DNA of 64,000 nucleotides, from contig KN832874.1 in the NCBI GenBank assembly GCA_000827325.1, forward strand, positions 14,044-78,043, in the 5' to 3' direction. This DNA is from Oidiodendron maius Zn (taxonomy: Eukaryota; Ascomycota; Leotiomycetes; Myxotrichaceae). The notes beneath the pieces were generated by a model that had not been told where the DNA came from, did not search any database, and worked only from the letters and a program-made list of their open reading frames with translations. The position numbers and the translations under genes are program-made. Shown here piece after piece: positions 1-64,000 of this stretch. Each line of letters begins with the position of its first letter. The first letter of the stretch is position 1.

Positions 1-285
1 AAAGTATAAATTAAAATCACAAAAATTTTATTAATTAGTTAAAGTATTATATTAATAAAGATAATTAAACTAAAGAAAGAAAAGCTCTTTAAGTAAATAC
101 TTAATTATATAAATACTATTTAGTCTAGATTAAGTCTAATACTAAAAGGATATAGTAAATTATTAGTAGCTAATCTAGTCTATTAGTTCTAATCTATTAC
201 TAATCCTCTTTAATTACTATATTTAGATTTTAGCTATAAATAGTCTAGTAGAACTATATTACTCTAGTCTAGCTAGACTATTATA
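1..285. repeat. Diverged, RIP-mutated LTR remnant related to the downstream element
   Basis: From about base 38 to 285 this AT-rich sequence aligns with the 295-bp LTRs at 437-731 and 6517-6811, keeping landmarks such as AGAAAAGCTCT and TATAAATACT and ending in the same CTATTATA. The first 40 bases align poorly and include transversions, so it is an older or different member of the family rather than part of the same insertion. Its left end may lie outside the window. Confidence 0.65.
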
Positions 286-431
286 TTTAGCTACTATCTT
301 TAATAAATTAACTTCCTTATTTATTAATAGTTAATTACTTCTAATAAACTATTTTAAGAATATTATTAGTATAATAGAATAAACTTTGGAAATTATAGAT
401 ATAGTATAGAAGTATTAGATACTCTTATACT

Positions 432-436
432 AGATC
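432..436. repeat. Target-site duplication, left copy (AGATC)
   Basis: AGATC sits immediately left of the LTR at 437 and is repeated exactly at 6812-6816, immediately right of the other LTR. A 5-bp duplication is the usual footprint of Ty3/gypsy integrases, and it fixes both ends of the element. Confidence 0.85.
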
Positions 437-731
437 TATAATAGTCTAGCTATTATAAGCTTTATAAAGAGAGATAATAGCTAGTTAAAGTACTATATTA
501 ATAAAGACAATTAAACTAAAGAGAGAAAAGCTCTCTAGATAAATATTTAACTATATAAATACTACTTAGTCTAGATTAAGTTTAATATTAAAGAGATATA
601 ATAAATCACTAGTAGCTACTCTAGTCTATTAGTCTTAATCTATTATAAATCCTTTTTAACTACTATATCTAGATCCTAACTACTACTAGTCTAGTAGAAC
701 TACTTTATTTTAGTTTAGTTAGGCTATTATA
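437..731 (-). repeat. LTR, 3' copy in element orientation (RIP-mutated)
   Basis: This 295-bp copy aligns without gaps to 6517-6811. By hand count about 99 positions differ, and every one is a C-to-T or G-to-A change in this copy. The terminal TG...CA dinucleotides have become TA...TA. Remaining cytosines are mostly in CpT and remaining guanines mostly in ApG. Confidence 0.9.
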
Positions 732-734
732 TTA

Positions 735-745
735 CTCTCTTTTTT
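735..745 (-). other. Polypurine tract of the retrotransposon
   Basis: Read on the minus strand this is AAAAAAGAGAG followed by TAA and then the LTR, the expected place for the plus-strand primer site. It supports the minus orientation given by the reverse transcriptase motif. Confidence 0.6.
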
Positions 746-3256
746 AAGTAATAGATATCTTTAACTATAGTAGTTAAGTAGATATATTAGATCTATTATC
801 TATTAGATTCTTATAGCTATTATATTCCTGCTTCTAAGCTTTAATCTAATTGATTAGTCTATATAGTAGTTCTAGCTATTATAGATATTTAGTATAGAAA
901 TCATATAGTTTATATAGAGAGTATTTAAAATCTAAAGCTAGATAGAAGTTAAAGTCTTTATTATAGCTAATCTAAATAGTCTAGTATAGTAGCTTACTCT
1001 ATAAGAGCTTAATAGCTAGTATCTTATCTACTTTATATTTAATATTATCTATAATATATATAAGCTTTAGCTTTAGGTTATATTACTCTAATAAAGGATT
1101 ATCTACTACTTTATATAGCTAGTCTATATAGAAAACATTATATATTTTAATAGAGTCTAGTAGCTTTAGTTAATAAGAGTAGTTTATCTTCCTTAAAATC
1201 TTAAAAGAGCTCTTATTCTAGTTATCTAGCTTCTTACTAGATTATAGTATATACTAGTCTTTTTAGATAATCTAGACCTTATCCTTTATATTAAAGTTAA
1301 AGATCTATTAGTATAGATTAATATTATACTCTTTCTTATATTAAGCCTTTTTAATAGTTTCTTTATTCTTATTAAGAGCCTTTTCTATATAAATAACAAT
1401 ATCCTTAATATATTCCTAGCTAAGCTATAGTATAATATTAGCTAATACTAGCTATAGTAAAGTTTAGTTAAAGGAGGTTTAGAGTAGATAGTTATTCTAG
1501 ACTTTATATAGAGATAAGCTATTAAAACTACTATAAAATAGAGTTAATTAAGTATAGTTAATTATTAATAGATAGTCTAACTAGTTATTCTAGTAATAGC
1601 TTATAAAAGAATATAGATATAAATTATTATATTAGTTAATAATTTTAGTTTAACTATTTATCTATAAGTAATTAATAGTTAATAGCTTATACTTAATCTT
1701 TAATATATAGTAAAAAGCAGTCTAAAACTCTAATATAAACTAGAGACCTTAGTCTAAGACTATTAAATTAAAGGCTTTATAGTATTAGTAAATATATTAG
1801 ATAAATAGCTAGACTAAGTCTTTAGTATTTATAGTCTTAAAGTAAGAGATAGATATTATCTGCTTAATAAACTAGTTAACTATAACTAGTATAATATTAA
1901 ACCTCTTTTTATCTAATAGAAAACTCTTAAAGTCTATTAATATATCCCTTTAGAGTTTATCTAATATTAATAAAGGGTATAATAAGCTAGAGGTTTTATC
2001 TCTAGTTATATAGGATCTATAATAGATATAATAGTTTTATATATACTACTTAATATCTAACTATATATCTAGTTAGTAATAGTATAGTTATAAAAGCTAA
2101 TAAGTCTTATCTTTATCTAGATAGATAATTAATATCTAATTATAAGCTTCTTGAATTAGCTCTATATAGAGATTATCTAAAGTAGTAGAGATAACTAATT
2201 AATCTATATATAATAATAGTCTATCTTTAATAGTATATTTATCTAAAGTAACTAACTTAGCTTATATATAGAGAGCTTCTAGAGACTCTATATCTTTATT
2301 AACTTAAAGTATCTAATTAACTAGATTATTAGATTTATTAAAAGAGTCTTCTTCTTTAATAGATAGTAGATTAATTACTAATATCTTAATATCTAAATCC
2401 TAAAGAACTCTAAAATCTATCTAGTTTTAAGATAAAAAGATATAGGTTTAATATTAAGTTTTAATTCTATCTTAAGTAATAACCTTAATATCTCTCTAGA
2501 TAAATATATCTACTTTCTAGTTCTATTTACTAGACTTATAAGATATAATAAAATAGTATTTAGTTAATACTTTAGTCTAGTAAGCTTAATAGCTAGTTAG
2601 CTACTTTATTAATATAAAGTACTTTAGAGTCTTATAATTAATATAGATTTTAATCTATTTTATAGTCTTTTAGAGTTCTAGATACTATTTAACTAGTAAT
2701 CTAACTATAGCTAGTATTTCCTTATTATATATCTTATAGTTATATTTAGTAGATACTATAGTCTTTAAGAAATAGATAACTAGATACTATTCCTTATTAA
2801 AGTAGAGTTATAATAGAATACTAGTGATTATTCTATCTAATATATCTGTTTTAATTATTAACTTATATTTAAGGCTATAATAGTATAGTACTAATATAGC
2901 TATAAGTTATAGCTTTAGCTTCTTAAAAGCCTTCTAGTATTACTTATTAAATATAAATAGAATATTAGTCTTTATAAGTTAGATTAGAGATTTAGTAATC
3001 CTTCTATAGTTCTAGATAAAGTACTTATAAAAGTTATAAAAGTCTAGAAATAACTAGATTCCCTTTATAATAATAGAAATAGTCTAGTTAATTACTATAG
3101 AGACCTTTTTTAGATTAACTTTAATACTATTTATAATAATAATAAAGTCTAGATATTTAGTATACTTAACTCTAAATTTATATTTCTTTAGATTAGCTTA
3201 TAAGTCTATATCTCTTAGCTACTATAAGACCTTTTTAATATACTCTTTATATTCTA

Positions 3257-3299
3257 ATTTATTCTTAGAGTAAATAAGGATATTATCTAGATAAATAGT
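3257..3299 (-). pseudogene. Reverse transcriptase active-site remnant (Ty3/gypsy)
   Basis: The minus-strand translation TIYLDNILIYSKNKL matches the YLDDILIYSK block of Ty3/gypsy reverse transcriptases. The aspartate pair reads Asp-Asn, an expected RIP outcome (GAT to AAT). Flanking frames contain many stops, so this is a relic. Confidence 0.8.
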
Positions 3300-6200
3300 A
3301 TAGAAATTATCTAGATAATTAAACAGGATATTATTTATATACTATTAATATATTATTAGTCTATTAATAAGGCTAAAAGAGAGGACTTTATACTTATATA
3401 AGCTATAATAAGTCTAGAAGGTAATTAGCTCTTTAGACTTAAAGTCTATTTAGATCTAATTAAAAGTCTAATAGATATCTAGCTTAGTATAGAGTCTAGT
3501 ATAACTAATCTAGTTTAGTAACTTATTAATTAATAGAAGAAGATACTAATCCTTATAAGTTATTTAGTTTAAGTTCTAGAAATTAATATAAAGATATAGA
3601 TATCTATTAACTTTATAGATAAAGAGGATTAGTATAGTAAAGGAGGCCTAACTAGACTCTATAAAACCCTTATAAAGGTTCTTGATAAGATAGCACTTAA
3701 CTTTCTCTAGCTCCTCTATAGTTATATAATATAATAGTCTAAAATCTAGATTATTAGACTCTATTAAATTAATCCTATAATTATAAAGCTAGTTAAGAGA
3801 TAATATATCTAATGCTTCTTTAGAAAAAATATCCTAGAATTCTTTATAAGCTACTAGTAATAGTAGTTCTTATAGTATAATAGACTCTAACTAGCTAATT
3901 TAATAGAGGTTAATAGTCTAGCTACTATTATCTATAAGGCTTTAGTCCTTCTAATCTTAGATTAACTAGTTAATCTTATATAGACTAGTTAAAAAGAGTT
4001 TACTATTCTCTTAATATAGATATAAATAAAAACTATTTACTAAAATAGTATTAATATCTATCTAATAGAGTCTTTTAGCCTTAATAGACTAGTAGAGCTT
4101 CTTTTAATAAAGGAGATTAAAGGTTTACTATTAGTCTAAAAGGTTATTATTTATCTTTTATAAGTAGTTCTAGAGTTCTAGTTTAAAGGAGACTTTAGGT
4201 TAAAGCTTCTACTTTAACTTTAGTTAAAGAATTGATTTAATCTAGCTATTAAAGGAAATTAAAGTAATCTCTATATTCTTATAGTTTAAGTTACTTCTTT
4301 AATCTATAGTAGTAAAGGTCTAGTCTCTATAATCTATATCCTTTTAGTAGCTAAAAGCCTTTAAAGCTAGAATTAGATTCTAGTAGTTCTACTAGATTTC
4401 CTTAGTTATTAAGTAGCTAGATAGTAACTTAACTAGCTAGACTAAGTAGTATTACTAGTAATCTAGTAAGATATTAAAATAGACTAGCTACTTCTATCTA
4501 ATTATTATATTATAGCTTTCTAAATCTAATATTAAAAGGGGTATATTATACTAGTAATACTAGTTAATAGTTAGATATAACTATATATAATAGATAACTA
4601 GTCTCTCTAGCTAGCTATTATATCCTTTAATCTAGATAAGACTAAATAGTTAGATAGTTTTAATATTAAAGAATCTAGCTAGATTAATTATAAAGAGTAT
4701 ATTAATAAATATAAATCTATTTACTCTAGAGTTAATAAGAGTATATAAGATAATACTAGTTCTATTAGTTAATAATATATAGACTATAATAAAGTACTAT
4801 CTTTCTATAAGACTTCTTAAGTTAATTCCCTATAAATTAACCTCTAGAGAGTCTAGACTAGAGTCTTTATCTAGATCTTCTCTTTTTCTAAGTCTATATT
4901 AGTAACTCTATCTCTATAAATAGTATTCTTATAGACTTCTAGATCTTTAGCTTTATTATTTTCAATATCTTTAATATTAGCTATTTAGTCTAGTAGCTTA
5001 TAGTCTATATATAGATAGCTAATCCCTCTATAATTAAAGTATCTAGTCTACTAGTATAGCTAGAATAGTAATATAACTAGCTAGAGATTAATTAGCTTAG
5101 ACTAAAGTAGCTAGCTTAAAGCTAGTAGTAGTATACTATTTATTTAATTAAGTAGCTTTAGAAGTTAAAGATATCTAATAGCTAGATAGATAGAAAGTAG
5201 CTATATAGTAGCTTTAGTCTCTTAGTCCTTTATAATCTAGCTATTAAAGTATTATAGATTAATATTAATATAGTCTAGACAATTATAAAGCTTCTAGAAA
5301 TCGCTATCTAGATTATACTTAGTAGCTAGAATATATAACTAAAAAGGAGCTATAATCTTCTTATATAAGTTATTAAAATAGTCTATCTTTAGGATCTAGT
5401 CTCTATTAACTAGCTAGAGGAATTATATCTTAAAGTTCTAGAAAAACTCTTTATCCTTTATTTTTAGTTTTCTATATTTAGTATAGGAGTCTTCCTTATA
5501 GTATTAGTTATAATAGATATTATTAAAGGCTATTAGTATCTTAGTATAGTTAAGGTAAAGGTTATTATTCTCTATATTACTAGTATATTAAAGGTATAAA
5601 TACTACTAAGCCTCTCCTTCTATATAATTAAAGATAAAGGACTAGATCTTCTAATTACTATTAAATTAAAAGCTATTAATTTGGAGTTTATCTATAACTT
5701 GCTCCTTCTAGACTTAATACTTAATAGTTCTATCCTTCTTTCTAGAGAACTAAAGAGAGTCTTTATACTTTAGTTTATATTAAACTATATACTAGGATTT
5801 AGATCTAGTTATTAGTTCTAGGGAAACTTAGGGAGGAGTCAGGTTTTAGAGTAGCTAGACAACTATAGCCTCTAGCTTTTTAATCTGCTTCTAGATAGTT
5901 TTAGCCTCTATTTAACTCTTGACTTAGGTATACTAGAGAGCTAAAAGGTTAGTATACTAGTCTAGGCTCTTAAAGGGTTCCTAATTAAGGGGGTCGCTTT
6001 CAAAAGGGGCTAGATACTAAATGGATCCTTAGGGTTCAGGAGGTCTATAAGAGGTATCCCTTGCTTTACCCTTGTCTTTAGCTAGAGGGGCTATATTAGT
6101 AGTCTTGAATTCGGAGGTTAGGCTTGGAGTATTGAATCAGTTATATAGTTATATTACAGGTATATCCTGATTCCTGTTACTGCAGGCCATTAGAGGCAGT

Positions 6201-6516
6201 ATTCTTGCCGGGATATATTTGCCAGTTATATAGGCGTATATTTAAGGGTTGAAGAGTATAAGAGGTTTAATAGGTAAGTAGTAAGTGCAAACAGGCTCGA
6301 TAAACACTGGTTCTGATTAAATGCTGGCTTCTGAGGCTTCTCTAGCTGCCTTTGCTTTGATAGCTTGTTTTATGACTGTATAGTTGGAGCTGGTGATATC
6401 AAAGGTATAGAAGGGCTACAGATCGACTGAATCTGGTAGCTCTTAGCAAGCAGCAGTAGTATTTAACCTCGACTAACTACAAGGGCAAAGAAGAAGAAGA
6501 GTGAGTTTAATTGTAA

Positions 6517-6811
6517 TGTAATAGCCTGGCTACTATAAGCTTCACGAAGGGAGGCAGTGGCCAGTTAAGGTGCTGTATTGACGAAGACAATTAAACTAAG
6601 GAGAGAAAAGCTCTCTGGGCAAACGCTCAACTGTATAAATACTGCTCGGCCCGGATTAAGCCTAGTGCCGAGGGGACGTAGCGAATCGCTGGCGGCCGCT
6701 CCGGCCTGCTAGTCCTAATCCGTCACGAATCCTCCTCAACCACCACGTCCGGATCCTGGCCGCTGCCAGCCTGGCAGAACCACCCCGTCCTAGCCTGGCT
6801 GGGCCGTCACA
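6517..6811 (-). repeat. LTR, 5' copy in element orientation (not RIP-mutated)
   Basis: This copy starts TGTAATAGCC and ends GGGCCGTCACA on the plus strand, so it keeps the canonical TG...CA ends. It is GC-rich (GCGGCCGCTCCGGCC inside) and contains TATAAATACTG as a possible promoter TATA element. On the minus strand it would be the promoter LTR. Its contrast with the partner copy is discussed in the findings. Confidence 0.9.
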
Positions 6812-6816
6812 AGATC
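6812..6816. repeat. Target-site duplication, right copy (AGATC)
   Basis: Exact match to 432-436, directly abutting the CACA end of the LTR. Confidence 0.85.
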
Positions 6817-7059
6817 CCTGCTCTAAGGATACTATTAGGACCAAGGCTTGTAGGCTGCGCACTTTGGGTCAGGTACCCGATGGGTTTTCTAGGCATTCCT
6901 AGATTGAGAATTGAAGTCGAGCAAAAGAAACAATAACTATTTTTAGATCTCGGACAAGGCACCCTTGCGATTCTGCTGAAGCGAGTTCGCTGGTAAACCG
7001 CTGGCTACTCTGGCCAGGTTCGTCACAACGATGAGTTCAAGGTCGTTTAGATATATAGG

Positions 7060-7521
7060 AATCATTGATCGGTCATGATAAAGAGGTCAAGCCAAAGGGC
7101 AATGCTATAACTCAAAAATACTATACTGAGTGCCTATTACCAGTATATATTCACGCTATCCAAGAAACTCGAATACGCGACCCAAAAGCTATGGGTTTTT
7201 CGAGAGGATAATGATCCATCTCATGGTACAAGGAAACTAGGCCTAGCGCACCATTTAAAAGAGGCCAATTGGATCAATACTTTGATTCATCCTGCTCAAT
7301 CGCCTGATCTAAACCCTGTAGAGGCATGCTGGAATATTCTAAAGCTTAGAGTCCGTCGGCGTACTTGGAGATCAATCGAGGCGCTAAAGGAGGTACTACA
7401 AGATGAATGGAGTGGAGTAAAATCATAATGTTAGAAGTCCGTGCGCGTATTGCAGAGATGCCTGACCAATGTAAAAGACTAGTAGAATCAGGTGGAGAGC
7501 CTATTAAGAGTAATTTGTGGT
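7060..7521 (+). pseudogene. Tc1/mariner-family transposase, C-terminal fragment
   Basis: One plus frame contains FREDNDPSHGTRK, then HPAQSPDLNPVEACWNILK and a helical tail. These are the second Asp block and the SPDLNPxE third acidic block of DDE transposases of the Tc1/mariner superfamily. After a frame change the sequence VRARIAEMPDQCKRLVESGG runs to SNLW and a stop near 7521, the usual C-terminus of fungal copies. Upstream pieces such as KGNAITQKYYTECLLPVY lie in a third frame. The N-terminal DNA-binding part is missing, and I see no clear left terminal inverted repeat. It is a frameshifted, 5'-truncated relic beside the retrotransposon. Confidence 0.75.
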
Positions 7522-7902
7522 AAATGTAGAGTAAAAAATCAGACATTTTGTCCCTATTTTCAGCATTTCGGCTGAATTTCAGCTGTCCTATGAGATTTGA
7601 CACCCCTGGTGAAAGTGTTGTTAGCGCGTCGGTTGCGCTATCCTATGCTCTCGCTACCATCGGTTCTCCTAGTCGAGGCCTAATGCCATCACTATATTCC
7701 AATTCCCTATCTACTATAGATAAAATATAGGGGAAAAAAATAAATAGTAAGTAGAGGGTCAAGACTTTAGAGTATAAAATGAAGATACAATCTTTTCAAT
7801 TGAAAGTAGTCAGAAGGAAACAAGGAATATCGGCTACAAAGAGTTAGGGTGATAGAATGCTTATATAGTATGATAAGGAGATTAGTCCTAACAAAAACGG
7901 GT

Positions 7903-7953
7903 TCCATGGCCCAGTTGGAAAGGCGCTCCACAAGAGTGTCCTCTTAACGAAAA
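7903..7953 (+). pseudogene. tRNA-like 5' fragment (A box only)
   Basis: The sequence contains ATGGCCCAGTTGG followed by AAAGGCGCTCC, which resembles the D-arm and internal A box of several fungal tRNAs. No pairing anticodon stem or B box follows before the next tRNA-like segment begins. The isotype cannot be assigned. Confidence 0.3.
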
Positions 7954-8077
7954 GGTTGCTTAGCTCAGTTGGCACGTGACCCACCAATTCTCTCAGCGAA
8001 TTAAACTAATACCCTCTCTAGGTTAGAGCGTGGTGCTAATAACGCCAAGGTCGCGAGTTCGGTAAGTTTAGAGCAAT
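7954..8077 (+). pseudogene. tRNA-Ile(AAT)-like sequence interrupted in the D-loop
   Basis: GGTTGCTTAGCTCAGTTGG (7954-7972) is an acceptor strand plus D-arm, and 8022-8062 continues as TTAGAGCGTGGTGCTAATAACGCC and a variable arm. That gives an anticodon loop CTAATAA (anticodon AAT) between GGTG/GCC-type stems. Between the two parts lie 49 bases (7973-8021) that no tRNA needs. The T-arm starts GCGAGTTCG but its 3' strand (AGTTT) does not pair, and the acceptor end is only partly complementary (AGCAATT). I read it as a dead, interrupted tRNA gene. A tRNA-derived SINE head is another option. Confidence 0.5.
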
Positions 8078-8706
8078 TCTATATAATTCCACTTCTCTTC
8101 TAACATTTAAATAGACCCTCGTAGTGACCATTAAATTTTTTTACATGTTTTTTGTGCAAACGTGGTCCTCTTTCTTGTCCTTTCCAAATAATATTTTTGG
8201 CTTCGATTATTTTTCTTTTTCTTTTTTTTTGTTGTGGAGGGAATAAATGAGCGCAAAAATAAGCGAGAACCTTTGCCGAATCGGGCTTAGCTCAGCTCTT
8301 GCTAATAAGCGTAAAATTCCCTTCTTCCCAAATATTATTTTCTGAATCGTGAAAACCGTGAATCGTCAATTGTCACTCAGTCTCTGAACTCCCGGTTATC
8401 CTTCTTCATTCTGACAAGTGGGTCTTCTCTTGCTTATTGTTAGACTATTGCTAGGCGAGAAAACTGAGCTCGTTTTCCTGGAATTTCATCCTACGCGCCA
8501 TCATACCCACTAAGGATTGGTAATATATTGCATGCACTAAACCCTAGGGCAAAAAGAAACAAACATTTGTGTTATTAATCTGTCTGTCTTCCTAGAATAC
8601 AGTGCTCGACACAGAACTAAAACAGATTTCGCTGCCTAGGACATGACCATTCTGGTAGGTAAGCCGTAGCTCCTTCATCCAACAAAATCTTCGCGGTCCT
8701 TCATTC
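8078..8706. other. Intergenic, no gene seen
   Basis: Contains T-rich runs near 8135 and 8212-8231, but no coding frame or RNA signature that I can support. It is the 3' flank of the minus-strand gene that follows. Confidence 0.5.
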
Positions 8707-10876
8707 TCAGATGCCCAACCTTATGCGCTTCTGGGGTCGCATTTGTATCCGTTTGTCTCTTCTAGCAGGATGGCGCCTCTGCAGTGCTACTGCCAACTCT
8801 GCATCAGTCAAACTATCACCAAATTCCTTTGCAAAAGTAACAAGATCCGCTTTCGTTATCGAGCCTACCTTCTCATCGACCGGTACGAATCTATTCGATC
8901 CTTTGTGGCAGGTGAGGCAATTTAGTCTTCGTTCGATATACTTGGCTGGAACGCCTACCGTCCATCGAGGCTTTTCATCAACAAATACACTGCCGCCTCC
9001 AGAAAGCTTCGAGGTAGTTGTTTTGTCTTTGCATTCAATACACCAGCTTTCAACCTTAGTCGATAACCCCACATTCTCCTCATCTTTTCGTAGTAGACGC
9101 TCCCATTCGACTTCCGGTTTTTGCCTTCTGGGGTTCTTCAACTGATTCTGATTCTCTTGAATGAAGTTTATATTTTTGTCTTGAGGGACAGCCTGAAACC
9201 GGGAACCGGGCTCACAAGTGTGCTTCGTTGCTCTTCGAGTGATATAGATTGCTGGGTCAACAATTGACCACCTGGCATTCTCATCATCAACCAAGGATGC
9301 TTGACATGAGTTGCATTTGACTTTCATAACACTCGACCTTCCAAATCCGTAGAAGGACCATTCATCAACAATAGATGACTTCCCCCGAGTCAAAATATTT
9401 AACATCTTGAATTGCATCTTCATGAGCTTTAATATCATATCTGTAGGACTGATATCTGCCGCCGGTAAATTACTATCTGAAGAGGAACAGTATCTTTTGT
9501 AAAACGGCGTCAACTCTGGGAATGTTGATACCACTTGGCCCTCGAATAGAATATGTTGCTGGCCAGCAATCCATTCTTGTATTTTTTCGGGAAGGTCTGT
9601 AAAGTCGCCAGATTCGTCTGCATCAGCAAAATTATTCGTATTGTGAGCTGCCGAAAGCTCTGCATCCAAAAATTTTCTAAGACGTGTAGTGCTGAATATG
9701 TTCTGTGGGCATCGATCAGATTGTCGAAGACTTTGGGCCTTTGGGTAATTGCTAGCAGCTTCCACTGCCCGAGAAGCTTTGCGTTCCAACTCCATTGCCT
9801 CCTTTCGGCAAGCAAGTCTTATAAAGTCGTTTTTGGAGGTCCATGGCTTCTTTTGATAGAAATCTTCCATTATCTCAACCCTCGCAAGTTTACCGGCAAT
9901 GTTCAGCTTAAGATCCTGAATTCGAGCGTGTTTCTTTCCCCAGGGATGTAGAAATACCTGCGGATGCATTACGAATATAATAATCCGCTTGAGCTGCTGG
10001 GCTTGACTAGAGACCGTGGTGCTGAGATCCCATTCGAGAAAGAGAGTTACTTCTTCGTATCTACCCCATAATCGGAGGGATTCGAGTCGATTGCCCTTTA
10101 ATTGGTACATTTTCTTCATTCGTTTTCGGACTTTAGCACCCCACACGACTTCAACCGTTGCCAACATATGTGTTCGTACGTCCTCCACCAAGTCCTCATG
10201 GCACTTCAGAATCTCTGGCGAATATGCGTTTATGCCATCGACCTCCTCAGATTTCTCACGACGTGCGAGGTGGTCAAATATGAGCGTCTTGCCATTTTCG
10301 AAACCGTTCTTCATTACCAGCCATATACAAGCGTTTGTCTCGTCGGCAGTCTCTATTCCGTTCAGGTAATTTGTATTGAAAGACGGGTTGTGAAGGTGGT
10401 GTGCAATGGGGGAATCAAGCTCTCCCGATGGCCGCACAAACTCTTCCGCACTCCTTGGAGGATTCCACAATGCTGGTTCTTCTTTCTGAAAAGCGGTAAA
10501 TCGTGCGCGGTAGTCGAACTGGACAGGTTTTAGAGTATCTGTACCGGGAATTATCAGTCTCTTTACCAGTTGATGAGTGCAGCAGGCTAATTTTACCTCT
10601 TTCCTGCTTCTTCTCGAGCTGAAGTAAATGTGGCTCAAGCTCAGCCAACCTAGAACGCCTTGGTTTGTCTAGAAAGGAGGATGGGTCCTCAAGGACCAAG
10701 TCTCCAAAGAGACGATAATGACAAGATCTTGCTGAAATGGAATCCATTGCCTCTCTTTGCCTCGATTTATTTGGTGTCTTGCTACCTGTTGTCTGAGGTA
10801 ACCCGTAGGTTATAATTTTACGGCGATCAAGTATGGTCATAGAATCAGTCTTCATTCTGAGATATTTCAGTTTCAA
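8707..10876 (-). CDS. Unrecognised fungal protein with a duplicated Cys-rich module, two exons
   Basis: A long frame (8707-10538) joins an upstream exon (10597-10876) across a 58-nt intron at 10539-10596. The intron has a GTAAAA donor, ACTGATAA branch site and ACAG acceptor, and the join is in frame, giving about 703 residues from the first Met of exon 1 (MKLKYLRM; MDSISARS is an alternative start). I do not recognise the family. The C-terminal third holds two similar modules, each with a CxxC pair about 20-30 residues before RW[ST][IV]xxPAxYIxRR, then a cysteine and GS(N)RF. The second keeps a full CLTC pair; the first has only one cysteine there. The protein ends in a basic tail (RRDKRIQMRPQKRIRLGI), which suggests a nucleic-acid-binding or nuclear protein. 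It sits next to transposon debris, so it could itself be a mobile-element passenger. No catalytic motif was found. Confidence 0.7.
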
Positions 10877-11870
10877 ATATTTAGGGCCAGTGGATTCTAT
10901 TCACTTCTGGAAAATTTGGGACAGAATGAACCGTTTTCTAGCTCATTCCAAGAGTGTCTGAATAGCGTTCTCGATATAGGACGTATCGAGGCCAACGCGC
11001 AGGTATAGAATACTACGGGAGGAGCGCATTCAATACTAGAGCGGCGGTTTACCTCCACCGCTTCCCTTTATAACAGTTCTGCCACTTTTGGGAGTAGTAC
11101 AGTATAAATACTCTATATATACGAGTACTAAGGAGAGAAGAGTTAGCTAATGTGAGCTAGTGTTGTATGCTAACCGAACTTTGCTAAGCCGAGGAGCCTA
11201 CCTACACCTGCCGAGCTCGACATCATACGCTTTGGTTAACTTTTCTTCCGAGCAGAGCCATCACTTTTTGCGCTGCGCAATCCTTTGGGGACTAGACTTG
11301 CATTCTGCACCTATATTAAATTGCTATGCTAATCTTTGTGTATAATGGTAAGTTTGACACCTTGCGCGATATAACTACAGAGTAGGTTTTTGGAGTGCAG
11401 CAGGCCCTGGGCAAAACAGATCCCATTTCTAGATGGTGGATATAGGGGCTATCGGGAGCAACCAGAACTTACAGAGAAAGTCTGTAGAATCGCTAGAGAA
11501 TTCCTGGTGCAGGAGAAATGAAAGCTATGGTCAGCAAAACTGCCAAATACGAATATGGCTCTGTTTAAGGCGGTGAGGCCGAGCTTGTTTTCACTTCGTG
11601 TGCTGACGGACAGGACTTGGCCTGCATCGCCAAGAGTGTAGGAAGAGAAGCACTCACCCCCATTTCACAGCTTGGCGTTCGAGCTCCTGCCATTCTTGGC
11701 TTCTCCTCCTGGCTTGGCAACATCAACAAGGAGAGAATGGCGCAACACGTAAATTATTCCGGAGATGAGCATTTAAGGTAGTGCAGACCCCGCGGCGATC
11801 TGGGTGGTACGGAGCTCTATCTACTCTTGTCTGTGCACAGTTCCAGAGGCACGCCCGAAGCTGCAGAGAG
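10877..11870. other. Intergenic, with a TATA-containing repeat-like block
   Basis: This is the shared 5' side of the minus-strand unknown gene and dpp5. The part around 11057-11120 (ACCGCTTCCCTTT, TTCTGCC, AGTATAAATACTCT) resembles 14300-14350 on the other side of dpp5. No gene is supported. Confidence 0.4.
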
Positions 11871-14134
11871 ATGAAGTTCCGACTGTATGTAGCGGCAGTG
11901 GCTCTGACTGCCGTGCGCCCCGTCGTCGCCATCACCCCAGTGGAATTGCTGGCCGCCAACCGCTATTCCGATGCTCTGCCGAACCCCACAGGCGTGAGTG
12001 CCGCCACTCCCGGCACCTGGAACCCGCGCGTTTTGCTAATCTGTCAATCCAGGAATTCGCCTTGTTCACAGCCACCAACTACTCGTTCGAGCTCCACGAG
12101 GCCACGACGGTCTGGAACATCCTGGACCTGAAGTCGGGACACATTTCGTTGTGGACGGCCAGTCCCGACATATCCGAGGTCGTCTTTGTCGGCCCGGGCC
12201 CATCCAGCATCATCTACCTCAATGGCACAAATGAGCAGGGCGATGGCGGAATCAGCTTGTACGCTGCGGATGCCTTGTGTCTCGAGCGTGCGACATTAAT
12301 TGCCTCTCTGGCAGCTCCCTTCTCTGGTCTGAAGGCCGCTCGAACCGCCTCGGGCGACATTAACTTCCTGCTGTACTCGCTGGCGTATCCTAATGGAACG
12401 GCGTATAATGAGCAGCTCGCCGCAGCACCTGCCAGCAGTGCGAGGATCTATAATGAAATTTACGTTCGGCATTGGGTAGGTTGCTCCACCATGATTGTGA
12501 AAGCATCCTTGGCTTACTGGTCGCCATAGGACTACTATCGTTCCCCCCAGCGGAACGCTGTTTTCGGCGGGGTGTTGACGAGCGCTCATGGATCCTATTC
12601 ATTCAGCGGGAGCCTCACCAACTATGTCACGGGTATCCATAATGTCACCTACGCCGAAAGTCCTCTTGACCTTGACGGAGCTGAGGATTACGATCTGGCT
12701 CCCGATGGCAGCAGTCTCACCTTCTTGACCAAGGATGTCTCGCTTCCGTTGGCGAACTTCACCAGTAGCCAGATCTACTGGGTGCCGTTTAATGGAACGG
12801 CCTCGGACGCTATTCCGATCAATCCCCGAGGCGGGGGCAAATATCCTGAAGCACAGGGCGCGTCCGTCGGCGCGACCTTCTCGCCATCCGGTAAGCACAT
12901 CGCGTACTTCCAGATGAATGGCATCTCCTATGAGTCGGATCGCAACATATTGTACGTTGCCGAAGTCAACCCAAACAACTTCAACGTCAAGCGACTTGCA
13001 GGGGATTGGGACCGAAGCCCAGACTCCGTGGCCTGGTCAAAGGACTCACGGACGCTTTTCGTCACCGCTCCTGACCTGGGCAGAGAGCGGATCTTCCCAA
13101 TCCCTCTGTCAGCTGGCGATTCATACGTGCCTACCAATATCACAAATGAGGGTGTCCCAGTTGGATTTTATGTCTTGCACGATAACACTATCTTGGTGTC
13201 AGATTCGAAGATTTGGTCGAGCCGAGACATCTATAGGATTACCCCCGAAGGCGAGGTGGCCGACATCTACTTCCAAGCCAACAAGGTCGATAAAGAACTT
13301 GCCGGTCTTGGTCCTGAACATGTATCTGAATTCTACTTCTCAACCAACACTACCAACCAGAAGCTACAGTCTTGGATCATCTATCCCGAGGGTTTCGACG
13401 CCGCCAAGACCTATCCTCTCGCTTTCATCTCTCACGGTGGACCTCAAGGCGCCCACTTCAACAGCTGGAGTACCCGTTGGAACTTCAAAGTGTGGGCAGA
13501 CCAAGGCTATGTTGTCATCGCTCCTAACCCAACAGCTTCATCCGGCTGGGGCCAAAACCTGACCGACTCAGTACAAGGCCGCTGGGGAAGCTACCCCTAC
13601 TGGGATCTCGTTCATGCCTGGCTTTACGTGAACGACACGCTCGATTATGTAGATACGGCGAATGGCGTCGAAGCAGGAGCGAGTTTCGGTGGCTACATGA
13701 CTAATTGGATTCAGGGCCACGAGCTCGGTCGATGGTTCAAAGCGCTTGTCACCCATGACGGCAGCACCTCCACGCTCAACCAGTATGCCAGCGAGGAGCT
13801 TTGGTTCATGAACCATGACTTCAACGGTACGTTCGACCAGTCGGTATTCGCCCCAAGCTCGCCATACTACGAGTGGAATCCGCTGCTGTATGTGGATAAC
13901 TGGGCCACGCCGCATTTCGTCGTGCATAACGAGTTGGATTACCGTCTGCCTGTGTCGGAAGGTATTCTGCTGTTCAACTTGTTGCAAGTGAAAGGCGTGC
14001 CAAGCAGGTTCTTGAACTTCCCAAATGAGAACCATTGGGTGCTCAATCGCGAGAACAGTTTAGTTTGGCACACGGAGATCTTCAAATGGATTAATTATTA
14101 TAGCGGCATTAATAATGCTACTAGTCCTTATTAA
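11871..14134 (+). CDS. dpp5: Secreted dipeptidyl peptidase 5 (S9 prolyl oligopeptidase family), three exons
   Basis: Exons 11871-11993, 12053-12475 and 12530-14134 join in phase 0 across introns of 59 and 54 nt, giving 716 residues, close to the roughly 720 of known fungal DPP5. Residues 1-20 form a signal peptide (MKFRLYVAAVALTAVRPVVA). The middle is a propeller-like region with many N-glycosylation sequons, and the C-terminal alpha/beta-hydrolase domain carries a complete triad: Ser567 in GASFGGYM, Asp652 in HNELDYRLP and His684 in NENHW. Known fungal DPP5 enzymes release dipeptides from peptides outside the cell, feeding peptide uptake. The start is chosen because it gives the signal peptide directly. 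The gene looks intact even though decayed sequence flanks it, and codon use is GC-rich in the 5' half. Confidence 0.93.
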
Positions 14135-14299
14135 GTATTATTTAGTAATAAATAGTATTAATTAAACTAAGATAATGATCTTGCTTACTATTGTAGTTTT
14201 AGTTACATGTTTTACTAGCTGTATATAACCATAGTGATTACCTGTGGGAATATATCCAGTATGGATACGGCAGATCGTTATTCCAGGTCTTCCCAACCG

Positions 14300-14350
14300 C
14301 TTCCCTTTCCGGCGATTCTGCCGGTTTCTATAGCTAGTATAAATACTCTC
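14300..14350 (+). repeat. Promoter-like block resembling 11057-11120
   Basis: ACCGCTTCCCTTT, then TTCTGCC, then AGTATAAATACTCT occur in the same order and similar spacing as upstream of dpp5. Differences inside the block (CCGGCGA against ATAACAG) include RIP-type changes. It may be the end of a dispersed repeat, or a copied promoter that now sits before the degenerate gene at 14484. Confidence 0.4.
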
Positions 14351-14483
14351 TCTCCTTAGCTAGCTTCATCTTCTTTTCTTCTACATCTTCCAATACAACC
14401 TGTCTTTTGACCCCAGACTTTGCGCGCGCACCCTGTGATACCAACATTACCTCTCCTCTAAAATACTAGTTAGCAATGAATTT

Positions 14484-15041
14484 ATGACTGTTGCTTCCTA
14501 TGGATTCCTGGACAAATGCAGCATGAAGGTTACTCACCTACTCCCTGTGGGTGGCCGGACTGTTAGCGAACTTATAATGGAGGTGACGTATACAGACGTT
14601 GGACTCGTGAAGTTAGCAGACGCCGAGAGGTTCTCCAACGTTACCTTCCAGAGCGAGTCTATCTCAGAGTCTACCTGGCTAAAAAGGCTGGGCAGTGTTA
14701 AGAAGTGCAGGTGGGGGATTTTGTATACCTAGACTCCCCTGACACAGGAAGTTTAGAGGGGAGCTTTATGAGATCATCAATTCAACGAATTCCCGTCGAT
14801 GACCATAGCGCTCCGGAGCAACTCTGGGCATTCGCTGTCTGGGTATACATGGGGCAGGGGTCAGCAAGCACTCTTCCAGATGGCATGTGCGGCAGCGCTC
14901 TCTGGACCAGCAAAGGGGAGGTTATTAGCTTTTTTTGGATACGCTCCAAAGAGTGGAGTTATGAATGATTGGTGTGTAGGGATAGCTGCAGATGAGTTGA
15001 TAAAGCGAGGATACAAGCTCGTTAATAGAACTGAATCTTAA
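14484..15041 (+). pseudogene. Frameshifted fungal protease-like protein fragment
   Basis: Three overlapping frames make one product. Frame 1 runs from MTVASYGF to LKRLGSVKK. A shift near 14700 leads into VQVGDFVYLDSPDTGS...LPDGMCGSALW. A run of seven T at 14940-14946, one too many, then shifts to FFGYAPKSGVMNDWCVGIA with a stop at 15041. The piece resembles a family of fungal proteins with a chymotrypsin-like GxCGSxxW segment, recalled from memory and not searched. Two frameshifts argue for a pseudogene. A sequencing error could explain the homopolymer but not both. Confidence 0.55.
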
Positions 15042-16012
15042 AGCAGGGATATTAAAGACACGTTTGAACAAAGCCAGTGTATTACAGTATTAAGGGGCTA
15101 GAATATCATAATTCTTCTTAGCGACATTAAAGATGTCGCTGCCACCCTCGTCCACAGACAGGTCGTCTGAATCATCGACTAGAGGGCGACAGTGGCGTGC
15201 CATTTAGGATATGGGGCGGAGAATGCGTTGGTAGGCAGACAAGAGAGTAGAAATAAAGATCAGGAGAGTTACAGGGAGGGTGTCGAATATACGATTAGGA
15301 ACGAGGGCGGGGAGTGTTGAGTGAGAGTGGCTGTAGATGAAAGAGGACGGGAGGAGGCAGCTGATCGGAGGAAGGGGGGCCTCTCTACAGACCCATGAAC
15401 ATCCATTTTGTGATGGCTGGACACCAATTAGCCAAAACCCTGCGCCTCTCGCCAACTTTACTATGATGACAGTAATTCCTATAAGGCATGCAACATCCAC
15501 CATTCCTCCCAATAGAGCAAGTCCGACAAATCGTACCGCCCGTGGATGCAAGTGCCAAAACATGGTGATATTGATGGTAAGCTTGTTAGTTGTCTATCGT
15601 ACAAACACCAGAGCATTAAATATCTGCTCTACGGCTACGTAAAGTGTACCTATTATGCAACACACCCCTTCTACCTACAGGCGGAGAATTACGTGGCCGA
15701 TATTCGTTCGTGCGACGAATTATCCCCTCCCTTACAGCAATGAATACTACGATCGACATCTCTATACGATGATAGATCCTGCAACAAAACATGCTCGAGA
15801 GAGAGCTCAGAGAGAGCTCAGTATCGCGCAGTCACAGCATTCGCTGATTAACGAATCAGTCAAGTGCGGTGCCTGCTCATTCACGTGATATGACGATATT
15901 AGTGCATTTTAGGCTTAGCCCACAAGCCTCAGTCGTCATGTCGAGTGATGTGTAGTGTCGCCAGACCTTTTTGAATGCCTTCACCGTAAAGCATCAACAG
16001 AAGCCGAAAATC
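15042..16012. other. Intergenic, no supported gene
   Basis: A 119-codon minus-strand frame at 15204-15563 has a hydrophobic N-terminal half but no recognisable domain, and its C-terminal half is low in structure. GAGAGAGCTCAGAGAGAGCTCAG near 15798 is a short direct repeat. I call no gene. Confidence 0.4.
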
Positions 16013-18015
16013 ATGTTGCAGGATAATAGCAGAGTATTACGCAGACGGAGAGGCAAAGCTTTCGTCACCCAAAATGCATGTAAAGAATGCAAGAGGAAGA
16101 AAGAAAAGGCTAGATGATGTTGTCTCCATTCCCCGCCCTTGGCTAATCAGTCACCCAGTGCGACGGACTGAGCCCCTGTGCAAGATGTTCCTCTCGAGAT
16201 ATTACCTGCGAATACCAAATTCCCGTCCATGTTAGCAAATCGAATATGAGAGCGCGTATCGAAGATCTCGAAACTCGTCTGGGATATAGTGAGCATATAT
16301 TCCGATCCCTGACTACTGAGACTCATGCATCCTCTGTTCTAAGACAGCTCAAGGATGGTGCAAGTACCGAAAAGATCTATCAGTACCTAGCTACTAGGCA
16401 GCCTACTGGTAGCGAATATAGCCCACGGGGACAGGAAGATAGCGAAATCAGCTCGCGATTCTCGGAGACGAGTAGCGTGCCGGGGAGCGGACGCACACTA
16501 AGTAATGAGACACTAGAGGTAGTAAACTACCCTGTTAGTAGCTGGACGAAAGTTACCGCGAACACTGAGCTTGTAAACCAGCTCCACTTGCTCTATTTCT
16601 CCTGGGAACACGGCGTCTGCTCTCTGTTTTCAAAGTATCACTTTATCGAGGACCGCGATAGTGGGACGCCAAGATACTGCTCTTCATTACTCGTTAATGC
16701 AGTAGCGGCCCTTGGATGCAAGTTCGCGAACCGTGTTGAAATTCAAGAAACATTCGACGGCGGCGAAAAGTTCTATTTGGAAGCTAAGAGGCTATGGGAG
16801 GCTACACAAGACGAGACATCGATAACGGATATTCAAGCTACTGCATTGATGTCCCTTTGGGAAGCGAGCAAGGGGCATCACCGCAAAGGCGCATTTTACT
16901 CTAGGCAAGCTCTAAGCATGGCAATCGAAGGTTCCTTCCATACTGATGAGGGACATGATGCGGCAAGTCGCGAAGTTCGCAGTGCTACTTTTTGGGGCAT
17001 CTTTACACTAGATCAGTAAGTTTTCGTGCTGGAGCATCATGATACTGGCTGATCTTTGTATATAGGATTTGGTCGCTTTATTCTGGCTGCCTTCCACACC
17101 TGTCTCGAAGGGGGACCTTCGACATTCCCTCGATAGTAATGGACGGGCAAGACAAGCTAGATTGGGTTCCATTCTTTGATGACGGAACACGACTGAAAAC
17201 CCGCACAACCCAGACGAGCAATAGCCGCTCTATCTTTCGGGGCACGTGTGAGCTCTCACACGTCATTTATGAATCGCTTTACACCCTCTATACACCAAGT
17301 CGGCCTGTTATTATAGAAGATGTGATGGGGGTGTACCAGCAATACCTAGAATGGTACGAGTCTATGCTACCTGTCCTGAAGAGCGGAGAAAATTCTACTC
17401 CAATGGCTATATTCAATCAGTATGCTCACTCATCTCTCTAATACACTAGATCGCTAACTAGTACTCTCTTGCAGTCTGCTCTACCATTTTGGGATTCTTC
17501 TCCTCTTTAGTCCACTGATTGGTCTGAGGATCGAGAGTAATCCTGTCGCACCTGGTGAAATGTGTACGGAGGCTGCTGATTCGATCAGTGCCCTTGTCCG
17601 CTCTTACCGAGAGCTTTATGGCTTACAACGAATCCATACTTTCATACCATATATTTCACTTGTCTCTAGCGTCACTTATCTGACAATTATTAATACGTAA
17701 GGCTCGATATCGAACGTAATTTTTCCTAAAATCGTTCAGGGGATCTCTGATTTGCGTAATATGGCACTATCCAACACCTTTGCAGGTCGTGCAGCGAACG
17801 CTCTACAAACAATGATAGATAGTGCAGCTGTAGGAGCTGATCTTCTATCAAATAATGGTAAAGATAAATATAAGCGTGGCGAAGGTGTGGTATACCCCTT
17901 TGAGGGTACGTTGAACTTATTGACACACCACATTTTTGACCGAGAGGACGCTCCTTCTTCGCCTCGCTTCTCGACCTTCCTGTCTTGGGTAATGACAGAA
18001 GTTAGAGACTACTGA
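16013..18015 (+). pseudogene. Zn2Cys6 transcription factor with damaged splicing, probably decaying
   Basis: The DNA-binding domain is split: NACKECKRKKEKAR near 16069-16111, then CDGLSPCARCSSRDITC starting at 16159 after a TCACCCAG acceptor. The matching donor is missing (AGATGATG instead of a GT), and reading through hits TGA. Downstream the exons 16159-17015, 17066-17419 and 17475-17696 join cleanly and encode a linker plus a fungal_trans regulatory domain (LDQIWSLYSGCLPHL, HLLYHFGILLLFSPLIGL). The last exon (17740-18015, GISDLRNMALSNTF...) fits the family, but its acceptor is out of phase with the preceding donor. The family is like NirA-type nitrogen regulators in layout, but no target can be named. 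With two independent splice lesions it is probably a pseudogene; wrong exon choices on my part are the alternative. Confidence 0.6.
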
Positions 18016-18749
18016 GGGTAGGGTTTGCTATAATAGTGGCCTATTCATGCCAGACTGTTTGACTAATTACTCACATAGATACTAAGTGCAATCAAGGTTG
18101 CCTCATTGATGGTAGTGTTCCGAGGTATTGATAGGAATAAAATATAAGTGGAAAGAAGCATTTGGCTGAAACTGGCCGCTTCTTGGAGTGCAGAGTCGGT
18201 AGTTATTCCCGTAGAACAGAGACATGTGGAGCATAGAATGTCCTTTGGTCTATAAAATGTATCATAAGGATACAATTCGTCGTTTCAGTACTGTACAAAG
18301 TCCTTATTGGGGCATGTAGTCCGACCCTTACTGCTGTATTGTTGTACACTATCTTAAGCAGTACTTCTCCTATAAGAATTGTAATGAGCTAAGCCAGAGT
18401 AGTTAGCAGCGAATTTAAAATCTACTCTCTTCTGTGATAGTTGAATCAGTAGATAGTAGAAAAGATATTGAAATGGATGCCTGTCCTGTAGCAGAGCCAC
18501 AAGACCAATATCTGATACCAGCCGCTGTACAAAGGGAAGTACTAGTAAGATACAGAATGCTCCCGAGTTTATGTTCTGCCGTACACTAGTCGTACAAAAA
18601 CAGAAATGAAACCCGGATAGGTTAGCGCTTTCCAAGTTAGCTGAGCGTATTTAACACACCATAAGGTCATCGTCTGTCTATGAACTATACTCGCTGTTCG
18701 TCTGTTGCTATAATCCTCGCCTTATCTTAAACGGTCTCCGTGTCTCGCA
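18016..18749. other. Intergenic, no gene seen
   Basis: AT-leaning spacer between two decaying genes. The short minus frames here show no domain, repeat or RNA feature. Confidence 0.4.
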
Positions 18750-19800
18750 ATGCGTGTTCTTGCCTTCTCTGATCTATACTTCCCCCGTGTTAATGAGGTC
18801 TCAGTCTCGATTCGAACGTTGCACAGCTCGATCCGCAATGCCGGCCACGAGATCTTCCCTGTGGCCCCTGAATATCCATATGCTTCCGAAACTCCTTTGG
18901 ATAAGGAAGAATGTGTCATTCGCATTCCTTCATTTCCCATCCATGGTGATCACGAAGATCGGTGGATGAGGAGTCACAAATTGCGAATGAGCTCCATAGA
19001 GCATTTAGAGGCGAGCGTAGATTTGACTTCGTCTGTATCTACACTATAGGGGTTGCGTATTTCGAGGGCGTCAAAGTCACAAAATCTCTCCGAATCCTAC
19101 TTTCATAACGTGGCACACCCATTTTGAGGAATATCTCCATCATTATATCAGCAGCATGCCGAGGTGGCTGACCAAATTTATGACGCGACATGCTACTGCT
19201 TTCCAATGCAACTCCGCCAATGTCTTAATTACTCCTTCAAATGCGATGCGCACCGTCTTGACCAATGGATATGGTGCGAGGAGGGATGTCCACGTAATTC
19301 CCACAGGAATAGATACGCAACATTTTGCCCTGGGCCATGGTAACGGATTGGGATTTCGGAATAAACATGGAATAGAACCTGGGCGGCCCATGCTTCTTTT
19401 TGTCGGGCGAGTGGCATTTGAGAAGAATCTGGGGGGTTTCTTATCTGTGCTGGCAGAAGTTGTGAAGGCTGTTCCTGATGCAATACTTGTGATAGCGGGC
19501 GATGGGCCTGCTCGTCCGTACTACCAGAGATACGCCAGGTCTCTTGGATTGAGAGATAACGTTCTATTCGCCGGATTATTGGACTATAATACCGGATTAT
19601 TGGATTATTATAGGGCTAGCGATGTGTTCGTGTTTTCTTCGCGAACGGAGAGGCAGGCCCAAGGACAATCGATTATGGTAGCTTGACTCCTTCCGACTTG
19701 CGGTATAGGCATACTTCTAGATTACACGGGCAAAGCAAGGCATTTTGAGGACGGGCATAACAGGCAAGAGGGTAGGAGGGAGGATGGATTATATACTTTA
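18750..19800 (+). pseudogene. GT4-type glycosyltransferase, frameshifted and truncated
   Basis: The first frame starts MRVLAFSDLYFPRVNEVSVS, a typical nucleotide-sugar glycosyltransferase N-terminus, and stops at 19049. Coding sense continues in other frames (FDFVCIYTIGVAYFEGVKVTKS, then TWHTHFEEYLHHY) and then in 19156-19686, which holds DVHVIPTGID, LLFVGRVAFEKN and AGDGPARPYYQRYARSLGL. These are the donor-binding signatures of the GT4 fold. The frame ends at SIMVA where the family would continue into the last conserved E-x7-E region. A trace (FEDGHN) is visible near 19750. At least two frameshifts and a premature end show that it is dead. Intact relatives probably transfer a sugar to a lipid or polysaccharide, but the substrate is unknown. 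Confidence 0.75.
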
Positions 19801-20090
19801 GTTTTTAGGAGCGGAAAAGTAATCGCAACTCATGGGAGACACGGTCGGCCTTGCTGTAAGGGGAGAGATTTGGCAAGGTAACGCGAAGTAGCTCTATAGC
19901 TGTGGGGCCTAGCATATAATGGCAGCTATATAGACACTGTCTATACGGCTTGAGAGGACGGATGCGCGCAGAGGTGGTGGCAGTCGATCGACGACTCCTC
20001 TTTCTTCTCTCTCCCTTCTCTCTCTCTCCTTTCTTTCCCTCCTCCCGGTGACCCTGTGCGTATAGGTCAGTGGGCAAAACTGCTACGGGT
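19801..20090. other. Spacer with a polypyrimidine tract
   Basis: About 60 bases near 19995-20045 are almost pure C/T with TCTCTCTCTC runs. No gene is visible. Confidence 0.4.
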
Positions 20091-20890
20091 CGCGGTCTGT
20101 TTTCGAGGTTCCTCAATCCTCGAAGGGCGAAACTGTACCAAAAGAAGAGACACCATGAGAATATCCAAATGAAGAAGCAGATCAAAGCCCATGAAGAACA
20201 AAATGTCAAGTCCTCAGCACCCGGGGAAACTTCAAGCACTCCTCTCCCACAGTATGTTCTCGACCGATCTAATCCTACAAATGCGAAAGCTTTAAGTAGC
20301 GCTAGTATGTCGAACATTAGCTTTGAAGTACGCTCACCGACCCCGACAGTAAAAAACAAGCGGAACGAAGAAGCAGCTAAGTTTTCTGTGCCACTGCCAA
20401 AGGGTCAAAGGCATTGCCGAGGAGGAAATGTTCAAGGTTGTCAAGACCGGAAAGAAGACCGCAAAGAAGGGCATGAAAGCTGCCATTTCCCATGTAAGAC
20501 AGAAACATTTACTAACGAGCCTGTAGGATAGAAGCGTATGATCACCAAACCGACATTTGTAGGGTCAGACTTCACTAGACAACCCGTTAAGTATGAGAGA
20601 TTCATTCGGCCTATGGGTTTCAGGGAAGAAAAGGCAAATGTTACTGTTAGTCAAGGACTCCTGCCTTCAATCACTCCCATAGTAAAGCTCAACTTAGCAT
20701 CCTGAACTGGGCCTAACTATTCAGCTACCAATTATTAGCGTCAAAAAGAATACACAAAACCCGACATATACGCAATTAGGCATTTTGACGAAAGCACAAT
20801 TATTGAGGTGAATGTCAGTGGGCTGGGCTTGGTCATAGCAAGTGGCAAGGTGGTTTGGGGACGATGGGCACAAATCATGAATAATTGAAT
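20091..20890 (+). pseudogene. nsa2: Truncated, decayed copy of ribosome-biogenesis factor NSA2
   Basis: The frame RRAKLYQKKRHHENIQMKK...IKAHEEQNVK, YVLDRSNPTNAKALSS and RNEEAAKFSVPLPK matches the conserved body of Nsa2, a 60S pre-ribosome assembly factor. A one-base shift then gives VKGIAEEEMFKVVKTGKK. An intron-like GTAAGA...ACTAAC...GTAG follows at about 20493-20526, then [27 protein letters not shown] and, after stops, [21 protein letters not shown] near the end. The Trp expected before KRM is TAG. The first 60 or so residues are missing. The retained intron argues for a DNA-level duplication, not a retrocopy. The functional gene must be elsewhere. Confidence 0.85.
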
Positions 20891-21500
20891 GATAAATGTG
20901 TAAATGGGTAATACTCCTGAATATCCTTTCCTGATGAATTCTAACTTTGCTCTAGTGTACTCCTGGTATAGCCGCGGTGCAAACTACATGTCTGTTTGTA
21001 ATGTTGAATAGGGCAGCTAATTAGACAGGAACAGAAACCTCACTTTCCACTTGGCGCAGTAGTTGCTTCTGATTCGTGTTTTGCAGCGGCTACAGAGCCT
21101 CCTTACTTCCTTTAGACCCAGCACCCTAATACCACTATCAACCCCTTCTCTAGTTTAGTCGCACCATATTTTCCCGACTCCTTCATCTATATACAAGTGC
21201 GAATATGTGTAAAATCCTCAATAACAGAATATCATCCCGCCTTTCTCTCCGCGCGTAGCACATAATACCCTTTAGGCCTTTACTTTCCCTCATCCTCTGT
21301 CCAATTTCTCCTTTGTCCTTCAAAGGCAACTGCCTCATTTGCCTTTCCCTCAAAGCAGATCTAGATCTCTTGCCCCTTGTGTTTATTCGGATATTCCCTT
21401 CTCATACTTACAACTATTCATCCATCCAAATTGGTCTGAGGTGCATCAAGGCATTTTGACCACTTCCACTTTCAATGCATCCATCCCACCTCTCGTTCCC
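20891..21500. other. Intergenic, no supported gene
   Basis: C/T-rich from about 21120, as in many fungal promoters and 5' leaders. A short plus frame at 21339-21539 has no recognisable feature. Confidence 0.35.
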
Positions 21501-21523
21501 CTCCCCCAGCTTTTGGTTCCTCT

Positions 21524-21920
21524 GTGTTTCTCATGGTGAGTTTTGTTCTTCTCCTTGTTCTTTGCACATTCTCTTGCGTTTATAGAAAGTGCTACAAGGC
21601 TGATTACCATCACATATTAGTCCCGCATAAAAGTAAGGATAGCATTTCATCTGCAGGTCTTGGCGTGGTCGTGGACATGGTGGTTTCCCTTGTTCTCGGC
21701 ATTGATCTTACGTTTTATACAGGCACTACAAGGCTGTTTTCTATCATATTTCTCCTTTCCTTAAAACATCCTAGGCATTTCATGTGCAGACCTTGACGGG
21801 GAAATGGTCGTAGTTTCCCCCCCTGCCCTCGACATTGGAACCTATTTTCAATAAAAGCACTACATGGCCATTCTTCGTCGCCTTGACAAGGCTGGGAACG
21901 GCGAAGAAAGTTGAGGCTAT
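21524..21920 (+). repeat. Imperfect tandem repeat of about 134 bp
   Basis: GTGCTACAAGGCTG (21589), GCACTACAAGGCTG (21724) and GCACTACATGGCC (21859) recur at 135-base spacing. Each of the first two is followed by AGCATTTCAT/GGCATTTCAT, a G-rich stretch, TTCTCGGCATT-like sequence and a TTTATA(C)AG end. A partial earlier unit ends at 21590. About 2.5 units are visible. The function is unknown. Confidence 0.5.
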
Positions 21921-22026
21921 TGTTGGGAAGATATGTACGTCTGCTAACCCCTCTCCTATCTGGTTCGTATATAGAGATTGTTCCAAGACTTTAAGCTAAC
22001 TTAGACTAGCCCCAAAACTGAGATTG

Positions 22027-22056
22027 GAGAGGAGAGGAGAGGAGAGGAGAGGAAAT
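22027..22056. repeat. GGAGA microsatellite
   Basis: About six copies of GGAGA in tandem, a simple repeat with no gene link apart from lying in a spacer. Confidence 0.8.
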
Positions 22057-22295
22057 GATTTGCTCAGTTCGTTGATACTGCAACCTTCCAAGATATATGG
22101 GCGAAAGTGCAGAATAAGCACCCTAATAGTATATTCGGGAGGAATTGGACAGTAAGCACTTTGACCTTGGATTCAAACTCGAATCGAGTAGTAATCCGTT
22201 TTGAATCAGACGTGTTATAGAAAAGACAAAAATGGGCTCAGAAATCTCGTAGCGTAGAGAGCAACAATCTAGCAGCTGTAGCCCGTTCTAACTTC

Positions 22296-22730
22296 TCATT
22301 CACCTTTAGCCAACTCCGCGACTATTCCCCTCATCTTCGCTTCCTTCTCCCGAACTTCTGGGCTTACTGCATCTCCAAAATCTTCCAGTTCAGCTATCCT
22401 CCTGAGCTCGATCCTATCTCCGTTCTTAAACGGACACTTTCGGGCCCAACTGAGAGCCTCGGTTGCATCCTTCACCTTTATGACCCACATCCCGCAAACA
22501 AGTTCATTATAAGGAAATGGGCCAGGTAGAACAGTGGGAGGTTCTGAATTATGAAAGGTGATCCGATAGCTATCATGAGAACTAGAAAGGAGACCTTCGC
22601 CAAAGCGAAGGATCCCAGCGTCGACCAAGCTGCTGTTATAGGATGACATCTTTTCGAAATCTTCAGGATCGGGTTTAACATCACCCTCTGAATCGACTGA
22701 GGCGCGGACGAACATGACGAAGCGGGGCAT
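22296..22730 (-). CDS. YCII/DGPF-domain protein
   Basis: The 144-residue product starts MPRFVMFVRAS and contains PDPEDFEKMSSYNSSLVDAGIL, GPFPYNELVCGMWVIKV and EALSWARKCPF. This is the order of conserved blocks in YCII-related (DGPF) proteins, small single-domain ferredoxin-like proteins. The frame is open further upstream to 22817, but the Met at 22730 begins the domain directly, so I chose it. The biochemical role of the fungal members is not established. Some bacterial relatives are dechlorinases or sit next to sigma factors. There are no introns. Confidence 0.8.
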   Translation of the reverse strand: MPRFVMFVRASVDSEGDVKPDPEDFEKMSSYNSSLVDAGILRFGEGLLSSSHDSYRITFHNSEPPTVLPGPFPYNELVCGMWVIKVKDATEALSWARKCPFKNGDRIELRRIAELEDFGDAVSPEVREKEAKMRGIVAELAKGE

Positions 22731-22817
22731 CTTTGAGACTCGAAATCTGATGAAATAGTGTAGTACAAGTGGTTTAGCGAAACTAATTTTGCTTATAGGA
22801 TCTAATCTTGATTTCAA

Positions 22818-23266
22818 TTGTCACTGGAGATGCAATGGTACACGGGGGTAGAAACTTGTTATTTATAATATTGCCATTTGTAATATTGCAGTACTCCATT
22901 TGTTCCCTTCTGCCTGCCATGCCGTGGTCCTGTCTCAGAGACGGGTCTAGAAGGAGAGCCGATCTAAACCTTCAGCTTGTGTCATTCCATTGGCTCATAT
23001 CGCCGATGGGTTGCAGAAATTAAATCACCTGATGACGCATCACTCTCGTGTTAAGCGTCCTGCGTCAACACGCGGCTTAGCCTCGAACTTTCCGCACAAG
23101 ACTTCCCGTTAGCAATGTAGCAAAGTCATCATCAGGGTATGTGTGCCTGAAGACGGTATGTCTTGTTAATCTTGCCTAATCTTTATAAAGCCATAGAAGT
23201 ATTATGGAGAGGATTAGATCTGTTAGTGCTCTAAATCTAGAGTGGATCTTTAGAAGTATGAGATGT
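22818..23266. other. Intergenic spacer
   Basis: Promoter side of the YCII-like gene and 3' side of the flavoprotein gene. No gene or repeat is evident. Confidence 0.4.
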
Positions 23267-24707
23267 CTAGTTAATACCAGCTCTTGCCTTTGCAATAGTA
23301 TAATCTTTATCTATATCCCCACTCCAAACCCAGGCCATTCGATCCTTCAGTTTTTCCGCAGCAATAGGGAGACATTCTTCAAAACTCAGACCTTCAAAAT
23401 CTGGCCCTTGCATCTCGTATACATCTCCAGCTTGTCGTGAGGTGATCTGCGCCTTCTGTGCACGCGGAAGACGTACTGCTTCATAGAGGGAGGTGAATGT
23501 AGAGAGCTTTGCAGCTGGGTTGTTTAAGTAATCGCGTACGGCGAGGCCAAGCACGTTTGCGTCCTCAATAGAGTGACCAGCACCAGAGCCTATGCTCTGG
23601 AGGTTAGAACAAACACGATGGTCGAGACAAGCCATTGCTAAGACGACATACCTTGATGGGGAAGCATGGCATGAGCAGCGTCACCGCTCAAAACGACCTT
23701 CCCATCCATATAGCACCACTGAGATAAGAGCTCTCTGTCATTTAATTTCCACTTGCTAACAACTGGATCCATAGCACCGATGATCTTTTGCACATAGTCT
23801 GTCCACCCTTCATACTCCTTCTCGAGGTCCTCTCTGGGTGCAGAGCTCTTCCAGCTCTCCTTGAGCCCACCTAATTCACTCTCCGGCTTTGTTACAAAAG
23901 CCACCACATTTAGTAGGCGATTTTGGGAAATTGGGAAGACTAAGAAGTGTTTATCTGGTGCCAACCAGGACACCGTCAAAGAGGGGTACGTCCAATTGGA
24001 GGAAATGGCTGTGCCCGACAGAGGTAGAACACCCCGGTATGCGATACGACCTGAATAGGATGGCTTGTCAATGGCAAATTGAGATCGGATTGTGCTGTGG
24101 ATACCATCACAAGCAATGACAAGATGGGCCGCGGCCGTGGTGCCGTCTGCAAAGTTGATAGAAACGGTTGAACCGTGATCCTGTAAATGGTTGACATGAG
24201 AACGAACACACCTAGATCTGGGAATTTTCGTACCTCAAGCTTAATAGCTCTTTTATCCGTCTCTAGCTTCGCACACTTTTTCCTGCGAATCTCCGTGTAC
24301 AGCACCTCTAAAATTTCAGCCCGGTGCACCCAAAGCTGACCCACCTCACTCTCACTACCCTGGCTGTTGACGGCGGGTACATCGACGATCATGCCGTCGT
24401 TATCCCACCGCCGTGTGCTTCGGTGGACACCATTGCGGCTTCCAGATATCGCATTCGCCCGTTCCCAAACTCCTAGCTTCTGGAGCACGCGACCAGCTTG
24501 GATTCCAATCCCTACACCCGCTCCAATCTCACCGTATTCCGATGCTTGCTCAAAGACCGTAATATTTGTAAGCTGGGGGCTGTAGGTTGCAAGGGACAAA
24601 GCGGCTGCCAGTCCCCCAATTCCACCGCCAATTATAGCGACGTGGAATGTATCTGGGCAGACATTAGAATGATCTTCAGCGGGATGAGCAGTGGCAACCG
24701 GCATCAT
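23267..24707 (-). CDS. FAD-dependent monooxygenase, salicylate-hydroxylase type, three exons
   Basis: Exons 24234-24707, 23652-24180 and 23267-23589 join in frame across introns of 53 and 62 nt to give 441 residues, the usual size of this family. The FAD-binding GGGIGG is at residues 27-32, the DG motif is LVIACDGIHSTIR, and the second FAD/ribityl site is VVLSGDAAHAMLPHQGSGAG, which spans the second intron. These three sites in order define class A flavoprotein hydroxylases acting on aromatic or similar substrates with NAD(P)H and O2. The exact substrate cannot be read from the sequence; salicylate is only the name-giving relative. It lies head-to-tail with the YCII gene on the same strand, and small YCII proteins are common partners of catabolic enzymes, so a shared task is possible but unproven. 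Confidence 0.88.
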
Positions 24708-26199
24708 GACAATGGTGATAATGAACTGCGGTGCTGGCGCTCTGAAGCTCTGAGATTTACAAGTCCACGCGAAATCGGTTGGAAAGTATGGGGATGAATG
24801 CTTCCGTGGCTAGAAACTCAGCATCAGTTAAGAGACAAGAGGGCGCATTATTTGTAACTCTCCATGGATCAGTTATATTCGGAACATCTCCCCGCATAGA
24901 CCCATGACCGACGAGCAGAGTAGTCGTCCCAGGCGAATCTCGGAGGCGACATCGATGAAGAATCGATTGGTCGTTTCTGCGCCGGGATAAGCGGGGGGCA
25001 AAGGCTGATCGGGGAGCAAAAGCGGGCGGATTGAGAGAACGCGAGGCGAGATGGCGGGGAGATGACAGTGCGCGCGGAGAAGATAGGATAAGTCGCCTGG
25101 GTGTGCAATGCTATAGAGTGGCTTGCTCATTGGAACAGAGGTTAGGGCCCTCTCTGGGCCAGGTTTATGATCACCGATGACATCCTTCCCGAATTGGAGC
25201 AAACGCTCTCACAGTAGCTTGCATATATGTTCTTTGAAGACAGATCTAGAAGCCATTCCCATATATTCATGTAGCGTCTACCTCTTCAACTAAAGCGCCA
25301 TGGTCTTAAGCCTGAGCAGAATTTGGCCATCTCCATCGCAGGTCCCGCTCTTTTTTTCATCCAGGTCCTGTCCCTCGGAGTAACTGTGAATGACACTATT
25401 AACCTCCGGAAAACCTGTCAGCACTTCACTAAGGTGCAATGTTCCTAGGACCCAGGTGCAACAATACGGTCCGCATGCGCTGAATTCTCAACTAAACCGC
25501 GGGTAAGATCATTTCGTGAGCATATCGTCGCCGTTGCAGTCTTCCCGCTCATGGAGGGGTACGTGGGATGCCGCACGGAGACGTGTCCGTAAGCGTCGGG
25601 AACAGTAGAGCAGTTAAAACGTGGGGTTTGACAGGTGAAGATGCCCAATAGCCTTTGTCTATACTGGGGGCAATGGAAAATATGCCCAGCTGAGCTGTAA
25701 CTTCGGTACCGTTCCGATACACCCTGGGATCCTCGTTAAGCGACATATCGACTGCTGCAGGTACTTTGGACTGGTGTAGAATGCCAAGGGATGGGACTGG
25801 GGAGGGAGGCCATGATAGCCAGAAATATCTGACCTGCATTAAGAGATCTGCTTGCTCTTTAGCCTATTATGATGCGTTTCAGCAGACTACAGCGGCGTGT
25901 CCTCACATTTCGATCAGGCCGCGCTATTGATAGAATTACCCCACAATCTCGGCGGGCTCCGCATTCTCCCCGGATCGACAGATATCTCCGCAGTCTAACT
26001 CTCAGTACAGTAGTCCGACGCTCAGTAGAATGTCCACTAGGATAAACGCCTTCTAAAGCATAAAGGAACCCGGGTCCCTGGCTGTGCTCATGGCGGCCTC
26101 TCATATTACTGTCTCTCCCTTTACACCACCCTCTCTGTCCTGGACTATAACTAATACACCAAATCCTTTCAACCAGGGGTAGAACAAGAAGTCCTCACC
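24708..26199. other. Long intergenic region, no gene called
   Basis: A minus frame at 24873-25202 is open for 109 codons and GC-rich but contains no recognisable domain. The rest is the promoter side of both the flavoprotein gene (minus) and the MFS gene (plus), which are divergently transcribed. Confidence 0.4.
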
Positions 26200-28021
26200 A
26201 TGGCCTTAGACAACAGTAAAAATGAATCGGAGACGGCCTGCGAGATGGAGAATGTAAAAGATCCAGATGCATCGCGTCTGAAACTCGACACCCATGGCGT
26301 GCCTCTTGTGCCCCAGCCAAGTGACCACAAAGATGACCCTCTGGTTGGCATTACGCTTTCACCTCCCCTGTGTAGCCTGATGATAACTGACACTACCAGT
26401 AGAATTGGCACCCGTTATATAAATACTATGTGCTCTTCTTGCTATGTCTACTTGCGTTTACCGTACAATGTGAGAGCAAACATAGATCCCTTGTTGATAT
26501 GGCTGGTCCTGACGGGTACAGTTGGCGCTGGAATGGTCCCACCCACATTTGGCACGCTGGCTAAAAAATTCCACGTCACGAACCAACAAGCAAGCTATTT
26601 TACCACATCTTACATCCTTTTTACGGGAGTAATACCCCTTCTGGTAACGCCGTTTGTCAACATCTATGGAAGAAGGCCGGCCTACCTCGTAGGAGATCTC
26701 TATTTCCGATACGGCTGGATATCACTGACATGCCTCGACTAGTTCTTCACTCTCATTTCAGTTGCAAGTAACATCGGCTCTGCGAATGCGACGACGTACG
26801 GTGGGATGATTGCGTCCCGCTGTGGTGTCGGAATTGGATCTAGCGTTGCTCTTGCGATTGGGGGCGCCACCGTATGTCCGCAAGTCTGCGTTGCTCTCTC
26901 GAGAACTGTCACTAATCTAATTTATGACAGATCTGTGATGTCTTCTTCCAAGGTGAACGCGGGCGATTTATTGGAATCTACGCTCTGGCTTTGACAAATG
27001 GGGTATATCCACTGATCCATATATTTTACTATCTGGTGTTGTGCTAACGCAATTATATAGCCGCATTTTGGGCCTATTGCTGGAGGATATATCTCCCTCA
27101 ATCTTGGATATAAGTGGATTTTCTATGTATGAAGTACGGTGTGGATGCCGTCTTCAGACTAGATACTAATCTCAACTTCAGATAAATGCAATCATGATCG
27201 GGGCCGTACTGCTTATCTTCGCCATATCATTCCCCGAAACCCTCTTTTCTCGAACTGACTTCAACAATTTGGAAAATCGCTCGTACTGGGAGAAGTTTAC
27301 TTTCCGCGGCAAGGTTGTTGACCATCCACTGCGGATGTCTGACTTCCTGAACAATTTTAGAATGCTCAAGTATTGGTCTATTGTCATCCCTTGCGTCTAT
27401 TATATGACTACCAACACTTACGGCTCTCTCCTCTTCGTGCTCACAACATCTTCTGTCTCCGAAGAGCTTTATCACTTCAACACCGGCCAAACCGGGCTCT
27501 TGATTGGTATTCCACTCTCTATTGGTTGTCTCATCGGAGAATCCTGCACCGGGTGGATTTCCGACTTCCTATGTACTCGGTATGCTAAGAAGCATGACGG
27601 CTACTATAAGGCCGAAGTCCGTCTCTGGCTAGCCCCTCTGGCTCTCTTTTTACCTGCTGGGTTGATTATCCATGGTGTCTGCATCCAGAACAAGCAACCA
27701 TGGATTTCCCTTGCAGTCGCCGAAGCAGTCGCTTCTATTGGTGTTCAGGCTGGCACCACATTAACTTACTCTTATTGTAGTGACTGTTACAAACCACAGG
27801 CTGCGGAGGTTTCAACCATTATCAATCTCTTCCGATTTGTCTACGCGTTTACTCTTGGGTTCTATGCGCTGCCTTTTGGCAATAAAGATGGGTTTGGTGT
27901 AGCTTGGGGGACGCTTGCAGCAATCAATTTTGTGACTTGGATTCCGCTTGTAGTCCTTATCTGGAAAGGTGAATATATCCGAGGACGCCAGGGTGAGCCG
28001 GACTTGCACAAGGATCTCTGA
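26200..28021 (+). CDS. MFS drug/metabolite transporter, seven exons
   Basis: Exons 26200-26343, 26403-26469, 26522-26688, 26743-26871, 26931-27002, 27061-27126 and 27182-28021 join in frame to 494 residues. The cytosolic N-terminus ends in LVPQPSDHKDDPL, followed by 12 likely membrane segments. The MFS loop 2-3 signature appears as NIYGRRPAYL, and loop-4 text is QGERGRFIGIYALALTNGPHFGPIAGGYI. The layout matches DHA1-type proton antiporters that export drugs or secondary metabolites. The first intron has a weak GTTGGC donor and the acceptor TAG at 26401-26402. The site is believable because the MFS gene at 46888-48899 has its intron after the same DPL codon. Its 3' end faces the regulator at 28635-31239. 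Confidence 0.85.
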
Positions 28022-28634
28022 GCGGAATTCTCTAGTGTAAATAGATAGCAGCGCAGAGCTTTTGTATTGTATGTTGCCCGGACTCTTAATTTGAACCCAG
28101 TCTAGTGCCTGAAAGCTAAAGGTCAATGGTGCAATGCCGATAATACCCGCCAGTCTTGATACAGGGAGCATTCTATTTTTTCGTCTATATTTCCTCTCTC
28201 TGCGTCTAAATCTGGCCTTGAGTTGTTAAGCTTACTCTTCACTAGCGTATTTGCAAACCATCAGCTGAGCAATTCATATGCCGGTGACATGTCCCGTTAT
28301 TGCTTATAGTGCATTTGGATTATATGAGTAGGGGAGGTGACTAAATGCCGCTTAAATAGAGAAATAGAGTTCTGATTGCATCCATGATAGATTTACAGAC
28401 TTTGCCTGTTGACCGATACCAAGCTTACAAAACTACGTTACATGGCCAAGATGGACTCAGAGGCCGCACGATAACTACTAGTGTCTGATTAAGGGTATTC
28501 GGGGCCTCATTTCTTGAAGTTACTGAAGCTTAACATGTAATGACAAACCCTGCCGTTAATGAGGGACGATAGATAGAGAGATTTTATACAGGAACAGCCA
28601 TATGCAGCTGCGTGCTGAATTTCCGAAGCGCATG
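28022..28634. other. Convergent intergenic spacer
   Basis: Lies between two 3' ends. No gene, RNA or repeat seen. Confidence 0.4.
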
Positions 28635-31239
28635 TCAGTTTTGAGTCGGATCTGCCCAACCAGGATTGAAGAACAGGTTCTCAATCTCAAGTAACCCTTC
28701 ACTCGATTCCATCAAGGCGTCACTTGTAGGCCGTTCGTCTATTATAGACGTATCATTAATATCACCTGTAGATGAGTTATGCACGTATTCGGACCTTCCT
28801 TACTTTCAAAGGAAGGGGGGGGGAGCGACATATTGAGGCTTACTGTTTGAGTTATTTGCCTGTCCAAGGTAGGGAGCGAGTAGCTTTCTTTCAAGTTTTT
28901 CGAACCATCGGAGGTACCGAGATGCAAGCGGGTGGCACTGTTCACCAACGCTTTGAAGTAGTTCTGTGCCTTGAGAAATAAGTTGATCTACGTCTATGGA
29001 GTCAAGTAAACCGACTTCTGCCTTGTCCTGCGGGCCTAGCATTTTGAATGCTAACATAACGCAGAGAGCTGTGAAAACGCCTTCATACTCGTAAGCTGAA
29101 GAGCGAGTCAAATTCAAGGGATAAATCATACTGTGTGAATTGTGCCACCAAGAATGCAATAAATTTCTTTGGGACAGAACTTGCATTTGGCTTATCATGT
29201 CATGAGCTGCCATAACACATCTTTGAATACAGGGATGCATCATTTGGCGCTGGAATCTATCCGGACATTCACGCGTGACGTACAGTAGGAGGATTTGCCT
29301 CTGGAGAAGAAGACGAGAGTTTAAGAATCTGAAGCCGTTAATTGTCTCGACTTATATCTTGTTGATAGGATTTTCTTGCCTCATTAAAAGTGTACTGCGT
29401 TGGCGTTCGAATTGCCAGTGTGATGATTGAGAATCAAACTGCAGATGGGGTGGGAGCGTTTGCTGCCAAGCCGTAAGGTCCCCATCTAGCTGAACAGTCA
29501 AGGCGATGAGTTTGGGTATATTAGTTATATCATGTTTAGATATCTCAACTTGGCGACCACTATAGAGACTGTTGCATATACGCTCTAACAAACGACACTG
29601 AGTGATGACGTGAGTCAAAAAGTCAAACTTTGAAGGAATTCCAGGTGGCTGCACAGGCAATCCTTCAATATCATTCGTAAGGTACTCGTCGTCTATGGCC
29701 AGTGGTAACCCAACTGTAATATCTGGGCTATCGTGGATCATAGGTGGTCGGCCTACCTTCATGCTCAAGAGGCGATCGATAACAAAGCAGCCCCACCAGA
29801 CACGCTTACGTACTTCTTGATCAATAACTTTGAGATCCATAGTTGTGATATCCTGGTGTAGGCCAAGGCTTTGAGCCATACGAATTGCAAGTCCTATGAC
29901 TGTCCAAGAATTGTCGAGTTCCAGTGAGCTGTTTAAGTATTGACCCATAAGCAGGAGCGCTTGGACCAGTTCAATAGTAGCTGCTTGAAAAAGGCTAGAG
30001 AGTACCAGCGTCTTAGCACGATTAAAGAACCGCATCTTACCAATCGAGATGTGGCCAACCATCTTTGCATGAACACTTCCAAACGCAAAAATCAAGTTAA
30101 CGAGCCCGAACCATGCCAGATTGTTTTCCACCGCCTCCTCTCCGCCGAGCTCTTCGCTCAGCCAAAGGCGTTCATATCGTTGACGAAAGGCATACTCATG
30201 CAAGTACGTATTTAGGGGATGTGCATATTTGAAGTATGCATCCACTAATCGGTCAGCTACAAACCTGTTTGGCAAACTAAATAACTCGTCATTTCCCAAA
30301 CCAAGAAGGAAGCCATCAAAAATGGTTGCCGATGGAGATGAGATGGCTAGAGAACTAGCGGCCGATCCAGGACTTGGTTTCCGGGTAATAGAAACAGAGC
30401 GCGTTGAGGTGTCTTCTTGAGGCGAGCAAACTCTAGTAATAAAGTCGAAGGTGGATGATTGACCGAAATATTCTGATGACTGTTCAGCAGACTCTGTAGT
30501 CCGTTGAGCATAATTGATATCCTCTACACTGCGCACCCGTCTATGCTCAGTATCTGTAGCATGCATTACATCGCCCAGCGGACGCTCGTACATCCGCTGC
30601 TCGTCACCGGAGATATTGGATGAGAGTAATCGTGGACGCTGATAGCCAGGAGGGTTAGCAGCATGGACTGCATGATTTAAACCGAGTTGTGAAGGTCTGT
30701 GTGCTGTAGAGTGTGATGTGGAAAGTAAGTCAGGGCCATTAGGCTTGGAGAGTGAAATGGGTGATGTCGCAGGAGAACGTCTTCGGTGCCCTGGCAGTGG
30801 AGGGATGGGGCTGGATTCCAAGGTTAGGACTGCGCCAATACACCTCTAGCATATTGAAAGCCAGGGCCAGCACTTACAAGCTCTGAACAGCGCTACTCCT
30901 TGCGGCAAGCTGCTGCTCCAGTATCCGGTTTCTAGCCTTAAGACTATCGATATATCTGTAGAGCAGAAAAATCACTCCTTGCATAGGTTTGCGGCTTATT
31001 ATGCAATCGACTTACCTTTGAGTTTCATTGACCCGAGATTTTTGTCCCTCGTACAGGCACTCGGTCTGTCGCCTCTGACATGCACCACAAACGGGCCATT
31101 CGCTGTCGCACCGGCTCTTTTTCGCCCGACAGACATCACAGACGTGGATTGTGCGCCGACGGCGTTTGGCCGGCGGCTGCTCTGGCGGGGAAACGCCAGG
31201 AGCACTGGCACCGGAATTATTGTCACTCGGAGCCGACAT
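28635..31239 (-). CDS. Zn2Cys6 transcription factor with fungal_trans domain, five exons
   Basis: Exon 1 (31016-31239) encodes CDVCRAKKSRCDSEWPVCGACQRRQTEC split into a full six-cysteine zinc cluster after a basic AKRRRRTIHV. Exon 2 (30878-30955) gives a short coiled coil (RYIDSLKARNRILEQQLAA). Exon 3 (29380-30829) carries the fungal_trans domain with LGLHQDIT and RKRVWWGCFVIDRLLSMKVGRPP. Exon 4 is 28844-29328 and exon 5 28635-28765, ending LFFNPGWADPTQN, a familiar C-terminus in this family. The exon 3-4 intron (29329-29379) uses a GC donor. The exon 2-3 junction is one base out of phase with the best sites, so either I have one site wrong or there is a frameshift. The protein probably acts in the nucleus as a pathway regulator; its targets are unknown. 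The adjacent MFS gene is a candidate. Confidence 0.75.
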
Positions 31240-33704
31240 TTGATCACGTCAAAGCTGATCAAAGGAAGGAGTGATGTAGACTCCGCCGCCGGGGAATATG
31301 TCAGTTCTGCAGTAGAACTAGCGGAAGAGTGGAATCCAGCGAACATGATCCTCTTTAGGCGAATGGCGGGGAAATAACACGGATATCCGGGCACCCTCAC
31401 GTAATCCAGGTTGGTGCTGCTGAAGATCCTGTAGAGGTTTTTTAGAACAGAGTCGGATTTATGATTATCTCTCATGGGTGGGCCATGCCCTTTGGGCCGG
31501 GGATATCTTACCTCGAAGAGTATAGATATCGAGGGAACAGGTACACCCTTTCAACCTATCAGTTGATGGAGGTATCTGGTTCCGCTTCCCTATCTAACTA
31601 CGAGGGCCGCGGCGAAGAAGCTGGTGTGTGGGCGCTAACGAGAGCAAGACGGCTGAGAGGGAGCAAGGAAAGGAGGATACAGGTCGAGTGGCAGTCTCAC
31701 TCTCGTGTCCAAGGGGGGGGAGAAGCCTTGTCCGCATCTGGTTTGACCATCTCCAGGGCGTTCAGCAGAGGGATGCTGGGAAGGGATATCGCCACCAGTG
31801 GGATGGTTGCGGGCTGCGAAAAGAAGTGCCGGATACGGCGAGAGAGGATTTGTGCTGTGGAGACGGAAGAAAAGCATGAAAGTGGCTTCGGAGGTTTCTC
31901 TTGACAACTTCAAGGTGCAGGCGAGTTCATCTCCAAGCGTGCATGGTCTTAAAGTGGATGGTGGTTCGAGGGGACATGAAACTGAAGCTAATGAACCGTA
32001 CTCGAGACGGGGCAGCCTGCAGAATTGCTCTAGTTCAGAGTTATCTTGTTCGGCGTTAGATCGGATATAATTAGTAGAACTGATATAATGAGAAGCTTAA
32101 TATGCATATATTTCAAGTTAGCAAGCAGCAAATGATGCTATGTAACTTCGAGATGCAGGGTCTAGTTGCATAGATAAGGCGATATAGTATGGCCGAAGCC
32201 TCAATCAGTAGCCTGTTATTATAAACAACGCAAGTTATGGTCATTCCAGAATATGGCAAATAAGAACATTGTTAACATGCTTGTTAATGAGGCTCAAGCT
32301 AATAGTTTAAACATCCTATCGCAGGCGTGTATCGAAGTGTCTGACATTTTATGTGAGCCCCCTTGATTAGAAAATTTGACAAGAGAAATTCGTATTACGC
32401 TCGCACAGTTGCACCTAGTCTTCACGGGTCCGGAATCAGGGCTAGCTAAATTGGACCTAAGGAAGGCTTATATACTAAGTTATAGTATTTTTTTTTATAG
32501 ATAGATAATGAGCCAAATCCTTCTATCTGATATTTAGTAATTAAACACTGGTCCAGATAACTTTGCGAAATAGAACTTAATTTTCTCTTATTACGGTAAC
32601 ATCTTTATAAATATGGCTTTACTATTAAAGATTAACGATTAACGAGTATATTATATCAAAGTTATAGTCTAGGATAAAGAGGTAGCCTATACACCAGAGT
32701 GGGGGATATGCACTAGTTGTATAAGACGCTTATGTATAATCGCAAGTCTGCCTATTTCGGTTCTTTTATCTAATGTATTAGGTGTTGATTTTAATAGTAA
32801 TTTCATACTCCCTGCCCTATGAGACATATAAGACACTATCTTACTACATTTAAAGCCATTGTTCTCGCGGAGGTATAAATAAAATTAGGCATCGCTACAG
32901 AGCAACTAAGTCTTCGGCCTCGAGCTTATTAAGATGCTTGCCATACAGGACCAATAATTACATAGCCAGTCTTACCAAAGAACGGGCAGAAGAAGTTATC
33001 GAAAATGTGACGTCCGGTGACCACTACAGATACTACTACAGAAATTATGGAATATCTAGTTGTGTTGTAATTACCAAAGCTATGGAATGCAGGCTACTCC
33101 TCAATCGTCAAGGAATTCGTCAAATTTATAGTATATAAGAAGTATTATGCTAGGAACGTTTTGTAGACTCGCAGCATCCTAATTTCATTCACCTCTCTTA
33201 TTCAGGGACAAAAAGATGGCAAAATAATTTGGACGCCCCTTCTAAAATCTGAATGTATAATGATGTGAGCTAGAGCCTGAGCGATTTAGGAATAGCATCC
33301 TTAGAAGCTGCAAGTAAACTAGTGCCAGAGAGGCAAAAAGCAGCGTCCGAGCCAATTGAAATCAACAATCTTGGCAGACACATGGTATTTTGAACAAACA
33401 AGTTCTCATGCTTTGGATACAATTTCCTGGATTACTGCCCATGGACGCATCTAGTTGCGAAAACAGCTCTTTAGTCCGGATCATTGAACACGAATATAAG
33501 CAATAGCCAGCGAGATCTGATCAATGCAACGAATATAATCATAGCTTTCTACGTGCAAAATCTTTAGGGCTCCAAAATACGTTACATCCATATCCTTCGA
33601 CATCGCAAGTCGAGTCTGAAAGCTGGGAAGATTTATTGCCTCTGGTGTTGTCCCACGTGAAACGACTACAAGAAGCAAGGACTTGGACCTTGACCAGTTT
33701 GCAC
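31240..33704. other. 2.4-kb region without a supported gene; AT-rich core
   Basis: From 31240 to about 32050 is the GC-moderate promoter side of the regulator. From about 32440 to 33150 it is AT-rich with TATAG/CTATA words, like a decayed repeat, but I cannot name an element. Plus frames at 31461-31904 and 32938-33138 show no domain. Confidence 0.35.
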
Positions 33705-34857
33705 TTAGGCTTTTCGCGATCGACTTGAAGAATTGCTGGTCTCAAAACCGGTGGCCTTGGATCCGGCTGTATTAGATACGATGTGAGGCCCTCTAGCCTC
33801 ACCATGGGACATCCGTTGGACGATGTGAGGTCCTCTAACCTCAGCCTGAGACATCCGTCGGAGAGTCTTGCGAGTGCTAGGAGACCTGCCATCTTTCCTG
33901 TACGTTGCAAAATAGAATAATACAAAGAGAGCGAGGTAGGAAGTGAGAACACCAATACCGATGAAAGCAGCAAACTCCTCTCCGGCACACGAACCCCAGT
34001 TAGGCATCCAGGAAAAATAGGTTGCGGAGAAGTACGTGTAGGATGCGAAATAGACGAAGCCGAGGTCAATTACGAACTGAATAATCTGCAGTCGTGTGAC
34101 CCACTCTTTCCACCATATGCGGACACCACGAGCGCTCTGGAAATAGTACCAGTACATGACAACATGGACTGTCAAGTTCAGACTGATGGGGACCCACGAA
34201 ACGGCGGTGTTGCCAATTAGCTGTGAGTAGCATAACACAGCAGTGGCACCATGATGATAGCAGTGGAGAAATGTCAGTGGCTTCTTCTTGAGGAACAAGA
34301 ATACCGTGTCGAGAAGTTCGAGATATTTGGTCAGATAGGTCAGCTGGCACAGCATTAGCATACTACAGTCAAGCTTCTATCCCGAGCAGCCAACCTACGT
34401 AGTATAGAAGAACCAAATGCTGTGTCCAGCCACCTCCATGATGACAGATTGCGTAGAAGATACCATTTCGAGCGAGTGTAGGAACTAACTCCTCGATATA
34501 AAGCAGGAGTAGAATGGCGCTGGCGACGGTGAGGACGAAGTTGTGGATTAGGAATAGAGATTTCAATTGGTAAGGTTTTTGTCTTCGCATTAGCTCTCGG
34601 CCGCCGAAAATCATTGTGTAGTAAATTGCGACAAAAATTGAAGTCTCTTTTATTGTTGACATTGGCGTCTTTCCTGTGACGAATTCAAATTCATCGGCAG
34701 GATAGCCTGTGACAAACTCAAATGCTCTGCTAAAGTGAGGCCATAGGTGCATACCAAATGGCCTGTCAAGACCAGGAGCAGGAAACGACTCAAAAAAAGC
34801 CGTTGTCGCGCTGGTCATGATATCCATGGAGCCTTCAAGTCGCAAAATGGAAGGCAA
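33705..34857 (-). CDS. ELO-family fatty acid elongase, two exons
   Basis: Exons 34399-34857 and 33705-34343 join in phase 0 over a 55-nt intron to 365 residues. The catalytic histidine box HCYHH is at residues 180-184, preceded by [20 protein letters not shown], the core signature of 3-ketoacyl-CoA synthases of the ER elongation complex. About seven hydrophobic segments are visible, and the C-terminus is basic (SSSRSRKA). Near the end the phrase [RQ]RMS[QH][AG]E[VA]RGPHIV is repeated in tandem, at 33767-33850. The MPSILRLEG start is used; MDIMTS ten codons later is possible. It condenses malonyl-CoA onto fatty acyl-CoA. The chain length preference cannot be inferred. The fatty-acid hydroxylase-like gene 9 kb away is a possible functional partner. 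Confidence 0.9.
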
Positions 34858-36293
34858 AGAATGAGTGAAATAGGGACGCGGCGAGAAAAGATGCTACTCA
34901 GCACCTTGTCTAAATCTGTTACGTTATCTCTCTTATCTCCAATTTACCGGACGGAGCACGCACATATCCAAAAGGGGCGCGTGCTTTCGGTGTAGGTGGA
35001 ATAGCATGCAGTGTAGTCGACGTTTCGAGAAGGTCTGCTTATGTACATTTCTACTAGCTTCTTTCGCTCTTTCAAAAGCACGTGAACTCGATTCTCAGCC
35101 AATTACGAGCGGACCGAAGCCCTCATTCTGTCTTGCGGCTCCCTCTCAAAGTTTTGGAATGTTGCGAGATATCCTATACAATGGCAGGTCGGTTCCCCTT
35201 TTCCTTTTTGTCAGGTTAGGCGACCGCAGATAATTGTTGCGTCGAGTGGGGCTTAATTCGGTGCACGTGATGGGCTCGTATTTTCAGGTAATAATGCTCT
35301 ATATTTTATAAGGGTGGGTTCAACCACCACCTTTATACTTCGTGACAGGACTATAATTCCAAATACAGTCTCAAATAACTCAAATCAAGTGGTTTTAGCA
35401 TCCTTAACATGTACTCCTTCACACAGTTCAGCACCGAAACTGGACTAGCTTCCAGGATACCGCAACAATAATCTATGAGTCTGATGCCTCAGTTATGCCT
35501 CCACTTTTCAGGCTACGTTCTCATGGAACTTGGAAAAGCATTTGGATATGAAGATTTCACGGAAGAATAATGTCGAGCTGCGAGAACGGAAACGACTCAA
35601 AGCTATATAGTATAGGTCCGAACTTATATGCGGGAACTCGTTCGAGAAAAGATGTGATCTGGCACCTTTGTCCATGCTCGAGCCGCCGAGCAAATAATGT
35701 CTATTAAATGCAGCCCGACTCGTCAACTATAAATGGCCTCCTATATGTCGTGAGCCAGAGTGATATTTAAGAGGAATGACCTTGACAGGAGACGATGGAA
35801 AGGTCATAGTTTAGGGTGAATAGGGCCCATCTAGACACACATCCGTACAAATATTTAAAATCCTTCCTTGCTATTTAGAGTAATATCAATTCGGCTGTGG
35901 AATAGTAATATCGACAAAGGGCGATCTAAGATCTCGACAGACTTGCAGTCCGATGAAATTACTCGAAACCTACGTACCTATCCTCAGTCTTTCGAGTATT
36001 TCTCATCTTGTCCCAAGCCATTTCAGGGCTATGCTTATGAATATACCATTCTTTTGAAGTTCTCTGGAAAGTTTTGGTATCATGTAAGTGGTTTACAAGT
36101 TGGATTATTCTGGCTGAAACTCGTGCAAGGATATTATGGAATCATTGGAAGTATTCTCCTCTTATATTCATTTAAAGATGCAAGATAAGCTCATAGATGA
36201 ATTTCTCAGTTGGGCATATGGTGCATTCCACTAAGCATAGTCGACGTGCAGCCTCCTCATCAGCCCTCTAGCTTACACGTTTATTCCTATTAT
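34858..36293. other. Intergenic, no gene called
   Basis: Promoter side of the elongase, then AT-moderate spacer. Plus frames at 35868-36188 and elsewhere lack any recognisable domain. Confidence 0.4.
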
Positions 36294-37310
36294 CTAATGT
36301 TGCTTCAGCAGCTCAGGAATGTTGACCGCCAAAACTTTGCCACCAACAATGGGCGACCCGGCTGGGTGCCCAGCAATGCCACCATTCGTCACTACATAGA
36401 GCGTATTGTCGTCCAGTCTTGTCCTCCCAAACGCAGCGGAAGTATCGCCTTCAAGGATAGTGGAGTTTGTACCTCCAGCAAGGACAGTCACTTTTCCGTC
36501 AGGAGTCACCTGCTCCAAGGCTCCGCCAGGATCTTGCGCGATATATGCGTTGCCATCTTTGTCAAAAGCGAAATCATCGCTAAGTCCGGTATTTGCTACA
36601 ACCTCGTACAGCCCTATTGCTGTACCCTCGAGACTGATTGGAACGCGGGCAAATATAAATTGGAAGGAGTTTGTAAAATATAGGTACCCCTTTCGTGTGT
36701 GCACACCGTTTATACCCAACTCGAACTCTTGTCCAGGGGCTGGTGTCATAAGAGTGTTTTCAAGCACAATTTTGTACTCTCCTGTATGGTAGTTGATCCG
36801 CCAAACTACGCCGAGAATTGAGTCTGAAGCGAGGACATAAGGGCTGAGTGGCGCTACAAGCGTCAAACCGTTCAGGAATGATGCTTCGGGAATATCTGTT
36901 ATCTTCGTGACCACAGGGTTTGGAATCGCTGGTCTAAGATCGACTTTCCATAAAGAATAGGATCCATTTATTGATGAGAAGGTATCGAAAGACCAGTTGC
37001 CTACTATAACAGCGAAGATGTCTGGTTGGACCTCAGTGATGCCTAAAGTACTTTGGGCATGCGGGAAACTGTGAACAAGACTTGCTGGTGCAGAGGAGAA
37101 TGGATCAACCTGGTAGAGGTCGGGGGACGTGATGATTGTGACCAGAAGTTGACCAGAGGAACGAACTGCAATGTTCTCGATCCAAGTTTCGTTTGGGAAT
37201 TGGTAAGTTGTTCGAATCGGGGATTTGAGGGAGGAATGAGAGTGAGGAGCTGCAGTGACTCGGTGTGAGAGAGCGAGAAGGCACAGAGAGAATAACGCAT
37301 AAAGAACCAT
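36294..37310 (-). CDS. Secreted SMP-30/gluconolactonase-like six-bladed propeller protein
   Basis: A single exon encodes 338 residues with a signal peptide at 1-20 (MVLYALFSLCLLALSHRVTA). Blade-like segments recur, e.g. ENIAVRSSGQLLVTII, SFLNGLTLVAPLSPYVLASDS, GVVWRINYHTGEYKIVLE, ELGINGVHTRKGYLYFTNS and LSDDFAFDKDGNAYIAQDPGGALEQVTPDGKV. This pattern, with the GINGV and DDFAFDKDGNAYIA metal-site-like turns, is that of SMP-30/strictosidine-synthase-like propellers. Fungal members are often found beside secondary-metabolite genes; some act as lactonases or other hydrolases, but many are uncharacterised. There are several N-glycosylation sequons. Confidence 0.8.
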   Translation of the reverse strand: MVLYALFSLCLLALSHRVTAAPHSHSSLKSPIRTTYQFPNETWIENIAVRSSGQLLVTIITSPDLYQVDPFSSAPASLVHSFPHAQSTLGITEVQPDIFAVIVGNWSFDTFSSINGSYSLWKVDLRPAIPNPVVTKITDIPEASFLNGLTLVAPLSPYVLASDSILGVVWRINYHTGEYKIVLENTLMTPAPGQEFELGINGVHTRKGYLYFTNSFQFIFARVPISLEGTAIGLYEVVANTGLSDDFAFDKDGNAYIAQDPGGALEQVTPDGKVTVLAGGTNSTILEGDTSAAFGRTRLDDNTLYVVTNGGIAGHPAGSPIVGGKVLAVNIPELLKQH

Positions 37311-37728
37311 TTTGGGCGTCTTCTACTATGTAGCCGAAGGCCTACTTTAAACAATTATCGAAAAAGTTTCACTCATGATATATGTATATTTCATGGGACA
37401 TTCCGCTTTGTTCTTTGACCTACCCTTTATTAGATTACTATAGCCTCTTCTCTGCGCTTTGTCATTAGTGCTTTGAAATAACCCCCTTGCTAGTACGATA
37501 TATACCTTGCGAAACATTTCAAGCTTTCTGTAAATGGAAAATGGACATGATCACAAATTGGACACGAGCCAACATACGGTGTCAGCGTTAGGTATTATTA
37601 ATCGCAAGCCCTTCGTAATAATAATCCACTATCGCAAACTCGATCCCTGAAGAAGCTTGTACATTGAAGCAGCAATACTTAATAGATCTTGAGCAATTGA
37701 TAGTTCTTGACAAGCATATAAAAATAAA
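37311..37728. other. Intergenic spacer
   Basis: Promoter side of the SMP-30-like gene. Nothing else seen. Confidence 0.35.
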
Positions 37729-37917
37729 GGGACTAGCTAAATCCCGCTGCCCGAACCTCAATACCTACTAAAACACGCCCTATCTTTTAGAACATATATA
37801 TAGATTGGGGGGGGCAGACACCTCCCAAACCCCCAATCTTTGTATATTTCCTAAAAGACAGGATTTGTTCTAGTAAGCATTGAGGTTCAGGCAGCAGACG
37901 GGATTTAGCTGGTCCCA
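37729..37917. mobile_element. MITE-like long inverted repeat
   Basis: The left arm GGACTAGCTAAATCCC... (about 85 bp) is matched by the reverse complement of the right arm ...GGGATTTAGCTGGTCC. Recognisable islands include CTGCCCGAACCTCAAT against ATTGAGGTTCAGGCAG, and GATTGGGGGG against CCCCCAATC. The loop is under 20 bases. Arm differences are mostly transitions. The size and near-perfect foldback fit a small non-autonomous DNA transposon. The flanks contain TA but no convincing target duplication. Confidence 0.7.
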
Positions 37918-38263
37918 TAAATTAACAAGCTTTAAAGCTGACTGTCCTTGAGCCTTTTTTAGAAAAGAAATTTTTAAAATTAAAACATTTATACAACATT
38001 AGTCCAAATCACTATTACAAGGTTGAATTCGCATTCCCTTGACAAAACCAGTACTGTATGGGTATAATGTAAAATTTGTAGACATAAATTAAATAGACGT
38101 AAATTAGGTAACATTATATAGCGTAATATCGACTAGATGTCAAATTCGGCCTTTATAGAATTGAAAAGCGACCGCTTCCTCCATTTTCCTCCGATGATCG
38201 ATTTAGAGCATACTTCCGTGAACTATTGCCTTGTGGTATTTCATGAATAATTAGTGCTTCTCC
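37918..38263. other. Intergenic spacer
   Basis: AT-rich 3' flank of the MARVEL gene with a short direct repeat (ATAAATTA and GTAAATTA near 38085-38105). No gene. Confidence 0.35.
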
Positions 38264-38968
38264 TTAAGCAGCGGGAGCGTCTAGAGGAGGGCCACCAGCA
38301 CTCTCGGGATCATGACGCTTCTCATGAAGAGGAGTGGCATTGTCGCGATTCCTTTGCCAATAGGACCAGAGCTCGAGGCCAATGCCGGTCAAGGTGAAGA
38401 AACTTTGGCAAAAAATGTTAGTTCTTAAACAAGCGTCGCAAGGCAATGGTCCTTACAAGGCGAGGAAAATAAAGGCTTCCTGGGCATATTTCTTGGAGCA
38501 GGTTGCTCCTTGAGGAAAGCTCCGGCAGTCGTGATGCCAGTTATAGTCTTGGGCGGCAAAGATAAACGACGTCAACCAGCTGAATTTCGCCAGCGTCAGC
38601 TTAATTGTAACGTCTCACGTCTAGCCTTTATGTTTTACTTGACTTACAGGTAGGAGAACACAGTGTCAATTGCAATGACAAGGAGACTGAGGCGACCGGA
38701 AACCCAAATAGATGCGAAGCCTGGCAGGAAGAATACAACCGACATCGTGGACTACCCGAAGGGGTGTACAGTTAGCAGTGGATAATTGCACCATCAATTC
38801 CAGGAAGCTTTCACTGGTACATACAATAACCTCGGTGTATTTAGAATGTTCACCGCGGAGATGGCGATGGATGAAGTACGATGTGATACCCATTACAATA
38901 ACTGCGCTGGACCATTGCAAGACCCGGTTAACAAGTAACACCAGGGTGTTAAGCTTGTTGGCAGCCAT
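38264..38968 (-). CDS. MARVEL-domain membrane protein, four exons
   Basis: Exons 38825-38968, 38648-38751, 38457-38579 and 38264-38402 join in frame to 169 residues across introns of 73, 68 and 54 nt. There are four hydrophobic segments: VLLVNRVLQWSSAVIVMGI, SVVFFLPGFASIWVSG, LSLLVIAIDTVFSYLWL and EAFIFLAFFFTLTGIG. Between the third and fourth is the extracellular loop with DCRSFPQGATC, as in fungal MARVEL proteins. The tail is hydrophilic and proline-rich. Such proteins organise plasma-membrane microdomains or vesicle traffic; no specific role can be given. The intron 2 acceptor is the AAATTCAG at 38580, because the nearer AAG would create a stop. Confidence 0.8.
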
Positions 38969-39664
38969 TTTGTGAAGGTGAGTCTACCAATGAAAGAACT
39001 ATGGATAGGATATAGTGAAATAACGTGAATTGGGGTGAATTCTCAATGGAAGCTGCAAAAGAATGAAAGGTAGGGCAGCTTCTTCTTATAATTCTGCCTC
39101 TAGAAAAGAGACACATGCGCTTATGAAGCATGACAACCGCATGACTGGGACTTCTGCCGAGACAGTCTCGAAGCAAAATGCTCGACAAAGAAGGTTCAAG
39201 AAGGTTGGATGATCGGCTTTGCGGGGAAGAGTGACGTGTAATCATTAGGAGTGGTTGCAGTCTTTTCTCTGATGTCATTAACAATTACTTCTTTCCCAAG
39301 GCATCACATTATTGGTCTTGGCCGTATCGATCTGCTGGCGATACTCCAAGTAAACATCTCAAACCACAGTAGGGAGCGGTGTCGGAATCTTCGGAAGTCC
39401 CGGATTCTGGGAATATCCATCATATGATTATCACACAATTAGTACAAAATCGATATGAGCATGGGCTGGATTTCTTTCTTATTGAACAAAACGCCCCCAA
39501 CCTTGAGCCGAGTCAGCCGGCCGCCTGCACCATATGCCGGTACTAGTTAGCCGGTACGAATGAGAGTATCGCACGAGAACATGCAATCTTAGTCACAACG
39601 TTCCCACGAGAACATGCAATCTCGATCACGTCGCGTGATTAGGCCTACCCTCAGAGGCGGTATC
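38969..39664. other. Intergenic, promoter side of the MARVEL gene
   Basis: Includes a near-direct repeat at 39563-39630 (GAGAACATGCAATCT twice, 46 bases apart). No gene supported. Confidence 0.35.
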
Positions 39665-40117
39665 ATGAAGCTCTTCTGGTCTGCTCTTCTGGCCAGGCTA
39701 GGAGCTACCCCGCTCTCGTCAGAATCTCCCTCAGCATCGTCAGAGGAGGCTATCGGGCCAGGTATAAAGTACGAAGGAAACCACACAACCATCTGGTGGA
39801 GCATCCTTTCAGAGAGTTCCCTGTCCGATGGGCAACAATGTCCAGAGTTTTTTCACCAGTTTCATATATCTGCATGGTAAGCAAAACGACAGCAGCACAC
39901 CGGAAACTTTGTAAGAGAATGCCACTAGCGCGGATATAGCTGGGACATAGGAAGTAGCGACCGAATAATCACTCACGAAGCTGCACAAGATGGAGGTGGA
40001 CCCAGCATCCGGCTAGTTGTCTGGGCCGGCCCAGTAGAGGTGGCGAGACATTCCGCTCGTCTCCGAGGACCATGGCGAGAACAGATGTTCAGTGCAGAGT
40101 CATGCAAGGGTAAATAA
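39665..40117 (+). CDS. Putative small protein, two exons, unrecognised
   Basis: MKLFWSALLARLGATPLSS starts at 39665. Exon 39665-39876 ends at a good GTAAGC donor, and a TATAG acceptor at 39939 leads in frame to CWDIGSSDRIITHEAAQDGGG and a stop at 40117, giving 129 residues. The N-terminus could be a weak secretion signal, and two cysteines are present (one at the exon join). No family is recognised. It may be a real small secreted protein or chance, since the only support is frame continuity over a plausible intron. Confidence 0.3.
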
Positions 40118-41845
40118 AAACTTATCATATGCAATAAGACTTACAAGCTGCCGAGGGCAGGTGTTAAGTGGCTCACCATAGTTATCACTGCCAAGAAGCC
40201 CGAGTCTGATGCCATCTTTGGCTCTGGACTGAAAGCGAATTCTTTTGTATCTTATGTGAGCGGGAGAGGTTTGAATGGCTGGTGTGGCTGGTGTGGGAAT
40301 GGCACGGGCTTACATAAGTCGCTAGCTATCAATTGACAGAGGCGGCTTAACATCCGCACTAGTACCTAATCAGCCACCTCGCCAGTTATCGAAGCGCGAT
40401 TATGTGTGTGTCGTCTAATCAGACAACTATTCTCTTTCTTCCAGGTGTCAGTACCTTGTCATACGATACCTTGCTCTCCTGTTTAGTAGGGATAAAGCTT
40501 GTGGATGATATGAGGTGGTAAGAGAAGCAGGAAGTTTAATTGGCGAGCTAGATAACATCATTGCGCTCCCCAATACACAATCACAGACCAAATTGCCAGT
40601 ACTAACACCACACGACATTTACTGCTACTTTACTGCTACTTTACTGCTACTTTACTGCTTTACGCGTAGAATCCTTTCCATTTGGCTTCTTTGAAGCGTC
40701 TATTCTCGACGAGCGAATTAACGAAAACAATGCACAACATGAAGAAACCGCTTCCTTCCTAAGATACTTGGAGGTGCGAAGTTTGGCAGCGCCAACTACT
40801 TGGTCATACAGCGTTAAGAGCATATTGATTTCAGTTTTTTTTTTTTAAATTTCCAAATAAGGCGTCAGCCACATTGACATAGTTCGGTAATGGTGTTGGA
40901 ATGCTTTGAATCTACAAGCATATGGTACGGCTGACAATATTCTTGAGGTTGTTGAGCATAGCATATTTTGCTGAAATTGATAATGTTATATCAATTAAAT
41001 TCATTATCCCCACTCTCTGGATGATATAGAGCCAGTAGAGAAGCCAAATCTTGGAGGAGAAGCTAGTCTTCTCGCCCGAATCTCTCTACATACCAACACA
41101 ATGGGCCGTTGAAAACCTCTCGCCTCATAAATAAGATTCTATGTGTAAAATGGTGCTACAGATTCATTCATTTATCTTCAATACTAATCTGGGAAACTGG
41201 AATGATAACGGCATGAAAAGCAACCTTCTCCCAACTAATAGAGTGATAGAGTTGCGCCCGCCACAGGGCGATGCTACAAGTGTTTCCAATGGCAGATTTT
41301 TTGTGTTATAGTGGGTACATATGCGATACAAGCTTCAAACAAAGCAGTAACTTGCCTGACATTTTGGGTAGCTTCCTTGAAGAAGGCTTTAATTTCGGGT
41401 AATAGTTTGTCTATCTCCAAGAATATGCGTGATGTGTCGTTACTCATCGAAGTATTTCCGTCAATTTTGCACTTAGTGGTGTCTAAGATTGACCGCATTA
41501 GAGTCGTCTGACAATTGCAGGCTGCAGGAATACCAATGCCATGATCCGAAAATAACTTCGAGATGCTAAATACCGGTAACATGCGATCCTTGACTAGAAA
41601 CCGATCCTGCAAACTTCGAGATATTCAGCACCATGAAAAAAAGGCTTCATCAGAAAACTGATGTTCGTGAAATTCCATGATTATGAGAAATGAAGAGCGT
41701 CGGCGAATGAAACATGACCGTTCATAACGAAACGGCACATAATATGGAAAATTTAAAACCGTCTGCCGCGATTGTGAATCTTGAATTTCGCCCAGTTCAA
41801 GAATATTTCAAACCCCAGATTAAGCCGACATCCTCGCGAACACCA
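40118..41845. other. Long spacer with short tandem repeats
   Basis: Contains about four tandem copies of TACTTTACTGC near 40619-40660 and a T-run at 40836-40847. A 112-codon minus frame at 41274-41612 has no identified domain (amphipathic, possible helical). No gene is called. Confidence 0.4.
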
Positions 41846-43317
41846 TCAAGAGCCCGATCCCAGTCTCCACTTCGATCGACACAAGTACCAGAAACCTATA
41901 CTAGTTGCGCTAACCACCATCGTACAGCCAGTGAAAATTACTATAGATTTATACCTTGAAGCTCCGTAATCCTCCGAGTTCACAGCTTTCAAAAGCAGAC
42001 CCCCGCTGATGGGACCGGCCAAAATATTTCCAACTCCTTGGCCGAAGGCAAAAATTGCGAACATGACCAGCGCTGATGTGGGATCCGCAGTGACAGCAGT
42101 CCCCATCCTTACTCGCATGGAGAGATAACCATATCCAAAAAATCCGTAAGTGAGAGCAAAAAACATCAATGGGTACAACGAGTTTGCCAGCCCCCACAGC
42201 GTGAATGACACAACAGCGGTCACTGCTGAAGAAGACAGAATGAGCACATTCAAGGGAATCTTGCCATCAGAAAGAAACCCAAACGTAAATTGGCCCGTAA
42301 CCTGTGCGATGCTCATGAGAGCTACAAGAAACGCCCCTTTGGTCGCACTCAGGCCGATTGACGTTGCATAGGATGGTAAATGTAACTGCGGCAGGTAAAA
42401 TCCTAGTCCTTGCGCGACATTAGAAATGCAGTAAATCCAAAATAGAGGGTTCTTTAAGAATGACAGGTCGGTTCTTGCAATTGCACTGTGCTCGGCCGCC
42501 GGGAGCCGACTTTTAAATAGAGGTAAGAGAGGGCCGGTCAGGATAATCATGGCTGCTGCTATGGCTCTCAAGGTGACTTTATATCCGTATCTATTAAGTA
42601 AAGCGTCCACAATAAAGGGAAATACAACTCCAGATGCTCCAGAAGAGCTTAATATAATGCCCCAAGCGAGGCCACGTCGTACAATCCACCATTCGTTTAC
42701 CATACTTATGATAGGATAGTAGAATATAGCAAAGCCGACTATAGGAAGTTAGGAGACACTTGGAGTGGCATAGAGTGATGAATTACCTCCGTACATAACA
42801 CCTTGGGTCATGATCAAGCCTGGAAGTGAATTCATGAAGGACCCGACTAGAATCCCAAGGATACATATAGGCCATCCGACCCAAATCATATGTCGCTGAT
42901 ACTTCGGAAAGCGTCTCACAAGCGGGACCATGAAAGGCGCCGCTAGTAAAGTAATTGCTGTTGAAGTACTTCCGACATAGGGGATAAAAGGGTTGCCTGC
43001 AAATTGAGGAAGACGAGAGTAGTAGTTTTGGAAGACGCCAAAAGCGAGTGCAAATCCTAATTTAGTGTTAGGATTCGATGCCTTCCAGTGGTGGAAAATT
43101 GCTTGTGCTCACCCCAAAGAATGGCTTCGAAGGAGAAGGCTCCAAATAGCAACTTCCAGGCTGATGAACCTCCATCGGCGGGTTCGAGTCCATGTCTAAT
43201 TTGGCTTTCCTGTGGATCTACATTCTCAATCTCTGTACCATTATAACTGAATGGCTGCTCGATGGGCCTGGCCGTTTCTGCATAGCTCTCAAGCTCAAAT
43301 ATTGTGACCGTAGCCAT
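41846..43317 (-). CDS. MFS monocarboxylate-porter-like transporter, three exons
   Basis: Exons 43113-43317, 42787-43056 and 41846-42738 join in frame to 455 residues over 56- and 48-nt introns. The N-terminal cytosolic region (about 55 residues) is followed by FGVFQNYYSRLPQF, a hallmark of the fungal monocarboxylate transporter-like (MCT/SLC16-like) group. EWWIVRRGLAWGIILSSSGASGVVFPFIVD matches the conserved segment around TM4-5. There is a central cytosolic loop after LLPLFKSRLP and six further membrane segments. Transport of a small organic acid or metabolite across the plasma membrane is inferred from the group; the substrate is not known. Confidence 0.87.
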
Positions 43318-43815
43318 TGCGCTATATCTTGGGGTCTAAGAAAAATCGAGATGGTGATTAACCAACGGTATAAATGAGTCTGAATAAAATAAGCTATATA
43401 TCCCCACCTGTGCTGGAACGTACCTAGCCAATCTCTGCGCGCCTTTCGGGGGACAAATGTCACGTGGCGGAATTTCTACTGGACGCTCAGTCGAGAGGTA
43501 AAATAGAACTCCATGTATAGTCTTACGACTCTACATATAACTAATCTATTATATATGGAGAGAATTTACATCTAAGTAATTTAATATCTATGACATAGTA
43601 CATTTTCATGTTTCTTTGCAGCGTGTTCCACCTGTAGTCGCAAAAAGTCACATACACTCTGATGATCCTGAAGAGATCCAGCTTTATCAAGAGACAAAAG
43701 GTGCGAAGTTCTCTGCCACATAGTATCAAGAAGCTTCGCCTAGCGCACATTATTTATTCCCTGGCAAAATGGTGAACGGTCGGATATAGAGTCCTGGCAA
43801 CGTCATGGCCGCATA
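43318..43815. other. Intergenic spacer
   Basis: Promoter side of the transporter and 3' flank of the hydroxylase. No feature seen. Confidence 0.35.
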
Positions 43816-44907
43816 TTAAAAGACTGGCATGGAGACTGTGTTCACATAGTCCACATTTTCCTTTAAATCCTCGATACGTTCGTGGCAGGTGCCAAAGATA
43901 CGGTCCCAGAGGCGAGTCTGTTTGCCGTAATTGTAGCTCTTCTTCCATCCCTTTCGGTGGTGAAGATCATGGTCCTCGATAACAAGCTCAGCGTCAAAGA
44001 GCCTCAGTAGCCAGCTCACAGTCGACGGCGGTGTTGCGTGTATGCGGAGTCCGCTGTGACCAGCAAGCTCAGCAAAGACCACAAACTGATGGCATATCCA
44101 CCAGTCGTAGAAGCCCATGGGGAGGCCCATCAACCTGAGGCTGACGAAGGTCAGTAGTGGGATGCCTGCGATGTCGAAAATTTCCTGCTCAGTATCGGCG
44201 TAGAGTGTTAGTAGCGGATTGGGGTGTTTGGTCAAGTGGTGAGTGCGGTGGTACTTCCATAGGCTGCTGACGTCGTGCATTAATCGGTGATACCAGTAGA
44301 ACCAGAAGTCGAGCACAACACCATAGAGGCCAATCTCTATAAACAGCCACACCCAGCTGATAGTTGAAGGCGTCTGACTCGTGCGGTAGCTAAGAAAGAC
44401 GGTCATTAATGGGCGGAAGGTAGAAGTTGAGACGAGCGAGCGGAGGACCTTCTTCACGCCCACATCGGGAACGCTGTCGCGTTCGTGTTTGTCGCCATCA
44501 AAGAAGCCATATTGGTGACCAAGTTCACGGAGCATATGGAGCTCATGGATAGCGATGAGCTTGAATGCGATGGTGTACAAGACAGAGGCGGCGATGGGGC
44601 CTAGGTTACGGCCCGTATAGGTAGCATAGACTTGGTGGATGACGAGCGGAATGGCGGCGTGCACCATTACCCAACGGTTCATCTGCCAGTCGGGTACATA
44701 AGGCACTTTATCCTCCTTTGAATGCACTGGCACCTCACGGTCGAGAGAGTCGGGCAGGATGTCCAGAATATCGTAAAGCCGGTGATGGAAAGTCCAGTGG
44801 CTTCGGTCATGACGCCAAGTAGACTTCATTGAATCTTTCGGATTGGCTTTGGGTACGGTATTCGTGCCCCCGCTCTGCGTGGTGTCCATGGTCGTTGGTA
44901 GTTGCAT
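43816..44907 (-). CDS. Fatty acid hydroxylase / sterol desaturase family protein
   Basis: A single exon encodes 363 residues. Three histidine clusters are present in the family order: HRLMH at 207-211, HRTHH at 220-224 and HDLHH at 313-317, expected to hold a di-iron centre. GLYGVVLDFWFYWYHR precedes the first box, and KSYNYGKQTRLWDRIFGT follows the last, as in C-4/C-5 sterol oxidases and fungal fatty acid hydroxylases. Hydrophobic helices lie around 78-120 and 180-275. It is likely ER-located and uses O2 to hydroxylate or desaturate a sterol or lipid. The exact substrate is open, and a role in secondary metabolism is as likely as in ergosterol synthesis. Confidence 0.9.
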   Translation of the reverse strand: MQLPTTMDTTQSGGTNTVPKANPKDSMKSTWRHDRSHWTFHHRLYDILDILPDSLDREVPVHSKEDKVPYVPDWQMNRWVMVHAAIPLVIHQVYATYTGRNLGPIAASVLYTIAFKLIAIHELHMLRELGHQYGFFDGDKHERDSVPDVGVKKVLRSLVSTSTFRPLMTVFLSYRTSQTPSTISWVWLFIEIGLYGVVLDFWFYWYHRLMHDVSSLWKYHRTHHLTKHPNPLLTLYADTEQEIFDIAGIPLLTFVSLRLMGLPMGFYDWWICHQFVVFAELAGHSGLRIHATPPSTVSWLLRLFDAELVIEDHDLHHRKGWKKSYNYGKQTRLWDRIFGTCHERIEDLKENVDYVNTVSMPVF

Positions 44908-46887
44908 TTGTATTTAATAGACTTCTATACATCAGTGGATTCATGGAAAAGGCACGCTCCCCGCGCCATTTTGCGCATTCGCTCTTATATCATGTCCTTT
45001 ACGTCCTTCAGGTCCTTGCGGCTCGATGCCGTTGGGGGATGGGCACTGGGGGTGGGGTACACGGGACTCTTTTGCCTCGGACGACATGTGAAATGGGAGA
45101 TGCAACGCGGCATGCCATGTGGCTGCTAGGCAGCCATAGATCCCTTCGGATTAGGAGCCAGGGCCGCGGCTGCACGAGTGAAACGTGACGAAGATGGGAG
45201 AAATGCGATTACCGGACGTGGGGCGATAATGGGGATCTGCTTGGTGGCTGTGATCGAGCATGAAGAGTTGCTCCAGCCATCTGCGAGGTGGATTTTGTTT
45301 CGAAGTCCGTGCCTTAGCCGAGCTCGCGAGATATCCTTTCCAGCATCAGTTACCCTACAAACACACTTTAGGTCTCAGATACACTCTATAACGAGATGTA
45401 TTAAAAAATTCGCTCAACCAGAAATGGAGAATTTAGCGTGCTTTGATAAAAAGCCTTGACCAGTCTAGAGTCAAAACCTTCATTCATTGTGGCCATATAA
45501 TTTAACGAAGTGTCTGATTGGCCTGGAAACTGATGCTCGCTCTCTATATATATGTCAATTATTGCTAGACAATAAAGAGTTTTCCTATATATACTTAGCT
45601 ATCATCTGAAGGATGATGGCTGGATGAAACTAAGCTATAATTTGGTATACTGTTATCACATTAGGGCACGCTGAAGAGAGCGAATAAATTGAAATATACA
45701 ACGGGGAATCCTACGCGCTAGTGTACATGATATTCTTTGTGAAGCGCGAAGGAAGTTAGAGACTTAGAGTAAGAGAAGTCGAATAGTTATTGGAAGAAAG
45801 GGAGCGAAGCTCCTCTGGAATAGGCAAAAGGGAGAATGGACGTAGAGAAAACGTCTCCCAGTTGTCGAACAACAGGCCTTTGTGGGATGGCCTCTGGTGC
45901 TATGAATTCGGCGGGACAGTTGAATGAGACTTATACTTTGATGCTTCTTGTGCGGCTGGTTTGAAGAGGCGAACTTTCCTTTAGTATCAATTCCATTAGC
46001 TGGATGCTTGGACTCGGTCTACATATATGTGACTGAATAGAGTTTCAGCTGAGGTTAGGTTAATGCAAACATCTCATGGTTGTGCGCGAAGTCTAGGATA
46101 ATTAACCGCATTTCTCAATCCTAATACACTCCTTCCTCCCTTGGCTATCGTCACCGCGATCTACACTCTCTCAAACTGTCTCAGCGGCTCATTGCCTCTG
46201 CTCCTTAACTTGCAAGGTTAAAGTCATTCTGAAATCCCTCAAACCCATTTTTATACAAAATCACAAGGATATATAAAGAGAATGCAGGGTCGTTGATTCT
46301 CCAAACCTCGTTGTATATATCTACTGGTCTTACTACTGTGAATCACTAGTCGGCCTACCGTCAGGCGTCCTCATAAGCATGCGGCGTCTCATGTGCTCTT
46401 TTGTTCATTCTGACTCTTAACCTATAATAAAGTGCTCCTGGACCACAATGAAACTCAGTCTCACCAAATTGTCCAGATTAATGGCGCGCTGGTCGTGCAA
46501 GTTGCTATGTATTTTATCATCCTACTTCTTGGATATACTAAAGAGATTGTGCGTATGAATTGGGAGCACGACTCAACCCACCTCTATGCTCGACGTACGG
46601 TCTAACCGACATATTGGCTCACTGCTTTGCTGGTGCGCTACATGCGTTTAGTCATATAGATTATATTTATAGCTCAATCTTCTCTGACAAGTACAATGTG
46701 CCATAATTAAGACTTCGAGGGTATAGAGGTTTAGCCGAGACAAGTCATGAAAAGCAGTCTCTCAGGCGAGCAGTGGAATCTGAAGCAATTTCCGACGCCG
46801 CAGCGAATGAGAGATCATAGAGATTATGGATGAACCCGAGAACTAACGCCTGGTATTATGACAACTTAATAGCCACATCCCAATACC
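44908..46887. other. 2-kb region without a supported gene
   Basis: Promoter of the hydroxylase is at the left. From about 45470 to 46880 there are only short frames, an imperfect local foldback (ATCATCTGAAGGATGATGG near 45602) and no RNA signature. I see no gene. Confidence 0.4.
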
Positions 46888-48899
46888 TTACGCCAAACCA
46901 GTGAGCCTAAGGATATCATGTCTATGGAAGAAGCTTCTATTTCTCTTTCCGAGCACATCTGCGAGAACCACACTGTTAGATATATCTCTCGCTATATCCA
47001 GGAATACTTACACATTGGAATAGTTGAGAGGCAAATGATCACTTGGACACCTGAGACCCACATAAATACCTTCAGAGAACTTGATTGTATAAGCCAATCG
47101 TAGGCACTGAAGGTGAGCCCGAACGAGAAGAAGTTCTAGTCCTGCTTAGTTATTTCTTCTAAGAGCATAAGCGGGAAAACGTACCTTAAATATCAGAATG
47201 CAGGTAAAAGCTTCGATAGCAATTTCTCCTACACTGATATCAGTCATTGAAACATCCCCGTGGTCACGAAACTTACGGTGCGCATCAACAATGTAGAGAC
47301 TGGCAGCGACCGCCCCGATTACCATGCCACCAACCTGTAGGCCAAAGGCAAAGACAGGCAGAACCCAAGAGTATGTGAACAAGTCTGCCGTGGTCACCCC
47401 AAAGAGAAATAGCCCACAGCAGCCGAATACGAGTTGTGGGATGATGAGCACCAACCGGAACTCGGGCTCATATATCCCTTTATTCTTTCGGGTCATATAC
47501 TTGGCACTCCAGTCCGCAAGAGCTCCGGCAACGAGGAAGCCAAGGATGGCACCGATGAAAGGCCCAGTGTAGGAATAACCGGTCTTCACTTCGTCCCACC
47601 AGTTTGGGGGCCCAAGGAAGAGAGCTGCTAACATGACACCTATAAACACTGTCCATCCAATCATGCATCCCTGAATCAAACATGCCCAAAAGACTGCTGG
47701 GTGTGCGAAGAGCGGGAATGGCCGGAAAAAGAGCTTGAAAAAATTATCATCCGTCAATCTGCCACTGAATGGCATCAGCGATTCTCCGAAACTCTTTTTC
47801 GGTCCGCTGGGCGGGGCATGAGCATAGTTCTGATCAACTATATGACTCTCAGATTCTGGGTCTAAAGACACAGCACCACTGCCATCAACAGTCTGGGTAG
47901 GTGTGTTACCAGGTTCTACCTCCCCGGTGGAGGTGCGCACTGTCTGACCGGCATCTTCTCGCTTCTGATACAGCTGGACCTCTTCTGTCGATGCCATATC
48001 TGTATTAAGATGGGCGGATCGGCGGAATGCGGTCTCCGGAACGAAAAAGAAGATTAGAGGGAGGCAAACACCTGTGAAGATGGTGACGAAGTAGAAACTC
48101 CACTGCCATCCTATGGTGTGAGTGATTTTCCCTACAAGAATGGGAGTGAAGAATGCGCCGCCAAAGACAGCAAGGTTAGTCAAGGCCATGCGCTTGCCAC
48201 GTTCCTGCATCTGCGTTAGAACCGAAGTATGTGATCTCCAAGGTGTGCAGAGCATACGTGAACGAAGTAGAGGTCTCCAACCGCGGCATTCACCAATGCC
48301 TCAAACGGGGCTGTTCCAACACCTTGGAATATTCTGGCCCACAGAAGGCTCTTGTAGGATCGCGCAGCCCCGCCCCATGCACTTGTTGCAATGAGCAGCA
48401 CCGTTCCGAGGAGAAACAGATGCCTCTTGCCCCAAATCCTGGCCGACGGAACGGCCAACACGCCAGCGACCCCAACACCCATCAGGAAATATCCGGTCAG
48501 GAGCGCAATTTCTGTAAAGGGTCTCTTGAAAACCACCGACATCGTCAACGTATTCGCAGCAAGGATAGGGCCGAGACACGTCGCAAAGACGGAAGTCACT
48601 GATAGAATGATGAGAATGACATCACGCTTCCATAGCGGCCAATTCTGGGCAGCACTCATCAGTAAGAAGCCATCGCGCGGTATGGGAAGAAAGCCTACCA
48701 GAGGGTCGTTCGGGTCGTCACTTGGCTGTGGCACCAGAATAATGGGCACCGGACCCGATGTGTCGCACTTGAGGCCTCGAGCATCTTGCGTCGCAGCTTG
48801 TGGCCTCTCGGGATCGTCGAAATATCTCGATGTCCCTTTCAATGGTCAGTTGTGCCTTCACCACCTCCATCGCGCACGCGTACCTGGGACATGCTCCAT
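46888..48899 (-). CDS. MFS drug/metabolite transporter, seven exons
   Basis: Exons 48884-48899, 48699-48835, 48258-48644, 47277-48210, 47185-47228, 47012-47135 and 46888-46958 join in frame to 570 residues. The first exon is only 16 nt (MEHVP plus one base) and is followed by a 48-nt intron with AACTGAC branch site. The product has LVPQPSDDPNDPLNWPLWKRD before TM1, ALLTGYFLMGVGVAGVLAVPSARIWGKRH at the loop 2-3 signature, and GDLYFVHMQERGKRMALTNLAVFGGAFFTP. A central acidic loop of about 120 residues lies between TM6 and TM7. The C-terminus (YVLGKRNRSFFHRHDI) is typical of this group. It probably exports a small molecule; its neighbours suggest a lipid-like product, but that is inference. Confidence 0.87.
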
Positions 48900-49947
48900 C
48901 GAGCGCGAATCCAAAATCCACATTCTCATTTTTGCTGACTGGCCGTGGCGGGGACGTGGTAATGCCGCACAGGGGTGTTCTGGTATCAGTTAAGAACAAG
49001 AGCGTGCAAGAGCCGGCGATGGTAGGGCTGGTATAGAAGGCATTGGGAGTCCCTTCTGCTATGTAGTAAAATCGTACGATTTCTTTTCAGCGCCAGATAC
49101 GGGCCGGCTCTGTGTGAAGTGATCTCCCATGGTCACGCCTGATTCGGAAAGGGACATGGGGGTTTGCAGCCCCCTGATGGGAGGGTTTCAGGGCGACTCA
49201 ATTGGAGGGAGAATCCCGAGCTGCAATATCCCGAAGTAAGCGTGTGGGAAGAGTCCTTGCACCTGAGACCCCCCAGGGCTGGAAGGGGACGTCTGTGATA
49301 GGAAAGGGGGCCAGCCAGACGCCAGCCAGACGCCAGCCAGACGGGATCCATCCAGCTGCCCGTCTGTCGATAGGATTGCTCAACGCATAAAGCCAGCTCC
49401 AGGCGCGTTGGACACATACCGATGCGTATTGGCTGACGGGGATCGCCTGTAGCTACCCTGGGAAATAATGCGGCATGATGTCGAGGTTGTTTGCTTCGTT
49501 CTTGTTCTCTGCTTCGCTCGTCCTGTCTCTCGCCACAACCCGGAAACGGAAGAGTAATCTCAGTGCCCATCCACTTGGATTGAAACACTGGCACAGTCGT
49601 ATTCGTACTGGTACCCTCCTGCCTCCGCGCGGTAGTGAAGGACGACGGAAGCGGAGAACCTTGGCCCGGGGGATTCTCGCCGATCGGTCAGGGGAATGTC
49701 GTGCGGGGATTGGCATCTGCCTTTCACGGAGGATGGCGGTAATTGGATGCTGAGGGCGCGACCCGCCAGCAGCTAATTAAACGCAGCAGAGGCCGTCCAG
49801 TGATAAATTTCCATTGCTCTCCTCGGCGTCTCTTCAACAACGCAACGTCGGTTTTCAGTTTATCTCGACTGTGTCTTGTCGCTTCCTCTTGATACTCTCT
49901 CGTCTCAACTCGCTGCCTCCCGGACCTGAGATAGCGATAGCTACATT
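48900..49947. other. Intergenic, divergent promoter region with a short tandem repeat
   Basis: At 49310-49342 CCAGCCAGACG is repeated about three times. The region separates divergent MFS and CFEM genes. Several open frames here are GC-driven and lack domains. Confidence 0.45.
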
Positions 49948-50671
49948 ATGAAGACTGCCACGCTGACTCTCGCCGTGGCGCTGGCCACTGGGGCCGTTGC
50001 CCAGCTCGGCACGCTGCCAAGCTGTGCCGTGAGTGTTCCTCTGCCCTTCTGCTGCCATGCCCATGAGCTGCAGAGCCTGAGAGGTGCGTGGAGGATTGAC
50101 TGACAGAGATGCGTAGACCACATGCCTCACGCAGTACACCACCGGGGGCCAGATTGCAGGATGCAACAAGTAACTTCCCCCGCCCCTGATTGCAGATTGC
50201 GCCGCTGACGATGGCAGAATCGATATCAAGTGCATCTGCTCGAACAAAGACTTTCTGAGCGGTATTGCGTGCTGCTTGGCTAGCTCCTGCAGCCCTGCAG
50301 ACCAGGAGGCTGCGGTCCAATACGCCGAGTCGCTTTGCTCTACCAACGGCGTCACCAACCTCCCTCCGTCCGTGACCTGCGACTCGACCGCCTCCTCAAC
50401 TCCCACCTCTGCAGCATCGTCCTCTTCCCAGTCCAGCTCGACTGAAGCAACGACCACCAATGCGTCAGCAACTTCTACGGGCACAACCGCGGCTACTACG
50501 TCGCCTGGTGTAACAGCTGCGAGCACAAGCGCTTCCAGCAGCACCGGCGCCGCATCGTCCTCTTCATCAGCATCAGCGTCACCGACCTCAACGAACGTTG
50601 CAGCTCTGAATGTAGCTGGTTTGGGAGCCGGATTGGTTGGAGGGTTGGCTGCTGTCGCAGCTTTTCTGTAA
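49948..50671 (+). CDS. CFEM-type cell-wall protein with a GPI-anchor signal; exon structure unresolved
   Basis: The start [18 protein letters not shown] is a clear signal peptide, followed by QLGTLPSCA and a GTGAGT donor at 50029. The last exon reads [32 protein letters not shown] and SLCSTNG, the cysteine-rich CFEM core. A Ser/Thr/Ala-rich stalk follows, then a hydrophobic tail ([25 protein letters not shown]) for GPI attachment. The middle part (TACACCACCGGG...ATGCAACAA, about 50139-50172) could be a small exon, but the following gap is only 26 nt and out of phase. Either an unusual splice or an indel is present. CFEM proteins work in heme/iron uptake, wall structure or host interaction. 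Confidence 0.7.
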
Positions 50672-51914
50672 TAATTGACTTGGACTCTATTATGTGGAGA
50701 GTTGGTGGCCGTTATCAAGATTGTTAATATGCTAGCTGAAATCTTGGGGCAAGTTTCTTCCCAAGTTTGGAATACTTCTAATCTCCAATCTGTGCACATC
50801 CTCGTTAGGTACGCAGTGGCTAAGCCAGGTAATTCAGATTCAGGGACTATGCCCACGGCAGGATAATGTATAAAATATTACTACGATCACGTTTGCCTGC
50901 TGTTTCACCTCTTTATATTTTGTGACGTGGACTTCAAGTATCTGCACCCTCGAAAATACCTCGCTGCATACCAATCACGAATGCCCACGCCGAAAACGGG
51001 CTTCGGCGTGTCTCATCCCCTTTGGGGTATATCGAGCGACTGCCATCCCCTCTCAATATCTTGAAAGTCTTGAGAATACCTCCATTCGGACATTTATTTT
51101 GAGTCCATTCTAGCTTATGCTTTCCAATGATCTATGAGATTCTCAAGAATTGAACTTGCCCATCGAGAGGGAGAATCCCATATTTCACATACTGTGGTGA
51201 TTGAGAATGCGGGTTACTTGCTACCGTGCAAAACGATGTCAACGACGGACGATACCAAGATGGCGTGAAAATGTGTTATTCCGTAGACATCCTACTCGGA
51301 TCCTTGCGCATGTCTAGGCTTTGCATAGAATCATCGGTATCTTGGAACTTTACTGAAGGTGACGTACAAGGTACGATTAAATCACAATTACCCAGGGGGG
51401 CAGAATTCACCGTCCATAGGGAACGCAGGAACCTTGCAGGTAGATTTAAGCATCAAGACGCAAGAAACTAATATCCCAAACCAGCAGAGTGATCCACAGC
51501 CAGCGTACATGCTAAAACGCCTCATCTAGGCTTACTCATCTACATACGGGCCATCTTAGCGAAGCGTCATGACATTACAAATCTCATATTTAGGATTTGG
51601 GGGTAGACCACCTATTTTACTTTATCTACGGCACTTTGGCCATAAAACCGCAGAAGGAAGCAGTGGCCCTTCACTGTGTCACTGGGATATCCTTGATGGG
51701 CGGCTCTCGATGAGCGCAGTTATGTCTTCGAGACCGCGTGGGAAAAGGGAACGCAATATAGCTACAGGCCCTTCGACACGTACGAATGACGGCTCGCAGT
51801 CAAAGTACGTAAGCAGATAAATATTCTTGGACATAGTCGTCATTATAGAATCTAGGGAAACGCTTCAAACCTCTTGCCCCCGAGTTTGCTTCGTACAAAA
51901 TACTTACTAACCAG
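50672..51914. other. Intergenic; may hide the 5' exon of the next gene
   Basis: Short frames only. A possible start ATGACGGCTCGCAG at 51786 precedes a GTACGTAAG donor, but the phase does not fit. Nothing else recognised. Confidence 0.35.
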
Positions 51915-53733
51915 CAAAGACCAGGAAATGGCGGGGCTCCAGACCAACATGTCTCCCAGAACGTGCCCTCAGCAGCTGAAGGCAGACCATTGCCATTAGA
52001 ATTCATTACAATCACCGAGCGTCCGGAGGCAGCCAAAGGAGCATACTCTCATGTCGTTCGATCCCAGGCTATGCACGCATTCTTGCGGGCAAAACGTGAG
52101 GAATCTGACCTAAATTCCGACAAGACGAAAGTAGTAAAGCCAAGAGAAAGGTCTGCCACGCCGAAAAAGTCATTTTCGAAATTCAAACTCTCCACGTGGT
52201 CACGAAAAACTAACAAGACGAGGATAACGGCACCTGATTTAGAGGCATCAGGCACCACAACACTTGAACGCCTAGCTCCTGTTTCTCAGGTATAGTTCTG
52301 GATGCTGCAGATCGAGTTACCACTTACTCACCCTTTTACAGCCGATATATACCTCATTGCACCCATACAGCACATTACCAATACTTATCACGCACGAGAC
52401 GGAATTGCTTTTATATCACTGTCAGTATCTGTCGTTATCCTGATTTATCTTCAGTGGGTTGCTATCTAACTGCTAGCACAGACAATACATCATATACAAT
52501 AAATTCGTTCGCCATTAATCCGGAGGGAACATGGATATCATTTAGCTTTATGGATCCAGCCCTGCTTCATGCAACCCTTGGCATCGTGGCACTCCATCGT
52601 GATATTCTCCTCGGCCAGGAGCAGTCCGCTGAGTCATTGAACCATAAGGGACTGACTATTCACGCGATTAACGACCGCTTACGATTAGGAACGCGCCAAG
52701 TGAATGACGAAAACCTCGGGATAGTAGCATTGCTGATAAAGTTTGAGGTAATCGCGCACCCGTCTTGTTTCGATTTTATTATACTGGAATTTCCCTAATT
52801 TGTTTCAAGGCCTTGCACGGAATGTCAAATGCCTCAAAAGCTCATATGATGGGCCTCATGGAGATGCTCAAGATTCGAGGTGGTCTGAGTTCTTTACCGC
52901 ATAACCCGGTTCTTTTGAGGGTATTGACATGGTACAGACCTCTAGAAGTTCACATTAGCTTCAATAATTAACTCTAAATATTGCGTAGGGTCGACCTAAT
53001 GTACGCCACGAGATGGGGGACAAAGCCTTGTATTGTCCCTATTGAGCCTCACAAAGGACCTCTAGCAAGTATTCTAGACGAAGTTACAACTGTTTCTGCG
53101 TTGTCACTCTCCAAATACATACTATCTCCGGGCTTGTTCGATGGCGATGGGCTGATCGACTTTGATATCCTGGAGACTTTACAGCAAATTTCAATAGCAA
53201 AGGCCAATGCAGTCAAACTATCGCTTGCAGAGAGAAAGATAGCTAGCCAAGTTATTTACCTCACCAATCACCGGTTACTTATGGAGATCTCTAGTGTTAA
53301 CTTCGACAAAGCTGCGGGTTTCGATTTATACCAAGCATTTTGGGTGGCATCTACACTTTATCTGCATTTGATGGTACGAGAGATTCCAAGGCGGGCGAGG
53401 GTCCATTATCCCCTGACAGAGAAGCTTCGAATACTTATGAATGGCAATTTCACTGGTCAACTGTTGGAGGGCTCGGCGTTGGAATGCGCAATATGGATTG
53501 TCTTCTTAGGTGCCGCAGCAAAACCTCCGGAGGAGAGCAGCAATTATTTTGTTAATCTGCTGGCGCTCATAACAGAGCATCTAGGCATTAAAGAAGAGGA
53601 CGAACTCAAGAAGCGACTCATAGAGGTGGTCTGGATCGACGAAGTTTGTGATATGTACCTTTCTAGCGTCTGGGCTGAAATGGCGGCTATAACAAGCAAC
53701 AAAACAGTTGGTATTGTACTGGGCGATTTATGA
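51915..53733 (+). CDS. Fungal-specific transcription-factor-like protein (no zinc cluster seen), at least five exons
   Basis: Exons 51915-52289, 52342-52420, 52482-52747, 52810-52931 and 52989-53733 join in frame. The first contains PLPLEFITITERPEAAKGAYSHVVRSQAMHAFLR, a conserved opening in a fungal regulator-like family. Later text DPALLHATLGIVALHRD, HMMGLMEMLKIRGGLSSL and VDLMYATRWGTKP fits the fungal_trans_2-like domain, which has no DNA-binding motif here. A start codon is not fixed: 51915 is the first codon after a TTACTAACCAG acceptor, and an upstream exon is expected. Introns are 52, 61, 62 and 57 nt. The function is probably regulatory but unproven. All joins keep frame, so the body appears intact. 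Confidence 0.75.
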
Positions 53734-54400
53734 ACTATTGCGTTTACTTAGTTTGTAGCCCCAAAAACAAATTAACCCAAGCTGCTTGAAGCTCTAAGGC
53801 TCCTCGGCTCTGTTTCTCCTCGGATAAGTCATTATCCATATCCAGAGATTATGGATACCAACGCGCCAAACAAGTGATGAATAATTAGCTGGAGGATGAG
53901 GTAATTAAGCCACGGACGAGTCAAGAGTAACTGTGACGAATTGGGACAATGCGGCGTTTTGGTGCGATAGAGGAGCTGATCAGTAATCAGGATTTGATGT
54001 TCGATGCGTTACCACAATCGTTGCGATTGGCCGGTTAACGCCATTTTCCCGTTTAGGAAATATTCAGGTTCGCATACCCGCTGGCTCATGGGAGACAGTA
54101 GAGACTCAATATTGGCATTGTCGAGTTTCAGTTGCTGATAAATGAATCCAACGATGGAGATAGAAAATTCGCTGATAAATCATTAAAGCATTTCAAGCTG
54201 CGCTTTTGAGAGGAAATGGCGTATAAATAAGAGGATAATACCAAGAATGATTCTCTCACACATCCAAGTATCATCATCAATCAATTCATAGATCCTCCTA
54301 AGAGAAAAAATTAATCGCAGATCGCATTCAATTAGATAATAAACCCCAAAATCATATCTCCTATCGAACTCATCTCTCAATCAACTCAATTCTCTCTTCA
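53734..54400. other. Intergenic, promoter of the reductase
   Basis: T/A-rich leader from about 54170 with CATC/TCAATC repeats. No gene. Confidence 0.4.
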
Positions 54401-55472
54401 ATGGCAGGCGAACTTGTTCTGGTAAGTATTGAACAACGGCATAAATCGTGAGAATGAAGCTAATACTCTTCAGGTTACAGGTGGCTCAGGGCACCTTGGA
54501 TTTCGTGTTATAGTTTCCGCTCTCGAAGCTGGCTATAAGGTTCGCGCTGCAGTTCGTAGTGAAGACAAGGCATCGGCAATCAAAGCCGCGCCATCGGTGA
54601 GCCGATATCTCGACAGCATAGAGTTTACCATCGTCCCAGACATCCTGGAAGATGGAGCCTATGACAAAGCCGTGAAGGGCGTGTCGTATATCTTACATTC
54701 GGCATCTCCCATATCATTTCCAACCGACGACCCGGAGCGAGACCTCATCGAGCCTGCAGTAAAAGGTACGACCGGTATTCTAAAGTCCGCAGCAAAGATT
54801 TCTACTGTCAAGCGTATTGTCATCACTTCTTCAGAGGTTGCAATTATTCCCTGGGCAGACTTCATCATGAACGAATCAGACACCATCTGGAAAGATACAA
54901 ACCAGATCCAAGAGCCCCATGGCCCGTATAGCAATCATTTCGAAGCCTACGCCGCCTCCAAGGTCAAGGCTCTTCACGCCAGTGAAGCCTTCATCGAGTC
55001 TGTGAAACCAAGTTTTGACGTTATCAATATCATGCCATCCTTCCTCATTGGCAGGAACGAACTTGTCACAGACCTGAAGGACATCACAAAAGGCACCAAC
55101 GGCCCAGCACTTCGCGTTCTCCTCGGCGAGAAAGCTCCATTTGCAAATCCTAGTACGACGGTCTATGTTAATGACGTCGCCGAGATCGAAATCCGAGCCC
55201 TGAATCCCAAGGTTGCAGGAAACCAAAACTTCCTTGTCTCGTCTGGTGGGATCAAAGGCACCACATGGAACGACGTGGTTGAGATTACCAGGAGGAATTT
55301 TCCGGAGGCTGTCAAGAAGAATGTTTTCCCGCTAGATGGCTCGCAGCCAACGAAGAGTACAAAAGTCGATTCTTCGCGGACAGAGGAGGTGTTTGGGATC
55401 AAGTTGGCCAACTACGAGACGCAGGTTAAGAGCGTGGTGGGACATTATCTCGAGTTGTATGAAAAGCAATGA
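54401..55472 (+). CDS. NAD(P)-dependent epimerase/reductase (extended SDR, dihydroflavonol-reductase-like), two exons
   Basis: A 21-nt first exon (MAGELVL) is joined by a 52-nt intron to 54474-55472, giving 339 residues. The cofactor loop TGGSGHLG is at 9-16, and the active-site Tyr156 and Lys160 form YAASK. ILHSASPISFPTDDPERDLIEPAVKGTTGILKSA is the typical following segment of the dihydroflavonol-4-reductase/cinnamoyl-CoA-reductase-like group. These enzymes reduce ketones or aldehydes of diverse metabolites (fungal members include methylglyoxal/ketone reductases such as yeast Gre2). The substrate is not inferable. The small first exon is convincing because the join restores the Rossmann N-terminal strand (LVLVTGGSGHLG). 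Confidence 0.9.
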
Positions 55473-55822
55473 GGTATATTTGTTTTGCGAAAGAGTACAA
55501 AAATGCACACTAGACTAATTGTATGACTTGTTAATAACTGATAAGAATAATAAAGAATTTTCACATATCCTTTTGATGGTGGTAATGTTCGCCATGACGT
55601 AGCATAGAACAATAGCCCTCGAATACGGTATATGGTCTGTTAGATGAGGAATATAGGGCTGCAAGAGTATACTGTTTTTTCACATGGAAGGACCCATGTC
55701 TCTATATTATAATATATTAGAGGTTATAAACAATGGAGTCCAAGATATTTCTAAGACCTTGGATCTCTCCCGATTCATATTTGCCTCTGTGCTTTGCTGC
55801 ATATAATCTCATCCTACTGCGC
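55473..55822. other. Convergent intergenic spacer
   Basis: AT-rich, with TATATTATAATATATT near 55700. No gene. Confidence 0.4.
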
Positions 55823-58752
55823 TTATGAGCTTATAGCAGGATTAACCGCGCAGTAATCGAGATTGTGGAGACTGGTATCGGGATTACCTGCCCAATTGCT
55901 ATAAATCACAGTCTGTCAGTATCAACTAAAACGCGAGCACTCTAAAGTGCTGCTATAAGGTTTTACTTACGGGAAGGGTCTTGATTTGCCACTGCCGCCG
56001 AATACAGCGAAGGTGAGAATGAAGACCATAACTTGAGTTCCACCGTCCAAAGCTGCAGACAGAATATAGTTGTACTTGATGAATAGATGAGGATGATACT
56101 GTCTAAGCCACCACTGTGCGATGAAGCCAAGGACGAAGTACATGCCGATGGCGGAGTTGATGCCGACAAACAGATATCCCATATACCAGAGGATGATGGA
56201 TGTGTTCATGTACTTGAATAGAGGGTGTGGCCAAACGCGATAGGCGAGCCATAGCGGAACTGGAGCAATGAAGCCAAGGAGATATGAGATTGTGACCCAT
56301 TGGTATCTGCCGCCGATGGAGAACATATCCTTGGCCATACTCCAGGCAATGGCGAGGGTATTGAATTGCTGAACATTCTGTCCACTCCAAATATTAGAGC
56401 CGTCAATGCCTTTCAAAATTGTAGCCTGGTTATCGACGATTCTAAAGACGAGGAGGTTAGTTCCGCTGCAGACCGAGACTTGAATTCTACATACGTTATC
56501 ATCATAACATAGTTCAAAATAGCGCCAACCAAGCAGCCAATAATTTGGACGGTGAAGGTGCTTCTCGGAGACAAATGGACATATTGAGCAAGCTTTAGAT
56601 CTCGCGCAAGCAATTGGCCCATTTGCAAAGCATTAAACGTGAAGCAAGTAAAGTACAGGTCTAAATTTTGAAAGTTAGTAAAGAACACTAAACAAATGAG
56701 CAGAAAAAGGAGCCTTACTAGCTAAGGGCTTTCCCGGAAACATGTAACCCGCAAGCATTTGGCAGATGGGTTGGATGTTGAACTGAAAGCCGGTGATTCC
56801 GTACTGGGCTCCAAAGAACAATAGGAATAGGACGGTCAACAAGGTTGAGAGGAGGAATCCCCACCATGGCAGCGTCGACTTCATGACGTAGAGACAGGCA
56901 AGGCCGACCGCCCAGCAGATAACAACGACCACTCCCCACCACCAGAGAGGCACTTCATAGTACAGATTCCTCATCATCAGCTTGTAATGGGGATCCAGAG
57001 CCGGATCATTCTGCTTCCGCTCATTTCGGGCTTCGGGGGTCTCTTGATTGGCCCAGAACTTCCAGAAATCTCCTGTGAAGACTCGCTTGAGATTGGAGGG
57101 CGCAGCCCACGCCCAGCCAGCTTTAAGATCATCAAAGTTCCACAGCAACATATGAACGAATGTTGCGGTGAATCCCATGTTGGATGTAATAAGGTATCCC
57201 AGATACGAGGCAGTAAGCCAAGGGGTGCCTACAGCTGCCACTTTGACAGGGTCCACTTCGAATGCTTCGTTGAGAATGTTTGACTGGTTGTAGACAATAT
57301 AATTCGTGCCGTTCGAAGCACCATCGAAAAGCTCCTGGGCCAAGAATGGGAAGTTTTGCGCACTGAAGACATTGCCATAGTAGAGGCCCATGAAGAGAAC
57401 GATGCAGCCCAAGTATCCAATGAAATTGTTAGTCAATGTGTACAATGGGACCCACAAAGGAGAACCAAATGGCGCAATATAGTTCCAGTCGAAAGAAATG
57501 GCAACTAATACACATGTTAGCAATGCGAGTGACTTAACACGCCATTAACGTACGGAAACCAAGGCCTTCATTTCCAGATGCTCCTCCAAATAGATTGGTG
57601 AAAACCAGACTGTCTTGGTGCGCAAGACAGAAGATGGATACACCCTCGAGGACCGGGAATATATACTGTAGTACTGAAGTTAGCCGGCTGTTGCTGAGTT
57701 CGGGTAGAATATAGGGTGCTTGCCTCCGGGAAGAGCTCCCACACCAGCATGAAGAAGAAGACAATGTAGAAGAACTTGAGGCGCGCTCTCGTCTCCACCT
57801 TGTCTCTGTGCAGAGTTTCTAAGAGAGACGTGACCGGAATGTTCATGGGCCACAGCATGTGGGAAGGATACACGAGAACCTCACGGAGCAGTCCAGCGAG
57901 ACCGTAGCCGATCAACTGGGACGTGATGACGATGAAGACTCCAGCAGCCTTGCTAGGGTAGCCTCCGTAGAACAGGTCCTGAGCGGCCAAAGCCTCCGTA
58001 GCCAAGGCCGACTGTGCAGCCGCAGAGGCCATGAGGGTAATTGCGGCATGCTCTTTCATGTTGAACGGGCCAGGGTTGAGAAAGCGGCCAACCACGCCAC
58101 GTCGAGGTATAATAAAAGCCATTGCCTCTCCCAAGATGTAGGCCAGCACAGTCAAGAACACCACGGAGACGTAAATCGTCTGTGGCTTAAAGTAGAAAAT
58201 CTCTTGCAGGACTGAGCCAAACGTCGATAATCCGATTCCTAGATAAGAGACTCAGTATAATGCTCTCCATGCGGTGTTTAAGCAGCTCGAAGCCCATCTC
58301 TCAATGTTAGCGTCAGGAAGGAGGTGGATACTTCCACCACGAGGCGCAGTGAAGAGCGAAAGGTCGATGGTCCAATTCCTAGCTCTTGCAAAACTGAGCC
58401 ACGCATTGAAAATTCAAATCCTAGCTCTCACAAAACTGAGCCGAAGGTTGATAGTCCAATATCTATTCCACAACTACAGAAGGCAGCGTGCTTGTCACAT
58501 ACCTAGGAAGAACATGCGAAAGGTCCAGGGGTTGAGAGTGGGGTCATCGTCGACATGAATGACCTTGGTGACAATCTCCTCGGCCGTGCTCACCACGACG
58601 TTGTCGTCGTCGCTGGAACTCTCGACATCGTACGTGCGCGGGGTCAGGGACTCCTTGGAGATGGACAGCTTGGGCTTCTCGTCGTCGAGCGCGTTGGAAT
58701 CCTCAGAGGCGCCATTGGGGAGGATATCTGCATCCGGCACCGGGCTGGCCAT
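55823..58752 (-). CDS. OPT-family oligopeptide transporter, seven exons
   Basis: Exons 58503-58752, 57724-58238, 57554-57665, 56719-57504, 56495-56660, 55971-56441 and 55823-55898 total 2376 nt, 791 residues, in frame throughout. The acidic cytosolic N-terminus ends at DDPTLNPWTFRMFFLGIGLSTFG. NPGPFNMKEHAAITLMA is the conserved NPGPFxxKEH motif, SFDWNYI a further OPT motif, and the C-terminal end FPNWAGNPDTSLHNLDYC matches the family. About 14 to 16 hydrophobic segments are visible. Fungal OPTs import small peptides (and in some cases glutathione) with protons across the plasma membrane. Intron 1 is long (264 nt) and repetitive; intron 2 uses a GC donor (GAG|GCAAGC). Start MASPVPDAD is chosen, as upstream text is proline-rich noise. 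Confidence 0.92.
58239..58502 (-). repeat. Intron 1 of the OPT gene with decayed tandem copies of the exon 2 start
   Basis: Plus-strand copies at about 58341-58382, 58381-58424 and 58423-58464 each resemble the exon 2 start at 58199-58242: a CTCTTGCAxxACTGAGCC core, then variable bases, then (A)ATCCTAG or similar. On the gene strand each includes a CTAGGA- or AGATAT-like acceptor followed by GGCTCAGTxxTGxxAGAG. The unit length is 42-44 bases. A fourth unit is the exon itself. Confidence 0.7.
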
Positions 58753-61700
58753 GGTGACTGACAGCTGGGCGAAGAGGCACAATGGAAGTTGGGGGGGTGA
58801 GAGAGGGCAGGAAAGGCACGATCTGGGCGGGGGAGGATAATAAAGGCCGAGAGCACACACCGGAAGCTCAACTCAAGCTCTGACCAGCTTCCTTCCACCA
58901 CGACGGGGAATTGAAGGGCCGTCGCGGGAGGCAAAACACCTTCTCAAAGGGGATGGTTTGCGGATCATCAACGATTCACCCCATCATGGGGGAAGATAGT
59001 GGCGGACAATACGAGGCCTGCACATCTGACTGTCACCAAGTAGTCTGATGGGCGCAGTGGAGCTGATTCTGGCGCGGACCTGGGAGGATATCGCCCGGAC
59101 TAGCCGACGATAGGGTTGGGAAGAGGGAAAGTGCATGGTACTGTCGCTTCTCGCCAGACCCGAAAAACCTCACCCAATGGGCAAAAGCTTAGTATCGTTA
59201 GCCACGCCTCAGCCGAGCGCCCGAGCTGCCTCTTGGGGCCTAGGAGCGCCTCGATTCCCTCGTGATTGCCTTCCAGAAGGGCGCGAGAAGGAAAACTAGC
59301 GTCAGCATCCGCCGGGAATGAAGGCCCATCAACGTGGTCCAGCTCCGGCCACAGCTGGAGTCTCCCCGGCTTGCACAGGGTGTGACATGGCTTTGCAGCC
59401 CCTGGCACAGCATCATGCTGGCGGTACTAACTTGCCACAGACGTAGACGAGACGGTAACCCCTTCAGCGCTCCTGCGCAGCGATAAATCAGAGTCCTTTT
59501 CACAAGCGGCGTGGAGGAGGGGTCGCCTGGAAATACACCTCGGCGACTCTTACAGTGGGCGTGGAGATGGCCGACACGGGCAAAGACCTCAGCTGGAGAA
59601 TAAATGCGATTCGTCGGGGAGAAAGAGAGTCGGTCTCCACCTCCTATCCACCTCCCATCCACCTCCTTAACCTCGCCTCCCTGCTTTCTATGTGGACACC
59701 AGCCTTTCAGCTAGAAGGCGACTCCACTCGACCGTCCTAGCCAGTGGATTTACTGTACTGTAGTACAGCAGTATAGTAGTAAAGGCTGACTGGATATGAG
59801 ACAGCCGGAACGCGCCCCTAATGCCAATCAAATGGCTCACCCTCGGCCCAACACGCCCGTTTGCTGCAGCAGACACAGGACAAGTGCGGGGAGGCCACGA
59901 TGCGCCACCAACGACGAGGATGCGCTGCAGATCAGACACACGCTAAACAAGTCCTTCGAATCCGGGCAACACCGAGCCATGCCTTGTGCGGTACTTCGTC
60001 GCCTTCCATCGTGCTGGCAGTGCAGCTTAATTTGTCTTGCCGCCTGGTACCCGTGCATGCGGGAGTCCAATAGAATTCAAGTAATTAGGGAGCAAGGAGA
60101 GCACCGAAGGACCCAGGATCCATTTTACGGAGCCGCGTTTCGCCGCTTGTCATCCAGCAGTGAGAGGGCGGGCACGGAGCAATGGGGATAAGTGAGAAGA
60201 TACTAACGGCACTTGGCTGTCAGGACGCATGTCGTAACACAAGAAAGCAAGGCACTGCTGTTGGACACAAATAGGTGAACGCAAAACGTGCATGCCCGCA
60301 TCTTAACGTCTTAAACCGGCGCAAGGCGCCCTCATAAATGGCAATTGCATGCCGTCGCGGGAGGTCAATTCCACCTCCTGCAATAGGAAGCTGGAGGTGC
60401 AACCACCTCCCGTTCTCGAGCTCGCAGGGCCAACTATCCCGTGCATCTAATATTTAGTATATGACATCAAATTTGAGGGATATTGCTTCCAAGCCCCTTT
60501 CTTACGAATAACCAGACGCTTCTGAAGAGACGCAATCTTTCCAACCTTTCCCCTGCAAGGACAGTCCTGCTGCCAAGACGTATTTTTGAGCGTCTCTATT
60601 CTGTCCGCATGAAGATGGAAAGAAATTTTGTCTTGGTTTCCATTTGTGAGTATAATTCGAACAAGTATCTTGTATTCTTAAATCTATTCACTTGGCCCAA
60701 CTTCTATCTCTCAACTCCAAGATTGAGAGTCCAGGCCAAACAAAACCCTCTTTTATCTATCTCCAAGACGCTCTTCTTTCCAAACAGCGCAATAAATATT
60801 ATTTTGTGGACAGATTCAAAAGACTGTTATATCTAAATATCTCCTCTCAAATAATGTCCCGATTTATAAGTGCGGTCGAACTCCAGATTAAAATCTTCTT
60901 CGCCGAGGATCACTTTCAGTTACATAATTCAAATCCTAAATCTTTCTCCGCCATTGAACATCAAACCCCGTCGCTTTAGCACCCTTATATACCCCTTCTC
61001 ATACGCTTCTCTCAACGCAAAGCCCTGGACCGGAAACCCCAAGCTGATACACTTTCAGCCCGATACCTCTGCCTTTTCTTTTTGATTACCATTGACCTCA
61101 TTGAAACTGTCCAGGGACTTCTTATTAATTCCGCCTATCCACGCCGAGAACCATGGCGCAAACAAAATTTGAAATACCTGGTAATATCCTCGGTCTGGAT
61201 GAACTTGTCACCCTCCAGGATTCGTCTCACTCTCCAGGAACCAGAAGGCGTGCTCTCCAATCGCGAGCCCGTAGAACAATCCTCTCCAGCCGAAGACATT
61301 GGGCGTGTTTTTCCGGGATTGTGTTAATAATGTGCATGTCAGCAAAGAGGAGAGGGAGATTGACGTTTCCCACGGGCTTTAAGACCGTCCCTCGACGTTA
61401 ATTTACAAGTCCGTCTCCGACCTCGATAGAAGGCTTGTCGGGATCGCGGTGAGTAATGAATATGCCTGTATACCATTGAGGCATGCTAGGGAAGTCCATA
61501 AACCGATGGCACAGCTTCAGTATCGCTCCGAGGCTTGGTGCAATAGGTGTGGCAGACGATTCTCTTGACTTCGGCGGACTTGATCTCAGAATAGATTTGT
61601 ACCACCCTTCTGAGATGTGATAGGATGAGAGAGATTTGGGGGATTTCTTACGTTTATCTTTACTTCAGGTTTCAACTAGAGCAGGCCCTTTAGGTGACCC

Positions 61701-62157
61701 ATCTGGTGCATGAAAGAATCCACTTAGCTAGATAGGTAAGTACCAGCGACGATTCGAAATCGATATTGTGGTTTAATAAACCTTATGGAGAGATGTTGTA
61801 TCCAGAACGGTGGGAGATTATAAAGATCTGGAGCTGAAAAGACACAACAAGAAACTCCCCTGCGCTCTCCCGTTCTCAGGCGGGGGGCTATGCCACTTCA
61901 CACTGTTGACTGGATGTGGCTGAAGTTCTACAGGACAGGGGATGATTGATTGGCTTGGCCACATCACCAACGCAGGGTTCCGGATGAACCGATGAGCAAC
62001 CTACACGTAAAAGGGAGACCGAAATATGTAACTGTGTAACTCTGGGGTATCGAGCAGCTTCTTTTATCATGAGCTTTCACAAGCCGCGTATTTTCTGCAA
62101 GGTATTGCCAAACTCTCCCTTCCCTGGCGCTCCAGCGCTTCTGCTCCAGAGTCCAAA
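58753..62157. other. 3.4-kb region without a supported gene
   Basis: GC-rich at 58760-60430 with many GC-driven frames, T/C-rich at 60480-61100, where the text looks like a fungal promoter and 5' leader. An ATG in good context (ACCATGGCG) opens an 82-codon frame at 61153-61401 (MAQTKFEIPGNILGLDELVT) with no recognised domain. It might be a small gene but I cannot support it. 61405-62157 is the 3' flank of the nitrate transporter. Confidence 0.4.
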
Positions 62158-63879
62158 CTACGGAACTGGCCGAATCCAGGACACCGCCAAATTGATCGCG
62201 ATAGATATAACCCCGATGGTCCAAACGGAGCGATCGTAATGTGCCCCGTTATACCGGAAAATAATATTAAAGATGATACCCCCCAAGTTTCCTGCAGCGC
62301 CAACGGTTCCCGATACGATCCCTGTATCAACGGCCATGTCAGCAGACACGCGACGAGGAATTTGGAAAGTAACCTACCATTCGCTGCCGGGTAAACGTGA
62401 GGAACAAGTGAGAAGTTAGCACCATTGGCGGCCTCTAAAAAGAATGCCAGTCCTGCGAAGAGACCGAACATGGTGGCCTCACTTTTTGGATTCGATAACC
62501 CAGCCGCGAGTAGAAACACCCCGGTAACGACCCCAAGAAAGACCAGCCACAACTTCTTTACCCAGAGAGAGCTGGTATGCCGGTAGAGAAGATCGGAGAT
62601 ATAGCCGCCCAGCGGTCGGAAGAGAACGTTGAGGAGGCCGAACATTGCTGCCCATTGTCCACACTTGGTTTGTCCGAGGTGAGGAAAGTTCACCAAATAG
62701 TATGAACCTAGGATCCCGTCGAGGGCTAGTTCGGCCCCAAAGGAGCACGCGTACTGGCTGACAAGCGTCAGGGTTGGTAGACTGCAGACGACGTACAACA
62801 CCTCCTTAAGCGTTGGGGCAACAATGACCTCGCCATGGATGGCATCCAGACCTGCGTGGCCATCGAGTTGAATCTCGAGGTCGGAGCTTTGTGGAGTTCT
62901 ATTTGTTTCATTATAATTGGCTTTCTTTGAATTTAATTCGGAGACCTTGGTGTCTTGTGACAGAACCTGACCATCTTTGGTCTCATCAAGTGGAGGAGTG
63001 ACCGGGCTACCCTCGACAATGGTAAGCTTTCGTTCAGACCATTTTCCAGTAGGAGTGTCGGTGCAAGTGAGCAACATTCCTAGAGCCACGGCAACATTAA
63101 TGATAAACGGGACGATGTACGCTACCCTCCATGCTTTGTGTGCGGTAAGTCCTCTGTGCTGGACAAGGGAGTCAAATACTGCAGGCATCACGAAACTATA
63201 ACAGGCATTAGATCAATGTGTATGCCTTTGAGCTGGTTTTCTTACTATGTGATCCCGCCTCCTGCATTTCCCCAGCCTGCAGTCAATGCATTGGCGGTGC
63301 CAATAACGTCCTTGTCGAAGAAGCCGGTTGTCCAGACCTGGCAAGGCACGAAACTGGCGCCAAGAATGCCAACAAAAAACCGCAGAGCTATTAAACCGCT
63401 CGAGCTTGTCACCAAGCCTGCCATGGCGGTCGGGATTGAGCCAGCAAGCAAGATGCCAACGAAGACTAGGCGTGGCCCAAAGCGATCACATAGTGGGCCA
63501 GAAATAAAGCGAATGAGGAAACTAGGGAAGTTAACTTTCCGTCATCCACAGAACAGGTCAGGTGGATATTACGTTGCCAGCAGGGCGACAATATTCGAAT
63601 TAGCGACATCAGTCTGACTTAGTTTCAGGTCTTTTTTAATTGTAACAGTCAACTGTTACCCTCGGTCAATTGCGCTCTTGATGGACATATATTTTGGAAG
63701 CTCACCAAGGGCGGAAATGCGTACCATGACAGGAACGCCACCATGAATCCCAGCCAGGAAAAGAAGAAGACTCTTCCATACGGATCCAAAGGATTTAGGA
63801 CAGGGATTGATTTGGCTTTATGATTGGTTGGATTGACAGTAGGGGAAGCAAAGAGCAATCGCAGAGGACCTGTGGCCAT
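62158..63879 (-). CDS. crnA: Nitrate/nitrite transporter, NRT2/NNP family (CrnA-like), five exons
   Basis: Exons 63706-63879, 63573-63652, 63246-63521, 62378-63195 and 62158-62321 join in frame to 503 residues, close to the 507 of Aspergillus nidulans Crn[13 protein letters not shown]-like text (AGWGNAGGG, about 166-174) and [12 protein letters not shown] in the last exon are the two Gly-rich nitrate signatures. [15 protein letters not shown] is the MFS loop 2-3 motif. A hydrophilic loop of about 90 residues between TM6 and TM7 (TGKWSERKL to [11 protein letters not shown]) is characteristic of fungal NRT2. It imports nitrate with protons at the plasma membrane and is normally controlled by nitrate and nitrogen status. 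The promoter lies past 63880 and only 121 bases of it are in view, so no GATA or NirA sites can be judged. Nitrate and nitrite reductase genes are not in the window. Confidence 0.93.
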
Positions 63880-64000
63880 TATGAGGATGTCCGAGGGCGA
63901 CGAGTGCGGTGGGAGTTTTAGACGGAGTCTGTCTAAACCATCATGGAACCAAAGTTCGAGCGTCTCTGGTATATGAACACAGTAAAACGATTGACTGTCA

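What the first reader, a model, noticed from the sequence alone, without database searches (positions are those of the whole stretch)
437..6811. One LTR retrotransposon with one RIP-destroyed LTR and one apparently untouched LTR
LTRs are identical at insertion. Here 437-731 and 6517-6811 align over 295 bases with no gaps, and by hand count about 99 positions differ, all C-to-T or G-to-A in the left copy, none the reverse. RIP normally hits both copies of a duplication. The mutation load also falls gradually between about 5800 and 6500 rather than ending at the LTR. Possible explanations are RIP that stops at a boundary, gene conversion of the right LTR from an active element, or re-insertion/recombination. 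The intact copy is the one that would drive transcription in the element orientation.
Basis: partly seen in the sequence, partly recalled or inferred. Interest (0 to 1): 0.75.

Follow-up and report, generated by a model that had tools for sequence, protein, structure and literature searches.

The report
Retrotransposon mutated everywhere except one end
A fungal jumping gene has been riddled with C-to-T mutations by what looks like the fungus's own genome defence, but the damage fades out over the last kilobase next to ordinary DNA, so one of its two originally identical ends is almost untouched; several sister copies fade at their ends in the same way.

Summary
The LTRs at 437-731 and 6517-6811 align without gaps and differ at 99 of 295 positions, all C-to-T or G-to-A in the left copy. 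They belong to one insertion: a 5-bp target duplication flanks it, as in 7 of 7 full-length family copies fetched, and both LTRs differ from five identical unmutated family LTRs by RIP-type changes only (101 left, 2 right). The element is Ty3/gypsy-like on the minus strand, so the spared right LTR is the 5' LTR. CpA/CpG-type sites are near-saturated to about 5.8 kb, then decline smoothly to zero at the right LTR's inner edge. A smooth decline fits better than one step, and the scarcity of weak-context hits argues against gene-conversion patchwork. Other copies taper too: LTR load is below interior load at 16 of 17 ends measured, but some ends fit poorly. Best reading: RIP dose falls within about 1 kb of a border with unmutated, non-family DNA, while the left end, beside another mutated family LTR, is fully exposed. 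The locus itself is an ordinary RIPped element; the edge profile is moderately interesting.

The parts
437..731 (-). left LTR = 3' LTR of the element; heavily mutated
   Evidence: 101 RIP-type changes of 169 C+G and no other change against five identical unmutated family LTRs
6517..6811 (-). right LTR = 5' LTR; nearly unmutated
   Evidence: two RIP-type changes in the first six bases, none in the other 289
432..436 (.). left copy of the 5-bp target duplication AGATC
   Evidence: 7 of 7 full-length copies fetched have a 5-bp duplication
6812..6816 (.). right copy of the target duplication AGATC
732..6516 (-). internal region of a Ty3/gypsy-like element
   Evidence: full-length alignment with six other copies; RT, RNase H and integrase domains in the C14 copy
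3144..3527 (-). reverse-transcriptase relic with 10 in-frame stops
   Evidence: PF00078 match C5:17187-17570 minus strand
5800..6522 (.). taper zone: mutation load falls from near saturation to zero
29..287 (.). third LTR of the same family, heavily mutated, ending about 150 bp left of the element; same orientation as the left LTR
   Evidence: family D1; the DNA left of the window reads N
6817..8016 (.). right flank without family homology or RIP signature in its first 500 bp
   Evidence: GC 0.44, index (CpA+TpG)/(ApC+GpT) 1.36, no family homology; 14 other partial matches elsewhere, none covering it

Best explanation
One recent insertion of a Ty3/gypsy-like retrotransposon, hit by RIP-type C-to-T mutation whose dose depends on position. 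Inside repeated DNA, which here includes the left LTR because another family LTR ends about 150 bp further left, target sites are saturated. Over about the last kilobase before the border with unmutated, non-family DNA the dose falls smoothly to zero, so the 295-bp LTR at that border is spared. Shown: one insertion, the RIP-type signature, the smooth decline, declines at ends of several other copies, and that the same LTR sequence is fully mutable on the left. Inferred: that RIP is the process, and that the decline comes from how it works near the edge of recognised homology or of the heterochromatin it acts through.
For: 99 of 99 LTR differences are RIP-type in one direction. 5-bp target duplication here and in the six other full-length copies fetched. 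CpA/CpG-type sites 966 of 984 mutated in 437-5000, then 0.77, 0.53, 0.43, 0.15, 0.04 in the last five bins. Logistic log-likelihood -216.2 (4 parameters) against -241.0 for one step (3) and -220.6 for two steps (5). CpC/CpT hits in 5801-6522 are 11 of 219; the per-bin expectations sum to about 41 for patchwork and 20 for a declining dose. LTR load below interior load at 16 of 17 ends; strong tapers at C28 84102, C41, and both ends of the C3 copy. Two RID-like and one DIM-2-sized methyltransferase loci in the genome.
Against: The rule is not clean. C41 and C3-left taper beside RIP-like AT-rich DNA; C28 78016 hardly tapers (ratio 0.81) beside a spacer without family homology; C1 4362664 does not taper (1.06) and C11 22275 hardly (0.82) beside non-family DNA; C1 4368751 is not monotonic. 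Four C15 LTRs beside non-family RIP-like DNA are 63 to 67 of 72 mutated. The C14 copy lies almost unmutated between RIP-like flanks. The flank classes (6 against 11 ends, p 0.020) were set after seeing the profiles, the ends are not independent, and three of the six 'unmutated' flanks have raised TpA/ApT (1.68-1.83). In 5801-6522 the weak-context hits are fewer than even the declining-dose model expects.
Confidence: 0.75

Rival explanations
1. Gene conversion: the whole element was RIPped and its right end was later overwritten from an unmutated copy.
For: Unmutated, identical family LTRs exist at five contig ends, and the last 289 bases of the right LTR equal them. Conversion is offered for disparate LTR pairs in Podospora (PMC10787394, passages).
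Against: The decline is smooth, weak-context hits are too few for a patchwork, the 163 bases before the LTR carry 11 RIP-type differences and 2 transversions against the contig-end copy C6, and several ends on other contigs taper too, which would need many separate terminal conversions.
Confidence: 0.1
2. Assembly artefact: the right LTR in the assembly comes from another, unmutated copy.
For: Five contigs end inside identical unmutated copies, so this family does break the assembly. No reads were available.
Against: The target duplication matches across the element, the taper begins several hundred bases before the LTR in copy-specific sequence, and similar tapers exist on other contigs.
Confidence: 0.07
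3. Two different insertions supply the two LTRs (re-insertion or recombination between elements).
For: Another family LTR lies about 150 bp to the left, so the area is nested.
Against: Matching 5-bp duplication, a full-length alignment with six other copies, and no non-RIP difference between the LTRs.
Confidence: 0.03
4. Same taper, but set by the edge of heterochromatin rather than the edge of sequence homology.
For: Ends facing flanks without a strong RIP index have lower LTR-to-interior ratios (median 0.30 of 6 ends) than ends facing RIPped flanks (median 0.79 of 11). A DIM-2-sized methyltransferase frame is present.
Against: C41 and C3-left taper although their flanks are RIP-like and AT-rich. 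No chromatin data.
Confidence: 0.35

Closest known systems
Repeat-induced point mutation (RIP) of Neurospora crassa and other Ascomycota
   Same: One-directional C:G-to-T:A change in repeated DNA with dinucleotide preference; RID-like and DIM-2-sized methyltransferase loci present
   Different: CpG is hit nearly as often as CpA in the nine copies compared, unlike the CpA dominance recalled for N. crassa; the load falls inside the repeat, whereas reports usually describe leakage outwards (passages)
RIP along LTR elements of Zymoseptoria tritici (PMC10294615, passages)
   Same: CG:TA change in class I elements, no leakage into the flanks
   Different: There the most distal windows of LTR elements receive the most new mutations; here the ends are the least mutated
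Non-tandem rDNA repeats of Stagonospora nodorum (PMC2621366, passages)
   Same: Heavily RIPped 'especially in the central regions'
   Different: rDNA fragments, no LTRs; another family there had slightly more RIP at its ends
crapaud LTR element of Podospora (PMC10787394, section 11 and passages)
   Same: LTR family with RIPped and un-RIPped copies; solo LTRs mostly unmutated
   Different: LTR GC bimodal per copy there, and disparate LTR pairs ascribed to conversion or recombination

Membership tests
RIP | only C:G-to-T:A changes, in one direction | tested here: met
   99 of 99 between the LTRs; 101 and 2 RIP-type, 0 other against unmutated LTRs
RIP | dinucleotide preference including CpA | tested here: met
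   CpA 0.56-0.91 and CpG 0.51-0.90 against CpT 0.03-0.19 and CpC 0.06-0.31 over nine copies
RIP | acts on repeated DNA, sparing single-copy DNA | tested here: met
   at least 40 scored LTR matches; the right flank has no RIP signature
RIP | both members of a duplication are mutated | tested here: inconclusive
   the six RIPped full-length copies are mutated inside, but the C14 copy and five contig-end ends are not, and this LTR pair is unequal
RIP | RID-type methyltransferase (EQT in motif VI) | tested here: met
   two loci with PPCQ...EQT; mark as described in passages of PMC6709928; whether the genes are intact was not tested
RIP | occurs before meiosis | not testable with these tools
   needs crosses
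Ty3/gypsy LTR retrotransposon | TG...CA LTR ends and 5-bp target duplication | tested here: met
   7 of 7 copies with 5-bp duplication; TG...CA seen in the C14 copy, RIP-type variants of it in mutated LTRs
Ty3/gypsy LTR retrotransposon | domain order RT, RNase H, integrase | tested here: met
   C14 copy: RVT_1, RT_RNaseH, Integrase_H2C2 in that order, each over its cut-off; rve under its cut-off
Ty3/gypsy LTR retrotransposon | primer-binding site | not tested
   no comparison with tRNA ends made

The most novel reading that the evidence does not exclude
RIP in this fungus has a built-in edge blindness: dose depends on distance from the end of the recognised homologous (or heterochromatic) block and rises over about 1 kb. 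LTRs of isolated insertions, short and terminal, then sit in a protected shoulder, so promoters survive while bodies are destroyed, and nesting among other copies exposes them. The profile could serve as a sequence-only ruler for the reach of homology recognition.
Probability: 0.4. Interest if true: 0.55.

Novelty: new member of a known kind. Interest (0 to 1): 0.36.

Why it matters
If general, unequal LTR damage should not be read straight away as gene conversion or a bad assembly, and LTR-LTR divergence cannot date RIPped elements: here a pair differs at a third of its positions without one non-RIP change. A dose that falls smoothly toward the repeat border would give a sequence-level measure of how far homology recognition or heterochromatin reaches, and would leave near-intact LTR promoters beside neighbouring genes. 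It contrasts with the profile reported for Zymoseptoria tritici, where LTR ends take the most new mutations.

Tried and rejected
Two-insertion and re-insertion readings: rejected on the target duplication and the absence of non-RIP differences. Gene conversion: tested by step against smooth likelihoods and by the CpC/CpT counts; disfavoured. 'RIP-resistant sequence': rejected, since the same LTR is saturated on the left (70 of 72 CpA/CpG-type sites) and in four C15 LTRs (63-67 of 72, partly subfamily differences). Selection against damage reaching neighbouring genes was considered and not tested. The homology-edge and chromatin-edge variants could not be separated.

Rows dropped before counts: the 17 ends leave out both ends of the C14 copy (hardly RIPped), four contig-end copies (unmutated, no interior), and the four C15 ends (only LTR and outer flank fetched). 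Search counts in G000 are lower bounds (40 of 115 and 40 of 87 candidates scored). The step and logistic fits used the window copy alone; for the window's right end the interior zone (751-1500) lies partly in the taper.

Literature: seven library searches listed no paper that I recognised as describing an inward RIP taper at LTR ends. The library holds open-licence PMC papers only, and I read passages, or one section in one case, of 13 papers, so this is no claim that none exists. Papers giving nothing direct on the question: PMC12543289, PMC4858203, PMC7296669, PMC3562529, PMC10691877, PMC9910759, PMC7882544 (passages) and PMC11969663 (term counts, all zero).

Full report
OBSERVATION. The LTRs at 437-731 and 6517-6811 are 295 bases each and align without gaps. 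They differ at 99 positions, 52 C-to-T and 47 G-to-A from right to left, with no reverse change and no transversion. In the left LTR CpA (31 of 32) and CpG (37 of 38) sites are almost all changed, CpC (16 of 50) and CpT (15 of 47) about a third. GC is 0.18-0.27 in the 250-base bins up to 5750 and 0.34, 0.40, 0.41 and 0.51 in the next four.

ONE INSERTION. The element is bracketed by AGATC at 432-436 and 6812-6816. All seven full-length copies that I fetched have a matching 5-bp duplication, seven different ones; two of them (C3, C28) lie in simple-sequence flanks where the match weighs less. AGATC occurs 8 times in bases 1-5800. Five LTRs at contig ends (C6, C7, C9, C12, C16) are identical over the 292-295 bases compared. 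Against the C6 one the window's left LTR has 101 RIP-type changes of 169 C+G and nothing else, and the right LTR has two RIP-type changes within its first six bases and nothing else. Over the whole element the window copy differs from the C3 copy by 2 transversions in 6374 positions, and from copies of other subfamilies by up to 30. By ordinary substitution the insertion is recent; nearly all its divergence is RIP-type.

WHAT IT IS. The least mutated full-length copy (C14, L034, GC 0.506) carries RVT_1, RT_RNaseH and Integrase_H2C2 matches in that order on its plus strand, with the integrase core under its cut-off. This is the order of Ty3/gypsy elements (recalled). That copy is not intact either: its reverse-transcriptase match has 3 in-frame stops. 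In the window the reverse-transcriptase relic is on the minus strand at 3144-3527 with 10 stops, and the bases next to the left LTR look like a mutated purine tract such as the one at the start of contig C9 (my reading). Whatever it could still transcribe is a destroyed body.

THE TAPER. I aligned the window copy, six other full-length copies and nine fragments, and at each column where some copy keeps C (or G), the rest having only T (or A), counted whether the window is changed. CpA/CpG-type sites are 966 of 984 mutated in 437-5000, stay near saturation to about 5800, and fall in the last five 200-column bins to 0.77, 0.53, 0.43, 0.15 and 0.04. A logistic decline (midpoint 6233, scale 182 bp) has log-likelihood -216.2, one step -241.0, two steps -220.6. 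The weak contexts CpC/CpT drop earlier: 11 of 219 in 5801-6522 against 429 of 1400 in 437-5000. Summing the per-bin expectations, a patchwork of fully mutated and fully restored tracts would give about 41, a declining dose about 20. The count is below both but much nearer the second. This speaks against gene conversion over the taper; a short conversion confined to the last 289 bases is not excluded.

OTHER COPIES. LTR load against load 751-1500 bp inside is 0.06/0.91 at window right, 0.10/0.69 at C28 84102, 0.11/0.61 at C41, 0.11/0.64 at C3 right, 0.30/0.77 at C3 left, 0.38/0.89 at C28 77250, 0.34/0.56 at C11 28362, 0.52/0.79 at C1 4368751, 0.52/0.73 and 0.62/0.83 at the two ends of the C42 copy, 0.44/0.56 at C1 4330001, 0.65/0.78 at C42 26780, 0.69/0.86 at C28 78016, 0.43/0.52 at C11 22275, 0.92/0.94 at C42 24871, 0.97/0.98 at window left and 0.76/0.72 at C1 4362664. 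In 16 of 17 ends the LTR load is the lower one, though at several only slightly. Six ends face flanks with a (CpA+TpG)/(ApC+GpT) index of 0.75 or more (median ratio 0.30), eleven face flanks at 0.60 or less (median 0.79), p 0.020. I set these classes after seeing the profiles, ends of one element are not independent, two of the six share one spacer, and three of the six flanks have raised TpA/ApT, so the p-value is only indicative. Against a simple rule: C41 and C3-left taper beside RIP-like AT-rich DNA; C28 78016, C11 22275 and C1 4362664 hardly or do not taper beside non-family DNA; four C15 LTRs beside RIP-like non-family DNA are 63 to 67 of 72 mutated; and the C14 copy lies almost unmutated between RIP-like flanks.

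WHY THE LEFT LTR IS NOT SPARED. About 150 bp to its left ends another LTR of the same family, itself heavily mutated (29-287). What lies left of the window is withheld. The left LTR thus lies among family repeats, while the right LTR borders 500 bp with GC 0.44, no family homology and a normal index of 1.36. That flank is not wholly unique: it holds a mariner-like relic with 65-73% identical relatives, one 86% match of about 215 bases, and short pieces found elsewhere. The LTR sequence itself is not resistant, since it is saturated on the left. No leakage into the right flank is visible.

MECHANISM. Shown: one insertion, RIP-type mutation, a smooth decline near one end, and declines at several ends on other contigs. 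Inferred: that dose is limited near the end of recognised homology, or near the edge of the heterochromatin through which the mutation acts. C41 and C3-left favour the homology edge, the flank effect favours the chromatin edge, and I cannot separate them. The genome has two loci with the PPCQ...EQT arrangement of RID-like methyltransferases, a methyltransferase in a 1437-residue open frame (DIM-2-sized, recalled) and a fourth partial match. EQT as the RID mark was seen in passages of PMC6709928. Whether these genes are intact was not tested.

COMPARISON. RIP is the closest known process, and the features that could be tested mostly fit (see the membership test). Two departures: CpG is hit nearly as often as CpA in the nine copies compared, unlike the CpA dominance recalled for N. 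crassa; and damage fades inside the repeat. Passages of PMC10294615 say that in Zymoseptoria tritici the distal windows of LTR elements take the most new RIP mutations, the opposite profile. Passages of PMC2621366 report non-tandem rDNA repeats mutated 'especially in the central regions' and a slight excess at the ends for another family. PMC10787394 (section 11 and passages) reports mostly unmutated solo LTRs and ascribes disparate LTR pairs to conversion or recombination. Seven library searches listed nothing that I recognised as an inward taper at LTR ends; much of the older Neurospora work is probably not in that library.

VERDICT. The locus is an ordinary RIPped retrotransposon seen at an edge. 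The edge profile, shared by several copies but not all, is the more interesting part and deserves a genome-wide test.

Noticed in passing
window 7111-7428 (+): An open stretch that reads like the C-terminal part of a Tc1/mariner-type transposase (motif recalled, no family scan succeeded), in the unmutated right flank; relatives 65-73% identical elsewhere in the genome.
   Followed up: partly
contig ends C6, C7, C9, C12, C16 of G000 (L041-L045): Five contigs begin or end in identical unmutated LTRs of this family, in four cases with a piece of the adjoining element: the assembly breaks at near-identical copies, so the family has recent unmutated members.
   Followed up: partly
L034 (C14:1160000-1167500): A full-length copy with GC about 0.5 lies almost unmutated between RIP-like AT-rich flanks.
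   Followed up: no
nine RIPped copies against L034: Mutation prefers CpA and CpG about equally, then CpC, then CpT.
   Followed up: partly
L061 (C15:653300-654500) and L062 (C7:1979000-1980300): Two separate RID-like methyltransferase loci (PPCQ...EQT) in one genome.
   Followed up: no
C28:77250-78310 (L022, L035): Two family copies face each other 5' end to 5' end across a 473-base spacer; one end tapers clearly (0.38/0.89), the other little (0.69/0.86).
   Followed up: no
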